Positions 1 to 64,000 of a stretch of DNA of 64,000 bases are shown here, piece by piece. The DNA comes from Synechococcus sp. UW140. Lineage in GTDB: Bacteria; Cyanobacteriota; Cyanobacteriia; PCC-6307; Cyanobiaceae. Numbering within the stretch: the stretch's first letter is position 1; every line of letters begins with the position of its first letter. Position numbers and translations under genes: made by a program. The stretch spans positions 1-64,000 of the forward strand of contig NZ_UCOB01000034.1 of NCBI RefSeq assembly GCF_900474295.1, given 5' to 3'. The notes below the pieces were generated by a model that ran no database searches, was not told the origin of the DNA, and worked only from the letters and a program-made list of their open reading frames with translations.

Positions 1-139
1 TAGCGACAGAATCACAGCCGCCGGCACGGCCAAAGCTGTTGTAGGGATTGGCTTGTGCAGCAGGGCCTGCAACGCTCATCAAGGTGGCACCAGCGGCGAG
101 GGAGGCAGCAGCGGCGGCGATGGTTTTGATCGTGGTCAT
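1..139 (-). CDS. Small secreted protein, N-terminal part (cut by window edge)
   Basis: The first 46 codons read from an ATG at 137-139 toward the left edge; the stop lies outside the window. The start MTTIKTIAAAAASLAAGATL is a classic Sec signal peptide (short basic n-region, Ala/Leu-rich core), with a probable signal peptidase I site after A-Q-A, just before N-P-Y. The visible mature part is rich in Gly, Asn and Ser and has one Cys. This suggests a small periplasmic or secreted protein; I do not recognise the family. A perfect CRP-type palindrome lies about 100 bases upstream, so expression may be controlled by a CRP-family factor. Confidence 0.7.
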   Translation of the reverse strand, partial: MTTIKTIAAAAASLAAGATLMSVAGPAAQANPYNSFGRAGGCDSVA

Positions 140-239
140 TGCTCTGATGGGGGTGATGCGTGGGGCGGGATCTCTCCCTCCGATGCATTCACCATCTCCG
201 CTTTCAGCTCTCCAGCTGATGACCTCCATTCCCTCCAGC

Positions 240-255
240 TGTGAGCTTGCTCACA
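240..255. promoter_or_regulatory. CRP-family operator-like palindrome TGTGA-N6-TCACA
   Basis: The 16 bases TGTGAGCTTGCTCACA match the TGTGA-N6-TCACA consensus of CRP/SYCRP1-type regulators exactly, with perfect dyad symmetry extending into the spacer. The site is 101 bases upstream of the start of the minus-strand secreted-protein gene, a normal distance for an activator site, and about 110 bases from the 3' end of the minus-strand gene at 363-548. Binding is inferred, not shown. It could also act as a small hairpin. Confidence 0.5.
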
Positions 256-362
256 ACAGCGCAAACGCCAGTTAGCGGCTTGGCTGATAGCGCTTGATGA
301 GCTGCCTCAGGCTCGGATCAGTTCTTGAGCGTCCGGCGTCAGTTGACCTTGCAACAAGCCTG

Positions 363-548
363 TCAACGCAGCTGGGTGTCCTGAGGTGGCTCATCACCTT
401 CTTCTTGATTGAGCTGTTGCAGGCGCTCGAACAGCTCTGCATCTCCAACAATGACGCGACGGCTGCCGTCCTCGGCCATGTAGGTGAGCCGTCCCTCTTG
501 ATCCAGCCTCAAAGCGGTCATTGGCGTGACGGGTTGTTGTTCAGCCAT
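363..548 (-). CDS. Small conserved-looking hypothetical protein (61 aa)
   Basis: A compact soluble 61-residue protein starting MAEQQPVTP. I chose the ATG over a GTG one codon upstream. The middle, LTYMAEDGSRRVIVGDAELF, looks like a beta-rich fold followed by a short amphipathic helix, and the tail is acidic (Glu/Asp/Gln-rich). There are no cysteines, membrane segments or known motifs. It stands alone, with the CRP-like palindrome downstream. Function unknown; the main evidence for coding is its sensible, non-repetitive composition compared with the opposite-strand reading. Confidence 0.55.
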   Translation of the reverse strand: MAEQQPVTPMTALRLDQEGRLTYMAEDGSRRVIVGDAELFERLQQLNQEEGDEPPQDTQLR

Positions 549-551
549 CAC

Positions 552-1331
552 TCAGCTCTTGGGAAACGACGTCAGGACGAACGCCATGATCATCGATCCA
601 CTCAAGCGCGCATCCATGGTGGTGTGCTGCATGCAGCAACCGCTATTTACAAGGAGTGCTGCCTGCGCACAAGACGCCGTTCCGCTGCCTCGGCGCAAGT
701 TGAGCAAGAGAACGGTTGCTCACGACCAACGACCAGGGCTAGACACAGTCCAACCGCTTCTGGTGCTATGCCTTTCGGGAATCAAAGAGCAGAACAAGCC
801 AAGCCGCAGTTAGCGCCGAAGCAACCGAAGCTTTTGAATCGTCCCGTCTATCCAGGTCCCTCCCATCACGCCCATAAAGGCTGAAGAGGCCGAACCACTC
901 GGTCGTACAAGCCGTACGTATGAATACTTAGGCGGCCTGTTAGAACGAAGACACGTCATGAGACGGAGCCCTGGGTCGAACACCAGGGCTTTTTCTTGAG
1001 ATGGCAAAGGAGCTCGCGGTCCATCCACTCACCCCATCGGCGTGGGCATTGTCCAACAGGCATAGGACTGCGAAGAGCTCTTGCCCTGGCTTTGCCGAAC
1101 GAATCTGTGATTTGGATTGTTGTTGTTGTGATCAATCTGAATGCTGTCTTGTCGGCGTAGAGGTTTGCGATCACATCCGTTGAAAAAAATCGGCGAAGTT
1201 GATTGTCACTGGCCTTTGTCTCTCAAGTTGCATTGGCTTGGCCTGAGCCTTCTGAAGCTCTGCTATGAGCATGTGTTACGCCGAGTGGTCTCTGTCTTTC
1301 TCCCTCATCAAGATGGGTTTTTACTTGCGTG
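552..1331. other. 780-bp gap with no convincing gene, one terminator
   Basis: No open frame here has convincing protein character. Just before the terminator at 967-995 there is a plus-strand frame (about 836-997) that reads like a short basic protein tail (with the segment RTSRTYEYLGGLLERRHVM), but it has no ATG, GTG or TTG start before that internal Met and runs through the terminator hairpin. It may be a gene remnant or chance. A small RNA ending at the terminator is another possibility. Confidence 0.4.
967..995 (+). terminator. Rho-independent terminator
   Basis: An 8-bp perfect stem (AGCCCTGG / CCAGGGCT) with an 8-base loop is followed directly by a run of T (990-994). This is a textbook intrinsic terminator for plus-strand transcription. 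No recognised plus-strand gene ends just upstream, so it implies an unrecognised transcript (small RNA, very small ORF or remnant) in the preceding few hundred bases. Confidence 0.7.
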
Positions 1332-1940
1332 ATGAAGCTTGAGGGTTGGCCGATTACTGCTTGGATTGCTGGCCTGATTCTTCTTGGCTTGTTGATTCTG
1401 TTCTGCTTGTCTGGCTGGAGCGCGCCAACCATCACGAGCGGGATTGATGCTACGGGTCGCTGCTCTTTGCTGCTTTTTTCTATTGCCTTCACTGCGTCTA
1501 GCCTGCATCGCCTTTGGAGGGTGCCTCTAACAACTTGGACATTGCTGAATAGGCGTTGGATTGGTTTGGGATTTGCTTCGTCTCATTTCATTCACCTCGC
1601 TTTGATTCTCTCGATGTCCTTGTTCTTTCCTGAGCCTTTCTTGAGTCGGCAGTCTATGGGGCAGTGGGTGTTTGGAGGTATTGGATATGGTTTCGTTTTC
1701 CTAATGGCACTGACATCAAGTGATCGTGCCCAGCATTGGATGGGAATGAAAAGTTGGAAAAGGCTTCACTTGACTGGCAGTTATTGGCTTTGGACGGTTT
1801 TTCTTTTCACATACATCAAGCATGCGAAGCAAGGTCCGGATTGGCTTTATCTGCCATTGCTTCTGTTCACAATCGCGCTGCTCCCAATTCGTTTGGCAAA
1901 GCAGATCCCTCCCAGGCCATCCCTAGGTGCCGCCTCTTAA
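1332..1940 (+). CDS. Ferric-reductase-like / MsrQ-like integral membrane protein
   Basis: A 202-residue polytopic membrane protein with about six hydrophobic helices. Its layout resembles the ferric reductase-like transmembrane domain family that includes MsrQ, the heme-binding membrane partner of the periplasmic methionine sulfoxide reductase MsrP. Candidate heme-ligand histidines are visible in SSHFIHLALI (about residue 80) and WKRLHLTGSYWLW (about residue 145), with another near YIKHAK. The ATG is used; a GTG lies directly before it. No msrP-like gene is adjacent, so partner and substrate are unknown. It is convergent with the parA-like gene. Family call is by motif memory only. Confidence 0.65.
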   Translation: MKLEGWPITAWIAGLILLGLLILFCLSGWSAPTITSGIDATGRCSLLLFSIAFTASSLHRLWRVPLTTWTLLNRRWIGLGFASSHFIHLALILSMSLFFPEPFLSRQSMGQWVFGGIGYGFVFLMALTSSDRAQHWMGMKSWKRLHLTGSYWLWTVFLFTYIKHAKQGPDWLYLPLLLFTIALLPIRLAKQIPPRPSLGAAS

Positions 1941-2232
1941 AGAGCACGAGGGCCTTTGATCGTTGCAGGCCTTAGGAGTTTTAGGTTTGAGCTTGATGCC
2001 CTGATCGTCTCTTGCGGGCCTGGACTGGATGAAGGATTTTGACGGCGAGCCTGCTTGCCTCCTCTTGGTTTTTCTTTGTTGAGGCAAGGCTGGCAGGAGA
2101 GATGCTGATCTGATGTGGCCCAGAAGTTTGCAGAGAAACCTGCTTCAGGGCTGTAATTGTGGATCAGATTTTTGCTTTCGTTGCATCTTGAAGGGTGAAG
2201 ATGTTCACCCCCACCTTTTCTGCAAGCCTGCG

Positions 2233-2925
2233 TTAGGCGGCGATTCTCTCTTCGATCAACGTTGTGTCCCAGCCAATGGGTTGCATCGGAATGATGGTTG
2301 CTCGTTCGGGGACTAACTTTTTAATCTCCTCACAGGCCATACGGTAGGCATGCCAACCAATCATTCGTCTCGGATCTGACTTGCCTGAATTTGCAGTTGC
2401 TTTGTCGACGGTCACCCCAGCATTCTCTGCTTTCTCAAAGGCGCTGAGAAGAGGGATCTGCGCTTTGAGTACTGGTATATCTGCTGCCTCCAGTTGTTGA
2501 CGGATTTTTTTCGCGACTTGGTTTTTTCTTGCATCGACTTTGACTAGAAGTGCGGCAAATGGCACATTGAAACTCTTCAAATGCTCGGCCATCTCAAGGG
2601 TGAGTTCCAGTGAGCGAGTTTGTGCTGCTGTCGGCAGAATGATGACATCAGCTCCGTCAACAAGGTTTTTGATCTCTTCCTTGCTACTGCTTGCCTGACC
2701 ATCCGTCACAATGACATCTGCATATCGGCTTGCTTTTGCAGCAGCTTCAATGGGTACGACTTCAAATTGAAGCAGGCCTCGAGCGGCATATGCGCTGGCG
2801 GAACGGTTCCGGTCTGCATCGACGAGAACAACTGACGGGTAGGAACTAGCAAGGCCTGCGGCGATGTGAACACTCGTGCAGGTCTTGGCAACGCCCCCTT
2901 TTTGGCCAAAGACTGTAATAAACAT
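2233..2925 (-). CDS. ParA/MinD-family partition ATPase (orphan)
   Basis: A 230-residue P-loop ATPase with the deviant Walker A KGGVAKT near residue 10, the signature of the ParA/MinD/Soj superfamily, followed by a VVLVDADRN switch segment and a VIILPTAAQT strand. ParA proteins bind nonspecific DNA when ATP-loaded and position DNA or large protein assemblies with a ParB-like partner. I chose the second ATG because GGATGG sits at a ribosome-binding distance. The size fits short ParA forms without an N-terminal HTH. Immediately upstream is a frame-disrupted gene (3094-3636) that may have encoded the partner. No replication gene is present, so plasmid or island ancestry is only a possibility. Confidence 0.85.
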   Translation of the reverse strand: MFITVFGQKGGVAKTCTSVHIAAGLASSYPSVVLVDADRNRSASAYAARGLLQFEVVPIEAAAKASRYADVIVTDGQASSSKEEIKNLVDGADVIILPTAAQTRSLELTLEMAEHLKSFNVPFAALLVKVDARKNQVAKKIRQQLEAADIPVLKAQIPLLSAFEKAENAGVTVDKATANSGKSDPRRMIGWHAYRMACEEIKKLVPERATIIPMQPIGWDTTLIEERIAA

Positions 2926-3093
2926 GACGACCATCCATTTTTCGATTTATAGCGTCTATTCCCTGTTCAGCAACTGGCCTCCTTTCAGCATGCAGGCTTG
3001 CCTTGTGGGTCGATTGGTCGATTGGCACGCTTGAGAATCTGTTGCTTCAGCACTGTTTGTGAGTGGGTGTTGTTTCCACGATCTTTCCAGGCC

Positions 3094-3636
3094 TCAGGAA
3101 CGGGGTGAGTCATTCTTTTTGGCCTCGTTCGTGAGGTTGATGCCCAGCTCCTTCATTGAATTGATTGTGTCGTTCACAGCCGGGACATATGCAATGCGTC
3201 GCCTGACCTTGTCAATGAGCTCAAAGAGCCGCTCGGGTATTGACTTTGGCTGGGTCGACATTCGGAGTATTTGCTGAAGCAGCCTTTCCGCATTGCACTA
3301 CGATACGGCTCCGCAATGATCTGCGCATCCCTTTTCAAGAGTTGGTGAGGGATCAAGCAAGGGTCTTTTCTGATCCTCTCGCCACAGAGCAGCTCTTGAT
3401 TGTGTGTGAAAGCTCCCATAACAAGATTGCAACTGATTGTCGACTGCAGGCAGCTCATCTTCATCCACCCTTTGCTTCGGGGCTGGCGACCATGACAGGG
3501 ATGGGTCTGGCATCGGATTGCTCGCCACCCGGGGTGGTTTTGTTGCCGGTTTTCTTTTTGCCAGCCAATTTGTTGGTGATGGATCATGCGCAAGCCCTGG
3601 CAGCGCCACAAAAAAGGGCGGCCCCACAACAGCCAC
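3094..3636 (-). pseudogene. Frame-disrupted putative ParA-partner gene
   Basis: Protein-like sequence on this strand moves between frames. The first part (from about 3636, with LAKRKPATKPPRVASNP and an acidic patch DEDELPAVDNQL) is in one frame. The middle (about 3410-3295, QELLCGERIRKDP and HQLLKRDAQIIAEPYR) is in a second frame. The end (about 3288-3094, NAERLLQQILRMSTQPKS to EAKKNDSPRS) is back in the first frame, after a TAG at 3298-3300. Two compensating single-base shifts would give one protein of about 150 residues with charged helices. Otherwise the last part alone is an intact 55-residue ORF (ATG 3259-3261, stop 3094-3096). Position 160 bases before parA suggests a ParB-like or adaptor role. 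Sequencing error cannot be excluded. Confidence 0.5.
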
Positions 3637-3747
3637 CCTTCAGGTTTCAGTTAGGGGTGCTCGACGTCCCCTTGTATTCATTGTCTGTAGCCCTAGGAAC
3701 ATGTGCATGAGGTCTCTTACCTATTCCTGGATCCGTCCCTGACCATA

Positions 3748-3780
3748 AGAAAGGGGTGTACCCCTCGTACACCCCTTTCT
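3748..3780. repeat. Perfect 14-bp inverted repeat (long hairpin)
   Basis: AGAAAGGGGTGTAC is followed by the 5-base loop CCCTC and the exact reverse complement GTACACCCCTTTCT. There is no T-run on either side, so it is not a standard intrinsic terminator. It sits in the gene-poor stretch upstream of the disrupted parA partner gene. It could be a protein-binding palindrome, for example a partition site, or an RNA structural element. Confidence 0.75.
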
Positions 3781-4553
3781 GAGTGGGGCCGGATCCCCCC
3801 TTCAGTGTCCGCTCTCTTGTGAGCTTATGCCTGGGTATCTGTGCTCATTGCGCGTCAGTTTTGTATTGCTGCAAACCGTTCGCTCCTCTGCGGAGAGATG
3901 TTCCTCTGTGTGATCTCGATCCAGGAGTCCATCTCTGCTGGGATCTCTGGCTCCAGATCCCTTTGGATGCCCCTCACCGACTGGGGTTTTCAAGCTTTTG
4001 CTGTGATGTTTTGCACTCGCTCTCTGTCGCAGTCCATCGGCGACAGGCACCAGGATCCTTTCATTGCTCCAAGGGGACTCTTTGATGCGGTCTGTTTTTC
4101 GGCTTTGACTCAAACTTGATGTGGGCAAGGGTTTAATGGCTTCCCTTGGTCCGACCTGGTTAGTGGGGGATTGGTTGTCGCATCCTCTCCCCTGCTTTCC
4201 AATCCATTCGCTGCATCTGCCCGGCTTTGGAGAGCAGCTGAGAATGTTGATGATCTGCTTGTGACCAAGTCAGGCTGGCACTTTGATTGAGACGTACGCA
4301 AGCAAGAGGTTCAGTTTGTACTCGATTTGTGTGCGCTCGTTTTGTGGAGGCCGCTGGACATGGGCCTCCGCACCTTTGGGTACTTCGCGATGCATCATCG
4401 TGTTCTCGATCTGCTTGGCTGATGGCGGAGAATCATCGAACTCAGATGGAGTCGAAACAGCTGAGTAGAAGGTTCAGGGGAGGCGGTCGCGTCTGTCCTG
4501 AATCTTCCGCCACTGGAGAGTTCAAACTGCTTTTCAGTCGGTGACCGGTTAGC

Positions 4554-4581
4554 AGAGGAGGGATGACCTGTTCCCTCCTCT
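4554..4581. repeat. Perfect 10-bp inverted repeat
   Basis: AGAGGAGGGA, an 8-base loop (TGACCTGT), then TCCCTCCTCT, its exact reverse complement. No T-run follows on either strand. It is the second long hairpin in this gene-poor stretch and its function is unknown. Confidence 0.6.
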
Positions 4582-4834
4582 GTTCTCCTCCCAAGGGCTG
4601 AGCTAACATTTTGCTGGGAGTGTTAGAGCTTGTTGATTGACCTGGTTCAGCCTGAATCTGTGATAGATGGCATTTATGGCGCTCCCTCTCCAGCCAATCG
4701 ACTTTTGAGTCGTGGCTCATCACGGTGCATTTGTAGGCCTGATTTAGGCCGCCTTTAAAGGTCTGCTGTACGCGCTCGATTGCTCTCGTTGTTGATTGTT
4801 AAGGGTTTGGCTATTTGTGCAGTTCATTCTTTCT

Positions 4835-5134
4835 TTATCCTGTCGTATTTATGTGATCTAGGTCGTGCAGGATGTGGATGACATGATCTCTTCTGACCTT
4901 TCTGATCTTTCCGTCTGTGACGTTTGCAATGAGGATTCCTGATGCTCCATTGGCGTGCTTTGGCTCTGGCCTGCCACAGGTGACCTGGCCCATCCACCAT
5001 CGCTTGTCGTTTGTGATTGTGGGGTTGCCGTGCTCGTTGACAATCACATAGTGACCAGTTTTCGGTTGCATGCTCATCGCGCTTGCTACATCGATACCGG
5101 TTTCGGAACGATTGGCTTCGTGGTTGGTGGGCAT
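4835..5134 (-). CDS. Hypothetical small soluble protein (99 aa)
   Basis: A 99-residue protein with ordinary composition. The core from about residue 27 (HYVIVNEHGNP, then RWWMGQVTCGRPEP) and the following beta-rich stretch suggest a small beta-barrel or SH3-like fold; the C-terminal part, VRRDHVIHILHDLD, looks like a helix. The true start may be one of the internal Met codons near residues 20-22, because the first 20 residues are less structured. It is isolated, with no operon partner within 250 bases on either side. I do not recognise a family; coding is supported by its sensible sequence compared with surrounding frames. Confidence 0.55.
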   Translation of the reverse strand: MPTNHEANRSETGIDVASAMSMQPKTGHYVIVNEHGNPTITNDKRWWMGQVTCGRPEPKHANGASGILIANVTDGKIRKVRRDHVIHILHDLDHINTTG

Positions 5135-5388
5135 GGGTGCAAGGCGAACTCTTCTGGTTTAGGGCTTGCTGAGGTCAGGAGTGTGAATTGCTCTGGTGAG
5201 ATGTGCGACAGAATGCATCTCGCCTGAGATGGGGCTCATCTCAATTTCGCCCTGTTGTTCCTTGATAAGTGTCGTCTTTGGTTGCATTCAGGATGTGTAG
5301 TCGCTGCTTCCTTTGTCTTCAAGTTCACAACGATTGAATCCTTGCCTTGAGGCTTCTATCATGTGGTGAGATGTGGGACTAGAGTTCA

Positions 5389-6096
5389 ATGGATTCAGCT
5401 CTTAATACGCTTTCTGTTGATATCGGCGGTACAGGCCTGAAGCTGATTGTTCTTGACTCCAATGGCGCTCCACTTTGCGATCGAAAACGTGTTGAGACCC
5501 CTCACCCAGCAACGCCTGATGCAGTTTTGAAGGCTCTTGTTGAGCTCACGCTTGACGTGCCAGCTTTTTCCAGGGTTTCAGTTGGATTCCCAGGGGTCGT
5601 TCGCTCTGGCGTGGTTGTGACAGCTGTCAATCTCGACGAGCATTGGCCAGGTACTGAGCTCGGTTTGCAGCTCGAGCAGCTGCTTCATAGGCCTGTCAAG
5701 GTTGCTAATGATGCTGATGTTCAGGGGTATGGCTGTATCACTGGTCAAGGAGTGGAGATGGTGTTGACGCTCGGAACCGGAATGGGGTCTGCGCTGTTCA
5801 TTAATGGGACTTTGGTCCCTAATCTTGAGCTCGCCCATCATCCTTTGAAGAAGGGCATGACGTATGAAGACTATGTCGGTCGACATGCACTTGAGCTGAT
5901 TGGTAAGCAGAAATGGGTTAAACGGGTCCAAAAGGTGGTACGGCAAACAATGCCAATCTGGAATTGGGATCTCATGCATTTAGGTGGCGGAAATGCCAAG
6001 CTTTTAAAGGAGGCTGATCTGCCTGAGCATGTTGAGATCCATTCGAATAAGGCGGGGGTTCTGGGTGGATATTATCTTTGGAAGAGTGAAGATTAG
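5389..6096 (+). CDS. ROK-family sugar kinase, polyphosphate glucokinase-like
   Basis: A 235-residue sugar kinase of the ASKHA fold. DIGGTGLK near residue 11 is the phosphate-binding loop typical of polyphosphate/ATP glucokinases, NDADVQGYG near residue 105 carries the likely catalytic Asp, and LGTGMGSALF near residue 125 is the second phosphate motif. The expected reaction is glucose to glucose-6-phosphate in the cytoplasm using polyphosphate or ATP. It is short for a ROK protein but close to PPGK size. The C-terminal LMHLGGGNAKLL matches the adenosine-binding region. No sugar-metabolism neighbours are present. The phosphoryl donor cannot be read from sequence alone. Confidence 0.85.
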   Translation: MDSALNTLSVDIGGTGLKLIVLDSNGAPLCDRKRVETPHPATPDAVLKALVELTLDVPAFSRVSVGFPGVVRSGVVVTAVNLDEHWPGTELGLQLEQLLHRPVKVANDADVQGYGCITGQGVEMVLTLGTGMGSALFINGTLVPNLELAHHPLKKGMTYEDYVGRHALELIGKQKWVKRVQKVVRQTMPIWNWDLMHLGGGNAKLLKEADLPEHVEIHSNKAGVLGGYYLWKSED

Positions 6097-6510
6097 TTTT
6101 CGGAGACATAGTGTGATTGGCCTGCTGTTGTTTGTTACTCAGCCTGGGTTGTCGTCTTTCGGCCTGTTTGGGTGATGGGTCTCGGAGACAGGTTTGGCTC
6201 TTGGCATCTTTGCTCTTTCATGCTGCATCGATGTGTGCTCTGCTGACCCAATGGCCTTCAGGGATGTTCGTCGCTACCTGGTTCATGGTCTGGGTCGTCA
6301 GATAATCTCCATCGTAGCTGTTCTCGTTGGCTCCTCTGGACGGGATCTCGCTAGGATGTGTGGAAATCAGCTGATGGATAAGGATCTTTTTGACGCTTGA
6401 ATTGCGTCGTGCTTAGCGATCCGTTCCTTGCATTTCTGTAATCACACCGTTGGCTCACGGGGCGTAATTAAAGCTGATGGCTAGCGTTCGAAAACTTGCG
6501 CGGATTGGCC
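6097..6510. other. Gap without a supported gene
   Basis: About 410 bases between the glucokinase-like gene and the DUF4079 gene. Two short plus-strand frames (6117-6305 and 6194-6400) overlap each other and lack recognisable features; the first has a hydrophobic stretch but nothing else. No terminator or RNA gene was identified. Confidence 0.35.
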
Positions 6511-7200
6511 ATGACGGCAGTGGACTGGCTCTGGCTTCTTCACCCTTTTCTGGCGGTCGTTCTGATCTATCCCCTCATCGGCATGGTGTTGCACCTCGGT
6601 CTGCAGACCAGAGCACGCCGCCAGAAGACCAACCTCAAGCTTCCGCCAACGGTTGGCCGTAGCCATTCCGATCTGGGGCAATGGTTAGCGGCAGGAGTGG
6701 TGGTGCTGGTGTTAATCGCCCTCTCTGTGGTGATTGCCAGCAAAGCCCCCCTCGCCGAATTCGAGGGAGGTGCGTCCCGTTTGATTCAGCTCATGCTGGT
6801 TTTGCTCGGCACGCTGATGAGCTTGGTGGCCCTCTGGCGCAGTCGCGCACCTGGCCTGCGCTTGGCTTTTTCGCTCATCACCTGGCTTGGGGTGCTCACC
6901 CTTGGTGCTCAGCCAGAAGTCTGGCGCCTCTCCGATAGCCCTCTAACGACTGCTTTCTGGCAATCGCATTACTGGGCCGGTGTTGGCGTCACAGGGCTGA
7001 TGCTGTTTTCCCTTGGTGCCCGGCCAGAGATCCTGCGCGATCTTCGCCTGCGCCGCTTGCACGTCACTGCAAGTGTGTTGGCGGCGGTGCTGTTTGTGGC
7101 CCAAGGTCTCACCGGCACGCGCGATCTGCTTGAGATTCCGCTGAGCTGGCAAAAACCAGCGGTGTATGGGTGCGATTTCGTTCTACGGAACTGTCCGTAG
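6511..7200 (+). CDS. DUF4079 integral membrane protein
   Basis: A 229-residue membrane protein with about six hydrophobic segments. It starts MTAVDWLWLLHPFLAVVLIY; an ATG five codons further upstream is possible. The opening W-LLHP, the polar cytoplasmic loop with QTRARRQKTN near residue 35, and the conserved-looking FWQSHYWAG in the fourth or fifth helix fit DUF4079, a family widespread in cyanobacteria and plastid-bearing lineages and of unknown function. Histidines in helices 1 and 5 could ligate heme, but that is speculation. It is monocistronic, and the next gene is convergent. Confidence 0.7.
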   Translation: MTAVDWLWLLHPFLAVVLIYPLIGMVLHLGLQTRARRQKTNLKLPPTVGRSHSDLGQWLAAGVVVLVLIALSVVIASKAPLAEFEGGASRLIQLMLVLLGTLMSLVALWRSRAPGLRLAFSLITWLGVLTLGAQPEVWRLSDSPLTTAFWQSHYWAGVGVTGLMLFSLGARPEILRDLRLRRLHVTASVLAAVLFVAQGLTGTRDLLEIPLSWQKPAVYGCDFVLRNCP

Positions 7201-7254
7201 AGCGTGATGATCGTCGATCAACAAGGCAGCAGCTTTGCTTGGCGCTCCACTGTC

Positions 7255-8109
7255 TTATTGGCCGATTTGCTGCTGAAGGCTCTCAAGCAAGGCCAGCACG
7301 GCCGGCTCATTGGCGTGTTGCGCCAAAACCACCAGGTGTTCGGTGTAGGTGTAGGGCTCGAAGTTTTGATCCACCTGCCAGGGGAGTGGTTGAGCTATTC
7401 GCATCTCTGGGGTGAGATAAGCCATCAGGAAGCTTTCTCCCGAATGCCGTGACGGCCGCAGGGCCAAGGTTTTGTGTCGCTCTGGCTGGTTGATCGAGAG
7501 CAACGCTTCAAACCACTCTTGGGAGCGCTCGCGACAACTGGCGGGGAGGAAGGGCATCAGCTTCAGCTCCAGATTGCCGTTCTCCAAGCTCCATTGGAAA
7601 CGATCCGCAAGGTCGCTTTCGCTCTGATTGTTCCGGTTCAGAACGGTGAGGTCGATCGGGCGGTTGTGCAGCTCAAGGATGAAGAGATCGTCGCGATCGT
7701 CGGGAATCTGCGTTGGCGTGGCCAGACAGGCGTCCAGGACGTGTTCTCTTAACAGCGTCACTGGATCTGTGCAACTGAGGGCTGCTATCTGCGGGTTCAT
7801 TGTCCAGCCCTCGGGTGGAACAACGCCCTGTTTGTTCTGAAGCCAGAAGGGAGCCTGGAGACGAAGGCGTAACCGACGTTTGAGTCGAGCCATCTGGTGC
7901 ACCTGGCGTTCTAGATCCAGAAGCTGAAGGTCGCCTGATACCTCCAACTCACGCTTGGTGCGTTTCAGCTCAATTCCGAATCGGCCAAGAACCTTGTGGT
8001 TGCGCCGAGAAATTGTGCTTTGGGTGGAAAACTCAGCTTCAGCTGCTCGATCTGTCGAGCCAAGCCAGAGGGTCAAATCGAGGGCTGAAAGTTGTTCCTC
8101 GGTGACCAT
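7255..8109 (-). CDS. LysR-like HTH transcriptional regulator (divergent C-terminus)
   Basis: A 284-residue protein. Residues 1-50 form a winged HTH of LysR type: EEQLSALDLTLWLGSTDRAA, then a recognition helix around TQSTISRRNHKVLGRFG. The rest is a mixed alpha/beta region that could be the periplasmic-binding-protein-like effector domain. It includes DDLFILELHNRPIDLTVLN and FLMAYLTPEMRIAQPLPWQV, but is shorter and more divergent than canonical LysR proteins. It is predicted to bind DNA and repress or activate an unknown target. LysR regulators are often divergent from their target; here the nfu gene upstream is on the same strand, 50 bases away. Confidence 0.65.
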   Translation of the reverse strand: MVTEEQLSALDLTLWLGSTDRAAEAEFSTQSTISRRNHKVLGRFGIELKRTKRELEVSGDLQLLDLERQVHQMARLKRRLRLRLQAPFWLQNKQGVVPPEGWTMNPQIAALSCTDPVTLLREHVLDACLATPTQIPDDRDDLFILELHNRPIDLTVLNRNNQSESDLADRFQWSLENGNLELKLMPFLPASCRERSQEWFEALLSINQPERHKTLALRPSRHSGESFLMAYLTPEMRIAQPLPWQVDQNFEPYTYTEHLVVLAQHANEPAVLALLESLQQQIGQ

Positions 8110-8159
8110 TAAGCAGAATTGACTTACCCAAATTTATTCGGCTTTCAAGGAAATGGTTC

Positions 8160-8405
8160 TCAAAGCACCTGCACCACTTCGCTCACCTCTGGGATCGATT
8201 CGCGCATCTTGCGCTCGATTCCCATTTTGAGGGTCATGGTGCTGCTCGGGCAGCTGCCACAGGCGCCCTGCAGACGCACTTTCACCACAGGCCCATCAAT
8301 CTCCACGACCTCAACGTTGCCACCATCGGCCATCAGGAATGGGCGCAGCTCATCCAGCACCTTTTCCACGTTTTCGCTTGTGAGCGGCAGTGTTTCAGTA
8401 CTCAT
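8160..8405 (-). CDS. nfu: NifU-like iron-sulfur scaffold/carrier (Nfu)
   Basis: An 81-residue single-domain NifU C-terminal protein. It has the diagnostic CGSC (CxxC) near residue 50, in [20 protein letters not shown], preceded by [19 protein letters not shown], the canonical Nfu strand-turn region. Two subunits bridge a [4Fe-4S] or [2Fe-2S] cluster across the CxxC pairs and hand it to acceptors; in cyanobacteria and plastids Nfu supports photosystem I assembly. I chose the ATG at 8403-8405 ([13 protein letters not shown]), matching single-domain family length, over an upstream in-frame Met. It is divergent from mqo. Confidence 0.95.
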
Positions 8406-8492
8406 GACCGGGGCTGAGGGATTGAAGTGCAATCAGCCTAGGAAGGCACCGCTTCGGTCGACCCATAGCCTGAACAAAGCCACGCCGCCGCT

Positions 8493-9980
8493 GTGAACCG
8501 CTACGACGTCGTGCTGGTGGGTGCGGGGATCATGAGCGCCACCCTGGCGACCTTGCTCCAAGAGCTCGATCCGACCCTTCGCCTGCTGCTGGTGGAGCGG
8601 CTGGAAGGGGCGGCGATGGAAAGCAGCGCCGCAGGCAACAATGCCGGCACTGGCCATGCAGCCAACTGCGAGCTCAATTACACACCAGTGCAGGCGGATG
8701 GGTCGATCGCCACAGCCAAGGCCTTGGCGATCAATGCCTCGTTCGAACTCAGCCTTGAGCTTTGGGCGTCGCTCGTTGAGCAGGGGCGCCTGGATCCCGG
8801 GGACTTTCTCCATCAGGTGCCGCATCTCAGTGCGGTTTGGGGCGACGACGACATTGCCTTTCTGCGTCAGCGTCACCGTCAGCTCAGTGCTCTGCCGGCC
8901 TTCGCTGCGATGGAGTGGAGCGAGGATCCTGGAGAACTCGCTACCTGGATGCCCTTGGTGATGGCGGGTCGTCAGGGCCGTGAACCTGTCGCTGCTACGC
9001 GTATCGGCCGGGGCACTGATGTGGACTTCGGCACCCTCACCAGGGCCTATTTGGCGACGTTGCAGAGCAGCGGGGCTGTGGAGGTGCTGTACGGCACCAC
9101 GGTCTCCAAGCTCAGACGCTGTCGGGATGGAGAGATGGCTGAAGGCGATTGGCGTCTGGAGCTCCGTGGGCCGTCGGGCCGTCGGCAGGTTGAGGCTCCG
9201 TTTGTGTTTCTTGGTGCCGGCGGCGGTGCCCTGCCCCTGTTGCAGTCGTCCGGTATCCCGGAAGCGGCGGATTACGCAGGTTTCCCGGTGAGTGGGCAGT
9301 GGTTGGTGTGCAACGACCCCCAGCTGGCGCAGCATCACCATGCCAAGGTCTATGGCAAGGCAAAGGTGGGTGCTCCGCCGATGTCGGTGCCCCATCTCGA
9401 TACCCGCTGGATCGATGGTCAGCGCTCGCTGTTGTTCGGACCCTATGCAGGCTTTAGCAGCAAGTTCCTCAAGCAGGGATCGCTGCTTGATTTGCCCAGT
9501 TCCGTGCGGGTGGGCAATGTGCTGCCGATGCTTCAGGTGGGGCTGAGCAACTTTGATCTGGTCACCTATCTGATCCATCAGTTGCGTCAGAGTCCGGCGG
9601 ACCGTCTGGAGGCGCTTCAAGCCTTCTTGCCCACGGCTCGTGCTGACGATTGGACCCTGTCGGTGGCCGGTCAGCGGGTGCAGATCATCAAGCGCACGAA
9701 GCAGGGCGGCCGGTTGCAATTGGGTACCGAGGTGGTGGCCGCTTCCGATGGTTCGCTGGCGGCATTGCTCGGGGCCTCTCCCGGTGCCAGCACGGCGGTC
9801 ACGATCATGCTCGAGGTGCTGGAGCGCTGCTTCCCGCTGAAGTTGGCTAGCGAGGCCTGGCAGCTCAGACTGCGCCAATTGTTGCCGAGTTACGGGCAAG
9901 ATCTGAGCGCCGATACCGAGTTGCTGGGGCGTACACGTGAGCGTGTGGATGCGGTGCTGGGGCTGTCGGCGTCGGGTTGA
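8493..9980 (+). CDS. mqo: Malate:quinone oxidoreductase
   Basis: A 495-residue FAD protein, membrane-peripheral, oxidising L-malate to oxaloacetate with electrons to the quinone pool. It begins with the dinucleotide-binding fold [18 protein letters not shown] and the Mqo signature [17 protein letters not shown] near residues 48-65. RYLATLQ-like and [13 protein letters not shown] segments and [12 protein letters not shown] follow in family order. The length matches Mqo enzymes. The start is GTG at 8493-8495, since the FAD fold begins only four residues later. A long minus-strand open frame covers this gene but is a GC-bias shadow. Confidence 0.95.
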
Positions 9981-10020
9981 CGGAGTTGGATGACGTCATT
10001 GGTATTGGGTCGAACCCGAT

Positions 10021-10356
10021 TTAGCCGCTCTGGCCGCCGAGATTGACGCTCACCACACCAGCGGTGATCAGTGCCATGCCAAGCAGCTGCACTGGTGTGG
10101 GCACCTGGCGGTAGGCCAGCACGCCAACGATCACGATGGCCACGATGCCGATTCCGCTCCAGAGCGCATAGGTGATCCCTAGCGGGATGCTCTCCACCAC
10201 TCGAGACAGAAGCAGCATCGCGATGGCATAGGTGCTGAGCACTAGCAGTGTTGGCAGAGGCCTGCTGAAGCCTTGGGTGAGCTTGAGGCAAGACGTACCA
10301 ACGATTTCTGCGCTGATCGCGAGCAACAGCAGCAACCAGGGGGAGAGGGATGGCAT
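10021..10356 (-). CDS. Small multidrug resistance (SMR/EmrE-type) transporter
   Basis: A 111-residue protein with four transmembrane helices, the size and layout of SMR transporters. The essential membrane-embedded Glu is present in helix 1 (LLLAISAEIVGTSCLK, about residue 17), and helix 3 contains the YALWSGIGIV signature. These proteins work as dual-topology homodimers exchanging protons for cationic drugs, guanidinium or polyamines; the substrate cannot be read here. It is convergent with mqo, 40 bases apart, and divergent from lepA. Confidence 0.9.
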   Translation of the reverse strand: MPSLSPWLLLLLAISAEIVGTSCLKLTQGFSRPLPTLLVLSTYAIAMLLLSRVVESIPLGITYALWSGIGIVAIVIVGVLAYRQVPTPVQLLGMALITAGVVSVNLGGQSG

Positions 10357-10447
10357 GACGGATAACGGGAAGAGCAGACGACTGGTGGCAGCTCCCTAGG
10401 ATCGCTTGATTGAGTCGAACAGCCCGAGCCGGGACACCGCCAACCGC

Positions 10448-12262
<1,815 letters not shown>

Positions 12263-12309
12263 GTGAAGAAATCGTTTTTTAACGATCCCTGGGGAGATCG
12301 ATTGCACAT

Positions 12310-13956
12310 TTAGCTGTTGTTGTCCAGTTGTGATTCTTGCACTGATTCAACATCAACGTAGTTGTAATCACCGCTTGCGAGTTGAGATAGTTCCTGCATC
12401 CATCCGGATTCCCGTCCAAGCGAAATGGTGTGAATGGTGATGGGTGAAGGCCTTTGGTGATTGAGCTCGCTGAGTCCCGCTGCTGTGCCCTCGAAATTAT
12501 TGCTTGTTGTGCCTTGGATGTAACTAGGATTCTGTGTGGGTTTGCCGTCCGACAGGAAGAACAGTGTGTCGGCATCGTGATCATCTAAGGCTGCTTTGAG
12601 TCCTCCCCAAGGATCGGTATAGCTCCCTTTGTATTCGTCGATCGAGTTGATAAAGGCAAAGGCTGACTCAAGCACGTTGTCGTCGCCGATGCGGCTCATG
12701 GTTTGACCGTTGTGCAACCAGCCTTTGTGATTATTGGTGCCGGCAATGCTGAATGATTCAAGTCCCACTTCGGTATTGGGTGCCGAATCATGCAGGTCTT
12801 GCAGGAGCGTGATCAGCTCACCTTTGAGGGCCTGCATGCGATTGACGATGCAGGGATAAGTCGCCTTGGCTCGCCCTGATCGTCCTCTTCGGCCACGCCT
12901 TGTGACGACGTAAACAGGGGTTGGGCTTTGATAGATGCAGGTTTGCATTGATCCTGATCCATCCAGAAGGAAGCGAACGTTCTGACTGAGTTCTCCTCGG
13001 AAGAACAGTCCATCAAGAACAATGTTTCCATCGATTACTTTGGCAATACGTTTGTCTGCCCTGGCGTAGGCAGTGAACTGCAATGGTTGTAAGGATAGGC
13101 TACGCAATCCTGTTGAAAGTTGCAGGAAGCTGGGGATCGCAGTTTCATTCGCGTCGATGTAGTTCGGATTGGGGCCAATGAAAGTCAGTAAACGACGGTC
13201 AGCATCTGTGCTGAAGCGAAATGCCGGTTCTCGGTATCTGCGTGGGGGTGATGACTCATCTTGGATTTCGTGGTTGAAGCTCGTTCGATTGATCGTATCT
13301 GTCAGGATCTCTTCGAGTGATTTGTTAACGGTTTTGCCATCCATTTCTTTGGTGATTGCTACAGGTTCCTCGCACTCCGTTAGTTCGTTCTGGTCGTTTA
13401 CACAGGTTTCCTGTGGCATGACCCCAATGTCATCGAGAAGTGTTGCCACGTATACGTTGCTAACGTCATAACTCCCATCTTCTCGAATGGCTGGTCCGCA
13501 TCGGTAAAGGGCATAGCGATGTCCACTTGCATTGAGGCCGATGCCATAGATGATTGGTAAGAGTGGAAGTTGGCGAGAATTGCGAAGCCCAAAGATTGGC
13601 TTAAAACTACCCGCGGTAGAGTCTTTGCAGACATTGATTGCTCCACCGCTCCCCTCATGGTTTTGCAGATCTGTGTCTGTTCCAGCTCGGTTACCTGTTT
13701 CGTAGATCAGTAAGTGATCTGCCTTTGTTGCTTCGTTTCGGAGCAACTTCAGTCCGTTAATGGTGTTTTGCCGCAATGTGGCACGTGAGCCAGATGTGCG
13801 CATCACTCCCTGCATGGATTGCAAGGCGGTTCCGGCTCCGATGATCACCAGTCCACCCGCGGCAAGGGAGACAAGCATCTCAGTCATCCCAAAACCCTTC
13901 GCGTTCTGCTTGCGATTGGGATGGATCGTCAGCTTGTTCTGAGGTTTATGAATCAT
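12310..13956 (-). CDS. Prepilin fused to von Willebrand factor A domain (putative pilus tip adhesin)
   Basis: A 548-residue protein with a type IV prepilin N-terminus: a basic leader, then G21 followed by F22-G-M-T-E26 and a hydrophobic helix, giving the G|Fxxx(E5) cleavage logic. Residues about 50-320 resemble a PilW-like minor pilin body. Residues 327-540 form a VWA domain with a complete metal-ion-dependent adhesion site: DGSGS at 332-336, T447 and D470 (LSDGKPT). VWA domains carrying an intact MIDAS typically bind ligands through Mg2+. It is the last gene of the minus-strand pilin operon. Inferred role: minor pilin at or near the pilus tip that mediates adhesion, analogous to VWA-containing PilY1/PilC tip proteins but built into the pilin. 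Confidence 0.85.
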   Translation of the reverse strand: MIHKPQNKLTIHPNRKQNAKGFGMTEMLVSLAAGGLVIIGAGTALQSMQGVMRTSGSRATLRQNTINGLKLLRNEATKADHLLIYETGNRAGTDTDLQNHEGSGGAINVCKDSTAGSFKPIFGLRNSRQLPLLPIIYGIGLNASGHRYALYRCGPAIREDGSYDVSNVYVATLLDDIGVMPQETCVNDQNELTECEEPVAITKEMDGKTVNKSLEEILTDTINRTSFNHEIQDESSPPRRYREPAFRFSTDADRRLLTFIGPNPNYIDANETAIPSFLQLSTGLRSLSLQPLQFTAYARADKRIAKVIDGNIVLDGLFFRGELSQNVRFLLDGSGSMQTCIYQSPTPVYVVTRRGRRGRSGRAKATYPCIVNRMQALKGELITLLQDLHDSAPNTEVGLESFSIAGTNNHKGWLHNGQTMSRIGDDNVLESAFAFINSIDEYKGSYTDPWGGLKAALDDHDADTLFFLSDGKPTQNPSYIQGTTSNNFEGTAAGLSELNHQRPSPITIHTISLGRESGWMQELSQLASGDYNYVDVESVQESQLDNNS

Positions 13957-14061
13957 GGCCTCATACTCCGCTGCATGATGGTGTATTCCTTAAGTTTGGA
14001 TCAGGTGCCTGCTAGATGTACTGAGCTGGTGGTGCATGACGGATGAAAATTCTCTGAGACT

Positions 14062-14778
14062 TCAGGAGTCAAGCGTGCATGAGCAGTGAGTGGAGTCCCA
14101 AAAGTTTGGTTCGCTATCTGGATCATGGGGGCATGCTCTGTTGCTGTTCATACCGGTTTGATTCCAGTTGCCACTGCTGAGCTCTCCATTGCCTGTGAGT
14201 AATACACAGCGAACACGTAAACCATCAGCATGATTCGCTCGTGATGACCGGATTAGTAGTGTGAGGTCCTCTCCACTGGTGCTTGTTCCAGGAGGGGAGA
14301 GGATATAGCCGGAGGTGAGTGTGGCAACCTCAATGGCATTCGATTCTGTACTGTTCTCGAGGCTAATGAGCCTGTAGTCGTCTGTAAAAACGTCGTGTGG
14401 TAAGCATTTGAGGCGTTGACCAGAACATGCTTCTAAGGGGTTGTCAGTGAATGTCAGTTTTGTCTTCGTTGTCGGGTCGAAGAATTCCAGGAGCTGCAGT
14501 GGCTCTCCAAATTGATTGGTGCCAAGGCCTTGATGGGTGGTTGAGTCTGCTGCGAAATTGATGCAACAGTTGGAGCGGTCGACTCCGAGGTCTGCTCTGA
14601 GGTTGAATAGACCGCTTTCCACCATCTGTGTGTAACGGTCTACTTCGCCTTGCCAAGCCAGTTTGCGATAGCTGGGTAGAGCCCATCCCAGCATCATGGT
14701 GGCAATTGCTGCAGCAATGACCAGTTCTAGTAGGGTAAAACCCTTGTTGCGTGTTGTGGAAGCGGAGGGGATTTTCAT
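14062..14778 (-). CDS. Type IV pilus minor prepilin
   Basis: A 238-residue prepilin with a leader ending in N-K-G, then F-T-L-L-E and a hydrophobic helix (LVIAAAIATMMLGWALPSY): standard PilD cleavage and methylation features with Glu at +5. The C-terminal body has eight or more cysteines (SNCCINF, EACSGQRLKCLP, RCVLLTG, HCSCTLDS), suggesting several disulfides in the mature secreted domain. Its start overlaps the stop of the upstream prepilin gene by 4 bases (ATGA), so the two are translationally coupled. It is a minor pilin within an operon of six pilus genes. Confidence 0.85.
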   Translation of the reverse strand: MKIPSASTTRNKGFTLLELVIAAAIATMMLGWALPSYRKLAWQGEVDRYTQMVESGLFNLRADLGVDRSNCCINFAADSTTHQGLGTNQFGEPLQLLEFFDPTTKTKLTFTDNPLEACSGQRLKCLPHDVFTDDYRLISLENSTESNAIEVATLTSGYILSPPGTSTSGEDLTLLIRSSRANHADGLRVRCVLLTGNGELSSGNWNQTGMNSNRACPHDPDSEPNFWDSTHCSCTLDS

Positions 14779-15383
14779 AGTTGGAAACAGTGAGGTGCGT
14801 AGTTGGGATTGAGTTCCAATACGCGTTGCTCTTGTCTGAGTTTTGCTTCAGGGGTGTTGAATCGATAAATAATCAGGGCTGTCATCGCGCTTGTTGCATT
14901 CGGGCCTGCAATGATCTCTCTGCTTAAGTTGATCTTGGCGCCAAATGTTTTTGGTGCTGAAACAGAATATTGGCCATTCGCCTCTTCGAATTTTCTACGT
15001 AGATAGGTTACTGGCCCCACATTTGTTGTGCTATCACCCGTTGTGAGTTGGCCGTTGCAGGCTGCATTCTCCTCATTCGCTTCTTTGATTGATTCCCATG
15101 TCAGCTGGGAATCCTTCTGTTGGATGCGTTCCATATTGTCGAGAATTTCGGCTTCGATATTGCTGCGAATGGCCTTGTTCTGGCTACCTGTCATCGCCGA
15201 GACGGAAAAGCGTGCCACCGCTGTCATGGTCATGACCGTGATCAGGCCTGCGAGCAGTACTTCGATGAGAGTGAATCCACGGTTGCTTTGAAGAGCAACG
15301 TCTTTGCTTGCGAAGCGCAGCCAGCCAGGTCTAGTCCTCGTGAGTGGCAGCTGTCGCTGCGCAAGAGGAAAAGATCTGGCCAT
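14775..15383 (-). CDS. Type IV pilus minor prepilin (PilV/PilW-like)
   Basis: A 202-residue prepilin. The leader is long (about 35 residues, ALQSNRG) before the G|F-T-L-I-E processing site and the hydrophobic helix VLLAGLITVMTMTAVARFSV. The body is soluble, with two cysteines (ENAACNG and the C-terminal HCFQL). The long leader suggests the true start might be an internal codon, but no internal ATG precedes the cleavage site. It is coupled by ATGA overlap to the next minor prepilin gene downstream and lies 100 bases after the PilX-like gene. Confidence 0.8.
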   Translation of the reverse strand: MARSFPLAQRQLPLTRTRPGWLRFASKDVALQSNRGFTLIEVLLAGLITVMTMTAVARFSVSAMTGSQNKAIRSNIEAEILDNMERIQQKDSQLTWESIKEANEENAACNGQLTTGDSTTNVGPVTYLRRKFEEANGQYSVSAPKTFGAKINLSREIIAGPNATSAMTALIIYRFNTPEAKLRQEQRVLELNPNYAPHCFQL

Positions 15384-15481
15384 AACTTCATTCTCTTTGC
15401 ATGCGGTTGGGTTGAGCTTGTAGTCACTGGGTAGCTGGGTGAAAGTCTTCTGAGTCTTGTCTTGCTTATGACTCAGTCGGC

Positions 15482-17266
15482 TTAGTTTCCGAAGCGTTGG
15501 AAGGTATCGAGACCGTCACCGCGGAGTCCTCGTAAGGTCGATTTGCCAAACCCTCTGAATCCGTAGTCTGCCCACTGCCATGCTTTGGCCGCGTCATAGA
15601 CGTACGATGCTGACTTGATTGCTTGGATCGTTGAACTTGAAGATGTGAGCATGTTGGTGTCACTACTTGTGTAGAGATCTAAGGAATGGCCATTGGTGCA
15701 GATGCTGCGAGACCAAATAATTCCCTTCAGTGTTGTGTTGCCGCTCAGTTGAACACTTCCATGAGCCATCGCCAGCCAGGCCGCTGGTAATGTGCTTCCC
15801 TTGAAACTGACTGTATTGGTGGTGTCTGAGCAGGCTGTAGATGAATACCAATCGGAGTTCATTTCGCTACTGGCAATGACTAGCTCTTCAGGGTTTTCAC
15901 TGCAGGTTGGTGTTCCACTATCGCTGATATCGGCACTAACACACAGCTGACTCTCTCCAGTGAGGACAATGCTTCCGCCTTTCCCTATCGCTTCTGGGTT
16001 GCTAGTAGGAAGAGTTAGGTGAAGAACAATTTTTCGGATTCCGTTGTTCGCTCCAGTTGCTTCAATAAATACTTTGGTTTGGTTGAGATGCATGTGCTCA
16101 ACATAGAGATGGCAGACATTTGAATTTGGCTGGCTTGTGCAGATCTCATCGTGGTTAATCTTGATGATATTATTTGCGCTTCCGTCATCCAAGAGAGGCG
16201 GTGTTCGGTATGTGGAGCCATTGTCTTCTCGTGTGCAGGCGATTGCTGTGCAGTCACCGCGGAACGCTGATGCATCGGGGCTTCGATCATCAAAGCTCCA
16301 AACTCTGCGTACGTTGCTGTTGTCTGGATCCATGTCTTCTGTTTTGTCTCCTTGAAACAACACGGCTGTCGGAAGACCGCGATTCATTGGCCAAAACAAA
16401 GGATCTGAGCCTGTTGCCGTTGTGTCTTGCCTCGTGACGGTGCTTAGCATGTTGCTGCAGGTGGATGGCGGCGTTGATCTCAGCCATGCAACCAGCCCAT
16501 CGCCGTGGATCGTGGTATTGCCCAGATCAAATTGCTCTGCGGCCAGAACAGCCCAGTACTTTGGTGCATCTACTGATGCGTAGATATCGAGATAACGCGT
16601 CATTAAGGATCGTGCTACCTGGTCTTTATCGCCATTCGTGCTGGTTCGCTTGATGATTCCTTCAACTTCAAAGACCCCTTTGCCTTGACCACTTGTTTGA
16701 TCGAAGCTGATCAGTTTGTAGGAGCGGAGCCTAAAGGATGGTTCAATTCCACGGCCGCCATCTGTTCTTAGCAGGCTAGTTGCTTTCCCCTGGCTATCCA
16801 CCGTGTTCAGCGTGACTGGCGTGGCTGTCTGACTGATTGGATTTCCCGATGTACGGCCAGTAGGCCACAACAGGTTTGTGCCTGATGGGTGGTCGGGAAA
16901 CGTGTTTGTGTCTGTGCAATATTCATCAATGCTGGGGTTAACGATTTCCCACTGGTAGTCTTCCACGAGCGCGCCGGTGTCTGGATCAGGGATGCTCGAG
17001 TTGTTGAGGAGATATAAATAACCCAATTCATTGCCTGGGCTGTTGAGTGTTCCAAGGATACGATTAAAGCCATTGACGGCTGCATTTTCAGCCATTTGCT
17101 GGTAGCTATCAAATGTGCCGATTTTTCGGGCCATCAGTTGTCTGATTACTAAGCCTGTGGCCCCAGCAATCAGAATGAGGCCCACCATCAGGGCGATCAC
17201 CATCACAATGCCCTGATCCTCTTGGGAGGCTTTTCGTCTCAGATGGCGATAAGGGTGTGTGCGCAT
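15482..17266 (-). CDS. Large PilX-like pilus assembly protein
   Basis: A 594-residue protein with one N-terminal transmembrane helix of the PilX type: EDQGIVMVIALMVGLILIAG near residue 20, lacking the +5 Glu that typical pilins carry, as in PilX/GspK proteins. The remaining 550 residues are a large extracellular domain with scattered cysteines (DEYCTD, TCSNM, DCTAIACTRED, VCHLYVEH, TACSDTTN, SICTNG). GspK/PilX proteins cap or initiate the pilus; this one is much larger than Gram-negative PilX (about 200 aa). It sits three bases downstream of the preceding prepilin gene and is clearly co-transcribed. Confidence 0.8.
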   Translation of the reverse strand: MRTHPYRHLRRKASQEDQGIVMVIALMVGLILIAGATGLVIRQLMARKIGTFDSYQQMAENAAVNGFNRILGTLNSPGNELGYLYLLNNSSIPDPDTGALVEDYQWEIVNPSIDEYCTDTNTFPDHPSGTNLLWPTGRTSGNPISQTATPVTLNTVDSQGKATSLLRTDGGRGIEPSFRLRSYKLISFDQTSGQGKGVFEVEGIIKRTSTNGDKDQVARSLMTRYLDIYASVDAPKYWAVLAAEQFDLGNTTIHGDGLVAWLRSTPPSTCSNMLSTVTRQDTTATGSDPLFWPMNRGLPTAVLFQGDKTEDMDPDNSNVRRVWSFDDRSPDASAFRGDCTAIACTREDNGSTYRTPPLLDDGSANNIIKINHDEICTSQPNSNVCHLYVEHMHLNQTKVFIEATGANNGIRKIVLHLTLPTSNPEAIGKGGSIVLTGESQLCVSADISDSGTPTCSENPEELVIASSEMNSDWYSSTACSDTTNTVSFKGSTLPAAWLAMAHGSVQLSGNTTLKGIIWSRSICTNGHSLDLYTSSDTNMLTSSSSTIQAIKSASYVYDAAKAWQWADYGFRGFGKSTLRGLRGDGLDTFQRFGN

Positions 17267-17269
17267 GGT

Positions 17270-17815
17270 TCAAGTGCAGCTGTTCGTTTGCATGCAGGCG
17301 CGGCATACCAGATCAGTTGTGCTCACTGAGGGATCCTGTGTCGCGTTGCTTCGTGTGATCGGGCCTTCTTTGAGATCAGTAGCGCCGTTCTGAAGGTCTA
17401 TGCAGGCCATCACGTTGTATCCCTCCGAATTGGCTTTTGTGTTGGCCGGAATCGCATGAAAGGTATAGAGGTCTGTTCCATTCCTGAAGGCGATGACGTT
17501 GTAGTTCTCCCCAGGTAGTTGGATGAGGGATGGGCTTAAAAAGCTTGTTACTGATGCAGGCCCTGTTGAGGTCATGATCAGGCTGTAATCACTCAAGCTG
17601 CTCCAGCTGGATGGAATGGTCTTATATTCGTCGACATAGCTTGCCAACTTTTGCTGGAATTGTGTTAGCGTCGCGGCCGCTTCGCTTCGTTTGGTTCTGC
17701 TGATTTGGCCAATAAAGTTTGGCACTGCTACCGCGCTAAGTATGCCTATGATGGAAACTGTGGCAAGTAGTTCGACTAGGGTTAGCCCTCGATCTTGATG
17801 GGGGATGCCTTTCAT
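17270..17815 (-). CDS. Type IV prepilin (PilA/GspG-like)
   Basis: A 181-residue prepilin with a short leader (MKGIPHQDRG), then L-T-L-V-E and a hydrophobic helix LLATVSIIGILSAVAVPNFI that continues into QISRTKRSEAAATLTQF, the standard alpha-1 spine of pilins. The C-terminal half carries a probable disulfide-bonded loop (VCRACMQTNSCT). It resembles cyanobacterial PilA-like proteins and lies 86 bases downstream of the major-pilin-like gene, so it may be an additional or alternative pilin subunit. Confidence 0.85.
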   Translation of the reverse strand: MKGIPHQDRGLTLVELLATVSIIGILSAVAVPNFIGQISRTKRSEAAATLTQFQQKLASYVDEYKTIPSSWSSLSDYSLIMTSTGPASVTSFLSPSLIQLPGENYNVIAFRNGTDLYTFHAIPANTKANSEGYNVMACIDLQNGATDLKEGPITRSNATQDPSVSTTDLVCRACMQTNSCT

Positions 17816-17901
17816 TTTCTCTTTTTCCTCGTATCAATTTTGTTAAAAGTCCTCTTGGCTTTGTGCTGAGAGGACTTCCTATTTGTTTGGGGTGGTTGTA
17901 T

Positions 17902-18474
17902 TTACGAGCAGCTAGTTTTGAGGAAATCAGGTGTGGCTTGATTGACAAAACCCCTTGAGAGTTTGATTGCTCCCGTTTCTAGATTTACGCAGCCTGCGAT
18001 AACTTCTGCTGTTGTGTTGGTTAATTCTGTTGCTTTTGCTAGAGCATTGTCTGGTTCTGCATTTACCCCCGGTGTGCCTGCTGTTGTGGGTTTGGTTCTG
18101 CCTCCTGCTCCCCAGGCTTGCGCTTCTCCGTAGATTTGGGTTGTTCCTTCCGGGTCTAATGTGTAATCGAACTTACCTGTGTCTTTCGCTACGTTCGCTG
18201 CTTTGGTTGCAGTTGCTAATGCGCCAGTTTGATTGGCATCCAGCTGATAGTCGGCGTGCGCCTCTTTGAGCAATGCTGTGAGCTTGCTTGTCGCTTCCGT
18301 TGCTTTTGCCTTGTTCTGTTGGCCGAGAAAGTTTGGGAGGGCGACAGCTGACAGAACACCAACAATCACAATCACAATCATTAGCTCCACCAGAGTGAAG
18401 CCTTTTTCGAGAGCGTTGCGGTTCTTTTTGCGGTTGAGCATGGCCAGCTGCAGCCGGCTGTTGAGAGTGGTCAT
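17902..18474 (-). CDS. pilA: Major type IV pilin (PilA-like)
   Basis: About 190 residues. The leader ends EKG, followed by F-T-L-V-E-L-M-I-V-I-V-I-V-G-V-L-S-A-V-A and PNFLGQQNKAKATEATSKL, the most canonical PilA alpha-1 in this block. The globular part contains a low-complexity Thr/Ala/Gly region and a C-terminal disulfide pair (AGCVNLETG and KTSCS), as in cyanobacterial major pilins. I chose the ATG at 18472-18474; an in-frame GTG 15 codons upstream is possible. It is first in the six-gene minus-strand operon, as expected for the abundant subunit. Marine Synechococcus pili have been linked to buoyancy and grazing escape. Confidence 0.8.
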   Translation of the reverse strand: MTTLNSRLQLAMLNRKKNRNALEKGFTLVELMIVIVIVGVLSAVALPNFLGQQNKAKATEATSKLTALLKEAHADYQLDANQTGALATATKAANVAKDTGKFDYTLDPEGTTQIYGEAQAWGAGGRTKPTTAGTPGVNAEPDNALAKATELTNTTAEVIAGCVNLETGAIKLSRGFVNQATPDFLKTSCS

Positions 18475-18605
18475 GGCTAGACGTTTGGTGAATGGTTGAA
18501 CGGCACGTTTCGTGCTCACAGATTCACCATCTCTTGTTTGCTTGGCCGGTAGAGGAAGAAACGGCTAAAGCTCTCTAAGAACCCTCTTAGGTTTGTTCTC
18601 AGGCT

Positions 18606-19889
18606 TTGAAACACCAGTTGCTGCCATCACTGCGGGCTTGGTTGCAGAACACCGCCCTGCTCACGGTGATTGCTGGTTACACCGTGCTTTTGGTTGTGAA
18701 TGGCGCTTTGGCGGATTGGCAGCGCCGCCAGAACCACCAACGCTTGCTGGCTGCTCTTTTGCAGCAGTCGACCCTTGAGCAGCTGGATTCCGTGCCGCTT
18801 CGCACTGTGGGCTTGGAGGCGACACTTCGCGCCAAGGGGCCGGAGCTGTCTCCTCGCCTCACAACAGGCCCCGCAGGTGAACAGTGGCTGGAGAGTCGCA
18901 AGCGCCTGCGTTTGCCCAGTGGTGACATCCGTTGGCTGGCGCTGCGCCAGAACGTCTCCGGTTCCCTGGAGCAGGAGCGCTTCAGCCAACTGCTCCTGAT
19001 TGCTGCTGCTGGCGTTTCCATCCTGTTCACCTCAGTGTTGCTCCGCCCTGTGCTGCGGCGGGGCTTGGTGGTGCCCCTGAATGAGCTCGATCAACAGCTG
19101 CAACTGCTTGAGGCCGACAACCTCGGTGAGCATCTACTCGATCCAGCCCGTCAGCCACAGGAACTGGAAGGCATTGCCATTGCCATCAACAACCTCCAGC
19201 AGCGCTTGGCAGCTGCCTGGCAGCGGGAGCGTCAGTTTGCGGATGGCGTGGCCCATGAATTGCGCACACCGATCACGTTGATTTCCGGCCGCTCGCAGCG
19301 CTTACTGCGCAAGCCCCATGCGCCAGAGCAGCATCAACCGCTGCAGCAGATTGCCGAGGAGGCCTCACGCATGGCGGCGCTGATCAGATCACTGTTGGAG
19401 CTCGCCCGTCGTGATTCGGGTCGTTTGCAGCTTGATCTGCAGCCTTGTGATCCCGAGCAGATGCTGTTGGAAGCGTTTGAACGCCTCTCTGCGTTGGCGG
19501 CCGGTCGCTTGCAATTGGCGCCAGCCAAGGATTCGGGGCTCCCTGCGCTTGCGGCGGATCCGCAACGCTTGCAGGAATGTCTACTTGCCTTGGTCGATAA
19601 CGCCCTGGCCTACAGCGAGGCCAGCGTGCACCTGAGGGCCAGCCTTGAGTGCAGCGAGCAACAGCAATGGGTGGTGTTGCATGTGCTCGATCGGGGCCCC
19701 GGTATTGCCGTGAGTGAACGCAGCCAGGTGCTTGCTCGGTTCGCGCGGGGTAGCAGTTCAGTCGGAACTCGCGGCAGTGGCATCGGCCTGGCGGTGGTTC
19801 AGGAGCTGATTACCGCCATGGGGGCTGAGCTGGTGATCGCCGACCGTGCCGGGGGTGGTGCAGACGTGCAGCTGGTCTTCAGGGTTTGA
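18606..19889 (+). CDS. Membrane sensor histidine kinase
   Basis: A 427-residue two-transmembrane sensor kinase. TM1 lies near residues 17-36, a periplasmic sensing region follows to about 125, and TM2 is near 126-145. A HAMP-like linker leads to the HisKA box DGVAHELRTPITL (phosphoacceptor His about residue 217) and the ATPase motifs VDNALAYSE, DRGPGI and GSGIGLAVV. The start is TTG. Its partner response regulator lies tail-to-tail on the opposite strand, the 3' ends overlapping by 11 bases, an unusual layout for a two-component pair. Position inside the pilus block suggests a role in pilus or surface signalling. The ligand is unknown. Confidence 0.9.
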   Translation: MKHQLLPSLRAWLQNTALLTVIAGYTVLLVVNGALADWQRRQNHQRLLAALLQQSTLEQLDSVPLRTVGLEATLRAKGPELSPRLTTGPAGEQWLESRKRLRLPSGDIRWLALRQNVSGSLEQERFSQLLLIAAAGVSILFTSVLLRPVLRRGLVVPLNELDQQLQLLEADNLGEHLLDPARQPQELEGIAIAINNLQQRLAAAWQRERQFADGVAHELRTPITLISGRSQRLLRKPHAPEQHQPLQQIAEEASRMAALIRSLLELARRDSGRLQLDLQPCDPEQMLLEAFERLSALAAGRLQLAPAKDSGLPALAADPQRLQECLLALVDNALAYSEASVHLRASLECSEQQQWVVLHVLDRGPGIAVSERSQVLARFARGSSSVGTRGSGIGLAVVQELITAMGAELVIADRAGGGADVQLVFRV

Positions 19890-20589
19890 CCTCACCCAGC
19901 CGGGCCATGAAGCCCACCCCGCGCACGGTGTGCAGGAGCTGCGGGAGCCCCGATTGCTCCAACTTGCGGCGCAGATAGCCCATGTACACATCCAGGGTGT
20001 TGGGGTCGCCGACGAAAGGATCTCCCCACACCCTGCCCAGGATTTGCTCACGGCTCAGCACCGATCCTGCTTCCTCCACCAAACACACGAGCAGATCGAA
20101 TTCCCGCTGCGAGAGATTGATGGCGCTCTCGCCTCGCTTCACCTGGCGGCTGATCAGATCAATCGAGAGATCGCCCAGTTCTAATGAGCTTTTGGCCTCT
20201 CGATCGGCGGCATAACCACCGCGGCGTAATTGGGCCCGCACCCGTGCGTGCAGTTCCTCCAGTTCAAAGGGCTTGGTGAGGTAGTCGTCGGCGCCGGCAT
20301 CGAGGGCCGAAACACGGTCCTCGAGGGCATCGTGGGCGGTGAGCATCAGCACCGGAGTGGTGTCACCGCTGCTGCGCAGGCGCCGGCAGATTTCCACCCC
20401 ATCAAAATCCGCCAGGGTCCAATCCAGAACCACCAGGGCAAAGTCGCCTTTTCGCAGCTGCATCAGTGCGTCCTGGCCGCTGGGCACGGCAATGCAGTGG
20501 TGGCCTTCCCCTTCCAGTTCCTCCTGCAGAAAGTGCAGCAGTTCAGGGTCGTCATCCACCAGCAGCAACTGTGCTGTTGAAACGCTCAC
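19879..20589 (-). CDS. OmpR/PhoB-family response regulator
   Basis: About 236 residues. The receiver domain begins LLLVDDDPELL, with the phosphoacceptor Asp in VVLDWTLADFDG, a switch Thr in MLTAHD and Lys in DDYLTKPFELEEL. A winged-helix DNA-binding domain follows from about residue 140 (SLELGDLSIDLISRQVKRG through VDVYMGYLRRKLEQ-type motif DVYMGYLRRKLE). I start at GTG 20587-20589, just before the receiver fold; an ATG 17 codons upstream would add an unstructured extension. It is convergent with, and presumably phosphorylated by, the adjacent histidine kinase. Probable targets are the flanking pilin operons (inference). Confidence 0.9.
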   Translation of the reverse strand: MSVSTAQLLLVDDDPELLHFLQEELEGEGHHCIAVPSGQDALMQLRKGDFALVVLDWTLADFDGVEICRRLRSSGDTTPVLMLTAHDALEDRVSALDAGADDYLTKPFELEELHARVRAQLRRGGYAADREAKSSLELGDLSIDLISRQVKRGESAINLSQREFDLLVCLVEEAGSVLSREQILGRVWGDPFVGDPNTLDVYMGYLRRKLEQSGLPQLLHTVRGVGFMARLGEVKP

Positions 20590-20685
20590 CCCCGTCACCA
20601 CCACTACCCGCAGCGTATCCACGCTGTTTCGCCATGCCATGGCATCTGATCACATCAGCACGGGGGGCAAGTCAAAGCAGGGGGA

Positions 20686-21252
20686 ATGCTTTCGCCACTT
20701 GGTTTTTGGCCCATGCTGAACTGCTTGCACGTCTCTGCTTCTCGCTGGCATCTCAGCCATCACCACCGGCGCAAGACAGGCTTCGTGCTTCCCCTGGCGC
20801 TTGGTACCTCGGTGGTGCTCTTGCTCGGAAGTGCCTCGATGCACAGCCTGGCGCTGCATGGCCGTCTGCGTGCCCGCATCGACGTCCAGCAACATCAGCG
20901 CCGTGATCAGCTCCGCTCTGCCGCGATGGCGTTTGCGGCGCAGGCTGCTGCCCCAGGCCAGGACTGTCTCCTGGCTTGGGGAGCCAGTCACTGGGATGGC
21001 TTGAACCGTATCTGCCCAAAGGCAGACCTCAAGGCGTTGCGAGCAGGGCAGGTGGGCGAGACCCGATGGCGACTGCTGGATTGGCAGCCCAACGGTGAGC
21101 AGGCGCAGCTGCAAGTGGTGTTGGTCTCCAGCGGTAGTGCCGCTCAGTTGCTTCTGCGGCGCAGGGATACGGGCTTCCAGCTGCGCCAAGGTTTGCAGAT
21201 CTTGCCCGCAGTCGATGTCGCGAAGACGAGCCCCGATGAGGTGGCCCTATGA
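20686..21252 (+). CDS. PilX/GspK-like pseudopilin-cluster protein
   Basis: A 188-residue protein with a basic, His-rich leader (SHHHRRKTG) and a single hydrophobic helix FVLPLALGTSVVLLLG. The residues after the probable G|F junction lack a +5 Glu, as in PilX/GspK. The remaining part is a soluble extracellular domain with two cysteines (QDCLLAWG and NRICPK). It is first of four overlapping plus-strand genes that look like a second minor-pilin set. ATG at 20686 has a purine-rich GGGGGA very close; the next ATG (20713) is an alternative start. Confidence 0.7.
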   Translation: MLSPLGFWPMLNCLHVSASRWHLSHHHRRKTGFVLPLALGTSVVLLLGSASMHSLALHGRLRARIDVQQHQRRDQLRSAAMAFAAQAAAPGQDCLLAWGASHWDGLNRICPKADLKALRAGQVGETRWRLLDWQPNGEQAQLQVVLVSSGSAAQLLLRRRDTGFQLRQGLQILPAVDVAKTSPDEVAL

Positions 21253-21638
21253 CCCTCGCCGAAGTGCTCGTGGCTGGCGTCATCGTCAGCTCCAGCTGCT
21301 GCGCCTCGTTGCAGGTGTGGAGTCAAACGGTCCAGACCACCCAGGCCGCCCGTGACCTGGTGCAGACCGGGGAGCTGTTGGAGTTGCAGTGGATGCTCAG
21401 TCGTCGCTGGCTGGCGGCTGTTGAGGTGCGGTGTCCGGTGGATTCCTTCGCCCTTGAGGTGGATCTGGATGAGGCCCTGCCGCTGGAGGCGGGCATCAGC
21501 CGCCGCTTGGTGATGGATCACAGCCTCGAGGGGGTGTGGTTAACGCTGGAGCACAACGCCACTGGTTTGCTACGCCGCCAGTTGTTCACGGCGGCTGGTA
21601 GCGGCTGGTGCCGTTCCAGCCGCGAGACCGAGTCATGA
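21249..21638 (+). CDS. Pseudopilin apparently lacking a leader peptide
   Basis: A 129-residue protein beginning directly with M-T-L-A-E-V-L-V-A-G-V-I-V, so the initiator Met occupies the +1 position of a mature pilin and the Glu stands at +5. An in-frame TGA a few codons upstream excludes a longer start. The gene overlaps its neighbours at both ends by ATGA-type junctions. The body has a Cys pair (VRCPVD and SGWCRSS). If real, prepilin peptidase cleavage would be unnecessary or impossible. It could resemble PilV/GspI-type subunits. Whether it is exported at all is an open question. Confidence 0.65.
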   Translation: MTLAEVLVAGVIVSSSCCASLQVWSQTVQTTQAARDLVQTGELLELQWMLSRRWLAAVEVRCPVDSFALEVDLDEALPLEAGISRRLVMDHSLEGVWLTLEHNATGLLRRQLFTAAGSGWCRSSRETES

Positions 21639-22150
21639 CCCATCGCTCCTGTGCTGGCGGTTTCTCATTGCTGGAATGCCTGCTGGCTATCTCGCTGCTG
21701 GCGATCCTCAGCAGCGTGGTTGTCGTCCACACCGGTGGCGACCGTGCTCGCCAGCAGTTGACTGCGGCGGCTCAAGGCTTGCAGATGGCGATCGACCGCG
21801 GTCGCCTCTCGGCTCTGCGTCGCCAACAGGCCTGTGCTCTTCGTCTCACTGATGTCGGTTTGCAGCCCGATGGTGCAGGGGCGCTGCCGTCCTGCCCAAG
21901 CAGTGGGGTGGTTCTTGTGGACCCACTCACCACCTCTGGAGTGAGCCTGCACACCAATGTTTCCGGCCTGCTTCGCTTCAGTGCCAATGGTTTGCTACTG
22001 GATGGCGGTTTGGTGGTGTTCAGCCATCCGGCGTCGCAGCATCGGCCTTGTGTGGTCGTGAGCCTGCCCCTGGGCGTCACCCGCCAGGGTGTCTATGGCA
22101 TTGATCCTGCGGCGCAGTTGAGCAGCAGCCACTGCCTGCCACGCTCATGA
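21635..22150 (+). CDS. Type IV pilus/GspH-like prepilin
   Basis: A 171-residue prepilin. A short leader MTHRSCAGG precedes F-S-L-L-E and the helix CLLAISLLAILSSVVVV. The alpha-1 continuation DRARQQLTAAAQGLQMAIDRGRLSALRRQQ and following strands match GspH/FimT-type minor pilins, which initiate pilus assembly. ATG at 21635 overlaps the upstream stop by 4 bases; an earlier in-frame start (21608) would lie inside the preceding gene. Two Cys in the body (QACALRL, LPSCPSS) and two more near the C-terminus (RPCVVVS, SHCLPRS) may form disulfides. Confidence 0.8.
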   Translation: MTHRSCAGGFSLLECLLAISLLAILSSVVVVHTGGDRARQQLTAAAQGLQMAIDRGRLSALRRQQACALRLTDVGLQPDGAGALPSCPSSGVVLVDPLTTSGVSLHTNVSGLLRFSANGLLLDGGLVVFSHPASQHRPCVVVSLPLGVTRQGVYGIDPAAQLSSSHCLPRS

Positions 22151-22764
22151 CCAGCCTGCAGCCATGCCCGCGGAATCGGTCTGCTGCGGGATTCACCCTG
22201 GTGGAACTGTTGCTGGCCGCCTCTCTCGGCACGGTGTTGTGTGGTGTGTTCGTTCAACTGCTGCTGGGAGATCTTCGCCTCACGGGTGCGATGGCTCAGC
22301 GCTTGCGAGCCCGGCGCATCCAGCAACGCACCATCGCCTTGATGCGGGCTGAGCGGGAGCTGGGGCATGCGCTGGTGACCGACCCACCACTGTCATCAAC
22401 CTGGCCCTGCAATCTGGCCGGCCGGCGGCCGGTGTTGGCGCTGGCGCTCTCTGCCCATGACCGGGAGGCGCGACAGCAGGCGATCGTATACACCGTTGGC
22501 AAGCCTCCCTCCCCGATCTGGCGCGGTGCGGTGCTGATGCGCTGCGGTCCGGCCTATGGCCTAGATGGCCAGATCGATCTGAACGGCCGGTTTCAGAATC
22601 GGGTGCTGCTGGATGGCCTACCCGTTGGAGAAGGCAAGGGGCTGCTGGCGCTGCCCCATCCTCAGCTGCCCGTGGTGGCCATCACCCTGGAGCAAGAGCT
22701 GCCCGCGTCGGGGCGCGCTGATGGATCGAATGCCATGCGTCTGACCAGTCGCGCTGCTCTCTAA
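22147..22764 (+). CDS. Type IV pilus minor prepilin (PilW-like)
   Basis: A 205-residue prepilin whose start overlaps the upstream stop (ATGA). A Ser/Asn/Arg-rich leader precedes A-A-G|F-T-L-V-E and the helix LLLAASLGTVLCGVFVQLLL. The following QRLRARRIQQRTIALMRAERELGHAL is a long amphipathic continuation, typical of PilW. The body includes TWPCNLAGRRP and LMRCGPAYGLDG (disulfide candidates). RCGPA also appears in the VWA-prepilin (YRCGPAIRED, about residues 152-161), so these two PilW-like proteins look paralogous. It is last in the plus-strand minor pilin set. Confidence 0.8.
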   Translation: MTSLQPCPRNRSAAGFTLVELLLAASLGTVLCGVFVQLLLGDLRLTGAMAQRLRARRIQQRTIALMRAERELGHALVTDPPLSSTWPCNLAGRRPVLALALSAHDREARQQAIVYTVGKPPSPIWRGAVLMRCGPAYGLDGQIDLNGRFQNRVLLDGLPVGEGKGLLALPHPQLPVVAITLEQELPASGRADGSNAMRLTSRAAL

Positions 22765-22779
22765 ATGGCTGCCGCAATC

Positions 22780-22825
22780 GGTTGCCGGACGCGATTGCCG
22801 GACGGGATTGCCGGTCGGTATTGCG
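22780..22825. repeat. Short imperfect tandem repeat, about 12-13 bp unit
   Basis: Three consecutive units built on GATTGCCGGACGG (GTTGCCGGACGC, GATTGCCGGACGG, GATTGCCGGTCGG), then a partial fourth. It lies just past the stop of the last pseudopilin gene. It is GC-rich and could be replication slippage; no promoter or terminator function is evident. Confidence 0.6.
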
Positions 22826-22861
22826 CAAAGTGGTGCGCGTAGCCGTGGTGTCTTGATCGTG

Positions 22862-23236
22862 TTAGTCGGCCTTCTCCACGACTTCGCTCTGAAAGGGCGT
22901 GGTGGCGTTGGGCTCCAGCAAGTAGTAGGCCTCCACGCTCAGGGCCGCCAGGGCTAGGAAGAGGTGATCAATCCAGCCGAATTCGACGCCCATCCCTTGG
23001 GCGGCGATCTGCACATTCACCACCACCATCACGCACAGGAAGATCGCTAAGACCACGGCCGGTTCTGAGCGGATGGAGCGTCGATCACTCCATAGCGAGA
23101 TCAGCAAGGGCAGCAGTAACCCGACCGACACCGCATGCAGGACGCGCATCGACAGTTCGTTGTGCAGGTGCGGTGTGATGGCGGCCCAGAGGTTCACCGG
23201 GATCAGCAGGGAGGTGAGCAGCAGATAAAGGATCAT
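22862..23236 (-). CDS. Small integral membrane protein (124 aa)
   Basis: Four predicted transmembrane helices (ILYLLLTSLLIPVNLWAAI, then VLHAVSVGLLLPLLISLW, VVLAIFLCVMVVVNVQI, and LFLALAALSVEAYYLL) and a short polar C-tail. I do not recognise the family. Its ATG overlaps the stop of the upstream histidine kinase by 4 bases, so the two are translationally coupled. It may be an accessory or target of that sensor, or simply share a promoter with it. Confidence 0.7.
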   Translation of the reverse strand: MILYLLLTSLLIPVNLWAAITPHLHNELSMRVLHAVSVGLLLPLLISLWSDRRSIRSEPAVVLAIFLCVMVVVNVQIAAQGMGVEFGWIDHLFLALAALSVEAYYLLEPNATTPFQSEVVEKAD

Positions 23237-24723
23237 TCCGTGCCGCTCCTCGCGGTGACTGCCTCACCATCGTTGCTGAGGGGCAATTGCACAGTGAAGG
23301 TGCTGCCCTGTTCCAGCTGGCTGCGCACGCTCACAGCACCCCCCATTGCCTCCACTAGCAGCTGCACAATCGAGAGCCCCAGGCCACTGCCGCTGCTGAC
23401 GCTGGCATTGGCTGCGCGGTGGAAGCGGTCAAACACTTTGGCCAGATCGTCTGCGGGAATGCCGATTCCTTGATCCTCCACTTCCACCACGGCCATGGCA
23501 TCCGCCTGGCGCAGACGCACGGTCACGGGTGTGCCGGAGGGGGAATATTTGTGGGCGTTTTCGATTAGATCCAGGAGCACCTGACGCAGGCGATCGGGAT
23601 CGGCCATGGCCACCAGTGCCTGTTGATCCTGGGCTGGCTGGGGAAGCTCCAGCAGCACATCCCGCTCCAGGCTGCTGCGGGCCAGATCCACGGCTTCGTT
23701 CAGGGCAATCCCCATCGCGACGGGTTCACTGTTCACGCGCAGCTGCCCGCTGTCGCTGCGGGAGAGGTCGAGTAGGTCATCCAGGAGATGGCGCATGCGC
23801 ACGCTCTCCTCTTCGGCGGTGCAGAGGCCCTTGCGCTGGCCTTCGCTGAGGTTGTTGCCACGTTTGATTGTGCGATGGAGATAGCCCTGCACGATCGTGA
23901 GTGGTGTGCGCAGTTCGTGGCTGACTGCACTCACAAATCGGCGCTGGTCTGCCCAAGACTTGGCGAGACGGGCCCTGAGATCGTTGTAGGTGTTGGCCAG
24001 CTGTGTCACTTCCAGCGGCGCCCCTTCAATGGACAGCGCTGAAGTGTTGAGGGTGTCTGCGGTGAGTTGGGCTGAGGCATCGGTGAGCTGGCGCAGGGGG
24101 CGGATAATCCGCCGCACCAGTCCGTTCACGATCCAGAGCGACAGCAGCAAGCAACTCCCCCAGATCACGATCATCCAATTCAGAAAGGCGCTCTGGGCGC
24201 GATTGATGTTGGTGACCTCTGCGCTGCTCCACACCCGCTGGCCTGAGGGGTACACACGATTGAGGACGGCGATGTAATCCAACCCATTCAGGCTCAGGGA
24301 TTGGGTGATGCCCGGTTTATTCAGCGAGTGTTTCATGGCCTCTGCCACGGCCTTCTTCCCAGGTAGGCGGGCATCGGCTGGCAGCAGCAGTTCGCCGCCG
24401 GGCTCTTCGATCCAGAGCGTGTGACGCATGGTGGAATGCCAGCGCAGCTCTTCACGGATGGCTTGCTTGCGTCGCTGTCTGGCCGTTGCACTTTCTGTTG
24501 CTGGCTTCTCCAGCAGTCGATCAGCCAGCAGGTGTGTCTGGAGTGAACGGGCATTGGCGCGCAGCTCAGTGTCCCGGGAGATGGCCTGGTTGCGCTGGGT
24601 CAGCCAGAGCCCTCCGATGCTGGCTCCGCTGAACCCGAGGAACACCGCCAGGTAGGTCGCGAGTTGGAGCTGGCCGGTCAAGCTGCCGAGCAGGTGGTCG
24701 CGCCAGTGAGGAGTGGTGGCCAT
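23233..24723 (-). CDS. Membrane sensor histidine kinase with HAMP
   Basis: A 496-residue sensor kinase. TM1 is at about 20-42, a periplasmic region of about 140 residues follows, TM2 is near 183-203 (WMIVIWGSCLLLSLWIV), and a HAMP linker precedes the HisKA box FVSAVSHELRTPLT (His about residue 270). ATPase motifs are LIENAHKYSP, DQGIGIP and GSGLGLSIV. No response regulator gene is adjacent, so it is an orphan. It resembles cyanobacterial stress and nutrient sensors in general architecture only. The downstream 124-aa membrane protein overlaps by ATGA. It is divergent from an ABC permease gene. Confidence 0.9.
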   Translation of the reverse strand: MATTPHWRDHLLGSLTGQLQLATYLAVFLGFSGASIGGLWLTQRNQAISRDTELRANARSLQTHLLADRLLEKPATESATARQRRKQAIREELRWHSTMRHTLWIEEPGGELLLPADARLPGKKAVAEAMKHSLNKPGITQSLSLNGLDYIAVLNRVYPSGQRVWSSAEVTNINRAQSAFLNWMIVIWGSCLLLSLWIVNGLVRRIIRPLRQLTDASAQLTADTLNTSALSIEGAPLEVTQLANTYNDLRARLAKSWADQRRFVSAVSHELRTPLTIVQGYLHRTIKRGNNLSEGQRKGLCTAEEESVRMRHLLDDLLDLSRSDSGQLRVNSEPVAMGIALNEAVDLARSSLERDVLLELPQPAQDQQALVAMADPDRLRQVLLDLIENAHKYSPSGTPVTVRLRQADAMAVVEVEDQGIGIPADDLAKVFDRFHRAANASVSSGSGLGLSIVQLLVEAMGGAVSVRSQLEQGSTFTVQLPLSNDGEAVTARSGTE

Positions 24724-24794
24724 TTCTCCATCTTCCTCATCCTGGCGGGGATCTGCAGCAAGAATGCTGGTAGGGCGATTGGATCGAGTCGGCG

Positions 24795-25664
24795 TTGAGC
24801 TTTGGTTTTTCCCCCCTGGGCCTTTCGCGCCCCAGCCTTTCGGCCCGGATGGCCCGTTGGGGTTTGGTGATCGTGGCTATCTACGCCTTGGTTGCTCTGG
24901 TGACTCCCTTGCTGCTGTGGGCCGGCTGGCTCCCAGATCCCAATGCTGGGCTCGATAACCCGATCTATGCCTCTCCGTCCTTGCAGCATTGGTGCGGCAC
25001 CGATCGCCTTGGTCGCGATGTGTGTGTCCGCACCCTCCAAGGCAGTGGTGTGGCCTTGCAGGTGGTGCTCTTGGCGGTGGCTCTCGCCTTAGTGATCGGC
25101 GTGCCGTTGGGCATGGTGAGCGGCTATCTCGGCGGCGCAGTGGATCGGTGCTTGGTGCTGTTGATGGACACCCTCTACACCCTTCCGGTTCTGCTTCTCT
25201 CTGTGGTGCTGGCCTTCTTGCTTGGTCGAGGCATCCCCAATGCTGCCGCTGCTTTGTGTGTGGTTTACGTGCCCCAGTACTTCCGAGTGGTCCGTAACCA
25301 GACCGCTCAAGTCAAAGCGGAGTTGTTCGTGGAGGCGGCCCGTTCGCTCGGGGCCGGGCCGGTGTGGATCCTGCGCAAGTATCTGCTGCGCAATGTGATC
25401 ACCTCGGTGCCAGTGCTCGTCACGCTCAATTCTGCTGATGCGGTCCTCGTGCTGGGGGGGCTTGGCTTCCTTGGGCTCGGGTTGCCAGAAACCGTGCCGG
25501 AATGGGGCGGCGACCTCAACTTGGCCCTGGCGGCGGTGCCCACCGGCATCTGGTGGACTGCCCTCTATCCAGGACTGGCGATGTTTGTGCTGGTGCTCGG
25601 CCTCTCCTTTCTTGGTGAAGGGTTGGAGGCTTGGGTGAGTAGTGGTGATGCTCCTAGTGGCTGA
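24795..25664 (+). CDS. ABC transporter permease, DppC/OppC type
   Basis: A 289-residue inner-membrane permease with about six helices. The DppC-family N-terminal feature HWCGTDRLGRDVCVR is at about residues 66-80, and the EAA loop that docks the ATPase is visible as EAARSLGAGPVWILRKYLL. It forms a heterodimeric channel with a DppB-like permease to import oligopeptides, nickel or similar substrates. No DppB, ATPase or binding protein is next to it, so the rest of the system must be elsewhere, as is common in marine Synechococcus. The start is TTG at 24795; a start near MARWGLVIV is possible. Confidence 0.9.
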   Translation: MSFGFSPLGLSRPSLSARMARWGLVIVAIYALVALVTPLLLWAGWLPDPNAGLDNPIYASPSLQHWCGTDRLGRDVCVRTLQGSGVALQVVLLAVALALVIGVPLGMVSGYLGGAVDRCLVLLMDTLYTLPVLLLSVVLAFLLGRGIPNAAAALCVVYVPQYFRVVRNQTAQVKAELFVEAARSLGAGPVWILRKYLLRNVITSVPVLVTLNSADAVLVLGGLGFLGLGLPETVPEWGGDLNLALAAVPTGIWWTALYPGLAMFVLVLGLSFLGEGLEAWVSSGDAPSG

Positions 25665-25755
25665 GATGTTGCGTTTGCCTGACAGGCACTGTCAGGCCTG
25701 AATCCCGCATTCGTTCGACCTGCGCCACACTGGAAGCACTCTGCATTCCGCTCCC

Positions 25756-26016
25756 ATGCCCTTGTGGGCCACTCTGGTGCTGTTGGTGATGGGCACGTAC
25801 TTGTGGCTGTCGGGGCGTTCCAACCCGGACGATGTGATCGGCCTACTCGAGCAGATGCTGGCCATTGCCTTGGCACTTGTGGTGCTGTTTGTCGGTCAGA
25901 ACATGCTTCTGGAGACCTTGGTCTTGGTAGTGGCCCTGCGTCTGCCTGCTGCGCGACGCAACCAGCCGGTCACGCAGCGATCCAAGGCACGCAAAGACGT
26001 GCTCATTCCTTTTTGA
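25756..26016 (+). CDS. Small membrane protein (86 aa)
   Basis: Two hydrophobic helices (PLWATLVLLVMGTYLWLSG and QMLAIALALVVLFVGQNMLL, extended by LETLVLVVALRLP) and a basic C-terminus (RRNQPVTQRSKARKDVLIPF), giving a probable N-out or hairpin topology with a cytoplasmic tail. The family is not recognised. It stands alone between the permease gene and the convergent glutaredoxin-MauE gene. Coding is supported by clean hydrophobic segmentation and a positive-inside tail. Confidence 0.6.
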   Translation: MPLWATLVLLVMGTYLWLSGRSNPDDVIGLLEQMLAIALALVVLFVGQNMLLETLVLVVALRLPAARRNQPVTQRSKARKDVLIPF

Positions 26017-26034
26017 TCTAGACACGTGCCTGGA

Positions 26035-26772
26035 TCAGAACGCCAGTTCGAAGGCCACTGCAACACCCATCACGGTCAGGATTGCGTATTCGCTGAAACT
26101 GATAATTCCTAGGGGAGTTTTGCTGTTGCCTCCCACGCAGGCGCAGTTCAGCGCCAGCTTGTCGACATAAACGGCTTTGAGCACGGATGCCATGCCTGGC
26201 ACACCGATGGCCAACGCCACCCAACCGGCGAGCGCGACGGGTGGTTGGTGCAGAAATCCCAGACCGATTAGCAGTTCCACTCCGGGATAGAGACGAGCCC
26301 AGAGCCGAAACCGCTGGGTGATCAGATCGTATTTGCCAAAGCTGCTAGCGAACGACTCCACATCCATCAGCTTCAGCATCGCCAGAGCGCATACCGAAAA
26401 GCCCATGAAGTGCTGCAGGGTGTGCTCTCCCAGCACCAGCGCCATCAGCAGAGTGGTGCCGAACACGGCGAGTACAGGTGTGTAGGAGTAGTCCGCTGCT
26501 TCCGCCGTCTCGCCCAGTCGCGCTGCCAACTCGCTGTAGCCGCCCAGCCGCTGAGCACCCGCAAACAGCTGGGGGGTGGTGGCAACACCGTGCTTCTGCT
26601 TGAAGCTGTCCACTTGCTGCTGGTTGATGAGCCTGTGGTCCTGGAAGGGGATGCCGTGTTGTTGCAGGAGGCTGATCGCCTTCAGGCCCCAGGGGCATTC
26701 ATGGTCGGGGGTCGACATCCGGTACAGATGCACCTCGCCCAGGGAGGAGAGGGTGGTTTTGGGGCTCAACAC
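26035..26772 (-). CDS. Glutaredoxin-like domain fused to MauE/DoxX-type membrane domain
   Basis: A 245-residue two-part protein. Residues about 12-85 form a thioredoxin-fold, glutaredoxin-like domain: VHLYRMSTPDHECPWGLKAI, with a single active-site Cys in a CPWG motif, and VATTPQLFAG carrying the cis-Pro. Residues about 95-245 are a four-helix membrane domain of MauE/DoxX type with a membrane-proximal Cys pair in NCACVGG. MauE-type proteins work in disulfide handling or maturation of redox proteins. The fusion suggests electron transfer across the membrane between a cytoplasmic monothiol glutaredoxin and a membrane dithiol. Substrate unknown. Confidence 0.75.
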   Translation of the reverse strand: MLSPKTTLSSLGEVHLYRMSTPDHECPWGLKAISLLQQHGIPFQDHRLINQQQVDSFKQKHGVATTPQLFAGAQRLGGYSELAARLGETAEAADYSYTPVLAVFGTTLLMALVLGEHTLQHFMGFSVCALAMLKLMDVESFASSFGKYDLITQRFRLWARLYPGVELLIGLGFLHQPPVALAGWVALAIGVPGMASVLKAVYVDKLALNCACVGGNSKTPLGIISFSEYAILTVMGVAVAFELAF

Positions 26773-26831
26773 ACCGTGATCGCATCAGTGCTCTCGACCG
26801 TAGCGATGGCGAGTCGATCGGGACTCATCCT

Positions 26832-27521
26832 TTAGCAGCGCAGTTTGAGGGTGCGCGGCAGTTGCTCAAGAATTTCGCCTGCCGCGTTCAAGGCGGGGTA
26901 AGGGCGCTTCTCCTGGCGGCACCAATCCGCCACCTCCGGGTAGGCCCATTCGAACAGCCGCTGTTCATACAGCTCTCCGGGTAGACCCTCGCCCTTGGTG
27001 GGCAGCACGTCTGCCGCCCGCCGTTGTCTGGCGGCCTCAAAGAGCAAAGTCGCCGCCGCGACAGATACATTCAGCGACTGGACCATGCCTGTCATCGGGA
27101 TCAACACCGCTTCATCCATCAGTGCCTGAGCCCGATCGCTCAGCCCCCATTTCTCTGCGCCGAGCACGAAGGCGGTGGGGCCGGTGAAGTCGCAGTCGCG
27201 GTAGTCGCGGGCATTGACACCTAGATGGGTGCCGTAGAGCCTGAATCCCTGCGACTTGAGTCTGGTGACAGCGTCTTCAATGCTGGGGTGATCGATCAGG
27301 GGAACCCACTTCTGGCTGCCCTGGGCCGTGCTGTTGAAGGTGCGCGACCGGCCGCTCAGGCTGACGACGTGGGCTTCAAGGGCCCCAACGGCATCGCAGC
27401 TGCGCAGGATCGCCGAGAGGTTGTGCGGTTTCTCCACATGCTCAAGCAGCACCGTGAGATCACGCATGCGGCCATCGAGAACGGACTTCAGACGTTCAAA
27501 TCGACGGGGGAGTAGGGGCAT
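26832..27521 (-). CDS. trmH: tRNA (guanosine-18-2'-O)-methyltransferase TrmH
   Basis: A 229-residue SPOUT methyltransferase. Motif 1 is EHVEKPHNLSAILRSCDAVG near residue 30, motif 2 is FVLGAEKWGLSD near residue 135, and motif 3 is VQSLNVSVAAATLLFEA near residue 165, the trefoil-knot SAM site. It matches TrmH, which methylates G18 in the tRNA D-loop. The ATG at 27519-27521 sits 6 bases after the stop of a 43-aa membrane-protein ORF on the same strand, so the two probably form an operon. Confidence 0.92.
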   Translation of the reverse strand: MPLLPRRFERLKSVLDGRMRDLTVLLEHVEKPHNLSAILRSCDAVGALEAHVVSLSGRSRTFNSTAQGSQKWVPLIDHPSIEDAVTRLKSQGFRLYGTHLGVNARDYRDCDFTGPTAFVLGAEKWGLSDRAQALMDEAVLIPMTGMVQSLNVSVAAATLLFEAARQRRAADVLPTKGEGLPGELYEQRLFEWAYPEVADWCRQEKRPYPALNAAGEILEQLPRTLKLRC

Positions 27522-27527
27522 CGGGCG

Positions 27528-27659
27528 CTACCCCTCGATCGCTTGAAGGATGACGAGCCCAGTAGATGCTGCCAGCAGCAACGAGAGCAAGCCCCAAGGC
27601 ATCAGCAGGGTCAGCCCAAGACCAACCACAAACAACATCAAGGCTCTAAGCAGTGTCAT
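27528..27659 (-). CDS. Very small membrane protein upstream of trmH (43 aa)
   Basis: A 43-codon ORF starting MTLLRALMLFVVGLGLTLLM and continuing with a second hydrophobic segment around LLSLLLAASTGLVILQ before ending in AIEG. It has two short transmembrane helices with a Pro-Trp turn between them. It is too short for a typical length cut-off, but it is in-frame, hydrophobic throughout and ends only 6 bases before trmH, consistent with a translationally coupled small protein. No family recognised. Confidence 0.6.
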   Translation of the reverse strand: MTLLRALMLFVVGLGLTLLMPWGLLSLLLAASTGLVILQAIEG

Positions 27660-27696
27660 GCAGAAGTGTCACGGCTGGCGCACGCTGATGCTGTGC

Positions 27697-28026
27697 TCAG
27701 CGGGCGCCGGAGCGTTTGCGAACGACCCGGGGCGCATTGCGGGATTCATCGACGCTGGCCGGTTTGTCGTTGTCGATTGTGTCGCTGACGGTTGAATCGA
27801 CACCGCTCTCCTTGCTCTCGCCTGCGGGCTCGTCATCGGGCTCCTGGTCCGCAATGATCCCGAGAATCATTCCGGCCTGCAGTTGATCCTGGAGGTCGCC
27901 GATGGTCATCAGCGCTTTCAGGACCAATTGGGAGCGCACGATCTTGGGCAGGCCAGGGCGGAGTTTCTTCGTGGTGTCCCACAGCTCCTGAGCCACCTCT
28001 TTGATCAGCTCCTTGTCAGCCGTCAT
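27697..28026 (-). CDS. Conserved hypothetical helical protein (109 aa)
   Basis: A 109-residue soluble protein. I place the start at MTADKELIKEVAQELWDTTK, where a structured helix begins; the upstream in-frame extension is Pro/Gly-rich and unlikely. Residues 1-60 look like three or four amphipathic helices (QLVLKALMTIGDLQDQLQAG). The tail is disordered, Asp/Ser/Glu-rich, then ends with a basic patch RVVRKRSGAR. Family not recognised. It is divergent from the alkyltransferase-like gene, 98 bases apart. Confidence 0.65.
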   Translation of the reverse strand: MTADKELIKEVAQELWDTTKKLRPGLPKIVRSQLVLKALMTIGDLQDQLQAGMILGIIADQEPDDEPAGESKESGVDSTVSDTIDNDKPASVDESRNAPRVVRKRSGAR

Positions 28027-28124
28027 TGCGTTCTTTGTTAGTCCGAGCACACCAGCATCCCACCACGCCGTTCCCGCAGTGGTCCTCACCCCTGGCAGCC
28101 TGGGGTGTAGAGGCTTATGCGGGC

Positions 28125-28538
28125 ATGGCTGCATCACCCCTGGCTGCGTCAATCCTGGTTGCTGAGCGCGGTGGTTTCGATCAGCGGGTGCGTGAGGTGG
28201 TGGCTGCGATTCCCCGCGGACGTCTCGTCACCTATGGCCAGGTGGCTGACTGGATCGGTGCCTACGGCTGCGCGCGCCAGGTGGGCTGGGCACTGCGGCG
28301 GCTGTCGTTGCCGTCCGAGCTGCCCTGGCATCGGGTGGTGAATGCCCGCGGTTGCATTGCCATGAGCCTCAGCCGTGAGGGGTCCGACTGGATGCAGCGA
28401 GACCTGCTGCTTGCGGAAGGTATCCCAGTGGATGGGGATGGTCGTCTGCCGCTGCAGCGCTTCCTTTGGCGCCCAGCCCAACCTCCCGGTCTGCCTGCAC
28501 TGGAGGATGTGGGTGTGATGCCTGCAGCCCGTGAGTGA
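28125..28538 (+). CDS. Alkyltransferase-like protein (ATL), MGMT fold without catalytic Cys
   Basis: A 137-residue protein with the C-terminal DNA-binding domain of O6-alkylguanine-DNA alkyltransferases: PRGRLVTYGQVADWIG (helix-turn-helix region with the nucleotide-flipping Arg near CARQVGWALRR). At the active site the usual P-C-H-R becomes P-W-H-R (SELPWHRVVNARG), so the acceptor Cys is Trp. This is the hallmark of ATL proteins, which bind alkylated guanine and recruit nucleotide-excision repair instead of repairing directly. I chose ATG 28125, since upstream residues are disordered. It overlaps rsmB by 8 bases. Confidence 0.9.
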   Translation: MAASPLAASILVAERGGFDQRVREVVAAIPRGRLVTYGQVADWIGAYGCARQVGWALRRLSLPSELPWHRVVNARGCIAMSLSREGSDWMQRDLLLAEGIPVDGDGRLPLQRFLWRPAQPPGLPALEDVGVMPAARE

Positions 28539-29892
28539 TCGATCCGCCCAGAGCGCGTCGCCGGCCGCTGGCGTGGCTCCACGTCGCATCGCCTGGGAGG
28601 TCTTGGAAGCGGTGGCCGCTGGTGCCTATGCCGATGTGGCGCTGGAGCGTGCCCTGCGTGGAAAGAGTCTTGCCTCGGTCGATCGCGGCTTGGTCACTGA
28701 ACTCGCCTATGGCGCCATCCGTCAGCGGCGATGGCTGGATGGCTGGTTGGATCGGCTCGGTCGTGTTCCTGCCCTGAAACAGCCGCCGCGGCTGCGTTGG
28801 CTGCTGCATCTCGGGCTTTACCAACTTCTTTTCATGCAGCGGATCCCGGCCGCGGCAGCCGTGAACACGAGCGTGGAGCTGGCCAAACAGCACGGGCTGG
28901 CCCGTCTGGCCCCGGTGGTCAATGGTCTGCTCCGGGCTGCCTTGCGGGCCCGGGACCTGGGGGAGGAGCTTGAGCTCCCTCTTGATCCGGCCCTGCGCCT
29001 GGCCCTGCAGCAGTCGCTGCCGGACTGGTTCTGCCAGGAGTTGCAGCAATGGTGCAGCCCTGAGCAAGCGGAGCGGGTGGCTCGGGCCTGCAATCAGGTG
29101 CCGCCCCTTGATCTGCGGGTCAATCGCCTGCGCAGCAGCCCCGCTGAGGTCCGCGCTGCTCTGGAGCAGGCGGGGTTGGAGGTCGTGCCGATTCCGGAGT
29201 GTCCCGATGGACTGCAAGTGTTGAGCAGTGGTGGCGATTTGCGTCGCTGGCCTGGCTACGACGAGGGCCATTGGTGCGTGCAGGATCGCGCTGCCCAATG
29301 GGTGTCGCCTTTGTTGGATCCACAGCCGGGGGACAAGGTGCTCGATGCCTGCGCTGCCCCAGGGGGCAAGGCCACCCACATCGCCGAGCTGATGGGTGAT
29401 CGGGGCGAGGTGTGGGCTGTGGATCGTTCGGCCGGGCGTCTGCAGCGGGTTGCTGCCAATGCCGCTCGGCTCGGCACTGGCTGTCTGCAGGCCATGACCG
29501 CTGATGCCGCCGAGCTTCTGGAGCACAAACCCCAGTGGCGCTCTTCCTTTCAGCGCATCTTGTTGGATGCACCCTGTTCAGGCCTGGGCACCTTGGCTCG
29601 GCATGCGGATGCCCGTTGGCGGGTCAGTGCGGCCACTGTGGCGGAGTTGCTGCCCTTGCAGACGCGGTTGTTGGAGGCGATGTTGCCTCTGCTTGCCCCG
29701 GGAGGCACTCTTGTCTATGCCACCTGCACGATCCATCCAGCCGAGAACGGCGATCGGATCAAGGCTTTCCTCGAGGGGCATCCCGAGCTGACACTGACGC
29801 AGCAGCAGCAGCGCTGGCCGGATCCTGACGGAGGAGATGGCTTCTATGCCGCTGTGATCGAAGCGCCGGTTACTGCACCGGCAATGGCCTGA
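28531..29892 (+). CDS. rsmB: 16S rRNA (cytosine-967-C5)-methyltransferase RsmB
   Basis: A 453-residue protein with an N-terminal NusB-like RNA-binding domain (about residues 10-140, AWEVLEAVAAGAYADVALER) and a C-terminal SAM-dependent m5C methyltransferase domain. SAM motif I is DACAAPGGKATHIAEL. Motif IV carries the first Cys in LLDAPCSGLGT, and the catalytic Cys lies in the ATCTIHPAENG segment. It methylates C967 of 16S rRNA in the small subunit. The start is GTG inside the end of the ATL gene, so the two are coupled. The 3' end overlaps the convergent PBP gene by 23 bases. Confidence 0.95.
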   Translation: MSDRSAQSASPAAGVAPRRIAWEVLEAVAAGAYADVALERALRGKSLASVDRGLVTELAYGAIRQRRWLDGWLDRLGRVPALKQPPRLRWLLHLGLYQLLFMQRIPAAAAVNTSVELAKQHGLARLAPVVNGLLRAALRARDLGEELELPLDPALRLALQQSLPDWFCQELQQWCSPEQAERVARACNQVPPLDLRVNRLRSSPAEVRAALEQAGLEVVPIPECPDGLQVLSSGGDLRRWPGYDEGHWCVQDRAAQWVSPLLDPQPGDKVLDACAAPGGKATHIAELMGDRGEVWAVDRSAGRLQRVAANAARLGTGCLQAMTADAAELLEHKPQWRSSFQRILLDAPCSGLGTLARHADARWRVSAATVAELLPLQTRLLEAMLPLLAPGGTLVYATCTIHPAENGDRIKAFLEGHPELTLTQQQQRWPDPDGGDGFYAAVIEAPVTAPAMA

Positions 29893-31894
29893 AGAATTCG
29901 TCCACCGGCGGGCCGCCTGGAGGCACCACATTCCGCTTCGGTGCTGTGGCATTGGGATCTGCTGGGGTGCTCGTGTCCCAACTGGTGTCGGGTTTGCTGG
30001 GATCGTCGGGCTTTTTGGTCGGGTCGTTATTGCGTTCGGGCTGGGCACGCTTCGTGCCTCGGGGATCCCGGAACAGTCTTGTGAGCACAGGTTTGGGCGG
30101 AAACTTCTGGACGGGGAAGTTGCTCTTGATGCTGTTCATGAACTGCTTCCAGGCCCAAGCGGCCTCGCCACTGTTGCTGTTGGTTTCGCGATTGTTGTCG
30201 TAGCCAAACCACACGGAGGTGGTGAGCTGGGGAATGGACCCGATGAACCAGAGGTCGCGCGCTCCCTCCGAGGTGCCGGTCTTACCAGCCACGGGGCGGT
30301 CATCGAGCTTCGCCGCCACGCCGGTTCCTCCAGTCACCACCCGTTGCAGCATCCAGTTCATCGTGTCCGCCACGTCACTGTCGACGGCGCGACGCCCCCT
30401 GGCACCGTCGCTACGGCGGCTCCAGATTATTTGGCCGCCAGGGCCGCGGATGTCCTCGAAGGCGGTGGGCTTGACGTAGACGCCGCGATTGGTGACAGCG
30501 GCATAGGCAGCGGTCATATCGAGGATTGTTTGCTCGTAGGCGCCGATGGCCATCGGGTAGTACTTGCCGAGCGGCCGGGTGGTGCCGATGCCCAGGTTGT
30601 TGGCCATGGCGATGATTGCGTCGAAGCCCACCTTGTCCTGCAGCTGCACTGCCACGGTGTTGAGGGAGTTCTTCAGGGCTTCCGCCAGTGAAATTTTGCC
30701 GAAATACTTGTTGCCGAAGTTCTTGGGGCAGTAGCCGCTCCAGCAGCGAGGGGCATCCACAAAGATGTCTTCTGGTTTCACACCCGCATTGATTGCTGCG
30801 GCATAGGGGAAGAGCTTGAAGGTGGAGCCCGGAGAGCGCAGGGCCTGCGTGGCGCGGTTGAACTGACTCGCCTGGAAGTTCTTGCCGCCCACCATCACCC
30901 GCACCAGCCCAGTGCCGGGTTCGATCGAGACGATCGAACCCTCAGCGTTACCTGGGGCGAACTCACGCACCACCTGCTGGGCCCGCTTCTGCCAGTTCAG
31001 ATTGAGGCTGGTGCGGATCTTGAGGCCACCCACTTCCAGTTGCTCAGGTGTGAGCATCTGAGGCAGTTGTTGCGCCACCCAACTGGTGAAGTAAGGCGCT
31101 GCACTGTTGAAGTATTTCGGGGTGGCAGGTTTGAGATTGAGAGGAGTGTTGCGGGCCGTTTCGGCTGCGCTGGCGGTGATGAAGCCGGCTTGGTGCATGC
31201 GGTTCAGCACGATCGCTCGGCGTTCGCGCGCAACGGATTCATTCACCAGCGGTGAATACACCGAAGGTGCTGGAGGCAGACCGGCAATCAGTGCCGCTTC
31301 CGGCAGGCTGAGCTGATTGGGGGTTTTGGAGAAGTACACCCAAGCGGCATCGGCGACGCCATAGGCACCAGAGCCGAGGTACACGTAATTGAGATATTGC
31401 TCAAGGATTTGCTCCTTGCTCAGCTGCCGTTCCAGCTTGTAGGCCAGGGCTGCTTCCCGAAGCTTGCGGGTGATGGTGCGGTCTTGACTCAGAAACACCG
31501 TGCGGGCCAGTTGCTGAGTGATCGTGCTGGCGCCCTCACGCACCGCGCGTTGCTTGAGGTTGGTCACAAGCGCACGACTGATTCCCCAGAGGTCAACGCC
31601 GTCGTGCTCATAGAAACGCCGATCTTCGGCGGCCACGAAGGCCTCCTTCACCAGCAGCGGCATCTCCCCTGGATTGACTTTTTCCCGGGTGGCAGGACCC
31701 AGCTTTTGGATCACCTGTCCATCGCTGGACAGCAGGGTGATGGTGCCTGGTCGGTTGAAACTGGCAATCGCGCGTGCATCCGGCAGCGTGGCATCAAGTG
31801 CCTCGGTCAGAGCTCCCTGGCCAAGGGCCACACCGCAACCAATCGCCGCAGCTGAGCCGGCTAGCAGGACCCAATGACGGCGGGTGCGCTTCAC
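29870..31894 (-). CDS. Class A penicillin-binding protein (transglycosylase/transpeptidase)
   Basis: A 674-residue bifunctional cell-wall synthase with a single N-terminal anchor (HWVLLAGSAAAIGCGVALGQ). The glycosyltransferase domain begins VAAEDRRFYEHDGVD, with EGASTITQQLARTVFL for the polymerase site. The transpeptidase domain has the acyl-acceptor Ser in SPGSTFKLFPY (SxxK), SLN for the second motif and VAGKTGTSE for the KTG motif. A Pro/Asp/Lys-rich disordered tail follows. It builds peptidoglycan in the periplasm. Its ATG overlaps the chlG stop by 4 bases, so it is transcribed with the chlorophyll synthase gene. Confidence 0.93.
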   Translation of the reverse strand: MKRTRRHWVLLAGSAAAIGCGVALGQGALTEALDATLPDARAIASFNRPGTITLLSSDGQVIQKLGPATREKVNPGEMPLLVKEAFVAAEDRRFYEHDGVDLWGISRALVTNLKQRAVREGASTITQQLARTVFLSQDRTITRKLREAALAYKLERQLSKEQILEQYLNYVYLGSGAYGVADAAWVYFSKTPNQLSLPEAALIAGLPPAPSVYSPLVNESVARERRAIVLNRMHQAGFITASAAETARNTPLNLKPATPKYFNSAAPYFTSWVAQQLPQMLTPEQLEVGGLKIRTSLNLNWQKRAQQVVREFAPGNAEGSIVSIEPGTGLVRVMVGGKNFQASQFNRATQALRSPGSTFKLFPYAAAINAGVKPEDIFVDAPRCWSGYCPKNFGNKYFGKISLAEALKNSLNTVAVQLQDKVGFDAIIAMANNLGIGTTRPLGKYYPMAIGAYEQTILDMTAAYAAVTNRGVYVKPTAFEDIRGPGGQIIWSRRSDGARGRRAVDSDVADTMNWMLQRVVTGGTGVAAKLDDRPVAGKTGTSEGARDLWFIGSIPQLTTSVWFGYDNNRETNSNSGEAAWAWKQFMNSIKSNFPVQKFPPKPVLTRLFRDPRGTKRAQPERNNDPTKKPDDPSKPDTSWDTSTPADPNATAPKRNVVPPGGPPVDEFFRPLPVQ

Positions 31895-32844
31895 ATCACC
31901 TGGGTCAGAGGACTGTGGCCAATGGCCAATGCGGTCACAAGCATTCCGAGCACCAGGAAGGGTTGAGCGCTGGCCTGGTACTTCACGTCGAACTCGACCG
32001 GATCACGCAGAAGCCAGATGTCCTGAAATGTGATCTGGGGAACGATGAGAAGCACAAGCAGCACTGCTGCGAAATGCTGTCCGATTGCGATCAGAACGGC
32101 AACCATCAGCAACTGGAAGACATCAATCATCCCGGCGCTGATCCAGCTGGCACGTTTGATGCCGAACACCACAGGAAGAGACTGGAGGCCAAGGGCCCGA
32201 TCGCCTTCGACGCTTTTGAAATCATTCACGACGGCGATGCCGAGGCCTGCCAGGCTGTAGGCCAGGGTGAGCAGGGCGGTGGCCCAGGTGAGTTGACCGA
32301 ACAGAGCCTGGCCTGCCCACCAGGGCAATGCGATGTAACTGGCTCCAAGGGCGTAGTTCCCAAGCCAGCCGTTTTGCTTCAGTTTCAGTGGTGGAGCTGA
32401 GTAGATGAAGCTCACAAAGGAGCCTCCAAGGGCGAGCAGAAAGACCACGGGCGTGGTGTGCCCGGCCCAGAGGTCGAGGCCATAAGCAACGCCGAGGCCC
32501 GCGAGTAGCAGCAGCCAGATTTGAATCTTCACCTGGAACAGCGGGATCGCTCCACTTGGAATGGGCCGGTAGGGCTCATTGATCGCGTCGATCTCGCGGT
32601 CGTAGTAGTCGTTGATCGTTTGGGTGTAGCCGGCCAGAAGAGGGCCGCTCATCAGCATGCAGGCGATCGCTGCGGCCAGATGGTCAAGACGCCATTGGTA
32701 GTTGCCACTTGCAGCGGCACCGCAGACAACACCCCAGATCAGGGGAATCCAGGTGACGGGCTTCATCAGCTGCAGTCGCAGCTTCCAGATGTTGGAGGTG
32801 CCACTGGCACCTTTCATGCCAAGCAGTTGACGGGCGTCACTCAC
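31891..32844 (-). CDS. chlG: Chlorophyll synthase ChlG
   Basis: A 317-residue UbiA-family membrane prenyltransferase that attaches phytyl or geranylgeranyl to chlorophyllide a, the last step of chlorophyll a synthesis in the thylakoid membrane. The Asp-rich motif NDYYDREIDAINEPYRPIPS (about residue 95) binds Mg-prenyl diphosphate, and a second Asp motif lies in VNDFKSVEGDRALGLQSLPV. About eight to nine helices are visible. Sequence and length match ChlG rather than menaquinone or heme prenyltransferases. It is followed by the PBP gene with ATGA-type overlap and preceded by petP. Confidence 0.97.
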   Translation of the reverse strand: MSDARQLLGMKGASGTSNIWKLRLQLMKPVTWIPLIWGVVCGAAASGNYQWRLDHLAAAIACMLMSGPLLAGYTQTINDYYDREIDAINEPYRPIPSGAIPLFQVKIQIWLLLLAGLGVAYGLDLWAGHTTPVVFLLALGGSFVSFIYSAPPLKLKQNGWLGNYALGASYIALPWWAGQALFGQLTWATALLTLAYSLAGLGIAVVNDFKSVEGDRALGLQSLPVVFGIKRASWISAGMIDVFQLLMVAVLIAIGQHFAAVLLVLLIVPQITFQDIWLLRDPVEFDVKYQASAQPFLVLGMLVTALAIGHSPLTQVM

Positions 32845-32855
32845 AGCCTGAGACC

Positions 32856-33068
32856 TCAGGCTGCAGCAATTTCGTCGTCGAAGAACCAGCAGGTGGTGCC
32901 ATTGCTGAGTTCCACCACAACACCGATGCCCTGGCCATCGACGGTGCGGAAATCGACGACTTCGCCGCTCGCATCCTTTTGGAGCAGCTCGACAAGGGTG
33001 GTTGGGATGCGGTCACGAACGCGGGTGACCCGAACCTTGGAGCCGATGTTGATCGCCGCCTGGGACAT
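32856..33068 (-). CDS. petP: PetP-like cytochrome b6f small subunit (DUF2862)
   Basis: A 70-residue soluble SH3-like protein starting MSQAAINIGSKVRVTRVRDR and ending NGTTCWFFDDEIAAA. It matches the DUF2862/PetP family by its VRVTRVRDRIP and C-terminal WFFDDEI signatures. PetP is a peripheral cytosolic-side subunit of cytochrome b6f in cyanobacteria and red algae, affecting linear electron flow. I choose the internal ATG to match family length; the longer frame would overlap hisF's upstream region. Co-oriented with chlG, 11 bases apart, so they may share a transcript. Confidence 0.8.
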   Translation of the reverse strand: MSQAAINIGSKVRVTRVRDRIPTTLVELLQKDASGEVVDFRTVDGQGIGVVVELSNGTTCWFFDDEIAAA

Positions 33069-33132
33069 GGCCTGCAAGGCTTGGAAAGTGGGCGTCACCC
33101 TAACAGCCGCCTCGTGATCTCCTCTCGTCGTC

Positions 33133-33918
33133 ATGGTCGCCCTTCGCCTGATCCCTTGCCTTGATGTGGCCGACGGCCGTGTGGTGAAAGGTGTGAATTT
33201 TGTGGGACTTCGCGATGCCGGAGACCCGGTGGAGCTGGCTTGCCGTTACAGCCAAGCTGGAGCGGATGAACTGGTGTTTCTCGATATCGCTGCCAGTCAT
33301 CAGGGCAGGGCAACCCTGGTGGACATGGTGCGGCGCACAGCGGAGGAGGTGACGATCCCTTTCACGGTTGGAGGGGGGATCTCTTCGGTTGACGGCATCA
33401 CAGAGTTGTTGCGGGCCGGAGCCGACAAGGTCAGCCTCAATTCCTCGGCGGTGCGTGATCCAGAGCTTGTGGCGCGTGGCGCCGACCGCTTCGGCTGCCA
33501 GTGCATCGTGGTGGCGATCGACGCAAGGCGACGTGAGCAGGGTGCTGATGGCTGGGATGTGTTTGTGAAGGGAGGACGGGAGAACACCGGTCTTGATGTG
33601 GTGACTTGGGCCCGTCGTGTGGCGGAGTTGGGCGCTGGTGAGATCTTGCTCACCTCGATGGATGGTGATGGCACCCAGGCCGGCTATGACCTGACGCTCA
33701 CAAGGGCTGTGGCCCAGGCGGTGCCGGTACCCGTGATCGCCTCCGGTGGGGCTGGCTGTTTGGATCACATCGCCGCGGCTTTGGATCATGGGTCGGAGGG
33801 GGGGCAGGCGTCGGCGGCCCTGTTGGCTTCGCTGTTGCATGACGGCGTCCTCACCGTGCAGGAGATCAAGCAAGACCTGCTGCAGCGGGGCATGACCATC
33901 CGCCCTGCGCAGGCTTGA
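33133..33918 (+). CDS. hisF: Imidazole glycerol phosphate synthase cyclase subunit HisF
   Basis: A 261-residue (beta/alpha)8 barrel. The first catalytic Asp lies in [15 protein letters not shown] (residue 11) and the second in [24 protein letters not shown] and [11 protein letters not shown] are the two phosphate-binding loops, and [16 protein letters not shown] is the conserved end of strand 6. With HisH it makes imidazole glycerol phosphate and AICAR in histidine synthesis. hisH is not adjacent, as is common in cyanobacteria. ATG at 33133. Confidence 0.97.
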
Positions 33919-33957
33919 GCGTCTTCTCTAAAGTTTCTGCACGTTCCTGAAACGGTT

Positions 33958-34203
33958 GTGGTTGATGGATCCACCGACTTTCCACCTGATGGGGTGCCTT
34001 TGATTGCCCATCAGTGGGTGCTCCCGCTGGGATTGCTCAGTTCGGTGGTGGTGGTTGGCTTGGTGGTTTGGGCTCTGAAATTGATGCAGTCCGCGATTGA
34101 TCAGAGCGAGTTTTCGTTAATGCTGGCTGGATCTTTGGTGTGTTCGGCCGCTGTTGGGCTCGCGTTGGTGATGGTGATGACCCTCAACGGTCTGCCGGTT
34201 TGA
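33958..34203 (+). CDS. Small two-helix membrane protein (81 aa)
   Basis: GTG start. Two hydrophobic helices (QWVLPLGLLSSVVVVGLVVW and MLAGSLVCSAAVGLALVMVM) separated by a polar loop with KLMQSAIDQSEFS. The family is not recognised. It ends 4 bases before the methyltransferase gene and probably forms an operon with hisF and menG; all three are co-oriented with short gaps. Its function may be linked to membrane quinone metabolism only by context. Confidence 0.6.
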   Translation: MVDGSTDFPPDGVPLIAHQWVLPLGLLSSVVVVGLVVWALKLMQSAIDQSEFSLMLAGSLVCSAAVGLALVMVMTLNGLPV

Positions 34204-34207
34204 ACGG

Positions 34208-34915
34208 ATGGATGTGAAACCTGGAGATGCCGCTGCCGTTGAGCAGCTTTTCAATGATGTGGCCCCTCGCTACGACCGCTTCAATGATCTGCTCAGCCTC
34301 GGCCTGCACAGGCAGTGGAAGCGTCAGCTGATCGCCTGGCTGCGACCGTGTCAGGGAGAACGCTGGTTGGATCTCTGTTGCGGCACCGGTGATCTGGCAC
34401 TGGCGTTAGCCAGAACGGTTCGGCCCGGTGGCGAAGTGATTGGCCTTGATGCGGCCGGGGCGCCATTGGAACTGGCAGAGGAGCGCCGTTCTGTTGAGCC
34501 CTGGCTGAATGTTCAGTGGCTGCAAGGTGATGCCATGGCCACGGCCCTTCCTAATGCCAGTTTCGATGGTGTTGTGATGGCCTATGGCCTACGCAACCTT
34601 GCCGATGCCGGAGCAGGCCTGGCGGAAATGCACCGTTTGCTCAAGCCGGGTGGTCGAGCTGGGGTTCTCGACTTCAACCGTTTGCCTGAGGCCAGCTTGT
34701 CTGCTGCTTTTCAACGTCAGTACCTGCGCCGCGTGGTGGTACCAGCGGCGGCCCTGGCCAATCTGGAGCCCCAGTATGCGTATCTCGAGGCAAGCCTTGA
34801 ACGTTTTGCGAGCGGTGCTGAGCAGGAAGCGATGGCAAGGGAAGCGGGCTTTGCTGTGGTGCGTCACAGGCCACTGATGGCCGGCCAGATGGGTGTGCTT
34901 TTACTGCAAGCCTGA
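34208..34915 (+). CDS. menG: Demethylphylloquinone/menaquinone-type C-methyltransferase (UbiE/MenG)
   Basis: A 235-residue SAM methyltransferase of the UbiE/COQ5 family. N-terminal segment VAPRYDRFNDLLSLGLHRQWK is a family signature; motif I is LDLCCGTGDLALAL; GYRxLxNx-type motif appears as AYGLRNLADAGAGL; KPGGRAGVLDFNRLP is the post-motif. In cyanobacteria the orthologue methylates 2-phytyl-1,4-naphthoquinone, the last step of phylloquinone synthesis for photosystem I. Ubiquinone-type substrates are unlikely in this lineage. Operon with the upstream small membrane protein is probable. Confidence 0.9.
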   Translation: MDVKPGDAAAVEQLFNDVAPRYDRFNDLLSLGLHRQWKRQLIAWLRPCQGERWLDLCCGTGDLALALARTVRPGGEVIGLDAAGAPLELAEERRSVEPWLNVQWLQGDAMATALPNASFDGVVMAYGLRNLADAGAGLAEMHRLLKPGGRAGVLDFNRLPEASLSAAFQRQYLRRVVVPAAALANLEPQYAYLEASLERFASGAEQEAMAREAGFAVVRHRPLMAGQMGVLLLQA

Positions 34916-34992
34916 GCCTGGCCGGACCGTCTACCGCTTGCGATCAGGGCACCAGGGAGATTAGAAAGAAAACCTTAAGACGCAGAATTGTG

Positions 34993-35343
34993 ATGGCCTT
35001 CCCGCTTCCCTCTCTGCTGGCCTCGATCGAGGATCTGTTGCTCGAGGTGCAGTGGTTGGACGGGATGATCCTGGTCACCGATGCCCAGCGGGCCACGTTC
35101 GTGTCGTTTTCCCAGGTGGATCCAGTGCTGCGCCGTCTGAGGGCCAGGCCCAAGGGCATGGAAGTGGCGGAGAAGCTCTGCATGTCGCTGTTGGAATCCC
35201 ATGGCAAGGCAGTCTCCAAGCCTGTCTTGGTGTTTCAGGGCGATGGCAGTTTCTGGCTGGGAATGATGAGTCCGAGCCGAAGCAATCCGCATCGTCATCA
35301 CGCCATTGCCCATCTGCATCGCTGCTTGGCTCAGAGCGGTTGA
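34993..35343 (+). CDS. Conserved hypothetical protein (116 aa)
   Basis: A soluble 116-residue protein starting MAFPLPSLLASIEDLLLEVQ (ATG, one codon after a GTG). The middle (LDGMILVTDAQRATFVSFSQ, LVFQGDGSFWLGMM) is beta-strand rich; the end is His/Arg rich (SRSNPHRHHAIAHLHRC). No recognised domain. It sits downstream of menG with a purine-rich run AAGAAAAC upstream. The codon usage is similar to the neighbouring core genes, supporting that it is real; function unknown. Confidence 0.65.
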   Translation: MAFPLPSLLASIEDLLLEVQWLDGMILVTDAQRATFVSFSQVDPVLRRLRARPKGMEVAEKLCMSLLESHGKAVSKPVLVFQGDGSFWLGMMSPSRSNPHRHHAIAHLHRCLAQSG

Positions 35344-35488
35344 TTCAGTTGTTCTCGAGATGATGGTTGTGAAATCTGAAAGGGCTAAAGCCCTGCTTGA
35401 GCATTGGCTGGGATGTCTTTTTCGATCCCCATTCGCGTTCTTCGGGTTGTCATCCAGTCGGATCTGATCGCTGTGCTCTCGTCCATAG

Positions 35489-35785
35489 ATGGATCAGAGA
35501 GTCTTTAGCCATCATGATGAAAGCTTCGGTTTTGATTTGCGCCTGCTTCTGTTGCTTGTCGCGGCTCCCTTGTTGCTGATGTCTCCTCATGGCCTTTGGG
35601 CTCAAGGCGATTTGATCAACTGCCAAGACTTCACTTCTGACTTCAAGACCACCACGAGTTGTCTTGATGGATCTCAGCCGAGCTCAGGCCCCATTCCTCA
35701 GCAGCCAGAAATTGTTGAGGATGATGATCTCTTTGATGACGGGATGGGGTTTGATGATGGTGTTGGTGATGGGCCTGTTTTTTAA
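35489..35785 (+). CDS. Small secreted acidic protein (98 aa)
   Basis: A 98-residue protein with a probable N-terminal signal peptide: hydrophobic LRLLLLLVAAPLLLMSP near residues 18-33, and A-Q-G at a likely cleavage site near residue 39. Two cysteines follow (INCQDF and SCLDG), and the C-terminus is an acidic Asp/Gly/Phe-rich tail (EDDDLFDDGMGFDDG). The start could be closer to the hydrophobic core. An export role is inferred from the signal peptide and composition; no family recognised. It lies at the left edge of the surface-protein region. Confidence 0.55.
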   Translation: MDQRVFSHHDESFGFDLRLLLLLVAAPLLLMSPHGLWAQGDLINCQDFTSDFKTTTSCLDGSQPSSGPIPQQPEIVEDDDLFDDGMGFDDGVGDGPVF

Positions 35786-35941
35786 TCAAGCCTGAATCGG
35801 CCATGATCCCATTGGATGGGTTAGGTGAAAGGGTCGGCGCTCTCAAGGTTGAGGAATCTATTGTGCGGTTAATCTTTTTTGTTCGCTCACCATGATGAGA
35901 TCGACCTTGGCTGTTGATCTCTGCCCCCCTACGACCCGAGC

Positions 35942-38900
35942 TCAGGTGGTGAGGGCTTTGAAATTAAAGCCGAGGATGAAGTCGTCGTAATCGAGATCAC
36001 CACCACCGAGGGTGTCTTCTAGGCCAAAGAGGTTGTCGCCTAAAGCTTGGAAGTGTGAGAGCCCATCAGCATTGGCCGCATCAAAGGCAAAGAAGGTGTT
36101 GTCGTTCACTTTTGCAAAGGGAGCAAGACAACAGAATTCAGTGAGTGAGACGTCGGCGTCTTTGGTTTTGTTGTCGTCAACGGAGAGATTGTCGAGTGCA
36201 GTGACGCGATTGGAGTCGAGTAAGGCAGCTTTGGTGTAACCGGCTTCCCCTGGAGCGATGAGGGAGCCATCAGCAGCAAGAACCCTGCCTTGGCTGTCAA
36301 CGGTGCGATAGAAGCCGGTGAGTGAATCAAAGCTTGCTTCTCTGGCGGTGTAGAGAGTGCCAGAGACGGTTTGCCCTTCTGTAAAGGCGGAGAAATCGAG
36401 GCTGGCTGCGATGTGCTGCTGTTGAGCGATGAGTGCAGCTAAACCTGGATCGGTGTCTTGCTGTGAGAGGGAGAAGGCGATGTTGTTGTTGCCTGAGACG
36501 GCGAGGCTGCCATCAGAGTTGATGGTGTGATCAAGCCAGGAGAAGCGTGAATCACTGAGGCTGGTGAGATCACTGAGAATTGAATCAGCTGTTGAGAAGA
36601 AGCGAATGGATTGGCCGTTGAGCAGTTGGAGTGAACGGCTAAAGCGAAAGGCGTCGTGGAGAGTGACATCGGAGGCCTCGAGGCTGGAGAAGAGACTGAC
36701 GGCACGTTGCTTGAGCTGATCAAGGTCTTTGAGGATGGTGTCTGCATCAGCGGCTTCCTCAGCGGAGAGGATGATGTAGCCGATGGCGTTGGCGGCATTG
36801 CTGCTGGAGCTCAGTGAGGCCTGGAGGTTGAGAGCAGCAGCCGTGGTGCTGTCAGTTGGATCAGCGAGAGTAAGCAAGCCGTTGTCTTGGCCTGAGAAGA
36901 CAGGATTGAGGTCGATGGTTGCAGCGGTGGTTTTCAGGCTGAGGGAGCCATTGCTTTTGCCATCGAGGTCACCTGTTTGGCCATCACGGTGTGCGACGGA
37001 GACGAGATCACCAAGGCCATCACCATCGGTGTCGTAAAGGCGAGCCCCAGTTCTGGTGATGGGGTTGTAGTTAAAGGAGGAGAGAGCGCCTTGATCGTCG
37101 ATGTTGTGGTAGAGGAATTTCTTAGCTGCGCTGCGTTTGCCATTGCTGCCGGCAAGGTTGAGGTTGGGCGCAACGGTATCGAGTTTCCAATGCAGGATGG
37201 ACTCTGTTTGATCGTCCTCCAGGCTTTGCGACATTTCCAGCACTTTGCTGGAGATGGAGATCTCTTTTTTGTCTAATGCTGCGAGTGTGGTTTTGGAGAG
37301 GGCTTCAGCACTGAGGGCAAGAGACGCTGTGGCTTTGATCTTGTTGAGTTTGGATTGAATGTAGAGGTTGAATACTTGTACATCCTCTGAGTTGTCTGAT
37401 TCATTGGCGCCTATGATCTTGACTGTGTATGTGGTTGTATCTGATGCGCTACCATCCGTGACCGTTACTGTAAAGATGTCGTAAGCGGACTCACCAGGAT
37501 TGAGTGCTCCTATGGCATCAGCGTTCGGAGTGTAGACGTAGTTGCCTGTTGAGGTGCTAACAGTGAGTGTGCCGAAGTTGCCTTTTAGTAATGATTTGGA
37601 GTCGGTGATAGAGCCGCCTTTGATGCCATAGGTGAGAACATCATCATCCTCATCAGAAGCAGAGAGAGTGCCTGACAGGTTGGATGCTATGGCGTTTGAT
37701 GAAGAGCCAAAGTCTGTTATAGATCCGCTCGCTATCGCTGTTATTGTTGGCGCATTGTTTCCAGCAAGAATTGAGGTTGTGAGGCTGAGTGTCGAGTCTG
37801 AGAATGAATAGTTTTTGACCTGCAGGTAACTTGCGTCATCTGCATCGTAAGGAGAAAAATAGACTTTGTTGCCGACTGCGGCTGCACTTGAGTACTTATT
37901 GTTTCCTGTGAGACCCGTTTCAATGGTTGAGAATGTATTTGTGGTGGTATCAAGTACGCCGATATCGTTCTGCGCATGTGGAGCGAAGAAAATACGATGA
38001 CCAAGCGCAATTGCGCCAAAATATTTACTGTTCCCGGTCAGTCCAGTGGAGATCGTGGAGAATGAATTTGTTGTTGTGTCGAGCACACCAATGGAGTCTT
38101 GGTTGCATGGAGCAAAATAAACATTGCTGCCAACAGCGACCGCACCAGCGTATTTGCTGTTTCCCGTTAGGCCTGTAGTGATCGTGGAAAATAAGCCTGT
38201 CGTTGTATCCAGTAATCCGATGTTATCCTGGTAGAATGGGGAGAAGTATATTTTTTCATTTACAGCGGCAGCGCCGGCGTATTTGTAGTCGTGCGTGAGC
38301 CCAGTTGATATGGTTGAGAATGTGTTTGTTTCTGTATCGATCACGCCTATTTCATCTTGATCCCAAGGAGAAAAGTAAACGATGTTGTTGATTTCAATCG
38401 CGCCCCAATACTTGTAAAGGCTTGGGATCCCTGTGGAGATTGTGGAAAATGAGGCTGTCGTTGTATTGAGTAGCCCAATATTTTGAGCGTTGAAAGGTGC
38501 GAAATAGACGTTGTCGTTGACTGCAACGGCGCCACGGTACTGGTAGCCAGAGGTGGCACCAGTGCTGATCGTTGAGTAAGAATTGGTTGTGCTGTCAATG
38601 ACGCCGATTTCGCCCTCATCAAAAGGAGCAAAATAAATTTTATTGTCGACTGTGGCTGCGCCGGAGAAATGATATACAGGCGTCTCGTCTCCTCCTTGCT
38701 CTAGTCCTAGGGGAATCGTTGAGAAGCTATCTTGCTCAATAATGGATACATCAATACTCTCACCGCTACTCAATTGTGTGTGAGAACTATCAATTAAGTG
38801 TGTCGTCAGATCACCTGGTGTGCCTGTAAAGTTGTTTGCTGCAAGAAAGCGTACTCGTGTGGATTTGGAAAGATATAATGCATTTGTTTCGCTGAGATCT

Positions 38901-39595
38901 GTGGTGGCGATCGATGTCCAACTTGCTCCTGAATCCGTGCTGTATTGCCAGTTGCCATCATCAGTTGATGCTGCATTGGCAGTAACGGCAATCGCTAAGA
39001 GGGCGTCATCATCGCCATCTGTGAAGGAAGAATTGAATAAGCTCGCTATGGTCTCGCCAGATGGATTGGTGTCGTCTTCCGTGATTGCCGTTAGTGATGG
39101 ATTGCCGTTTGCAACTGGTGCGGAGGCTTCGATCGTAATAAGTTCGTTGTTGATCAGCAGCGAATGCTGATCATTCTCCGTGGCCGAATGATGAGGTGCA
39201 TCTTCGCCGAGAATTTTTGCTGCAAATCGTTCACCTTCGTCGCCTTTTGTGTCGGCTTCTCCGTTGATGATGGTATCAATGTAATGGCCAAACTCTTCTA
39301 GAATGGTTCGGTTCAGCTGTGGCTCAGATGCAGTGTCTATCCATTCACGATTGATGTAGATGCGCTCTTCTCCATCAGGATTCGAGCTGGTATAGCCGCC
39401 GTTAAGTCCGCGCATTGTCGTCCTGTCAAGGACTTCGACCAATGGGATGGAGCTGAAATTACCGGCTGCAAGTTCGTCGATCAGTTGTTTCAGGGCTGCT
39501 GGGGGCTCTTGGAGATGAAAGGTTTGCCTGATTGCCCAGCTCAGGTGTCCGTTGGTTGCCCATCCTTGCAACTGATATCTGACTTCTTGAAGCAT
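35942..39595 (-). CDS. Large secreted-type surface protein with propeller and cadherin-like modules
   Basis: 1217 residues, no signal peptide, so type I or similar secretion is likely. Residues 1-150 are an N-terminal domain with an EEFGHYID motif reminiscent of a degenerate metallopeptidase site. Residues about 300-610 hold seven repeats of about 43 residues, each with an AV-V-VYFAPF-DxIGVLDTTT-FSTISTGL pattern, probably a seven-bladed beta-propeller. A cadherin/VCBS-like domain follows near 640-750 (SASDEDDDVLTYGI and DIFTVTVTDGSAS). The C-terminus carries FYRTVDSQGRV and DUF4114-like GGGDLDYDDFILGFNF. The same C-terminal module occurs in the 729-aa protein. Likely cell-surface or matrix protein, function unknown. 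Confidence 0.85.
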   Translation of the reverse strand: MLQEVRYQLQGWATNGHLSWAIRQTFHLQEPPAALKQLIDELAAGNFSSIPLVEVLDRTTMRGLNGGYTSSNPDGEERIYINREWIDTASEPQLNRTILEEFGHYIDTIINGEADTKGDEGERFAAKILGEDAPHHSATENDQHSLLINNELITIEASAPVANGNPSLTAITEDDTNPSGETIASLFNSSFTDGDDDALLAIAVTANAASTDDGNWQYSTDSGASWTSIATTDLSETNALYLSKSTRVRFLAANNFTGTPGDLTTHLIDSSHTQLSSGESIDVSIIEQDSFSTIPLGLEQGGDETPVYHFSGAATVDNKIYFAPFDEGEIGVIDSTTNSYSTISTGATSGYQYRGAVAVNDNVYFAPFNAQNIGLLNTTTASFSTISTGIPSLYKYWGAIEINNIVYFSPWDQDEIGVIDTETNTFSTISTGLTHDYKYAGAAAVNEKIYFSPFYQDNIGLLDTTTGLFSTITTGLTGNSKYAGAVAVGSNVYFAPCNQDSIGVLDTTTNSFSTISTGLTGNSKYFGAIALGHRIFFAPHAQNDIGVLDTTTNTFSTIETGLTGNNKYSSAAAVGNKVYFSPYDADDASYLQVKNYSFSDSTLSLTTSILAGNNAPTITAIASGSITDFGSSSNAIASNLSGTLSASDEDDDVLTYGIKGGSITDSKSLLKGNFGTLTVSTSTGNYVYTPNADAIGALNPGESAYDIFTVTVTDGSASDTTTYTVKIIGANESDNSEDVQVFNLYIQSKLNKIKATASLALSAEALSKTTLAALDKKEISISSKVLEMSQSLEDDQTESILHWKLDTVAPNLNLAGSNGKRSAAKKFLYHNIDDQGALSSFNYNPITRTGARLYDTDGDGLGDLVSVAHRDGQTGDLDGKSNGSLSLKTTAATIDLNPVFSGQDNGLLTLADPTDSTTAAALNLQASLSSSSNAANAIGYIILSAEEAADADTILKDLDQLKQRAVSLFSSLEASDVTLHDAFRFSRSLQLLNGQSIRFFSTADSILSDLTSLSDSRFSWLDHTINSDGSLAVSGNNNIAFSLSQQDTDPGLAALIAQQQHIAASLDFSAFTEGQTVSGTLYTAREASFDSLTGFYRTVDSQGRVLAADGSLIAPGEAGYTKAALLDSNRVTALDNLSVDDNKTKDADVSLTEFCCLAPFAKVNDNTFFAFDAANADGLSHFQALGDNLFGLEDTLGGGDLDYDDFILGFNFKALTT
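37765..38685 (-). repeat. Seven tandem ~129-bp repeats encoding propeller blades
   Basis: Inside the 1217-aa gene, seven successive units encode about 43 residues each, with diagnostic YFAPF or YFSPF, IGVLDTTT and FSTISTG segments. Units differ by substitutions, so they are old duplicates rather than recent copies. Repeat number seven fits a closed seven-bladed propeller. Confidence 0.8.
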
Positions 39596-40367
39596 GGATA
39601 GGTTGATGGGAAGTCGTCAAGTTCAATAACTAGGGTATTCGTCTTTTGTTGATCTGCAATGGTTACTTTGCTTCATCTTTTCTGCTCAGAGTGGCTTCGG
39701 ATTGATCGCTTGGCTGGAAGAGGTGCGAACTGCATTGCCGGCCTTCTCTCTGTCTGCTGATCTCCTCCTTTTGATCAGCTGTTCGCTCCGTTTTGTCTTC
39801 TTAGCTGGCTTGATGAAGGTGCTGATCATGCACCCTGATGTCATGGTCCAATGCTTTTTTGCTTGTTGCTTCGATGTTCTCTGCTTTGGGAATCTCAGAG
39901 CTTCGCGTTGACGTGCACCCAGTTTCGTTGTTGACGGAATCGTGCTTGGCCTTGTCAAGAGAGTGGTCCGCGAGATGCCTTTTCTGCATCAGTCGTCATT
40001 CAGCGGCTGTCTTGATGAGGAGCTCTCTTGTCATGCTTGCTGACTGTTTTTCCTCCGAGTCGCCGATACGAGGGAGTCGCTCATGCCTGAAGGTTCAGGT
40101 CAAGCACCTCTGGCCGGATCACACCTGTTGGCCTTATCGCCTTTCCCCTCTATTGGTGCCGTATCGCAACGTTTCACTGCACTGAATTGGACTGATCTGT
40201 TCGGAGTTGTTCCTGCTGATCAATAGGGATGCGAAGCAGGGCTCATTTGTGGTTTTTGCCCTTACTGACTAGGTTTCTTGCTTTTTGAGCAGCGACTGGA
40301 AGGGCAAGTCTCATCAGGCTGATGGCCTAGAAACTTAGACATATCGACCGTTTGCCCTCAGCCGCTG
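39596..40367. other. 770-bp gap without a confident gene
   Basis: Lies between the large surface-protein gene and glyQ. Short plus-strand frames (39702-39911 and 39838-40185) are overlapping, Cys/Ser/Leu-rich and without recognisable features. The 3' part must hold the glyQ promoter and perhaps the promoter of the surface-protein gene. No terminator with a T-run was noticed. Confidence 0.35.
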
Positions 40368-41276
40368 ATGACGAGCCCTGCTCCAATCCATTTCCAGGAC
40401 ATCATTGGCACCCTCAACCGTTTCTGGGCGGATCAAGGCTGTTTGCTGCTGCAGCCATACGACACGGAAAAGGGTGCCGGCACGATGAGTCCCCATACGG
40501 TGCTCCGTGCCATTGGCCCGGAACCTTGGGCCGTGGCCTACCCCGAGCCCTGCAGGCGCCCCACCGACGGCCGTTACGGCGACAACCCCAATCGCGCGCA
40601 GCACTATTTCCAGTACCAGGTGCTGATCAAACCCTCTCCGGATGGGATCCAGGAGACCTATCTCGCCTCACTCGAGGCTTTGGGTATTAAGGCAGCCGAT
40701 CACGACATCCGTTTCGTGGAGGACAACTGGGAGTCGCCCACCCTCGGCGCCTGGGGTGTGGGCTGGGAGGTGTGGCTCGATGGCATGGAAGTCACCCAGT
40801 TCACCTATTTCCAGCAGTGCGGCGGCATTGACTGCCGGCCTGTCTCGATTGAGATCACCTATGGCCTGGAGCGCCTGGCGATGTATCTCCAAGATGTGGA
40901 GAGCATCTGGGATCTGAGCTGGAATGCGGAGCGCAACTACGGAGACATCTGGTTGCCCTTTGAAAAGGGTCAGTGCCATTACAACTTTGAAGCCTCTGAT
41001 CCCGATCGGCTCAAGCAGTTGTTTGCGATCTATGAGGCCGAAGCCGCTGATCTGATTGAGAAGCAGCTGCCCGCCCCAGCGCTCGATTTCGTCCTCAAGT
41101 GTTCCCACACGTTCAACTTGCTTGAGGCCCGAGGCGTGATTTCAGTGACGGAGCGCACCGCCACGATCGCCCGTATCCGCAATCTGGCGCGCAAGGTTGC
41201 CGAAGCCTGGCTTGAGGAGCGTCAAGCCCTCGGCTTCCCGCTCCTCAAGCAGCAACCTGCTGCCGTGGCTGGCTGA
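40368..41276 (+). CDS. glyQ: Glycyl-tRNA synthetase alpha subunit
   Basis: A 302-residue class II synthetase subunit of the alpha2beta2 bacterial GlyRS. The opening [21 protein letters not shown] and the class II motifs ([50 protein letters not shown]-like) are all present. [20 protein letters not shown] and the C-terminal [20 protein letters not shown] complete the family. It charges tRNA-Gly together with GlyS, which is not in the window. Starts at ATG 40368, standard length. Confidence 0.97.
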
Positions 41277-41346
41277 GGCAGCCGCAGCCGAGGGCGGCGA
41301 CAGGCAAGGCCGGGGGAATGCTTCGGCAACCGTTGTTCGTTCACAG

Positions 41347-43260
41347 ATGCCCGCCGCTGTGGCCGTTGCGGCTCTTGTTCTCTTCAGCCTTTTCGGTGCA
41401 GCCCTGGTTGACAGTGCTGTCCATTGGGTGCTCATGTTGCTCGCGCTGGCTTGGAGCAGCGGCTGGCTGGTGCGTCGTCAGCGGTGGTCGCGCCGTCAGG
41501 CGCTGCTGTTGTTGCTGCTGCTGGTTTTGAGCCTGTCGCGGGCGACGTTTGGACTGGAGCATGGCCCCGGGGAGCTCGATCCCTTGCATGCGTTGGCACC
41601 TGGCTCCCGGCTGTAGCTGCTCGAGGGGCGATGGCAGCAAGACTCCCATCCTCGTGATGGTCGCTGCAGTGGCCTTGTGACTGTGCAGCGGATTGATGGC
41701 AAACGGATCAGCGGTGTCACCGAGGTGCTGCTCGAGCCTTGTTCAACCCCGGTTCTTGCCGGCACTTGGATCAGGGCGGATGGGCATCTGCGCCGCCCGG
41801 CTCAGGCCATTCATCCTTTACTACCGTCTCCGTCCGAACGGCTCTCAAGGCTGGGCTGCTGGACACAATTCAAGGTCTCACGCTTGGAGCGGATCGCGAA
41901 TGGATGGGCTCCCTTAGCGATGGCCCGGCGGCTAATCATCACCCAACTGTCTGCTCACCTAGGCCCTAACCATGGGGCGATGGTGGCAGCCTTGGTGCTT
42001 GGAGGGGCTCAGGTTGACCTTCCGGACAGTGTGAGACAGGCCTTCAGGGTGGCTGGCCTCTCCCATGCCCTGGCCGCATCCGGCTTCCATCTCTCGGTCT
42101 TGTTGGGCAGTGTGATGCTGCTGAGTAGCCGTTGGCCGGCCTCCTGGCGGATGCTCGCAGGCTGTGGCCTCATGCTTGTGTTTTTGCTGCTGGCGGGACC
42201 CCAACCCTCAGTGGTGCGTGCTGTGCTGATGGGTGCATCGGCTCTGTTGATCCGCGAAGGAGGAAGCCGCAGTCGACCCATCGGCTTGTTGCTGGCCACC
42301 CTGGTGCTGATGTTGTGGTGGCAGCCCGGCTGGGCTCGGTCGATCGGATTTCAGTTCAGTGCGGTTGCGACGGCAGGCTTAGTGGTGAGCGCACCGGTGA
42401 TGGAAACGTGGTTGACATCTCGGTTGCCGATGGCACTGAGGAGCCTGGCTCCGGCGTTGGCCGTTCCCTTGGCAGCCATGGTTTGGACGTTGCCGTTGCA
42501 GTGGCTTCACTTCGGTGCCATGCCCCTCTATGGCGTGCTGGCGAATCTGCTGGCCTCGCCCTTATTAATGGCACTCACCCTGGCTGCGATGTTCTTGGCC
42601 ACGCTGGTTCTGTTGTTGCCGCAGGCCGTGGCGAGCCTGCTTCTCCCGGTGATAGCCGTTCCTGTTCAAGCCCTTGCGGCTTGTTTGGAGGGGCTGGTCA
42701 ACGCCATCAGCGATTGGCCTCATGCACAGCTGTTGATCGGACGCCCATCGGGGTGGATGGTGCTGGTGATCGTGTTGGCGGTGGCCTCGTGTTGTTTGTC
42801 TGGTTCGCGACGCTGGCGCTGGGTGTTGATGCCCCTGGCTTTGATGGCTCTTCTGGTGCATGGAGCCGGTTTGCTGGCAGATGCTGTGGTGCGGGTTGAT
42901 CAATGGGGCCGGCAATGGGTCTTGTTGCGCCATCAGGGACGGGCAGCCTTGATCAGCAGCCATGGAGACCGGCTCAGCTGCCGGGTGGCTCAGCAGTTGG
43001 CGCATGGCCATGGTCATGCTCGTCTCGATTGGATAGCGGTGCTCGACCCCGTCGTCGCGTCAAAGCTGGACTGTTGGCACAGCCTGGCCAGAACGTTGCA
43101 CGCTGAGCAGTTGGGGCAGTCCCCCTTACGGCCAGGCCAGCGCTTGGCCTCCGCGGGCTTAGTGCTGCAACCGGTGGGGAGTAGCGGCCGTCGTTTTGTG
43201 CTGCAGGCAGGCCGCCGCCGAGTCGGCCTGCAGCGCTCTCAGTTGAGACTGCAGCCGTAA
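41347..43260 (+). pseudogene. comEC: comEC with an in-frame amber stop at codon 90
   Basis: Frame from ATG 41347 to 43260 reads through as a 637-codon ComEC/Rec2 DNA-uptake channel protein, except for TAG at 41614-41616. Before it are two to three transmembrane helices (about residues 1-60); after it the frame continues without shift through the OB-fold-like VTVQRIDGKRISGVTEVL, the competence domain (ALVLGGAQVDLPDSVRQAFR, GLSHALAASGFHLSVLLG) and many helices, then a short degenerate metallo-beta-lactamase-like end. A C to T change in a CAG Gln codon would explain the stop. A downstream GTG (41677) could re-initiate a 527-aa product lacking the first helices. ComEC transports single-stranded DNA across the inner membrane. 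Either natural transformation is lost or the stop is a sequencing error. Confidence 0.85.
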
Positions 43261-43309
43261 CGAGCATCATGCCTTGACCGTTACTATGACGAGGCGTTGA
43301 ACGACGCAT

Positions 43310-43396
43310 GGAGAGGTGGCAGAGTCCGGTTGAATGCGCACGACTCGAAATCGTGTAGGGGTAACACCCTCGTGGGTTCGAATCCCACCCTCTCCG
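43310..43396 (+). tRNA. tRNA-Ser (anticodon CGA)
   Basis: An 87-base tRNA with acceptor GGAGAGG pairing with CCTCTCC and discriminator G. The anticodon loop ACTCGAAAT presents CGA (Ser codon UCG). The T-arm is GGGTTCGAATCCC, and a long variable arm (TAGGGGTAACACCCTCG region) is typical of class II tRNA-Ser. No CCA is encoded. A short AT-rich segment follows, then the AT-rich CA4-like cassette, so this tRNA may mark an integration boundary. Confidence 0.97.
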
Positions 43397-43489
43397 TTTT
43401 GAATTTGTGCCTGGATTCGGTGGATTGAAAGGTTGGCGGCAATGTTGGTGCTCTTGTTGCTAACAATGCTGCTGCTGGAAGATCAAGAT

Positions 43490-43528
43490 GCCCCTCTAGG
43501 GACGTCGAGGAGGCGGCCCTAGAGGGGC
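43490..43528. repeat. Perfect 12-bp inverted repeat after tRNA-Ser
   Basis: GCCCCTCTAGGG, a 15-base spacer, then CCCTAGAGGGGC. There is no T-run on either side. It could stop or stabilise transcripts of the convergent lyase gene, whose stop is 65 bases away, or be an integration-associated palindrome at the cassette edge. Confidence 0.7.
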
Positions 43529-43592
43529 AAGCTTTGTGGATCAAACCAGACTCTCTCTTGCGAAGAGATGATTTAAAACCTGAGAGTTTAGA

Positions 43593-44867
43593 TCAACATC
43601 TTGCGGATAATTGTTGTTTTTCAACCAGACGGCCAAACACTTGTTGGCATGTCCAGCGGAGAGGTTGCCAATAGGCTGAATTGGCTAGCTCATAGATGAT
43701 CTCCATCTGGTCATCCAGGCCAAGTTCGAGGCAAGCCCAGGCAGCCGCGACTCTTGACTTTGAATATTGTGGCGTTGTTTCTGAAAGAGCTGAACGCACT
43801 AAATCACTTTTTTGCTGGAATTTGCGTAATCCTATGATGCATGTCAGGTAATAATGCGTGACATAATCAGACCAGAGCCTTTCTTGCATGCTGTCGATCA
43901 AGTTCAAGCAGCTTTCTTGATCAATCGCCATCAGGCTTAAGGCAGCCCCATACTGACGCGCCTCATCTCGATGGCTTAGATTTCGCTCGATCTCCTCTGC
44001 ATCAAGGTCACATTTCCATTCATCCCGAATGGCAAGATGCTCTGGATTATCCCTCAAAAGCTGTTCAAGTAGCGATTGATTCTTTGCGCTTGAACTCGAG
44101 CCGTTGTAATCAACAATCTCAAAAAAACTTTTTGCTCTTAAAGACATTGAAACAGGTGCACGAACTAATCCTTCAAGTCTGCTTTCGTCTCCAGCATCAC
44201 CGAGATCAATGACTGCGGAGCGCCTTTTGCCTGCAATCAGGTCTGTGAGTTGTGGAATTAAAGGATCCAGAAGGTGAGTATTTTCATACACCTTGGCCTG
44301 ATAAGCCCTTGCGGCCCCTGCCACTAAGGCACTCTCATGCTGACAAAGGTCATTGATCACAGCACTGGATTTCGAATTTTTTATCTTCAGTCTTGTATGG
44401 GCTTGAATGACAGCACGAATCTTTGTTACCTCACCATCAAGTAACGATACAAGTATCTCTTGCTCAGCTAGTGTTGGCTCCCAATTAATCCTAACAAGGG
44501 CAGAAATTGCATTAATAACAGCCTCTGTATCTGTACATGTTAATACTTTTACGAGGGAAGGTATTGCTCGTTTGTCCTTGCGTCTGCCCAGTGCTTCAAT
44601 GGATTTGCGACGGGTTATTCTATCATACAATTCGTCTATACTAAGGTTATTGGTGGCTTGAAGTAGAACATCTAGTGACTCTTCTGTTTGACTAAGACCA
44701 AGTCTTGTTGCTGCAAAATATCGATCGGCGGGCCTTTGAACGTTTGACGTTTTTTCCAGCAAAAGAGATAACGCATCGTTCTCACTCATGCCCTCAACAA
44801 GAACATCAAATCTCTCAGCCATCGGAACTAATTGATTGTTTTCAATTCTATCTAGAATAGGTTGCAA
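43593..44867 (-). CDS. mpeZ: Bilin lyase (lyase-isomerase) of the CpcE/MpeY/MpeZ HEAT-repeat family
   Basis: A 424-residue all-helical protein of E/Z-type HEAT repeats: ITRRKSIEALGRRKDKRAIPSL, VINAISALVRINWEP and AARAYQAKVYE, through to VRSALSETTPQYSKSRVAAAW. This is the family of phycobilin lyases, which attach bilins to cysteines of phycobiliproteins. Its size and the neighbouring AraC-class regulators match MpeZ (CA4-A) or MpeW (CA4-B). MpeZ attaches phycoerythrobilin to MpeA Cys83 and isomerises it to phycourobilin under blue light; MpeW is a simple lyase favouring PEB. Which of the two needs a tree. The location beside tRNA-Ser and away from phycobilisome genes favours CA4-A, hence MpeZ. 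Confidence 0.75.
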   Translation of the reverse strand: MQPILDRIENNQLVPMAERFDVLVEGMSENDALSLLLEKTSNVQRPADRYFAATRLGLSQTEESLDVLLQATNNLSIDELYDRITRRKSIEALGRRKDKRAIPSLVKVLTCTDTEAVINAISALVRINWEPTLAEQEILVSLLDGEVTKIRAVIQAHTRLKIKNSKSSAVINDLCQHESALVAGAARAYQAKVYENTHLLDPLIPQLTDLIAGKRRSAVIDLGDAGDESRLEGLVRAPVSMSLRAKSFFEIVDYNGSSSSAKNQSLLEQLLRDNPEHLAIRDEWKCDLDAEEIERNLSHRDEARQYGAALSLMAIDQESCLNLIDSMQERLWSDYVTHYYLTCIIGLRKFQQKSDLVRSALSETTPQYSKSRVAAAWACLELGLDDQMEIIYELANSAYWQPLRWTCQQVFGRLVEKQQLSARC

Positions 44868-45188
44868 TATTTAAATTCATGCATTTCATATCTCCTATAT
44901 AACACTTCCCTTTTTTATGCGTATATGAAAACCATAAAATCAATATTCCTATAAGCTAAGGGAGGGCTTTATGCCCTGCATAACCACATCGTTTCTACTT
45001 GACGCAAATGTGCAAATGTGTTTTGCCGTGTGACCCTGGCGAAGAGGGAGCCAGTGGCAAGCAGAATCTGAACGCATTAATCACAAGGCCGATTAGCATA
45101 ATCACCTCTGAAATGATTGCGATCTACCTGCTTAAATCGTTGTCGGCTTTAATGGATTTAAGTTCTTCTGAGAAAGTGCTCTAGAAGA
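44868..45188. other. AT-rich upstream region of the lyase gene
   Basis: About 320 AT-rich bases between the lyase start and the ribbon-helix-helix gene stop. A 61-codon plus-strand frame (44999-45184) looks unconvincing. The segment 44868-44995 contains A/T-rich patches upstream of the lyase ATG and should contain its light-regulated promoter and regulator sites. Confidence 0.4.
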
Positions 45189-45356
45189 TTATTTTGAACG
45201 ATTATCAATCAATTCAATTAAATGTGCATCATGCTTGACGCAAAAGTCGGAAACGCACTGCCTTAAGATATGCCCGATTGAAACTGATTCTGTATAGCAA
45301 AGTAACTTTAGCTTTTTGTGCAGCTCGTCACTTAGCTCAAAAGTTACTCTTTTCAT
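45189..45356 (-). CDS. Small ribbon-helix-helix (CopG/Arc-type) DNA-binding protein
   Basis: A 55-residue protein from ATG 45354-45356: MKRVTFELSDELHKKLKLLC is a ribbon-helix-helix strand and first helix, followed by TESVSIGHILRQCVSDF as turn and second helix. Such proteins dimerise and bind DNA through the beta ribbon. It lies between the AraC-type regulators and the lyase gene on the same strand, inside the AT-rich cassette, so a role in regulating the lyase is plausible. The longer frame (up to 45521) adds a low-complexity extension that I reject. It may correspond to one of the small unknown genes described in CA4 islands. Confidence 0.6.
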   Translation of the reverse strand: MKRVTFELSDELHKKLKLLCYTESVSIGHILRQCVSDFCVKHDAHLIELIDNRSK

Positions 45357-45551
45357 TCTTGACTGAGCAATAAACGCAGGTGTCAATGGCACTCGCAAGG
45401 GCCATGTTTTAACTATTTTACTCTTTTTGATAAGAAATGGATACGCCCTTTCCAAGCTTAACCAATTGTTGCAATCGGCCTGGGGTTGGAGCGGGTCTGT
45501 CGTAGCAGGCCCTCTCAGCATCCTGTCTTTTGCTGCAAAGAGATGATTGCT

Positions 45552-46496
45552 TTAGTCATCAAGTGTTTGACTAGGTAATTCACCAAAGGCTGTGAAATAT
45601 CTCCTCGAGAATCTACCTTGATGCTTGAAGCCAAAACGGATTGCTATTTCACGTATAGCACTAGTACTATTAGGCATATTGATCTTTTGATATAACATTT
45701 CTCTTCTAGCCTCCTCCAATCGTACCTGGGTCATCATTTCTATGACTCCCATGCCAAAATGATCCTGACATACTCTGTATAGTGAGGCCTGACCAGCATT
45801 TAACTGCTGACAAATATCCGATAATGTCAGTGGAGTTTTCATCTTATTGATATCATGTGAAAGGTTGACAATTTCACCGAGTAATCGTTGATTTTTAGCC
45901 TCTCCCTTCTTGTACAACCTTCTTCCGCCTTCTTCGAGGCAAGCAATCATCAGATCATAATATTTATATGGGGTAGAGATGCCTTTTATAAGGTCTCTGC
46001 GTGTTAGGCGTCTTAATTGAGAGAATGCTTCCGTATTAACATCGATCCCTCTAGATTTGCTTAGATTTTCTATGGCTGTTTTTGCATGACACTTTTTGAG
46101 AGATTCTAATAATCTTTGCTTATTCAGCATGCAAGCTGTAGAAGAGCACGCCCCTGAGTATTTACCCCAAGAGTCACCTGGCATTGTATTCAGAGTATTC
46201 AACCCTCCGATACTATTCGGACTCATTTCATAGCCTTCACAGTAGCCAAATGGTGTACTTGATTTATGTTTCGGAGTAATCCAATTGAAATCAACTGACC
46301 AATCCGTACCCCAGCCCTCATATAACAACGGTTTGGTGGCGCTGATCTCTGCGATCACAATGCCAGATGATCTTTTGTGGGCCATCGTATATTGACCCTC
46401 TCCATTTTCAAGCTGTGTAATTCTGGTGAGCTGACCAAGTTCCTGAAGAGTTTCAGAAAGTTGCAGTGGATCTTCGTAGGCGAGTGATATTTTCAT
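45552..46496 (-). CDS. AraC-family regulator, FciA/FciB type
   Basis: A 314-residue protein with a C-terminal AraC DNA-binding domain: LTLSDICQQLNAGQASLYRV (first HTH), FGMGVIEMMTQVRLEEARRE (linker helix) and REIAIRFGFKHQGRFSRRYF (second HTH), ending ELPSQTL as typical AraC proteins do. The N-terminal half is a cupin-like or unknown sensor domain. Two adjacent AraC-class regulators beside an MpeZ-type lyase is the described composition of the CA4 island, in which FciA and FciB control the blue/green response. I cannot tell which is which. It overlaps the upstream regulator gene by 4 bases. Confidence 0.75.
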   Translation of the reverse strand: MKISLAYEDPLQLSETLQELGQLTRITQLENGEGQYTMAHKRSSGIVIAEISATKPLLYEGWGTDWSVDFNWITPKHKSSTPFGYCEGYEMSPNSIGGLNTLNTMPGDSWGKYSGACSSTACMLNKQRLLESLKKCHAKTAIENLSKSRGIDVNTEAFSQLRRLTRRDLIKGISTPYKYYDLMIACLEEGGRRLYKKGEAKNQRLLGEIVNLSHDINKMKTPLTLSDICQQLNAGQASLYRVCQDHFGMGVIEMMTQVRLEEARREMLYQKINMPNSTSAIREIAIRFGFKHQGRFSRRYFTAFGELPSQTLDD

Positions 46497-47527
46497 GCCC
46501 TACTCCTTCTCAATAGGTCAGAAATTAAGACATTGATTTTACTCGCTTTCTCAATTGTCTCTTCTGGACTTTCCTGATATGTCTTATAATAAAGACGTTG
46601 AAATGAGTTCCAGTTTTTGAAACCATAGTATAAAGCATTATGCTGCTTGGTGAATTGCTTTAGGCCTTTAGGCACGTGTGGATTTAAATATGATTTTTTG
46701 ACTTGTTCTAGCCTGATGCTTTTGATTAAATCAAGGATATTCATGTTGAAATTAGTTCTGCATGCTTGACCAAGCGACTCTTTTTCGGAATTTAGGTATT
46801 TGCTGATTTGACCCACTGTCAATGGTGGCAAGCCTTCCCTGTCTTCATGCAATAACTTGACTAGGTCTTCAATCAGTTCAGTGGTATCTGATCTCTCAGT
46901 TAACTGATTTTGCTTTTCACAAGGTTCTTCTAGTGTTGCTATGGCTAAATCATAAAAATCATCCGATCTTCTCACTCCCTTTGTGAAATGCGATTGGAAT
47001 AGCATTTTAAGTTGTTTGCTCGCATTGCTGTTTGAGTCAATGCCGATACATTCTTCAAGCCGAGCATAGGCATTGTAAGCATTCAATTTGTCTATCTTTT
47101 CTTTCATCTTTTCCCACTTTAGGCTCATGCAGCACAGCAGGGTATTGGCTCCAACAATGTCCCATATATTCCCGCCTGTTTTGTTGATGCGATTGAAGCC
47201 AGCAATGCTTAAATCTTTCATTTTATGGCCGCTTATAATTGTATTGCTCCCCAGGCTTTCCCCTTGGTTGTTTATCCAGCAAAATGCAACAGAGTTTTGA
47301 TTTGCCTCTTCTTCGTAGAGTAATGTTTGATTTGACTTGAAAATTTCAAGATGCACGTTGTTAATTGGCGCGCAGATTGAACTCGTTAGCAACTCACCTT
47401 TGCTGAGTTGCGTGATATTGCATGAAAAGTTTGACTTGGAATAGTATTCATTGTAGTGATTTTTGCAATATGACTCCATCCCAAGCAAATCACTGAAGAT
47501 ATATTCCTTTGCTTTTCTCGCTTTCAT
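46493..47527 (-). CDS. AraC-family regulator, second FciA/FciB-type protein
   Basis: A 344-residue paralogue of the downstream regulator. The C-terminal AraC domain is LTVGQISKYLNSEKESLGQA, then NFNMNILDLIKSIRLEQVKK and a second HTH around HNALYYGFKNWNSFQRLYYK. The N-terminal 200 residues have parallel features in both proteins (GGNIWDIVGANTLLCC here versus GDSWGKYSGACSSTACML there). It is more Lys/Asn-rich, in agreement with the low GC of the cassette. It ends with a 4-base overlap with the next regulator gene, so both proteins are co-expressed. Together they would set the direction of chromatic acclimation. Confidence 0.75.
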   Translation of the reverse strand: MKARKAKEYIFSDLLGMESYCKNHYNEYYSKSNFSCNITQLSKGELLTSSICAPINNVHLEIFKSNQTLLYEEEANQNSVAFCWINNQGESLGSNTIISGHKMKDLSIAGFNRINKTGGNIWDIVGANTLLCCMSLKWEKMKEKIDKLNAYNAYARLEECIGIDSNSNASKQLKMLFQSHFTKGVRRSDDFYDLAIATLEEPCEKQNQLTERSDTTELIEDLVKLLHEDREGLPPLTVGQISKYLNSEKESLGQACRTNFNMNILDLIKSIRLEQVKKSYLNPHVPKGLKQFTKQHNALYYGFKNWNSFQRLYYKTYQESPEETIEKASKINVLISDLLRRSRA

Positions 47528-47857
47528 CCTTGCTTTTCCTTAAAGAGTTGGCTGAGCATTCGTATAGATATTTATATATTAGCCTCTTTTTTGACTGTTT
47601 TCAGTTGCGTAAACTTCTTTGACTGTTGCGCTTTCCGGCCAGGCGACCTCGCCCATGCTCTATGTTGCGTTATGTTGTGTGGCCAGGGATCCAGTCACGG
47701 CAGGTGCGATGACGCAATTGTGCATTGATGTGCCTCATATTTTCTAAATTGCATTCTTCTTAGATACATTGATGATTCGCTATTAAAAACAGCATCTCTA
47801 TTTGTTCGCCCATTGCTGGCTGGTTCGGTGTATGAATGAGATAGAGATGCCAATGCC
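47528..47857. other. Intergenic region between divergent regulator and Nif11 genes
   Basis: About 330 AT-rich bases separating divergent transcription units. It must hold the promoter of the regulator operon and of the Nif11-type gene. A short minus-strand frame (47695-47886) overlaps the Nif11 start and has no features. No clear palindromic operator was noticed. Confidence 0.35.
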
Positions 47858-48181
47858 ATGTCTAAAGAACAGTTGCATGCATTCATTGACAGGGCACGTG
47901 CTGATGAAAACTTTCGTTCTCAGCTTGCCACGCTAGATCCTCAGCAAATCATCGATTTTGCCGCTCAAAATGGCTTTGATTTCTCGGATGAAATCAAAGG
48001 TCGATTTATTAATCGATGGAAAGGTGTTTATTTTTGCCCCCAAGCGATTGAGGTCGGCCAACTATGTCCAGGATTAGTTCCAAAGGGATATAAAAATCTG
48101 ATTCACTATGCGCAAACTACGTGTAGTTCATCCACTCTTAAAGAAGAGGAGAATGATTTCAGATCTGGCCAGCGATATTAG
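47858..48181 (+). CDS. Nif11-domain protein
   Basis: A 107-residue protein. The first about 50 residues match the Nif11 family: MSKEQLHAFIDRARADENFR, then LATLDPQQIIDFAAQNGFDF. In RiPP systems Nif11 segments are leader peptides, but in many cyanobacteria they are stand-alone proteins of unknown role. The C-terminal half has three Cys (FCPQAI, LCPGLV, TTCSSS) and no Gly-Gly cleavage motif, and no lanthipeptide or SPASM maturation gene is adjacent. So it may be an orphan precursor or a regulatory or adaptor protein within the CA4-like cassette. The 3' end overlaps the convergent DUF2237 gene by 4 bases. Confidence 0.75.
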   Translation: MSKEQLHAFIDRARADENFRSQLATLDPQQIIDFAAQNGFDFSDEIKGRFINRWKGVYFCPQAIEVGQLCPGLVPKGYKNLIHYAQTTCSSSTLKEEENDFRSGQRY

Positions 48182-48543
48182 TGGTTTTGTGTAGAAAAGA
48201 ATTTCAGTGTGGCAAGTGGGATTGCCCGAGCCGCAGAGCTGTCTGTTGATTCGAGAATGACAGGTGGCGCCATGCCATCATTCCTTGCTTGATCCCAACG
48301 TGACGAGCATAAACACCAATGATCGCCAGGCTTGAGTCCTGGAAATTCGAGGAATGGAATAGGGTCAATGAGATTATTGCCCTGAGAATAAGTGTAGGAA
48401 AGAAAGTTTTCCGTCATAATGCAGCACACTGTGTGCTGGCCTAAGTCTGAAGCGTCTGTTCTGCAGTACCCATCCAAGTACCATCCCGTTATTGGTTTGC
48501 AGCCGCATTGAGTTAGAGGTTCTCCTAGCACATTGATTAGCAT
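48178..48543 (-). CDS. DUF2237 family protein
   Basis: A 121-residue protein. LINVLGEPLTQCGCKPITGW, then YCRTDASDLGQHTVCCIMTENFL (in two parts), and FPGLKPGDHWCLCSSRWDQA match DUF2237, a family found widely in bacteria with conserved Cys, His and Trp. The conserved PGLKPGDxWCLCxxRW core suggests a metal-binding or redox role, but the biochemical function is not established. The gene closes the AT-rich cassette on its right side. ATG at 48541-48543. Confidence 0.85.
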   Translation of the reverse strand: MLINVLGEPLTQCGCKPITGWYLDGYCRTDASDLGQHTVCCIMTENFLSYTYSQGNNLIDPIPFLEFPGLKPGDHWCLCSSRWDQARNDGMAPPVILESTDSSAARAIPLATLKFFSTQNH

Positions 48544-49196
48544 TTATCTGATCCAATAAGGCTCTGAGCCTTAAACTCGATTGATTGCATATATTGTAAA
48601 TTTCAACTGGAAATGTTATCAATCAGTAGTAATGCTCACAGTATTTTGAGGTGTCTATCTTGTGCTTTGCTGCGCTTGTATTGTTGCGGTGGCTGTTGTT
48701 GGTTGCACTAGTAGGAGCTACTTTCTGTGTCAGCATGAAAGCTTGGAGAGCCTCTCTTGGCATTATGAGAATCAATCTCCTGCCATGACGGTCGATGCTC
48801 AGTGATTCCGTCACAGCACTGTTTGCGAACACCTGAGCCTCTTTAGGCGCCGTTTAGGGTCATTGTGCTTTGAGTATGAGCTCATAGCCCGAGCCAGATT
48901 GGCTGAGGCTATGGTGCAAGTGATTGTTGCTTAGCAAGGCATCTAAAGCGAGATGATGCTTGACCCATTTCCCTTACCCCTCTCGAAATTTTATTGAATA
49001 TTTGATTTCTTCATTTGATATCTCTCTAGTTTTTTCTACGGCTCAGAGCTGATCAATTCATGCCGCAATCTAGTTCTCTTTATTGACCTTCTCCTACTGC
49101 CTTTGCTGCCGCCAATCATATTCCCTCTGCTTAAAGTTTCAGTCGTGATTCGGATCTTTACGTCTTAAGGGCTTCTATTATTTCCTGGTTTCTTCT
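48544..49196. other. 650-bp gap, no confident gene
   Basis: One minus-strand frame (48623-48832, 69 codons, starting MFANSAVTESLSIDRHGRRL) has a plausible first half but a low-complexity Asn/Ser/His end and no RBS; it may be a remnant. The rest, 48833-49196, is AT-rich without open frames of interest. A terminator for the 729-aa gene is expected here but none is clear. Confidence 0.35.
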
Positions 49197-51386
49197 CTAG
49201 CCGATCACTTCGTAGTGGAAGATTGAATCATTAAAGTCGTTATCTGTATTGCCTAGGCGATCTTGGTCTTCCCAGCCAATTGAGCCGTTGCTTTGTTGCA
49301 TCACATGATCCATGCGATCTGGATTTGCTGCCCTAAAGGCGAAGTAAGTGACGATCCCTTCTGAATTCTCTTTGGCTCTTGTATTTAACGGATTGGCAGA
49401 TATGACATCCTCAAAAACATCATAGAGTTGCTCACTATTGGATAGCAGCTTGCCTCCATTGGCAATTAAAAAGGGGGCATAGAATTGGTCTGGTGAAAAC
49501 CCCATCTCTCCTGTTGATGTACCAGTTACTGTGTCATAGGTCTTATTAGAGCCTGACTTTAGGCCGGTTAAATGTTCCCATTGCGATAAAGCTGTTATAT
49601 AATATCCAGCATGCCCAGGGGCAATCGAATCATCTGTTTCTCCATTGTTGTTTAAATCGTAAATGTCTTGAACGGATCCGTTCTCATCAACCACTCGATA
49701 CAGGCCGCCTATATTTGAGTAGGCAGCATCAGCCTTTTTGAGTGACTCGTCAACATAGCTGATCATCGTGTTTTCTCCAACATTCTGATTGACATCAAAG
49801 TCGAAGATGACAGATCCCAATAACTGTTCTCCGTATTTGCTCTTCTCGGAAAACGTTATGTTGATTGAGTTTTCTGTTCTCGCATGAGAATGATTCTTTT
49901 TTCCGAGAATTCCTGTGCCGCTAATTGAGTAGGTATGGCCATTGATTTTAAATGAGAATAATTGTGGATTTACGAATTTTAGGCTGTAGCCATACTTGTC
50001 TTTTGTTGTGAGTGCAAAGGTGATGGCGTCGCCAACTTTTAGTAATGGGGCCCCTTTTGGGTCTCTCAACTTTAGATAGTTGTTGATTTGGCTTGCAATG
50101 CCTGCACGCCATGCTGAGTTGCTTTTGTTTAGGCTGTTGAGGTAGGATTCAGTTCCAACTTTTCCTCCAATCTGATAGGGAAGGATAAAGGAAAATCCTG
50201 ATAAGCCTTGCCTTGTGTTCCATGAGCTGAAGTGCGTGGGGATTTCATTCCAACCCCAATACCAACCATCGGTTAAGCCCATTTTGGGGTTAAACATTTT
50301 CCCCTTGTCAAGCCATAGACGGTTGCTTATGTTGATTAAGTCTTGAGGGTTTGTCACCCAAGGCAGTAAAGAATCGATATAGCCCTGGTTGTTAATACCG
50401 CCGTTCACCAATCCAAATGTTGGCTTTATATAGTTTTTCATGACTTGGTAAAAACTATCCCATCTGTATTTTGTGCCTGTTCTCCACCATTCATTGATCT
50501 GACCTAAGTATTTGTTTTCGCTTTTAGACCATAGGCCTTTCCCTCCTTTCTTTGAGGATGCATTGTCGCGTATTGCGTCAATCAGGTCTCCATGGTTGGC
50601 GCTCCAGCTCTGCTTGCTTCCATCGTGTAAGGAGTAATAATTTGAATTGGTATGGAACCCTGCTCCATAGGCTCCTTTGATCGCTGCTGATAAACTATTG
50701 CCTAGCAGGGCCTTGGTGTATGTGGGATTTCCCAGAACAAGGCTGGAATTTTTGCTGCCTGCACCATTTTGCCAGTAGTCGCTACCTGCTACGAGTGCAT
50801 CATTGATCCAGGCCCATGATTTTTTGTTCGCAGCACGTTTGTAGTATGCATGTGGTGCTTTGAATCCATCTGGCTCTCCAGTTTTTTGAGTGTTCCAATA
50901 CGCATATGTGCGTTGGTCAACAGAGTTTGAATCATGAGCATAGAAAACCCCACGATTCCATGTTTGAGTTTTTGCAGTTGTAAATCCTGGTATTACTGTA
51001 TTCACACCCTTGATGGCGACAAGGGTGGGAGCATTCCAATCTTTGCCAGCAGTCTTGGAATTGGGTTTTGAGATATTAGCCTGAAATGGATATACCTTGT
51101 TCGGTGCGACTAAATTGTTGTGCAGTAATGTGGCGGGCAAGGCGCCATAGTTTGATGCTAGTGGTAACTTGCTGGGTGGATATACATCGCCTTTTTTTGT
51201 TTTTGGATTGTATATTTGATTACTGGTCCTGTTCTGAATGCCGTCGACCAGGTTTCTGGCCATGAGTCCGTCACCGGAGCTGTGGTTGTACACCTGATCA
51301 TTCAGGCTCTTGCTTCCGTTGGGATTGAAGCTTGAGCTGTTTCTCTTGATTGCCGCATTGAGTCTTTGAATCAGTGTCAAGCTCAT
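49197..51386 (-). CDS. Secreted-type surface protein with DUF4114 C-terminus (729 aa)
   Basis: A 729-residue protein without a signal peptide, very rich in Asn, Ser, Gly, Tyr and Trp. The first 450 residues have no family I know (WYWGWNEIPTHFSSWN, YKRAANKKSWAWINDA). The C-terminal part contains GLYRVVDENGSVQDIYDLNN followed by APGHAGYYITALSQ, then the DUF4114-like end YFAFRAANPDRMDHVMQQ and DRLGNTDNDFNDSIFHYEV, with Asp-rich Ca2+-type loops. The FYR-VD-G-V...PG-AGY module is shared with the 1217-aa protein. Likely exported by a type I system and calcium-dependent; inference. Confidence 0.75.
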   Translation of the reverse strand: MSLTLIQRLNAAIKRNSSSFNPNGSKSLNDQVYNHSSGDGLMARNLVDGIQNRTSNQIYNPKTKKGDVYPPSKLPLASNYGALPATLLHNNLVAPNKVYPFQANISKPNSKTAGKDWNAPTLVAIKGVNTVIPGFTTAKTQTWNRGVFYAHDSNSVDQRTYAYWNTQKTGEPDGFKAPHAYYKRAANKKSWAWINDALVAGSDYWQNGAGSKNSSLVLGNPTYTKALLGNSLSAAIKGAYGAGFHTNSNYYSLHDGSKQSWSANHGDLIDAIRDNASSKKGGKGLWSKSENKYLGQINEWWRTGTKYRWDSFYQVMKNYIKPTFGLVNGGINNQGYIDSLLPWVTNPQDLINISNRLWLDKGKMFNPKMGLTDGWYWGWNEIPTHFSSWNTRQGLSGFSFILPYQIGGKVGTESYLNSLNKSNSAWRAGIASQINNYLKLRDPKGAPLLKVGDAITFALTTKDKYGYSLKFVNPQLFSFKINGHTYSISGTGILGKKNHSHARTENSINITFSEKSKYGEQLLGSVIFDFDVNQNVGENTMISYVDESLKKADAAYSNIGGLYRVVDENGSVQDIYDLNNNGETDDSIAPGHAGYYITALSQWEHLTGLKSGSNKTYDTVTGTSTGEMGFSPDQFYAPFLIANGGKLLSNSEQLYDVFEDVISANPLNTRAKENSEGIVTYFAFRAANPDRMDHVMQQSNGSIGWEDQDRLGNTDNDFNDSIFHYEVIG

Positions 51387-51647
51387 TTCTTATCTTCAAG
51401 TTGCTTTAGAGTAGTTGGGTGAATAGGTTTTGCAAGTCATTCACTCGTGCTCTTCAGCTTCTCAATTGCTCCAATAGATTGTTGATGTAGAAAGCTTGAC
51501 TGATTCTGTAGTTTGCTTTCTGCACCTATCACCATTGACGTGGAGATTCAGTGTTGACTGCAGAGATGTTCTGCTCCCGTCTCTCGATGGTCTGCTTTCA
51601 TTGCTCGCGTCGCTTTGGGCCTCAGCGATGTTTGTTCGGGATTTGAC

Positions 51648-52145
51648 CTACTTCAACTGCTCTCTTTTCCTCGTTGATTGATGGTTTTTGATACTCTTCC
51701 TTGTATTGCTCTTCTCCATGCAGCAGCTCAAGGCAATGGAGCGGTAATTGAAGTAATCGTTGTTGATGATGAAATCAACATCGCCTGAGACGAATTCCTC
51801 AGATTGAATTCCGAATAAACGGAATTGGAAGCGTTCCTGTGGTGCGATAACCTTGTTAATCGTGTATGAAATTGTGTTGTCGATCGGGGTGAAGCTGCCG
51901 CGTACTCCATCGGCTGTTTCTAGCTGTAGAGCATTGTGCAGGCGTTGATCGATATCGAGATCATTGAGGGTTTTTGGTTCAGCTGAAAAATTGCTGACTT
52001 CTGTGATCAACTCCAGTTGGCCGCTGCCTCGCTCTTCGATGGATGCTTTGAAACTCATCTCTCGTGTTGGGTCGCTGCACGCTGTCAGCGCGACCGTTAG
52101 TGCGCCAGCGACGAGGGCAAGGCGACCTGAATCAAGGTTCATCAT
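51648..52145 (-). CDS. Lipoprotein (about 165 aa)
   Basis: A lipobox is evident: after MMNLDSGRLALVAGALTVAL comes L-T-A-C, with lipidation expected on the Cys and no Asp at +2 (Ser), so outer-membrane sorting is possible. The mature part is soluble and beta-strand-rich, with IEERGSGQLELITEVSNFSA, LDIDQRLHNALQLET and FRLFGIQSEEFVSGDVDF; a Cys pair SCCMEKSN lies near the end, followed by a basic tail. The domain could be an immunoglobulin-like fold. Family unknown. I start at the internal ATG just before the lipoprotein signal, rather than 14 codons upstream. Confidence 0.75.
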   Translation of the reverse strand: MMNLDSGRLALVAGALTVALTACSDPTREMSFKASIEERGSGQLELITEVSNFSAEPKTLNDLDIDQRLHNALQLETADGVRGSFTPIDNTISYTINKVIAPQERFQFRLFGIQSEEFVSGDVDFIINNDYFNYRSIALSCCMEKSNTRKSIKNHQSTRKREQLK

Positions 52146-52440
52146 GTTGCCTCCGCCATCTCGAGAGTGTAGATGGATCTGATCCACTCTAAGTATTCGT
52201 TTTTAGTCAGCATCCGATTGCTGTTGTGATTTACATTTGTTTTGCATGGTTTGCTTGGGATGTGGGCTTGCTGGTTTTCTTGTCGAGGTTTGGGCTCGCT
52301 TCAACACTTTCATCCATCTCGTGATGGCTTTGCGTCGTCGGAACTGCCGAGTATTGGCTATCTTTGTCATGTGGTTTGTATAACTGTAGTATTAATCCCT
52401 ATCCTTTGGGTAGACCATTTTAAAGCATGGTTGGCGAATA

Positions 52441-52848
52441 ATGGCGTTTCAACTGGATGAATTCTTTGCTCCGTGGTTGAACAGCACGCCAGAGCGGCGT
52501 GAACTCTTCCTTTCGGATCCTCGACGTGCCATGGAGGAAATTGTAGGTGTGCCGGAAGATATTCCAGTGCGTGTTGAGAGAGAGAGCGGGCAGGTGTGGT
52601 TCCAGGCTTCGATCCCCAAGCTTCCGATGGAGGGTGAGGGGTCATTGTTGGCTATGCGCCAGAGCAATGAACGCATCAATCGCTGTCCTGTGCTCAGGGT
52701 TTCAGGCCGTGAATTTATCGAGAATCATGTTCGGATTCTCGCAGAGTATGGCATCAAAGTGCCTGAAGATGTGATTGTTCGGATTGACGATCGACCGGAT
52801 GGTTACCTCCATTTTCGTGTACGTCTTGACACGCTTTATCTGTCTTGA
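52441..52848 (+). CDS. Protein with two nitrile-hydratase-leader-like (NHLP-like) segments
   Basis: A 135-residue protein. The N-terminal FLSDPRRAMEEIVGVPEDIPVRV-type segment (near residues 24-45) resembles the nitrile hydratase alpha/NHLP leader motif. A related segment recurs in the second half: HVRILAEYGIKVPEDVIVRIDD (near residues 97-118), followed by DGYLHFRVRL versus SGQVWFQASI. So the protein looks like an internal duplication of an NHLP-type domain. NHLP leaders normally precede RiPP cores; here no core, Gly-Gly or peptidase-ABC gene is adjacent. It may be an adaptor or remnant. The gene stands alone. Confidence 0.65.
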   Translation: MAFQLDEFFAPWLNSTPERRELFLSDPRRAMEEIVGVPEDIPVRVERESGQVWFQASIPKLPMEGEGSLLAMRQSNERINRCPVLRVSGREFIENHVRILAEYGIKVPEDVIVRIDDRPDGYLHFRVRLDTLYLS

Positions 52849-52855
52849 GTATTCG

Positions 52856-53113
52856 TCAAGAATGGAAGAGAAGAACCAGCCCCTGGTTGACTTGATGGAA
52901 TTCTCTTTCCTCCCTGCTTAGATCTAGGCCCACTTCCAATCCTTCCTTCACGGCATGATCAAATGGTGGAGTTGAAGGCGTGCTCCCATTGCTCCAGAGC
53001 GCTGCAATTCCTACTGGTGTGGCATGCCAACGGAAACAATCGGTTGTGCCGATTGCTGGTTCGCTGAGAGAATCCTCCAGCAATGCGTTGATCGGCAGTG
53101 GTTTGGTCGCCAT
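52856..53113 (-). CDS. Possible small protein (85 aa), uncertain
   Basis: Frame from ATG 53111-53113: MATKPLPINALLEDSLSEPA, then TDCFRWHATPVGIAALWSNG and EGLEVGLDLSREEREFHQVN. Composition is ordinary and codon use looks normal, but no family or RBS is evident. It is convergent with the NHLP-like gene (7 bases between stops) and divergent from the glycosyltransferase. If it is not real, this stretch is an empty gap of about 340 bases. Confidence 0.35.
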   Translation of the reverse strand: MATKPLPINALLEDSLSEPAIGTTDCFRWHATPVGIAALWSNGSTPSTPPFDHAVKEGLEVGLDLSREEREFHQVNQGLVLLFHS

Positions 53114-53189
53114 GTCCCATAGCTTCGGGATTCGCTCTTGCCTGTGCAATCAGCTGAGAGACTTCGTGATGTAGATGTTTTGCGGTGGC

Positions 53190-54428
53190 ATGACCGTCCA
53201 GCTCTCCATGGACTTGCCGCAGCGCATCGCTTTGGTGCATGAGTGGTTCACCCCCCGTTCTGTTGGTGGCGCAGAGCAGGTTGTCGATGCGATCGATCGC
53301 TTGCTCATTGCCCAAGGCCGAAAGCCTGACCTGGCGGCACTCGTCGATGGCGAAAGCAGGCGCTCCCACAGTCCATGGAGTGGTCGCCGCATTCTTACCA
53401 GTCCCATTCAACATTTGCCCTGGGGCGTCAGTCATGTGCAGCAATACCTGCCTCTGCTCCCCTTGGCGATTGAACAGATCGATCTCACTGACTACCCCCT
53501 TGTGATCAGTAGCAGCCACCTCGTCGCCAAAGGGGTGCTCACCTCTCCGGATCAGTTGCATGTCAGTTACGTCCACACCCCAGTGCGTTACGCCTGGGAT
53601 CAGATGCATGCCTATCTGCGCCGTTCCGCCCTGGTGCGTCGTGGCCTCGGCCCGTTGATTCGCTGGCAATTGCATGCCCTACGCCAATGGGACCAGCTCA
53701 GTGCTGCCAGGGTGGATGTTCTTGTTGCTAACTCTCGCTTCACGGCAAGACGGATCCGTCAGTTCTGGCGCCGTGAGGCTCAGGTGCTTCATCCGCCGGT
53801 ACAGGTCGATCGTTTCCGCTGGGATCAGCCCCGGGATGAGGTTTACCTCTGCGTTTGCCGTCTTGTTCCCTACAAGCGTGTCGATGTGGTTGTCGAGGCC
53901 TTCAATCGGATGCGCCTCCCGCTTCTGGTGGTGGGCGACGGTCCTGAACGCAGTCAGCTGGAGCGTTCTGCCGGCCCCACAGTGCAGATCCTCGGTCGGC
54001 AGAGTCAAGCGCAGGTCGAGGCGCTGATGGCGCGCTGTCGGGCTTTTGTGTACGCAGGTCTTGAGGATTTCGGCATCGCTCCAGTGGAGGCGATGGCATC
54101 TGGTGCTCCGGTGATTGGTCTGGCGCGCGGGGGGCTGCTCGATAGTGTCCGTTGTGCCGCTGCCGGTGTGAAGCAGCCAACTGGAGTGCTTTTCCCACAC
54201 CAGACTGCTGAGTCTGTTGTGGACGCCGTTGAGTGGTTTGAACAGGCCAGAATTTGGCGTGAACTGGCACCTGAGCAGATGCGGCAATGGGCGGAGCGGT
54301 TCAGACCGGAGGCTTTCGCATCGCGATTTGAGACGTTGTTAAGACAGGCCTGGGAGGGTCACTCCCAGGCCTATGCCGTTGCCGCGAGTGACCCTGCAGC
54401 GCTGCTGGGTTTGAGCGACTGCGATTGA
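53190..54428 (+). CDS. Glycosyltransferase family 4 (GT-B)
   Basis: A 412-residue GT-B retaining glycosyltransferase. The N-terminal RIALVHEWFTPRSVGGAEQV is the acceptor-side Rossmann start with the Gly-Gly loop. The donor-binding site is EDFGIAPVEAMASGAPVIG (E-x7-E, about residues 288-306), preceded by LVPYKRVDVVVEAFNRMR. It transfers a sugar from a nucleotide donor to a growing glycan in the cytoplasm. Its stop overlaps the start of the following sugar-phosphate transferase, so both probably serve surface polysaccharide synthesis. Start at ATG 53190 rather than 15 bases upstream. Confidence 0.92.
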   Translation: MTVQLSMDLPQRIALVHEWFTPRSVGGAEQVVDAIDRLLIAQGRKPDLAALVDGESRRSHSPWSGRRILTSPIQHLPWGVSHVQQYLPLLPLAIEQIDLTDYPLVISSSHLVAKGVLTSPDQLHVSYVHTPVRYAWDQMHAYLRRSALVRRGLGPLIRWQLHALRQWDQLSAARVDVLVANSRFTARRIRQFWRREAQVLHPPVQVDRFRWDQPRDEVYLCVCRLVPYKRVDVVVEAFNRMRLPLLVVGDGPERSQLERSAGPTVQILGRQSQAQVEALMARCRAFVYAGLEDFGIAPVEAMASGAPVIGLARGGLLDSVRCAAAGVKQPTGVLFPHQTAESVVDAVEWFEQARIWRELAPEQMRQWAERFRPEAFASRFETLLRQAWEGHSQAYAVAASDPAALLGLSDCD

Positions 54429-55213
54429 GTAGGGTGAGACGCATGGGAGACAGGATGGCCAATGCTCCGCGTCGCATTGTGTTTCCTGGCCGTGGTGCGT
54501 CCCTGAAGCGAAGGGCCAGCCGTCGTCATCTTGCTCTGCTTGCAGCACCTCCTTCGACCCTGACCGCGAGGGCTCTTGTCCGTCGTCAGAGCACGACAGG
54601 CCGCAGCCTCAAGCGCACCGGTGATGTGCTGTTTGCTCTGAGCATGCTCATTCTTGGCTCGCCACTCTTTCTTGTCTTGGCCTTGCTCGTGAAGGTCAGT
54701 TCTCCGGGGCCGGTGTTCTATGTGCAGCGCCGGGTGGGCCGCGGTTATCGCCATTTCGGATGTATCAAATTCCGAACCATGCGTTCAGATGCCGATCGCG
54801 TGCTGGCCAGCGTGCTGGCTGAATCGGAGGAGATGCGGGCTGAATTTGAAAGGGATTTCAAGCTGCGCCAAGATCCTCGGATCACCCGGATCGGTCGCTT
54901 CTTACGCCGTTCCAGTCTGGATGAGCTGCCCCAATTCTTGAATGTGCTTCTTGGTGAGATGAGTGTGGTCGGTCCACGTCCCATCGTCGACAAGGAGATC
55001 GAGCGTTATGGCCCCTATATGCAGGAAGTGTTGGCTGTCCGTCCTGGTCTCACAGGGCTGTGGCAGGTGAGCGGCCGCAATAACCTCAGCTATGCCAAGC
55101 GGGTGCGTCTGGATGTGGCCTATGCCCGCGGCCGCTCCTTCCTGCTCGATTTCGCCATCATCCTCCGCACCTTCGGGGTGCTTTTGTTACCCATGGATCG
55201 CGGTGCCTATTGA
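54425..55213 (+). CDS. Undecaprenyl-phosphate sugar-1-phosphate transferase
   Basis: About 256-262 residues. One hydrophobic segment (VLFALSMLILGSPLFLVLALL) anchors the protein, and the catalytic polyprenyl-phosphate sugar transferase domain follows: FGCIKFRTMRSDAD, ITRIGRFLRRSSLDELPQFL, GEMSVVGPRP and VRPGLTGLWQVSGRN. It starts lipid-linked polysaccharide synthesis by transferring a sugar-1-phosphate from UDP to undecaprenyl phosphate at the inner membrane. The TTG at 54425 overlaps the glycosyltransferase stop; ATG at 54443 is an alternative. Confidence 0.93.
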   Translation: MSRVRRMGDRMANAPRRIVFPGRGASLKRRASRRHLALLAAPPSTLTARALVRRQSTTGRSLKRTGDVLFALSMLILGSPLFLVLALLVKVSSPGPVFYVQRRVGRGYRHFGCIKFRTMRSDADRVLASVLAESEEMRAEFERDFKLRQDPRITRIGRFLRRSSLDELPQFLNVLLGEMSVVGPRPIVDKEIERYGPYMQEVLAVRPGLTGLWQVSGRNNLSYAKRVRLDVAYARGRSFLLDFAIILRTFGVLLLPMDRGAY

Positions 55214-56250
55214 GGCCACAGTCCAGTGCTCATCAGGCCGATGCCAATAGGGACCAGCAGCCACAATCCTTCCAGCCGCAAGCTGAACTGCAGGATGCGC
55301 CGCACCCCAGCAGCATCGGCATCAGGGAAGCCTTCTGCCAGCAAGGGTTTGTTCACCCAGTGGTCTTGGTAACGGTTGCGTCCACCAAGGCACAGTCCGG
55401 CGCAGTGGGCGTAGATCGCTTCGGCCCGTCCTGCATTAGGAGACGGGTCTGGCTTCCCGTCCCGTTCGGCGGCTGTCACGAGCCCCCACCATTGCCTCCA
55501 GGGGTGTGTGATGAGGGGCAGGCTCAGCATCACAAGCCGGCACGGTAGCCACACCATCAGGTCGTCTAGGCGGGCACCGGCACTTCCGAGCCAGCGCAGA
55601 CGTTCTCGGCGGTATCCCAGCATGGAATCCAGGGTGCTGGCGGCCTTGAAGGCCCAGGCCAGGGCCAAAGGACCTGGCCACGCATCGTTGATCAGCCAGA
55701 CCATCAATCCCATCACCATCCAGAACAATGGTGCAAACAGACCATCGACGGCATTTTCGGCTGCTGTTTCGGCTGCTGCACGCAGCATTTCGCTGGCTTC
55801 CAGGTTGCTGGTGTCTCGGCCAACGATCCATTGGAGGCGAGCCCGAGCTTTGGCGAGGTCACCGTGCTCGAGGGCAGTGAGGACCGCCAGAACGGCTTGC
55901 TCCAGGCTGCGCCCGGCGAGGGCACTGGCTAAACCGATCACCGTTAGCGACATCGCCGCGAGGGCCACCCAATCGTGATGGCCGAGCCAACGCCCCAAAC
56001 ACAGCTGTTCCAGGAACCAGCCGCTCAGCCCGCTCATGCCCACCATTGACACGGTGATCACCAACCCGGCGCGTTTCAGCTTCGCAGGGCTGTCTTCGGC
56101 CCAGGCTTCGGCGCGCTGGCGCATGTGGGAGATCCACCAACCCATGACCACCACGGGATGGGGCCATCCGAGCGGATCGCCGATGCAGCGATCGATCAGA
56201 GCTGCCACCAGGATGGCTTCGGCTGCCAAGGCAGCTGATGACAGCATCAT
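55207..56250 (-). CDS. cbiB: Adenosylcobinamide-phosphate synthase (CbiB/CobD)
   Basis: A 347-residue membrane protein of cobalamin synthesis, attaching the aminopropanol linker to adenosylcobyric acid. The family features are DRCIGDPLGWPHPVVVMGWW near residue 20, LALGRSLEQAVLAVL-type segment, IVGRDTSNLEASEMLRAAAE, ENAVDGLFAPLFWM, and SPNAGRAEAIYAHCAGLCLGG. Its length and about five helices match CbiB. Marine Synechococcus make pseudocobalamin, consistent with this gene. It overlaps the upstream transporter-like gene by 4 bases and the sugar-transferase 3' end by 7 bases (convergent). Confidence 0.93.
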   Translation of the reverse strand: MMLSSAALAAEAILVAALIDRCIGDPLGWPHPVVVMGWWISHMRQRAEAWAEDSPAKLKRAGLVITVSMVGMSGLSGWFLEQLCLGRWLGHHDWVALAAMSLTVIGLASALAGRSLEQAVLAVLTALEHGDLAKARARLQWIVGRDTSNLEASEMLRAAAETAAENAVDGLFAPLFWMVMGLMVWLINDAWPGPLALAWAFKAASTLDSMLGYRRERLRWLGSAGARLDDLMVWLPCRLVMLSLPLITHPWRQWWGLVTAAERDGKPDPSPNAGRAEAIYAHCAGLCLGGRNRYQDHWVNKPLLAEGFPDADAAGVRRILQFSLRLEGLWLLVPIGIGLMSTGLWPQ

Positions 56251-57305
56251 GGTTGCGGCGATGCTGTTGCCCGTGCCTGGGTCAGGGCCAGCAGGATGAA
56301 GCCCGCTGCGACCAGAGGTAGGGCCACATCCAGAGACATCAGCTGGCAGATCAATCCGAGGCCGATACTGCCGACCAGGCCGCCCACGGCACCGGAGCGC
56401 ACCAGCACCTGCCAGCGCAGGGGGGCATCCCCAAGTGGTGTGAGCTGGTCGACGAGGGCGGCATCACTTGCAGCGGCCATGGCCCCGATTGGGATGAACA
56501 GCATCACAGCCAGCCAGGCCGGCACACTCCACTGGCTCAAGAGAAGCAGTGCACAGATCAGGAGATAGGGCAGAGACCGGTGCATGCGCGGCGTCCAGCG
56601 GACGAGAGCACGGCCCAGGCCATAGGCCGCCAGCACCATGGCGAAATCGAAGCATTTGCCTCCATCCACCTCACGCACCCAGAGAGCCAGAAGGGCAAAC
56701 AGACCACCCATCACCAGGCCTTGCAGGGCGCAGGAGCGGCTCCAGGGCAGCGTGATTGCAGCCGTAGCGTTGCTTGGTGATGGCCTGTCAGAGGTGTCCC
56801 TTCGTGCGGCCACAACGGCGAGAGGTAGCAGCAGGATCAGAGCTGGAAGGAACTGGCGGAGCGCAGGAAACAGCATCGCTGCGAGCACATTGCCGATCAG
56901 GGCACCGATCTCCTGACCACTGCGCAACCGTTGCATCGAGCCACCGGCGTGGCTGATTAAGTGCCGCTGCAGCGGCAGGATCGAGATTTCTTGGCCAAGA
57001 GCAAACAGCAGCACTGCTAGATAGCTGCCCAGCAGCAGCAGGGAGGGCTGGTTGGCCATTGGTTTCATGGCCAGGCTGATCCCGATCAAGGCCAACACCG
57101 CCAGAAGCTGAAGGCCATAGCCGCGGGAATGACGCTTGAGCTGCAGCAGCAGAGGCAGGGCTCCGAGGGCAGGCAGCAGGCTGTTGAGGAGAGGCGAGGC
57201 GGTCAGGCCGCTCACCATCCAGACCGTTGCCGCCAGCGTGAGATTGACTCCGGCCTGGGCTGAGGCCTGGAGCAGCATGGGCGTTGGACGCAATCGATCT
57301 GCCAT
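56247..57305 (-). CDS. Transporter-like integral membrane protein (MFS-like)
   Basis: A 352-residue membrane protein with about ten helices: LLLLGSYLAVLLFALGQEIS, LLPALGALPLLLQLKRHS and VLVRSGAVGGLVGSIGLGLI (with a Gly-rich helix). It looks like a reduced MFS-type permease or BtuN-like protein. The gene overlaps cbiB by 4 bases, so it is translationally coupled to cobalamin synthesis; a role in corrinoid or precursor transport is an inference from context only. No substrate motif is visible. Confidence 0.6.
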   Translation of the reverse strand: MADRLRPTPMLLQASAQAGVNLTLAATVWMVSGLTASPLLNSLLPALGALPLLLQLKRHSRGYGLQLLAVLALIGISLAMKPMANQPSLLLLGSYLAVLLFALGQEISILPLQRHLISHAGGSMQRLRSGQEIGALIGNVLAAMLFPALRQFLPALILLLPLAVVAARRDTSDRPSPSNATAAITLPWSRSCALQGLVMGGLFALLALWVREVDGGKCFDFAMVLAAYGLGRALVRWTPRMHRSLPYLLICALLLLSQWSVPAWLAVMLFIPIGAMAAASDAALVDQLTPLGDAPLRWQVLVRSGAVGGLVGSIGLGLICQLMSLDVALPLVAAGFILLALTQARATASPQP

Positions 57306-57414
57306 CGCCGCAGGGAGTGTGGTGTGATTGCTTGCTCTTTCACCTTGCCTGTTCTCGATCCCTGGTGCTTGGGATGCAAAGGATCTGATCGGACGCGCGC
57401 TGCCTCGACAGATG

Positions 57415-57443
57415 CAGGGGTGGGGCCTCAGGCTCCACCCCTG
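57415..57443 (-). terminator. Strong hairpin downstream of ilvC
   Basis: A 13-bp stem (CAGGGGTGGGGCC with GGCTCCACCCCTG, one G-U pair) and a 3-base loop, 19 bases beyond the ilvC stop on the minus strand. The GC-rich stem and position suggest the transcription end of ilvC, although no T-run follows. Confidence 0.55.
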
Positions 57444-57461
57444 GAGAGATCACTGGTTCAA

Positions 57462-58532
<1,071 letters not shown>

Positions 58533-58628
58533 TCAGGGCGGTCTCCATTGTGAGGAGGGGCCTCGTCAGGATTGTTGTTCTGCAGCGAAGGCTGTGGACC
58601 ACTTGGACAAATCGCCCGAATTGTGCCT

Positions 58629-58668
58629 CCAACGACGCCTGTTGTGGTTAGGGATCAGGCGTCGTTGG
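58629..58668 (-). terminator. Hairpin overlapping the end of clpP3
   Basis: Two 13-base arms (CCAACGACGCCTG and CAGGCGTCGTTGG) are perfect reverse complements with a 14-base loop. The stop codon and last codons of clpP3 lie in one arm. No T-run follows, so this may be a stabilising 3' structure rather than a full intrinsic terminator. Confidence 0.6.
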
Positions 58669-59257
58669 GATGGGCGATGACGCGATCGATCAGGCCGTAG
58701 TTTTTCGCTTCTTCCGCGCTGAGGAAGTAGTCGCGATCGGTGTCCTTTTCGATCTTCTCGAAGCTCTGGCCCGTCATGTCGGCCATCGAGCGATTCAGCA
58801 TTTCCTTCATTCGAAGGATTTCGCGGGCTTCGATCTCGATGTCGCTGGCCTGGCGCTGGGCTGTTCCTCCCAGGGGTTGGTGGATCATGATCCGGCTGTG
58901 GGGCAGCGCCAGACGTTTGCCTTTGGTGCCCGCACCCAGCAGGAATGCGCCCATGGAGGCCGCGAGGCCAACGCAGATCGTCACCACGTCACTTTTGACG
59001 TATTGCATGGTGTCGTAAATCGCCAGGCCGGCGGTCACCGATCCGCCTGGAGAGTTGATGTAGAGATAAATCGGCTTGCTGCTGTCTTCGGAGTCGAGGT
59101 AGAGCATCTGGGCCACCAGGCTGTTGGCGATGCCGTCATTCACCTCCTGGCCAAGGAAGAGGATGCGTTCGACGCCGAGGCGGGTGTAGATGTCAACCCA
59201 GCGCTCCATCTGGCTGCCGGGAAGGCGGTAGGGGACGCTGGGGGTACCGATCGGCAT
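58655..59257 (-). CDS. clpP3: ATP-dependent Clp protease proteolytic subunit (ClpP3-type)
   Basis: A 200-residue serine protease subunit with an intact triad: Ser101 in [13 protein letters not shown], His126 in [11 protein letters not shown] and Asp176 in [29 protein letters not shown] is the conserved oxyanion region. It is the catalytic partner in the cyanobacterial ClpP3/R core, which works with ClpC in an essential protease, and lies downstream of clpR in the usual order. ATG at 59257; the gap to clpR is 64 bases, consistent with co-transcription. Confidence 0.93.
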
Positions 59258-59321
59258 GGGTCCGTTGGGTGGGATGAAAGGGAGCGGAGAGGTTGTGGCT
59301 GCTGAGGGGGCGGGCGGCGGT

Positions 59322-59987
59322 TCAGACCGTTGGGCTAGGCAACTCCTTGCGGCTGCTGAGCACTCGATCGATCAGGCCGAATTCAACGGCTTGTTCGGGA
59401 GTGAGATAGCTCATCCGATCGGAATCCTGGGCCAGCTGTTCAATGCTTCGCCCCGTGTTGTTCGACAGGATTTCCAGCATGGAACGCTTGTTCTGAAGCA
59501 CTTCCTTGGCACGGATCTGGATGTCTGTGGCCTGGCCGCGCGCACCGCTCCTGGGCTGGTGCAGCACGATCGAGGAATGGGGCAGCGCAGCCCGTTGGCC
59601 TTTGGTGCCGGCAGAGAGAATTACCGCGGCGGTGCCCATGGCTTGGCCAATGCAGATGGTGTGCACCGGGGGCTTGACGTAGCGGAGGGTGTCGCAGATG
59701 GCGAAGGCTTCGGTTTCAAAGCCGATCGCGTCGCCGGAGTACCAGCTGGTGCCCGTGGAGTTGATATAGAAGTAGATCGGCTTCTCGGCGTTGTCGAACT
59801 CGAGATAGAGAAGCTGGGCGATGATCAGTTCGGTGACATCGAGGCCGAGCTGACGCTTGGTGTTGTCATCAGAGAACAGGGGCAGACCGAGGTAGACGAT
59901 CCGTTCCTTGAGCATCAGCGACGGCAAGTCCGGAGGTGGCGTCCGCAACACCGTGGAGTCTCCGTAGTAAGGAGCTGAGGTGGTCAT
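59322..59987 (-). CDS. clpR: ClpR, catalytically inactive Clp subunit
   Basis: A 221-residue ClpP-family protein in which the active Ser is missing: the equivalent segment reads [13 protein letters not shown], with Gly118 where the active Ser would be. His143 is still present (IVLHQPRSG). This is the hallmark of ClpR in cyanobacteria and plastids, which builds a mixed heptameric ring with ClpP3. N-terminal [19 protein letters not shown] and [20 protein letters not shown] differ from ClpP3, as expected. Upstream of clpP3 on the same strand. Confidence 0.93.
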
Positions 59988-60017
59988 TCGTGGCGCGTCC
60001 CCTGGCGTGGTGGGAGC

Positions 60018-61187
60018 CTAGCGGGGGCCTGCGGTGTCGCGCTCGTTCGGATTGTTCGGTTTGGACGCTTTGCCCTTCCCGCTGCGGGAGGATTTGCCCG
60101 ATTTTGCTGTTTTCGCAGACGTGCCCTCATCCAGACGGGCAAAAACCATGCGGCCGGTCGGGGTTTGCAGGGCTCCTGTGACCACCACGGGGTGGCGGCT
60201 GCCAATCAGTGTTCGAGCCTCGTCGACCACCACCATCGTTCCGTCTTCCAAATAGCCCACCCCTTGGCTTTCTTCTTTGCCTTCGCGCACTATTTTGAGC
60301 TTCAGCTCATCACCGGGCTGCACCTCCGGTCGCAGAGCGATCACCAGTTCACTCAGATTCATCACCTTCAAGGCCTTCACCTGGGCCACCTGGGACAGGT
60401 TGAAGTCCGCTGTCACAAGAGTGCCGCCGGTGTCTTCGGTGAGCTGTAGCAACCGGTCGTCGGTGCCAGCTCCGTCGTAACGGGTGGTGTTAATCACCAG
60501 CCGTCTGCCATAGCTCTCGCGCAGTTCTGTAAGCAGCTTGAGGCCGCGGCGTCCCTTCGCCCGTTTCTCCAGGTTCGTGGAGTCGGCCAGCTTCTGCATT
60601 TCATCGATCACGGTCTGCGCCACAATCACCTGCCCCTCCAGCAGGCCACAGGCGAGCATGCCGCGAATGCGGCCGTCGATGATCACGCTCGTGTCGAGAA
60701 TTTTGGCGGTTGCCGGCGTTAGGACGCCGTCGGCCACTAGGAGTGCTTCGGCGGAGGTGGGATTGAACAAGCGCAGCAGCGTGCGGCCATGCACCTCGGC
60801 AAGGTTGTACCCCAGAACCCCAAAGAAAACGTTGCTGACCACAGCCGCCAAAGGCTTCACAAGGGCGGAGCTGCCCGCCAACGGCAGCAAGAGCACTGGT
60901 GCCAGCAGCAGGTTGGCCACAAGCAGGCCAAGGATTAGGCCAACGGCACGACTCACCAGCAGGTCGGTCGGCATCGTGCGCACCTGGCGCATGAGCTGTT
61001 GCCGCAAGCGACGGAACACCAGTCCGGCGACCAGACCGATCAGGGCACTACCAGAGGTGAGGCCCCATCGCACCAGCTCCACATCGGTGCCGGCTGCCAA
61101 GAGCTCCTGCGGCAGGAGATGAACTCCCATCCAGCCGGTAGCGGCACCGGAGATCACGAACAGAATCAGGATGAGCAGTTCAACCAT
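60018..61187 (-). CDS. PIN/TRAM-domain membrane protein (YacL-type putative RNase)
   Basis: A 389-residue protein with about four N-terminal helices (LILILFVISGAATGWMGVHL and three others, residues 1-130), a PIN nuclease domain (about residues 150-280) and a C-terminal TRAM domain (about 290-345) with a basic tail (SSRSGKGKASKPNN). PIN acidic residues appear as ILDTSVIIDGRIRGML, VIDEMQKLAD, and TADFNLSQVAQV. The family (YacL, also called integral membrane PIN-TRAM) is widespread; the RNA target is not known in cyanobacteria. Confidence 0.88.
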   Translation of the reverse strand: MVELLILILFVISGAATGWMGVHLLPQELLAAGTDVELVRWGLTSGSALIGLVAGLVFRRLRQQLMRQVRTMPTDLLVSRAVGLILGLLVANLLLAPVLLLPLAGSSALVKPLAAVVSNVFFGVLGYNLAEVHGRTLLRLFNPTSAEALLVADGVLTPATAKILDTSVIIDGRIRGMLACGLLEGQVIVAQTVIDEMQKLADSTNLEKRAKGRRGLKLLTELRESYGRRLVINTTRYDGAGTDDRLLQLTEDTGGTLVTADFNLSQVAQVKALKVMNLSELVIALRPEVQPGDELKLKIVREGKEESQGVGYLEDGTMVVVDEARTLIGSRHPVVVTGALQTPTGRMVFARLDEGTSAKTAKSGKSSRSGKGKASKPNNPNERDTAGPR

Positions 61188-61260
61188 GGTTCGGTTAGTG
61201 GCGGCTCAGTCCAGCTGCAGGCAGCATGCACCATCTTCCGACGGATGGCCTGGGCAGATG

Positions 61261-62502
61261 TCCGCACCGCGCAGCGCCTACGTGCATATCCCTTTCTGCC
61301 ATCGGCGCTGTTTTTATTGCGATTTCGCTGTGGTGCCCCTGGGGGATCAGGCAGGAGGGGGGGGAGGTCCCGGCAGTGCCTCAATCGATTCCTACCTGGA
61401 ACAGTTGCATGCTGAGATCGCCCTTTCCCCACAAGGACCTCCGCTGGCCACGGTTTATATCGGCGGGGGCACTCCGTCCCTGCTGACGTCTGAGCAGATC
61501 CATGCCTTGCTCAAGCGGTTGTGTCGGCAGTTTGGCGTTCAGGCCGGAGCGGAGATCACCCTGGAGATGGATCCAGCCAGCTTTGATCAGCACGATCTCC
61601 AGGCTTTGATCGCTGCCGGTATCAATCGGGTCAGTCTCGGTGGCCAGAGTTTTGATGATGGTGTTCTCGAATCCCTCGGCCGTCGTCACCGCTCCGATGC
61701 CTTGATGCAGTGCTGTCGCTGGATCGCGCAGGCTTGTCACGAAGGTGAGCTGCGCAGCTGGAGTTTGGATTTGATCCGTAACTTGCCAAATCAAACTCTT
61801 GAGGGGTGGTGCGAACAACTTGAGCAGGCCCTGGCAGTTGAGGCTCCCCACCTGTCGATTTACGACCTGCAGGTTGAGCCAGGCACGGTGTTTGCCTGGC
61901 GGCAACAACGCGGTGAGCTGCCACTGCCCGATGACGATCTGGCGGCTGATCTGATGGCCAGCACCAGTCAGCGGCTCCGCCGTGCTGGCTTCTGTCGCTA
62001 CGAAATTTCGAACTACGCCAGGCCTGGCCATGCGTCCAGGCACAACCGCGTCTACTGGAGCGGTGCCGGTTGGTGGGGGTTTGGTCTCGGTGCCACGAGT
62101 GCCCCCTGGGGAGAGCGGCTTGCTCGCCCCAGGACTCGGGAGGCTTACGGCGTTTGGCTGACGGATCAGCATCAAGCTGTGCATCGCTCCCTGCAGCGGC
62201 AGTCAGCCGCAGCACTGCCCCTGGATGACCGTCTGCTGGTGGGTCTCCGTCGTCATGAGGGGGTTCACCTGTTCGATCAGGCCCGAGCCTGTGGCTGGGA
62301 TGAGCGCAGTTGCAATCGACATCTCCCGGCTCTCGAGCGTCGCTGGACCAAGGCCCTGCAGCAGCGCTTGCTGTTGCAGGAGGGGGGGCGCTGGCGTCTG
62401 AGCGACCCGGAGGGGATGGCCCTCAGCAACCAGGTGCTTGTGGAGCTGATGTGCTGGTGGGAGTCGCTGCCTGCTGACGTTGTTCGCACACCCAGCCCCT
62501 GA
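61261..62502 (+). CDS. hemW: HemW-like radical SAM protein
   Basis: A 413-residue radical SAM protein. The cluster motif is [10 protein letters not shown] (CxxxCxxC) near residue 15, after SAYVHIPF, and the following GGGTPSLLT is the GGD/E-type SAM motif. [21 protein letters not shown] is the conserved HemW segment, and [20 protein letters not shown] is a family signature. HemW, long annotated as oxygen-independent coproporphyrinogen oxidase, is now viewed as a heme chaperone in bacteria. It has no HemN N-terminal extension. Start ATG 61261 puts HIPFCHRRC at the usual place. Its 3' end overlaps panB by 80 bases. Confidence 0.92.
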
Positions 62503-63241
62503 GAGCCTCTAAGCACAGCTGTCGGCCTGGGATTAGGGCCGGGCTGAACGGGGGCTGCTTGGCGGTGAGACCCAGAAGATCAGCTGTGACCCGAACCTGG
62601 CCATCACAGCCGTCGCCGGCGCCGATGCCGATCACGGCAATGGAGAGCAGCTGTTGCAGTTCAGCGGCAAGGTCTGTGGGGATGTGCTCCAAGACCAAGG
62701 AGCAGCAGCCAGCCGCTTCCAGGGCAAGGGCCTGTCGTTTGAGTTTGTCCTGGCTGCTGGGGTCCTGGGCCTGGCGGCGATAGCCGAGACGATGCACGGC
62801 CTGTGGAGTGAGGCCTAGATGCCCCATCACGGGAATGCCCATTCGCACGAGCCGGTCGATCACGGTGAGGACCTCTGGCTCGGCACCTTCCAGCTTCACG
62901 GCTGCGGCTCCTGACTGTTTCAGCAACGTGCCAGCGGCCGCCACGGCTCGATCGGCGCCGCACTGGTAGCTGAGGAACGGTAGATCGACGACCACCAGAG
63001 GCTGTTCACTGATTGGGCCCATCAAGCCGCGGCACACCGCTTGGCTATGCAGCAACATCTGCTCCAGGGTCACTGGAAGGGTGGTGGCATGGCCTAGAAC
63101 GACCATGGCAAGCGAATCTCCCACCAGCACCACATCAGCTCCAGCTTCTTGCACTAGAGACGCGGAGAGGCTGTCCCAGGCGGTGAGCACGGTGATGGCA
63201 CGACCGGACTGCTTGAAGCGGCTGAGATCACCAGGGCGCAT
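62423..63241 (-). CDS. panB: 3-methyl-2-oxobutanoate hydroxymethyltransferase PanB
   Basis: A 272-residue (beta/alpha)8 enzyme. The start [20 protein letters not shown] replaces the usual T-A-Y-D motif, then [20 protein letters not shown] carries metal-binding Asp, [11 protein letters not shown] and AAVKLEGAE follow, and [19 protein letters not shown]-type is visible. It converts ketoisovalerate and methylene-THF to ketopantoate, the first step of pantothenate and CoA synthesis. The 3' end overlaps hemW by 80 bases in the opposite direction. The C-terminal about 27 residues are the only part in the overlap and may be poorly conserved. Confidence 0.95.
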
Positions 63242-63285
63242 CCGCCTCTCCAGGCCTGCGGAGGTCCATTGCTAGCATTACGAGG

Positions 63286-63383
63286 ACTCGGACCCATGCG
63301 GTCCAGACGCCCAAACCTGGTCAGGACCGGAAGGGAGCAGCCACACGGGATGCTCTGGGCAGGCGTGGACTCCGGGTCACCAT
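63286..63383 (+). ncRNA. ffs: Signal recognition particle RNA (4.5S type)
   Basis: A single long hairpin RNA. The conserved apical SRP54-binding core GGTCAGGACCGGAAGGGAGC is at 63319-63338, with the GGAA tetraloop. The basal arms GACCC...GACGCC (63291-63311) and GGCGTGGACTCCGGGTC (63362-63378) pair with minor bulges. Ends are approximate. It binds Ffh to target nascent membrane proteins. A strong terminator lies 30 bases downstream. Confidence 0.9.
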
Positions 63384-63411
63384 CTTGTCTGGACCCGGTT
63401 GTCTCATCAGG

Positions 63412-63452
63412 GCATCAAAAAAGCCCTGTGAATCACAGGGCTTTTTTGATGC
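63412..63452. terminator. Bidirectional intrinsic terminator
   Basis: A perfect inverted repeat: GCATCAAAAAAGCCCTGTGA and its reverse complement TCACAGGGCTTTTTTGATGC, separated by one base. GC-rich inner stem (GCCCTGTG) with A-tract and T-tract arms gives U-runs on both strands. It ends ffs transcription on the plus strand and ftsZ on the minus strand. Confidence 0.9.
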
Positions 63453-63468
63453 TTGCTCAGTAGAAGGA

Positions 63469-64000
63469 TCAGCCTTCGCCTGAATCGGAACGCATCTGAC
63501 GCTGACGCAGAAATTCGGGAATGCGGGCACCGGATTCGGTTGTGTCTGGTGCGGCGAACGACATGGGGCTTGGCCGACTTGTGGCGCGCTCATTGCGATA
63601 GGGCTGGCCGTTTTCGAAGCCTGTGGCGATCACTGTGACGTGGATTTCGCCCTCGAGACGTTCATCCACCACCGCTCCGACAATGATGTTGGCTTCGGGG
63701 TCCACAACGTCGTAAATGACTTCGGACGCAGAGGTCATGTCCTCGAGGGTCATGTCCCTGCCGCCGCTGATATTGATCACACAGCCCTTGGCTCCATCGA
63801 TTTGGGCCGCCTCGAGCAGGGGGCTGTTGATCGCGCTTTGGGCCGCTTCGATGGCGCGGGAACGGCCGGATCCCACACCGATGCCGAGCAGAGCCGTGCC
63901 GGCTTCTGTCATCACGGAGCGCACATCGGCGAAGTCCACATTCACAAGGCCGGGGCAGGTAATGATGTCGCTGATGCCCTTCACGCCCATGCGCAACACA
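63469..64000 (-). CDS. ftsZ: Cell division protein FtsZ, C-terminal part (cut by window edge)
   Basis: About 177 residues of the C-terminal half of FtsZ: MGVKGISDIITCPGLVNVDF, DVRSVMTEAGTALLGIGVGS and INISGGRDMTLEDMTSASEV are the GTPase-activating synergy loop (T7) and C-terminal domain strands; VDERLEGEIHVTVIATGFEN is the end of the core. A variable linker and a short C-terminal tail (RIPEFLRQRQ) follow; PxFL of the FtsA/Ftn2-binding tail type is present. The start and GTP-binding domain lie beyond the right edge. FtsZ forms the division ring in the cytoplasm. Confidence 0.97.
   Translation of the reverse strand, partial: VLRMGVKGISDIITCPGLVNVDFADVRSVMTEAGTALLGIGVGSGRSRAIEAAQSAINSPLLEAAQIDGAKGCVINISGGRDMTLEDMTSASEVIYDVVDPEANIIVGAVVDERLEGEIHVTVIATGFENGQPYRNERATSRPSPMSFAAPDTTESGARIPEFLRQRQMRSDSGEG

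Follow-up and report, generated by a model that had tools for sequence, protein, structure and literature searches.

A predicted pilin–VWA fusion encoded beside lepA in Synechococcus, a candidate modular minor pilin of picocyanobacteria

Modular pilins number more than 1,200 in 264 architectures (PMC8179133), a survey that may include picocyanobacterial entries. Established fusions of a pilin to a VWA domain are PilB of S. sanguinis (PMC8179133) and CpaL of Caulobacter crescentus (PMC12607857). A crystal structure is reported for PilB, whose VWA domain binds Mg and Mn; when metal binding was lost, adhesion and twitching were impaired but piliation was not (PMC8179133). Minor pilins at the pilus tip are considered here within the frame of the HIJK tip complex (PMC10191384; PMC9934059). 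In the picocyanobacterium Synechococcus WH7803, loss of PilA1–PilE abolished the pilus and cells sank, with the mutant being efficiently grazed (PMC7994388). The open literature searched (mainly open-access, few papers in full) reported no pilin–von Willebrand fusion for picocyanobacteria, Prochlorococcus or cyanobacteria, and no minor pilin with RTX or hemolysin-type repeats was reported in a search of the same mainly open-access kind.

We analyzed a gene in a 64,000-nucleotide stretch of DNA from Synechococcus sp. UW140 (the window) for which a preliminary description had proposed a prepilin N-terminus and a VWA domain with a complete MIDAS within one chain. This was confirmed by the open reading frame, by conservation and by the predicted fold. 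The further claim that both functions in one chain would be unusual was not borne out, PilB (PMC8179133) and CpaL (PMC12607857) being such fusions. As in modular type IV pilins (PMC8179133), a pilin fold follows the signal peptide (a moderate match) and a VWA module that is not pilus-specific has been added.

The VWA pilin and its predicted folds

The coordinates first given for the gene, 12310-13956, were correct, with the strand, left unstated there, being minus (Table 1). On the plus strand of 12310-13956 stops interrupt the sequence and no open frame is present. Conservation was assessed across 29 sequences, consisting of the window protein and 28 full-length homologues (each 32–37% identical to it), excluding duplicates, a 362-aa partial homologue (L029) and two RTX-type proteins. 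The prepilin site originally read as G21|F22...E26 is present, with G21 conserved in 28/29 sequences, F22 in 26/29 and E26 in 29/29, and is followed by a hydrophobic stretch. The VWA pilin would be cut after G21 by prepilin peptidase, for which the genome of the window has one match, alongside two platform-protein genes and one secretin.

Searched alone, the window protein matched N_methyl in Pfam at E 0.0067, under the cut-off, with VWA not matched at E ≤ 0.1, a best NCBIfam match at E 0.014 and nothing among PDB sequences at E ≤ 1. A VWA domain was thus not callable from the window sequence by itself, and a family scan and fold comparison were needed. Across the 29 members, Pfam at E ≤ 0.1 detected VWA_2 in 21, VWA_3 in 8, VWA in 2 and N_methyl in 7. 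A single match, GTSF1 (E 0.66), was returned when the profile was compared with PDB sequences and was rejected as chance; no sequence relation of the VWA pilin to any PDB chain was found.

The AlphaFold model of the full chain, built from 17 sequences, had a mean pLDDT of 73.9 and a pTM of 0.61, with residues 1-53 below 50. At E ≤ 0.001, Foldseek yielded 25 hits in the PDB, the top ones being VWA-like TFIIH subunits. In the best rows the TM-score by query length was about 0.21–0.26, low because the VWA module makes up under half of the chain. PilB of S. sanguinis was absent among the 50 fold matches listed for the full chain, an absence that carries no weight. On residues 306-542, VIA-align gave a Z of 17.9 over 161 residues for inter-alpha-inhibitor heavy chain 1 (6fpz), 15.3 for an Aeromonas adhesin VWA and 15.2 for the pilus adhesin SpaC. 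Residues ~306-542 are, in the model, a VWA fold with a complete MIDAS; the preliminary description was to be abandoned if a structure model had no VWA fold, and the model has one.

MIDAS motif 1 (D332-G-S-G-S336) begins 311 residues past G21, and the five MIDAS residues that had been pointed out in DGSGS, T447 and D470 are all invariant. Since only 59/548 positions are invariant in the alignment, this is well above chance. T447 lies in the model between helices 428-438 and 450-458, and D470 immediately past strand 464-469, placements which we take to match those of known MIDAS sites. The module would bind a divalent metal at this site. Directly after motif 1 lies a variable arm, with a median identity between the window protein and the 28 others of 16% for residues 340-372 vs 37% for residues 373-540. 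The PilY1 domain PF05567 had no match in the window protein at E ≤ 0.1, and genome searches for it found 0/1 in the genome of the window and 0/292 across the phylum, with the control genomes likewise lacking a match.

The base was also modelled alone (residues 22-322), giving a long helix and a beta sheet with a mean pLDDT of 73.6 and a pTM of 0.74; pLDDT was low for leader and helix in the models. Foldseek found nothing for the base at E ≤ 0.001, and its likeness to GspJ comes from a second look with VIA-align only. There, the eight best rows were all minor pseudopilins or pilins with Z 5.0–6.8 (next row 2.8), values below 8 and hence in the range where a common arrangement could explain the likeness. 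Seven of the eight are entries containing a GspJ protein (XcpW, EpsJ or the XcpGHIJK model) and the other is Thermus TTHA1219; one row was shown per entry, with chain identity inferred from length except for XcpW (3nje). The base most resembles GspJ/PilW-type minor pilins, the match being moderate. PilW is presumably the type IV pilus counterpart of GspJ, and the early guess of a PilW-like protein fits this moderate match.

Table 1. Coordinates of the VWA pilin gene, its parts and the neighbouring genes in the window.
Feature	Coordinates	Strand	Basis
VWA pilin gene, 548 aa; leader, PilW/J-like pilin base, C-terminal VWA module	12310..13956	minus	ORF and translation; 29-sequence alignment
Prepilin leader, residues 1-21, G21 last	13894..13956	minus	Translation; G21 28/29, E26 29/29
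Pilin base, residues 22-300, helix alpha1 and beta-rich head, predicted GspJ/PilW-like	13057..13893	minus	Model m9407f5e40f99, VIA-align
Predicted VWA module, residues about 306-542	12331..13041	minus	AlphaFold model me19af8a3b4e1; VIA-align Z up to 17.9
MIDAS motif 1, D332-G-S334-G-S336	12949..12963	minus	29/29
Variable arm, residues 340-372, directly after MIDAS motif 1	12841..12939	minus	C340 and C369 both 29/29; short strands in model
MIDAS motif 2, T447	12616..12618	minus	29/29
MIDAS motif 3, D470	12547..12549	minus	29/29
Minor pilin, 238 aa, H-like (tentative)	14062..14778	minus	N_methyl and IV_pilin_GFxxxE over cut-off; ComGE E 0.00032 and GspH E 0.0029 under cut-offs; syntenic
Minor pilin, 202 aa, PilV/I-like (tentative)	14775..15383	minus	HpsC E 1.4e-7 (best), PilV E 2.9e-5, gspI E 0.0028, all under curated cut-offs
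Large PilX/K-like protein (tentative), 594 aa, pilin-like hydrophobic N-terminus without Glu5	15482..17266	minus	Sequence; WH7803 counterpart 28.5% identical
PilE-like pilin, 181 aa	17270..17815	minus	N_methyl over cut-off; ComP_DUS E 7.1e-5 under cut-off; syntenic with second pilin of WH7803
Major-pilin-like PilA, 205 aa	17902..18519	minus	N_methyl E 4e-8; syntenic
lepA, convergent neighbour marking the locus in relatives	10406..12262	plus	88.7–99.7% identical in relatives mapped

The locus beside lepA and its distribution

The VWA pilin gene faces lepA and closes a minus-strand run in the order PilA-like, PilE-like, K-like, PilV/I-like, 238-aa pilin and VWA pilin; the gene order is identical in Synechococcus WH7803 (L051). 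The 594-aa K-like protein matched no family in Pfam or NCBIfam. In WH7803, SynWH7803_1797 lies directly downstream of pilA1–pilE and is described as a secreted protein of unknown function (PMC7994388). From gene order, SynWH7803_1797 would correspond to the K-like gene, with the VWA pilin encoded three genes further on. Proteomics of WH7803 reported PilA1, PilE and low-level SynWH7803_1797, with no detection of the VWA pilin in the parts of that report covered here, and the term 'von Willebrand' does not occur in its main text (PMC7994388). A histidine kinase gene (plus) and a response regulator gene (minus) lie at 18606-20640 of the window, between two pilin clusters, and such genes adjoin the pilin operon in several relatives too. 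The second pilin cluster (20686-22764, plus) may be the PilA3–PilW type cluster of WH7803; it contains a short PilW-like pilin (22147-22764) with an RTX-type-like base and no module. A promoter and terminator scan was uninformative, with 4 and 7 sites compared to 5.2 and 8.2 in shuffles.

At E ≤ 0.001, a protein search matched 25 of 60 related genomes, counting that of the window, and 0/23 outside the family. With the family profile, 58 of the 300 family genomes gave a full or partial match at E ≤ 0.001. At E ≤ 1e-80 the VWA type was found at 44 places in 38 of these genomes, six of them with two, a count that leaves out weaker or partial rows and one genome (G032) that has the base but no VWA. 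Among the matches listed, 38 VWA-type places had lepA on the same contig; all 38 faced it at a distance of no more than 10 kb, and for 24 the distance was no more than 1 kb. The place in G032 lacks lepA on its contig and stands outside the lepA counts. Across 292 genomes of the phylum, 11 places matched along almost the full profile, and all of them belong to this family; six genomes outside the family matched part of the base only. Phage records gave no match at E ≤ 1e-3. Two metagenome-assembled genomes named as Gammaproteobacteria and Coxiellaceae carry a picocyanobacterial VWA pilin gene (NYVG01000024.1, DCQA01000034.1) and are probably mis-binned contigs. In four genomes (G140, G281, G287, G327) the profile found only pieces of the VWA part, 42–163 bases from lepA, which suggests that the operon has been lost repeatedly and has left remnants. 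For 7/7 two-copy genomes, the tree placed the two VWA copies in different clades shared with other genomes. The position of the window protein itself is unsure because of its very long branch, and we drew no conclusion on its ancestry.

Ten proteins of small-genome relatives (L078, L079, L080, L082, L084-L086, L110-L112; 457–504 aa) have a prepilin start and a similar C-terminal end. DxSxS was found in 6/10 and not in L080, L110, L111 or L112 by a simple text pattern, with which absence proves nothing. Pfam matched VWA in L078, L079 and L082, and also in L083, which failed the text pattern for the prepilin start.

Two homologues were matched at the base only and carry C-terminal RTX repeats (PF00353) in place of VWA. 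Comparison of the VWA-type and RTX-type bases by hhalign gave a probability of 97.9% (E 4.9e-13), and 94.8% (E 5e-8) once the helix (the first 50 mature residues) was left out, compared to 2.6–10.2%, and 0.1–0.4% without the helix, for four other pilin families of the operon; the alignment spans 137–139 columns (70 without the helix), part of the base only. The RTX-type base profile at E ≤ 1e-40 found 23 places in 23/300 genomes, leaving out weaker or partial rows such as G307:C1:1246570 (4.5e-40). The class rests on this base profile, with the repeats checked by Pfam in a subset of 12 proteins, of which 10 matched PF00353 at E ≤ 0.01, 9 passed the cut-off and two (L024, L074) had no match. 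Examples are L030:6522-7829, L031:4780-6129, L073:10486-11697 and L077:7493-8782, their pilin operons lying mostly near lepA. Among the matches listed, 17 RTX-type places had lepA on the same contig, 15 of them within 10 kb and all 17 facing it. In G027, a tallied gap of 2.4 Mb reaches across both ends of a contig of 2.48 Mb and would be ~58 kb if that contig is circular. By type, five of the 300 genomes have both, 33 VWA only and 18 RTX-type only. G016 and G024 each have lepA between a VWA operon and an RTX-type operon, beyond which lies another VWA operon; the RTX-type protein of G024 has no PF00353 match.

Other ends were also observed. L029 (1813-2901, from G032) has a homologous base (35% identity) and a Gln/Thr/Asp-rich repeat tail in place of VWA, and the DxSGS pattern is absent in the three frames of that strand. 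By text-pattern search, L100, L102, L103 and L109 encode further pilins of similar base, whose short C-terminus resembles the RTX cap but has no repeats.

The other operon genes differ between VWA-type and RTX-type operons, and whole operons, rather than modules alone, may therefore be exchanged. We tentatively propose, as a possibility short of a probability, that the lepA side is an exchange site for whole tip-pilin operons in picocyanobacteria, the last gene of each operon encoding a J-type pilin whose homologous base would carry an interchangeable ligand-binding module, either a VWA, its MIDAS being of the Mg/Mn type, or an RTX domain that binds Ca. A single genome could combine two or three of these operons with one pilus machine and swap tips to change what the pilus touches, such as particles, neighbours, grazers or phages.

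Proposed role and alternatives

The VWA pilin is probably a modular minor pilin of the type IVa pilus, J-type and tip-located, with a ligand-binding VWA module. Once processed, its helix would insert into the pilus by way of the base and the protein would join a tip complex with the K-like, I-like and H-like partners from its operon, the most likely arrangement because the base looks to be of J (GspJ/PilW) type. The VWA module would be held outward at the tip, binding a divalent metal at the MIDAS and thereby a ligand, and the protein would do for this pilus the job of PilY1, tip adhesion and perhaps force sensing. The built-in tip adhesin of the preliminary description remains the best mechanism that we can offer, one in which we infer both 'adhesin' and 'tip', as we do processing and metal binding. 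Counting against this role are the base Z below 8, the lack of a Foldseek match for the base, the low full-chain TM-scores and the low pLDDT in helix and leader, together with the absence of the VWA pilin from the WH7803 proteomics described above and of the motif 1 text pattern from 4/10 small-genome proteins. In addition, the pili of WH7803 are described as showing no apparent twitching and no aggregates (PMC7994388), so adhesion is not an obvious phenotype there. The same observation would suit a VWA module acting at the tip mainly to sense mechanical force or to regulate how the pilus assembles and retracts, with ligand binding secondary, as proposed for PilY1 and CpaL. Loss of CpaL, a predicted pilin–VWA fusion, cuts piliation and stimulates surface sensing (PMC12607857), the invariant C340 and C369 flank the variable stretch beside the MIDAS, and the kinase and regulator genes adjoin the operon here and in several relatives. 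However, that gene pair could just control pilin expression and shows no link to the VWA module, and the replacement of VWA by RTX repeats in relatives suggests varied binding over one conserved sensor; we regard a mainly sensory role, the leading alternative, as rather doubtful.

A structural relic, with VWA as a bulky cap that has no ligand, would fit the missing motif 1 pattern in 4/10 small-genome proteins (text-pattern search) and the four genomes with only VWA-part pieces beside lepA, which indicate that the gene can be lost. It is quite improbable given that the five MIDAS residues are conserved in 29/29 sequences of the Synechococcus type but the adjacent stretch varies freely. In other cyanobacteria, competence involves minor pilins (PMC12288463), and the window protein has a strongly basic stretch beside the MIDAS, as might be expected if the tip complex bound DNA and the VWA module helped in its capture. 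Competence is, however, tied to PilA3 and not to the PilA1 pilus (PMC7994388), and the basic stretch is confined to the window protein and its two closest relatives rather than being family-wide, making a role in DNA uptake very unlikely. An assembly or frame artefact joining two genes, the other ground named at the outset for giving up the fusion, can practically be dismissed, because intact copies occur in finished genomes: the fusion is one open frame in single-contig assemblies and in the named complete genomes of WH7803 (CT971583.1) and RCC307 (CT978603.1), and recurs at the 44 places counted above. The reading as a tip-located minor pilin with a ligand-binding module is the one we retain.

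Comparison with known pilin fusions and tip proteins

The concept of a pilin–VWA fusion is known; as far as our searches show, no description exists of its J-like setting in a diderm, of the conserved locus at lepA or of the alternation between VWA and RTX modules. PilB resembles the VWA pilin in its class III signal peptide, pilin module and C-terminal VWA with MIDAS, in its predicted tip location and in having arms that protrude beside the MIDAS (PMC8179133). It differs in belonging to a monoderm pilus in which PilABC replace HIJK (PMC10191384), whereas here the base is J-like within an HIJK-like set of a diderm. The base here has ~280 residues, whereas the pilin of PilB is called small. CpaL is likewise a diderm, minor-pilin-like protein with a predicted fused VWA with MIDAS that fits the tip, but it belongs to a Tad pilus, a beta-rich insertion interrupts its VWA and its reported role is in surface sensing and piliation (PMC12607857). 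PilY1/PilC proteins with a vWA also present this domain at the tip of type IVa pili; PilY1, however, is not a pilin and docks on the tip minor pilins through a C-terminal propeller (PMC8179133), whereas the VWA module here is covalently joined to a pilin.

GspJ/PilW minor (pseudo)pilins are similar to the VWA pilin in the predicted fold of the base. The solved GspJ proteins that the base matched presumably carry neither a VWA nor an RTX module. The RTX-type relatives share with the VWA pilin a homologous base and a pilin operon near lepA and differ in their repeats (PF00353) and in their other operon genes, so that relatives put a different metal-binding module on the same base. The VWA pilin is a candidate for a tip protein whose metal site can be tested and which has a counterpart in WH7803, the strain with a pilus knockout, and it would extend pilin–VWA fusions to an apparent HIJK-type set in a diderm.
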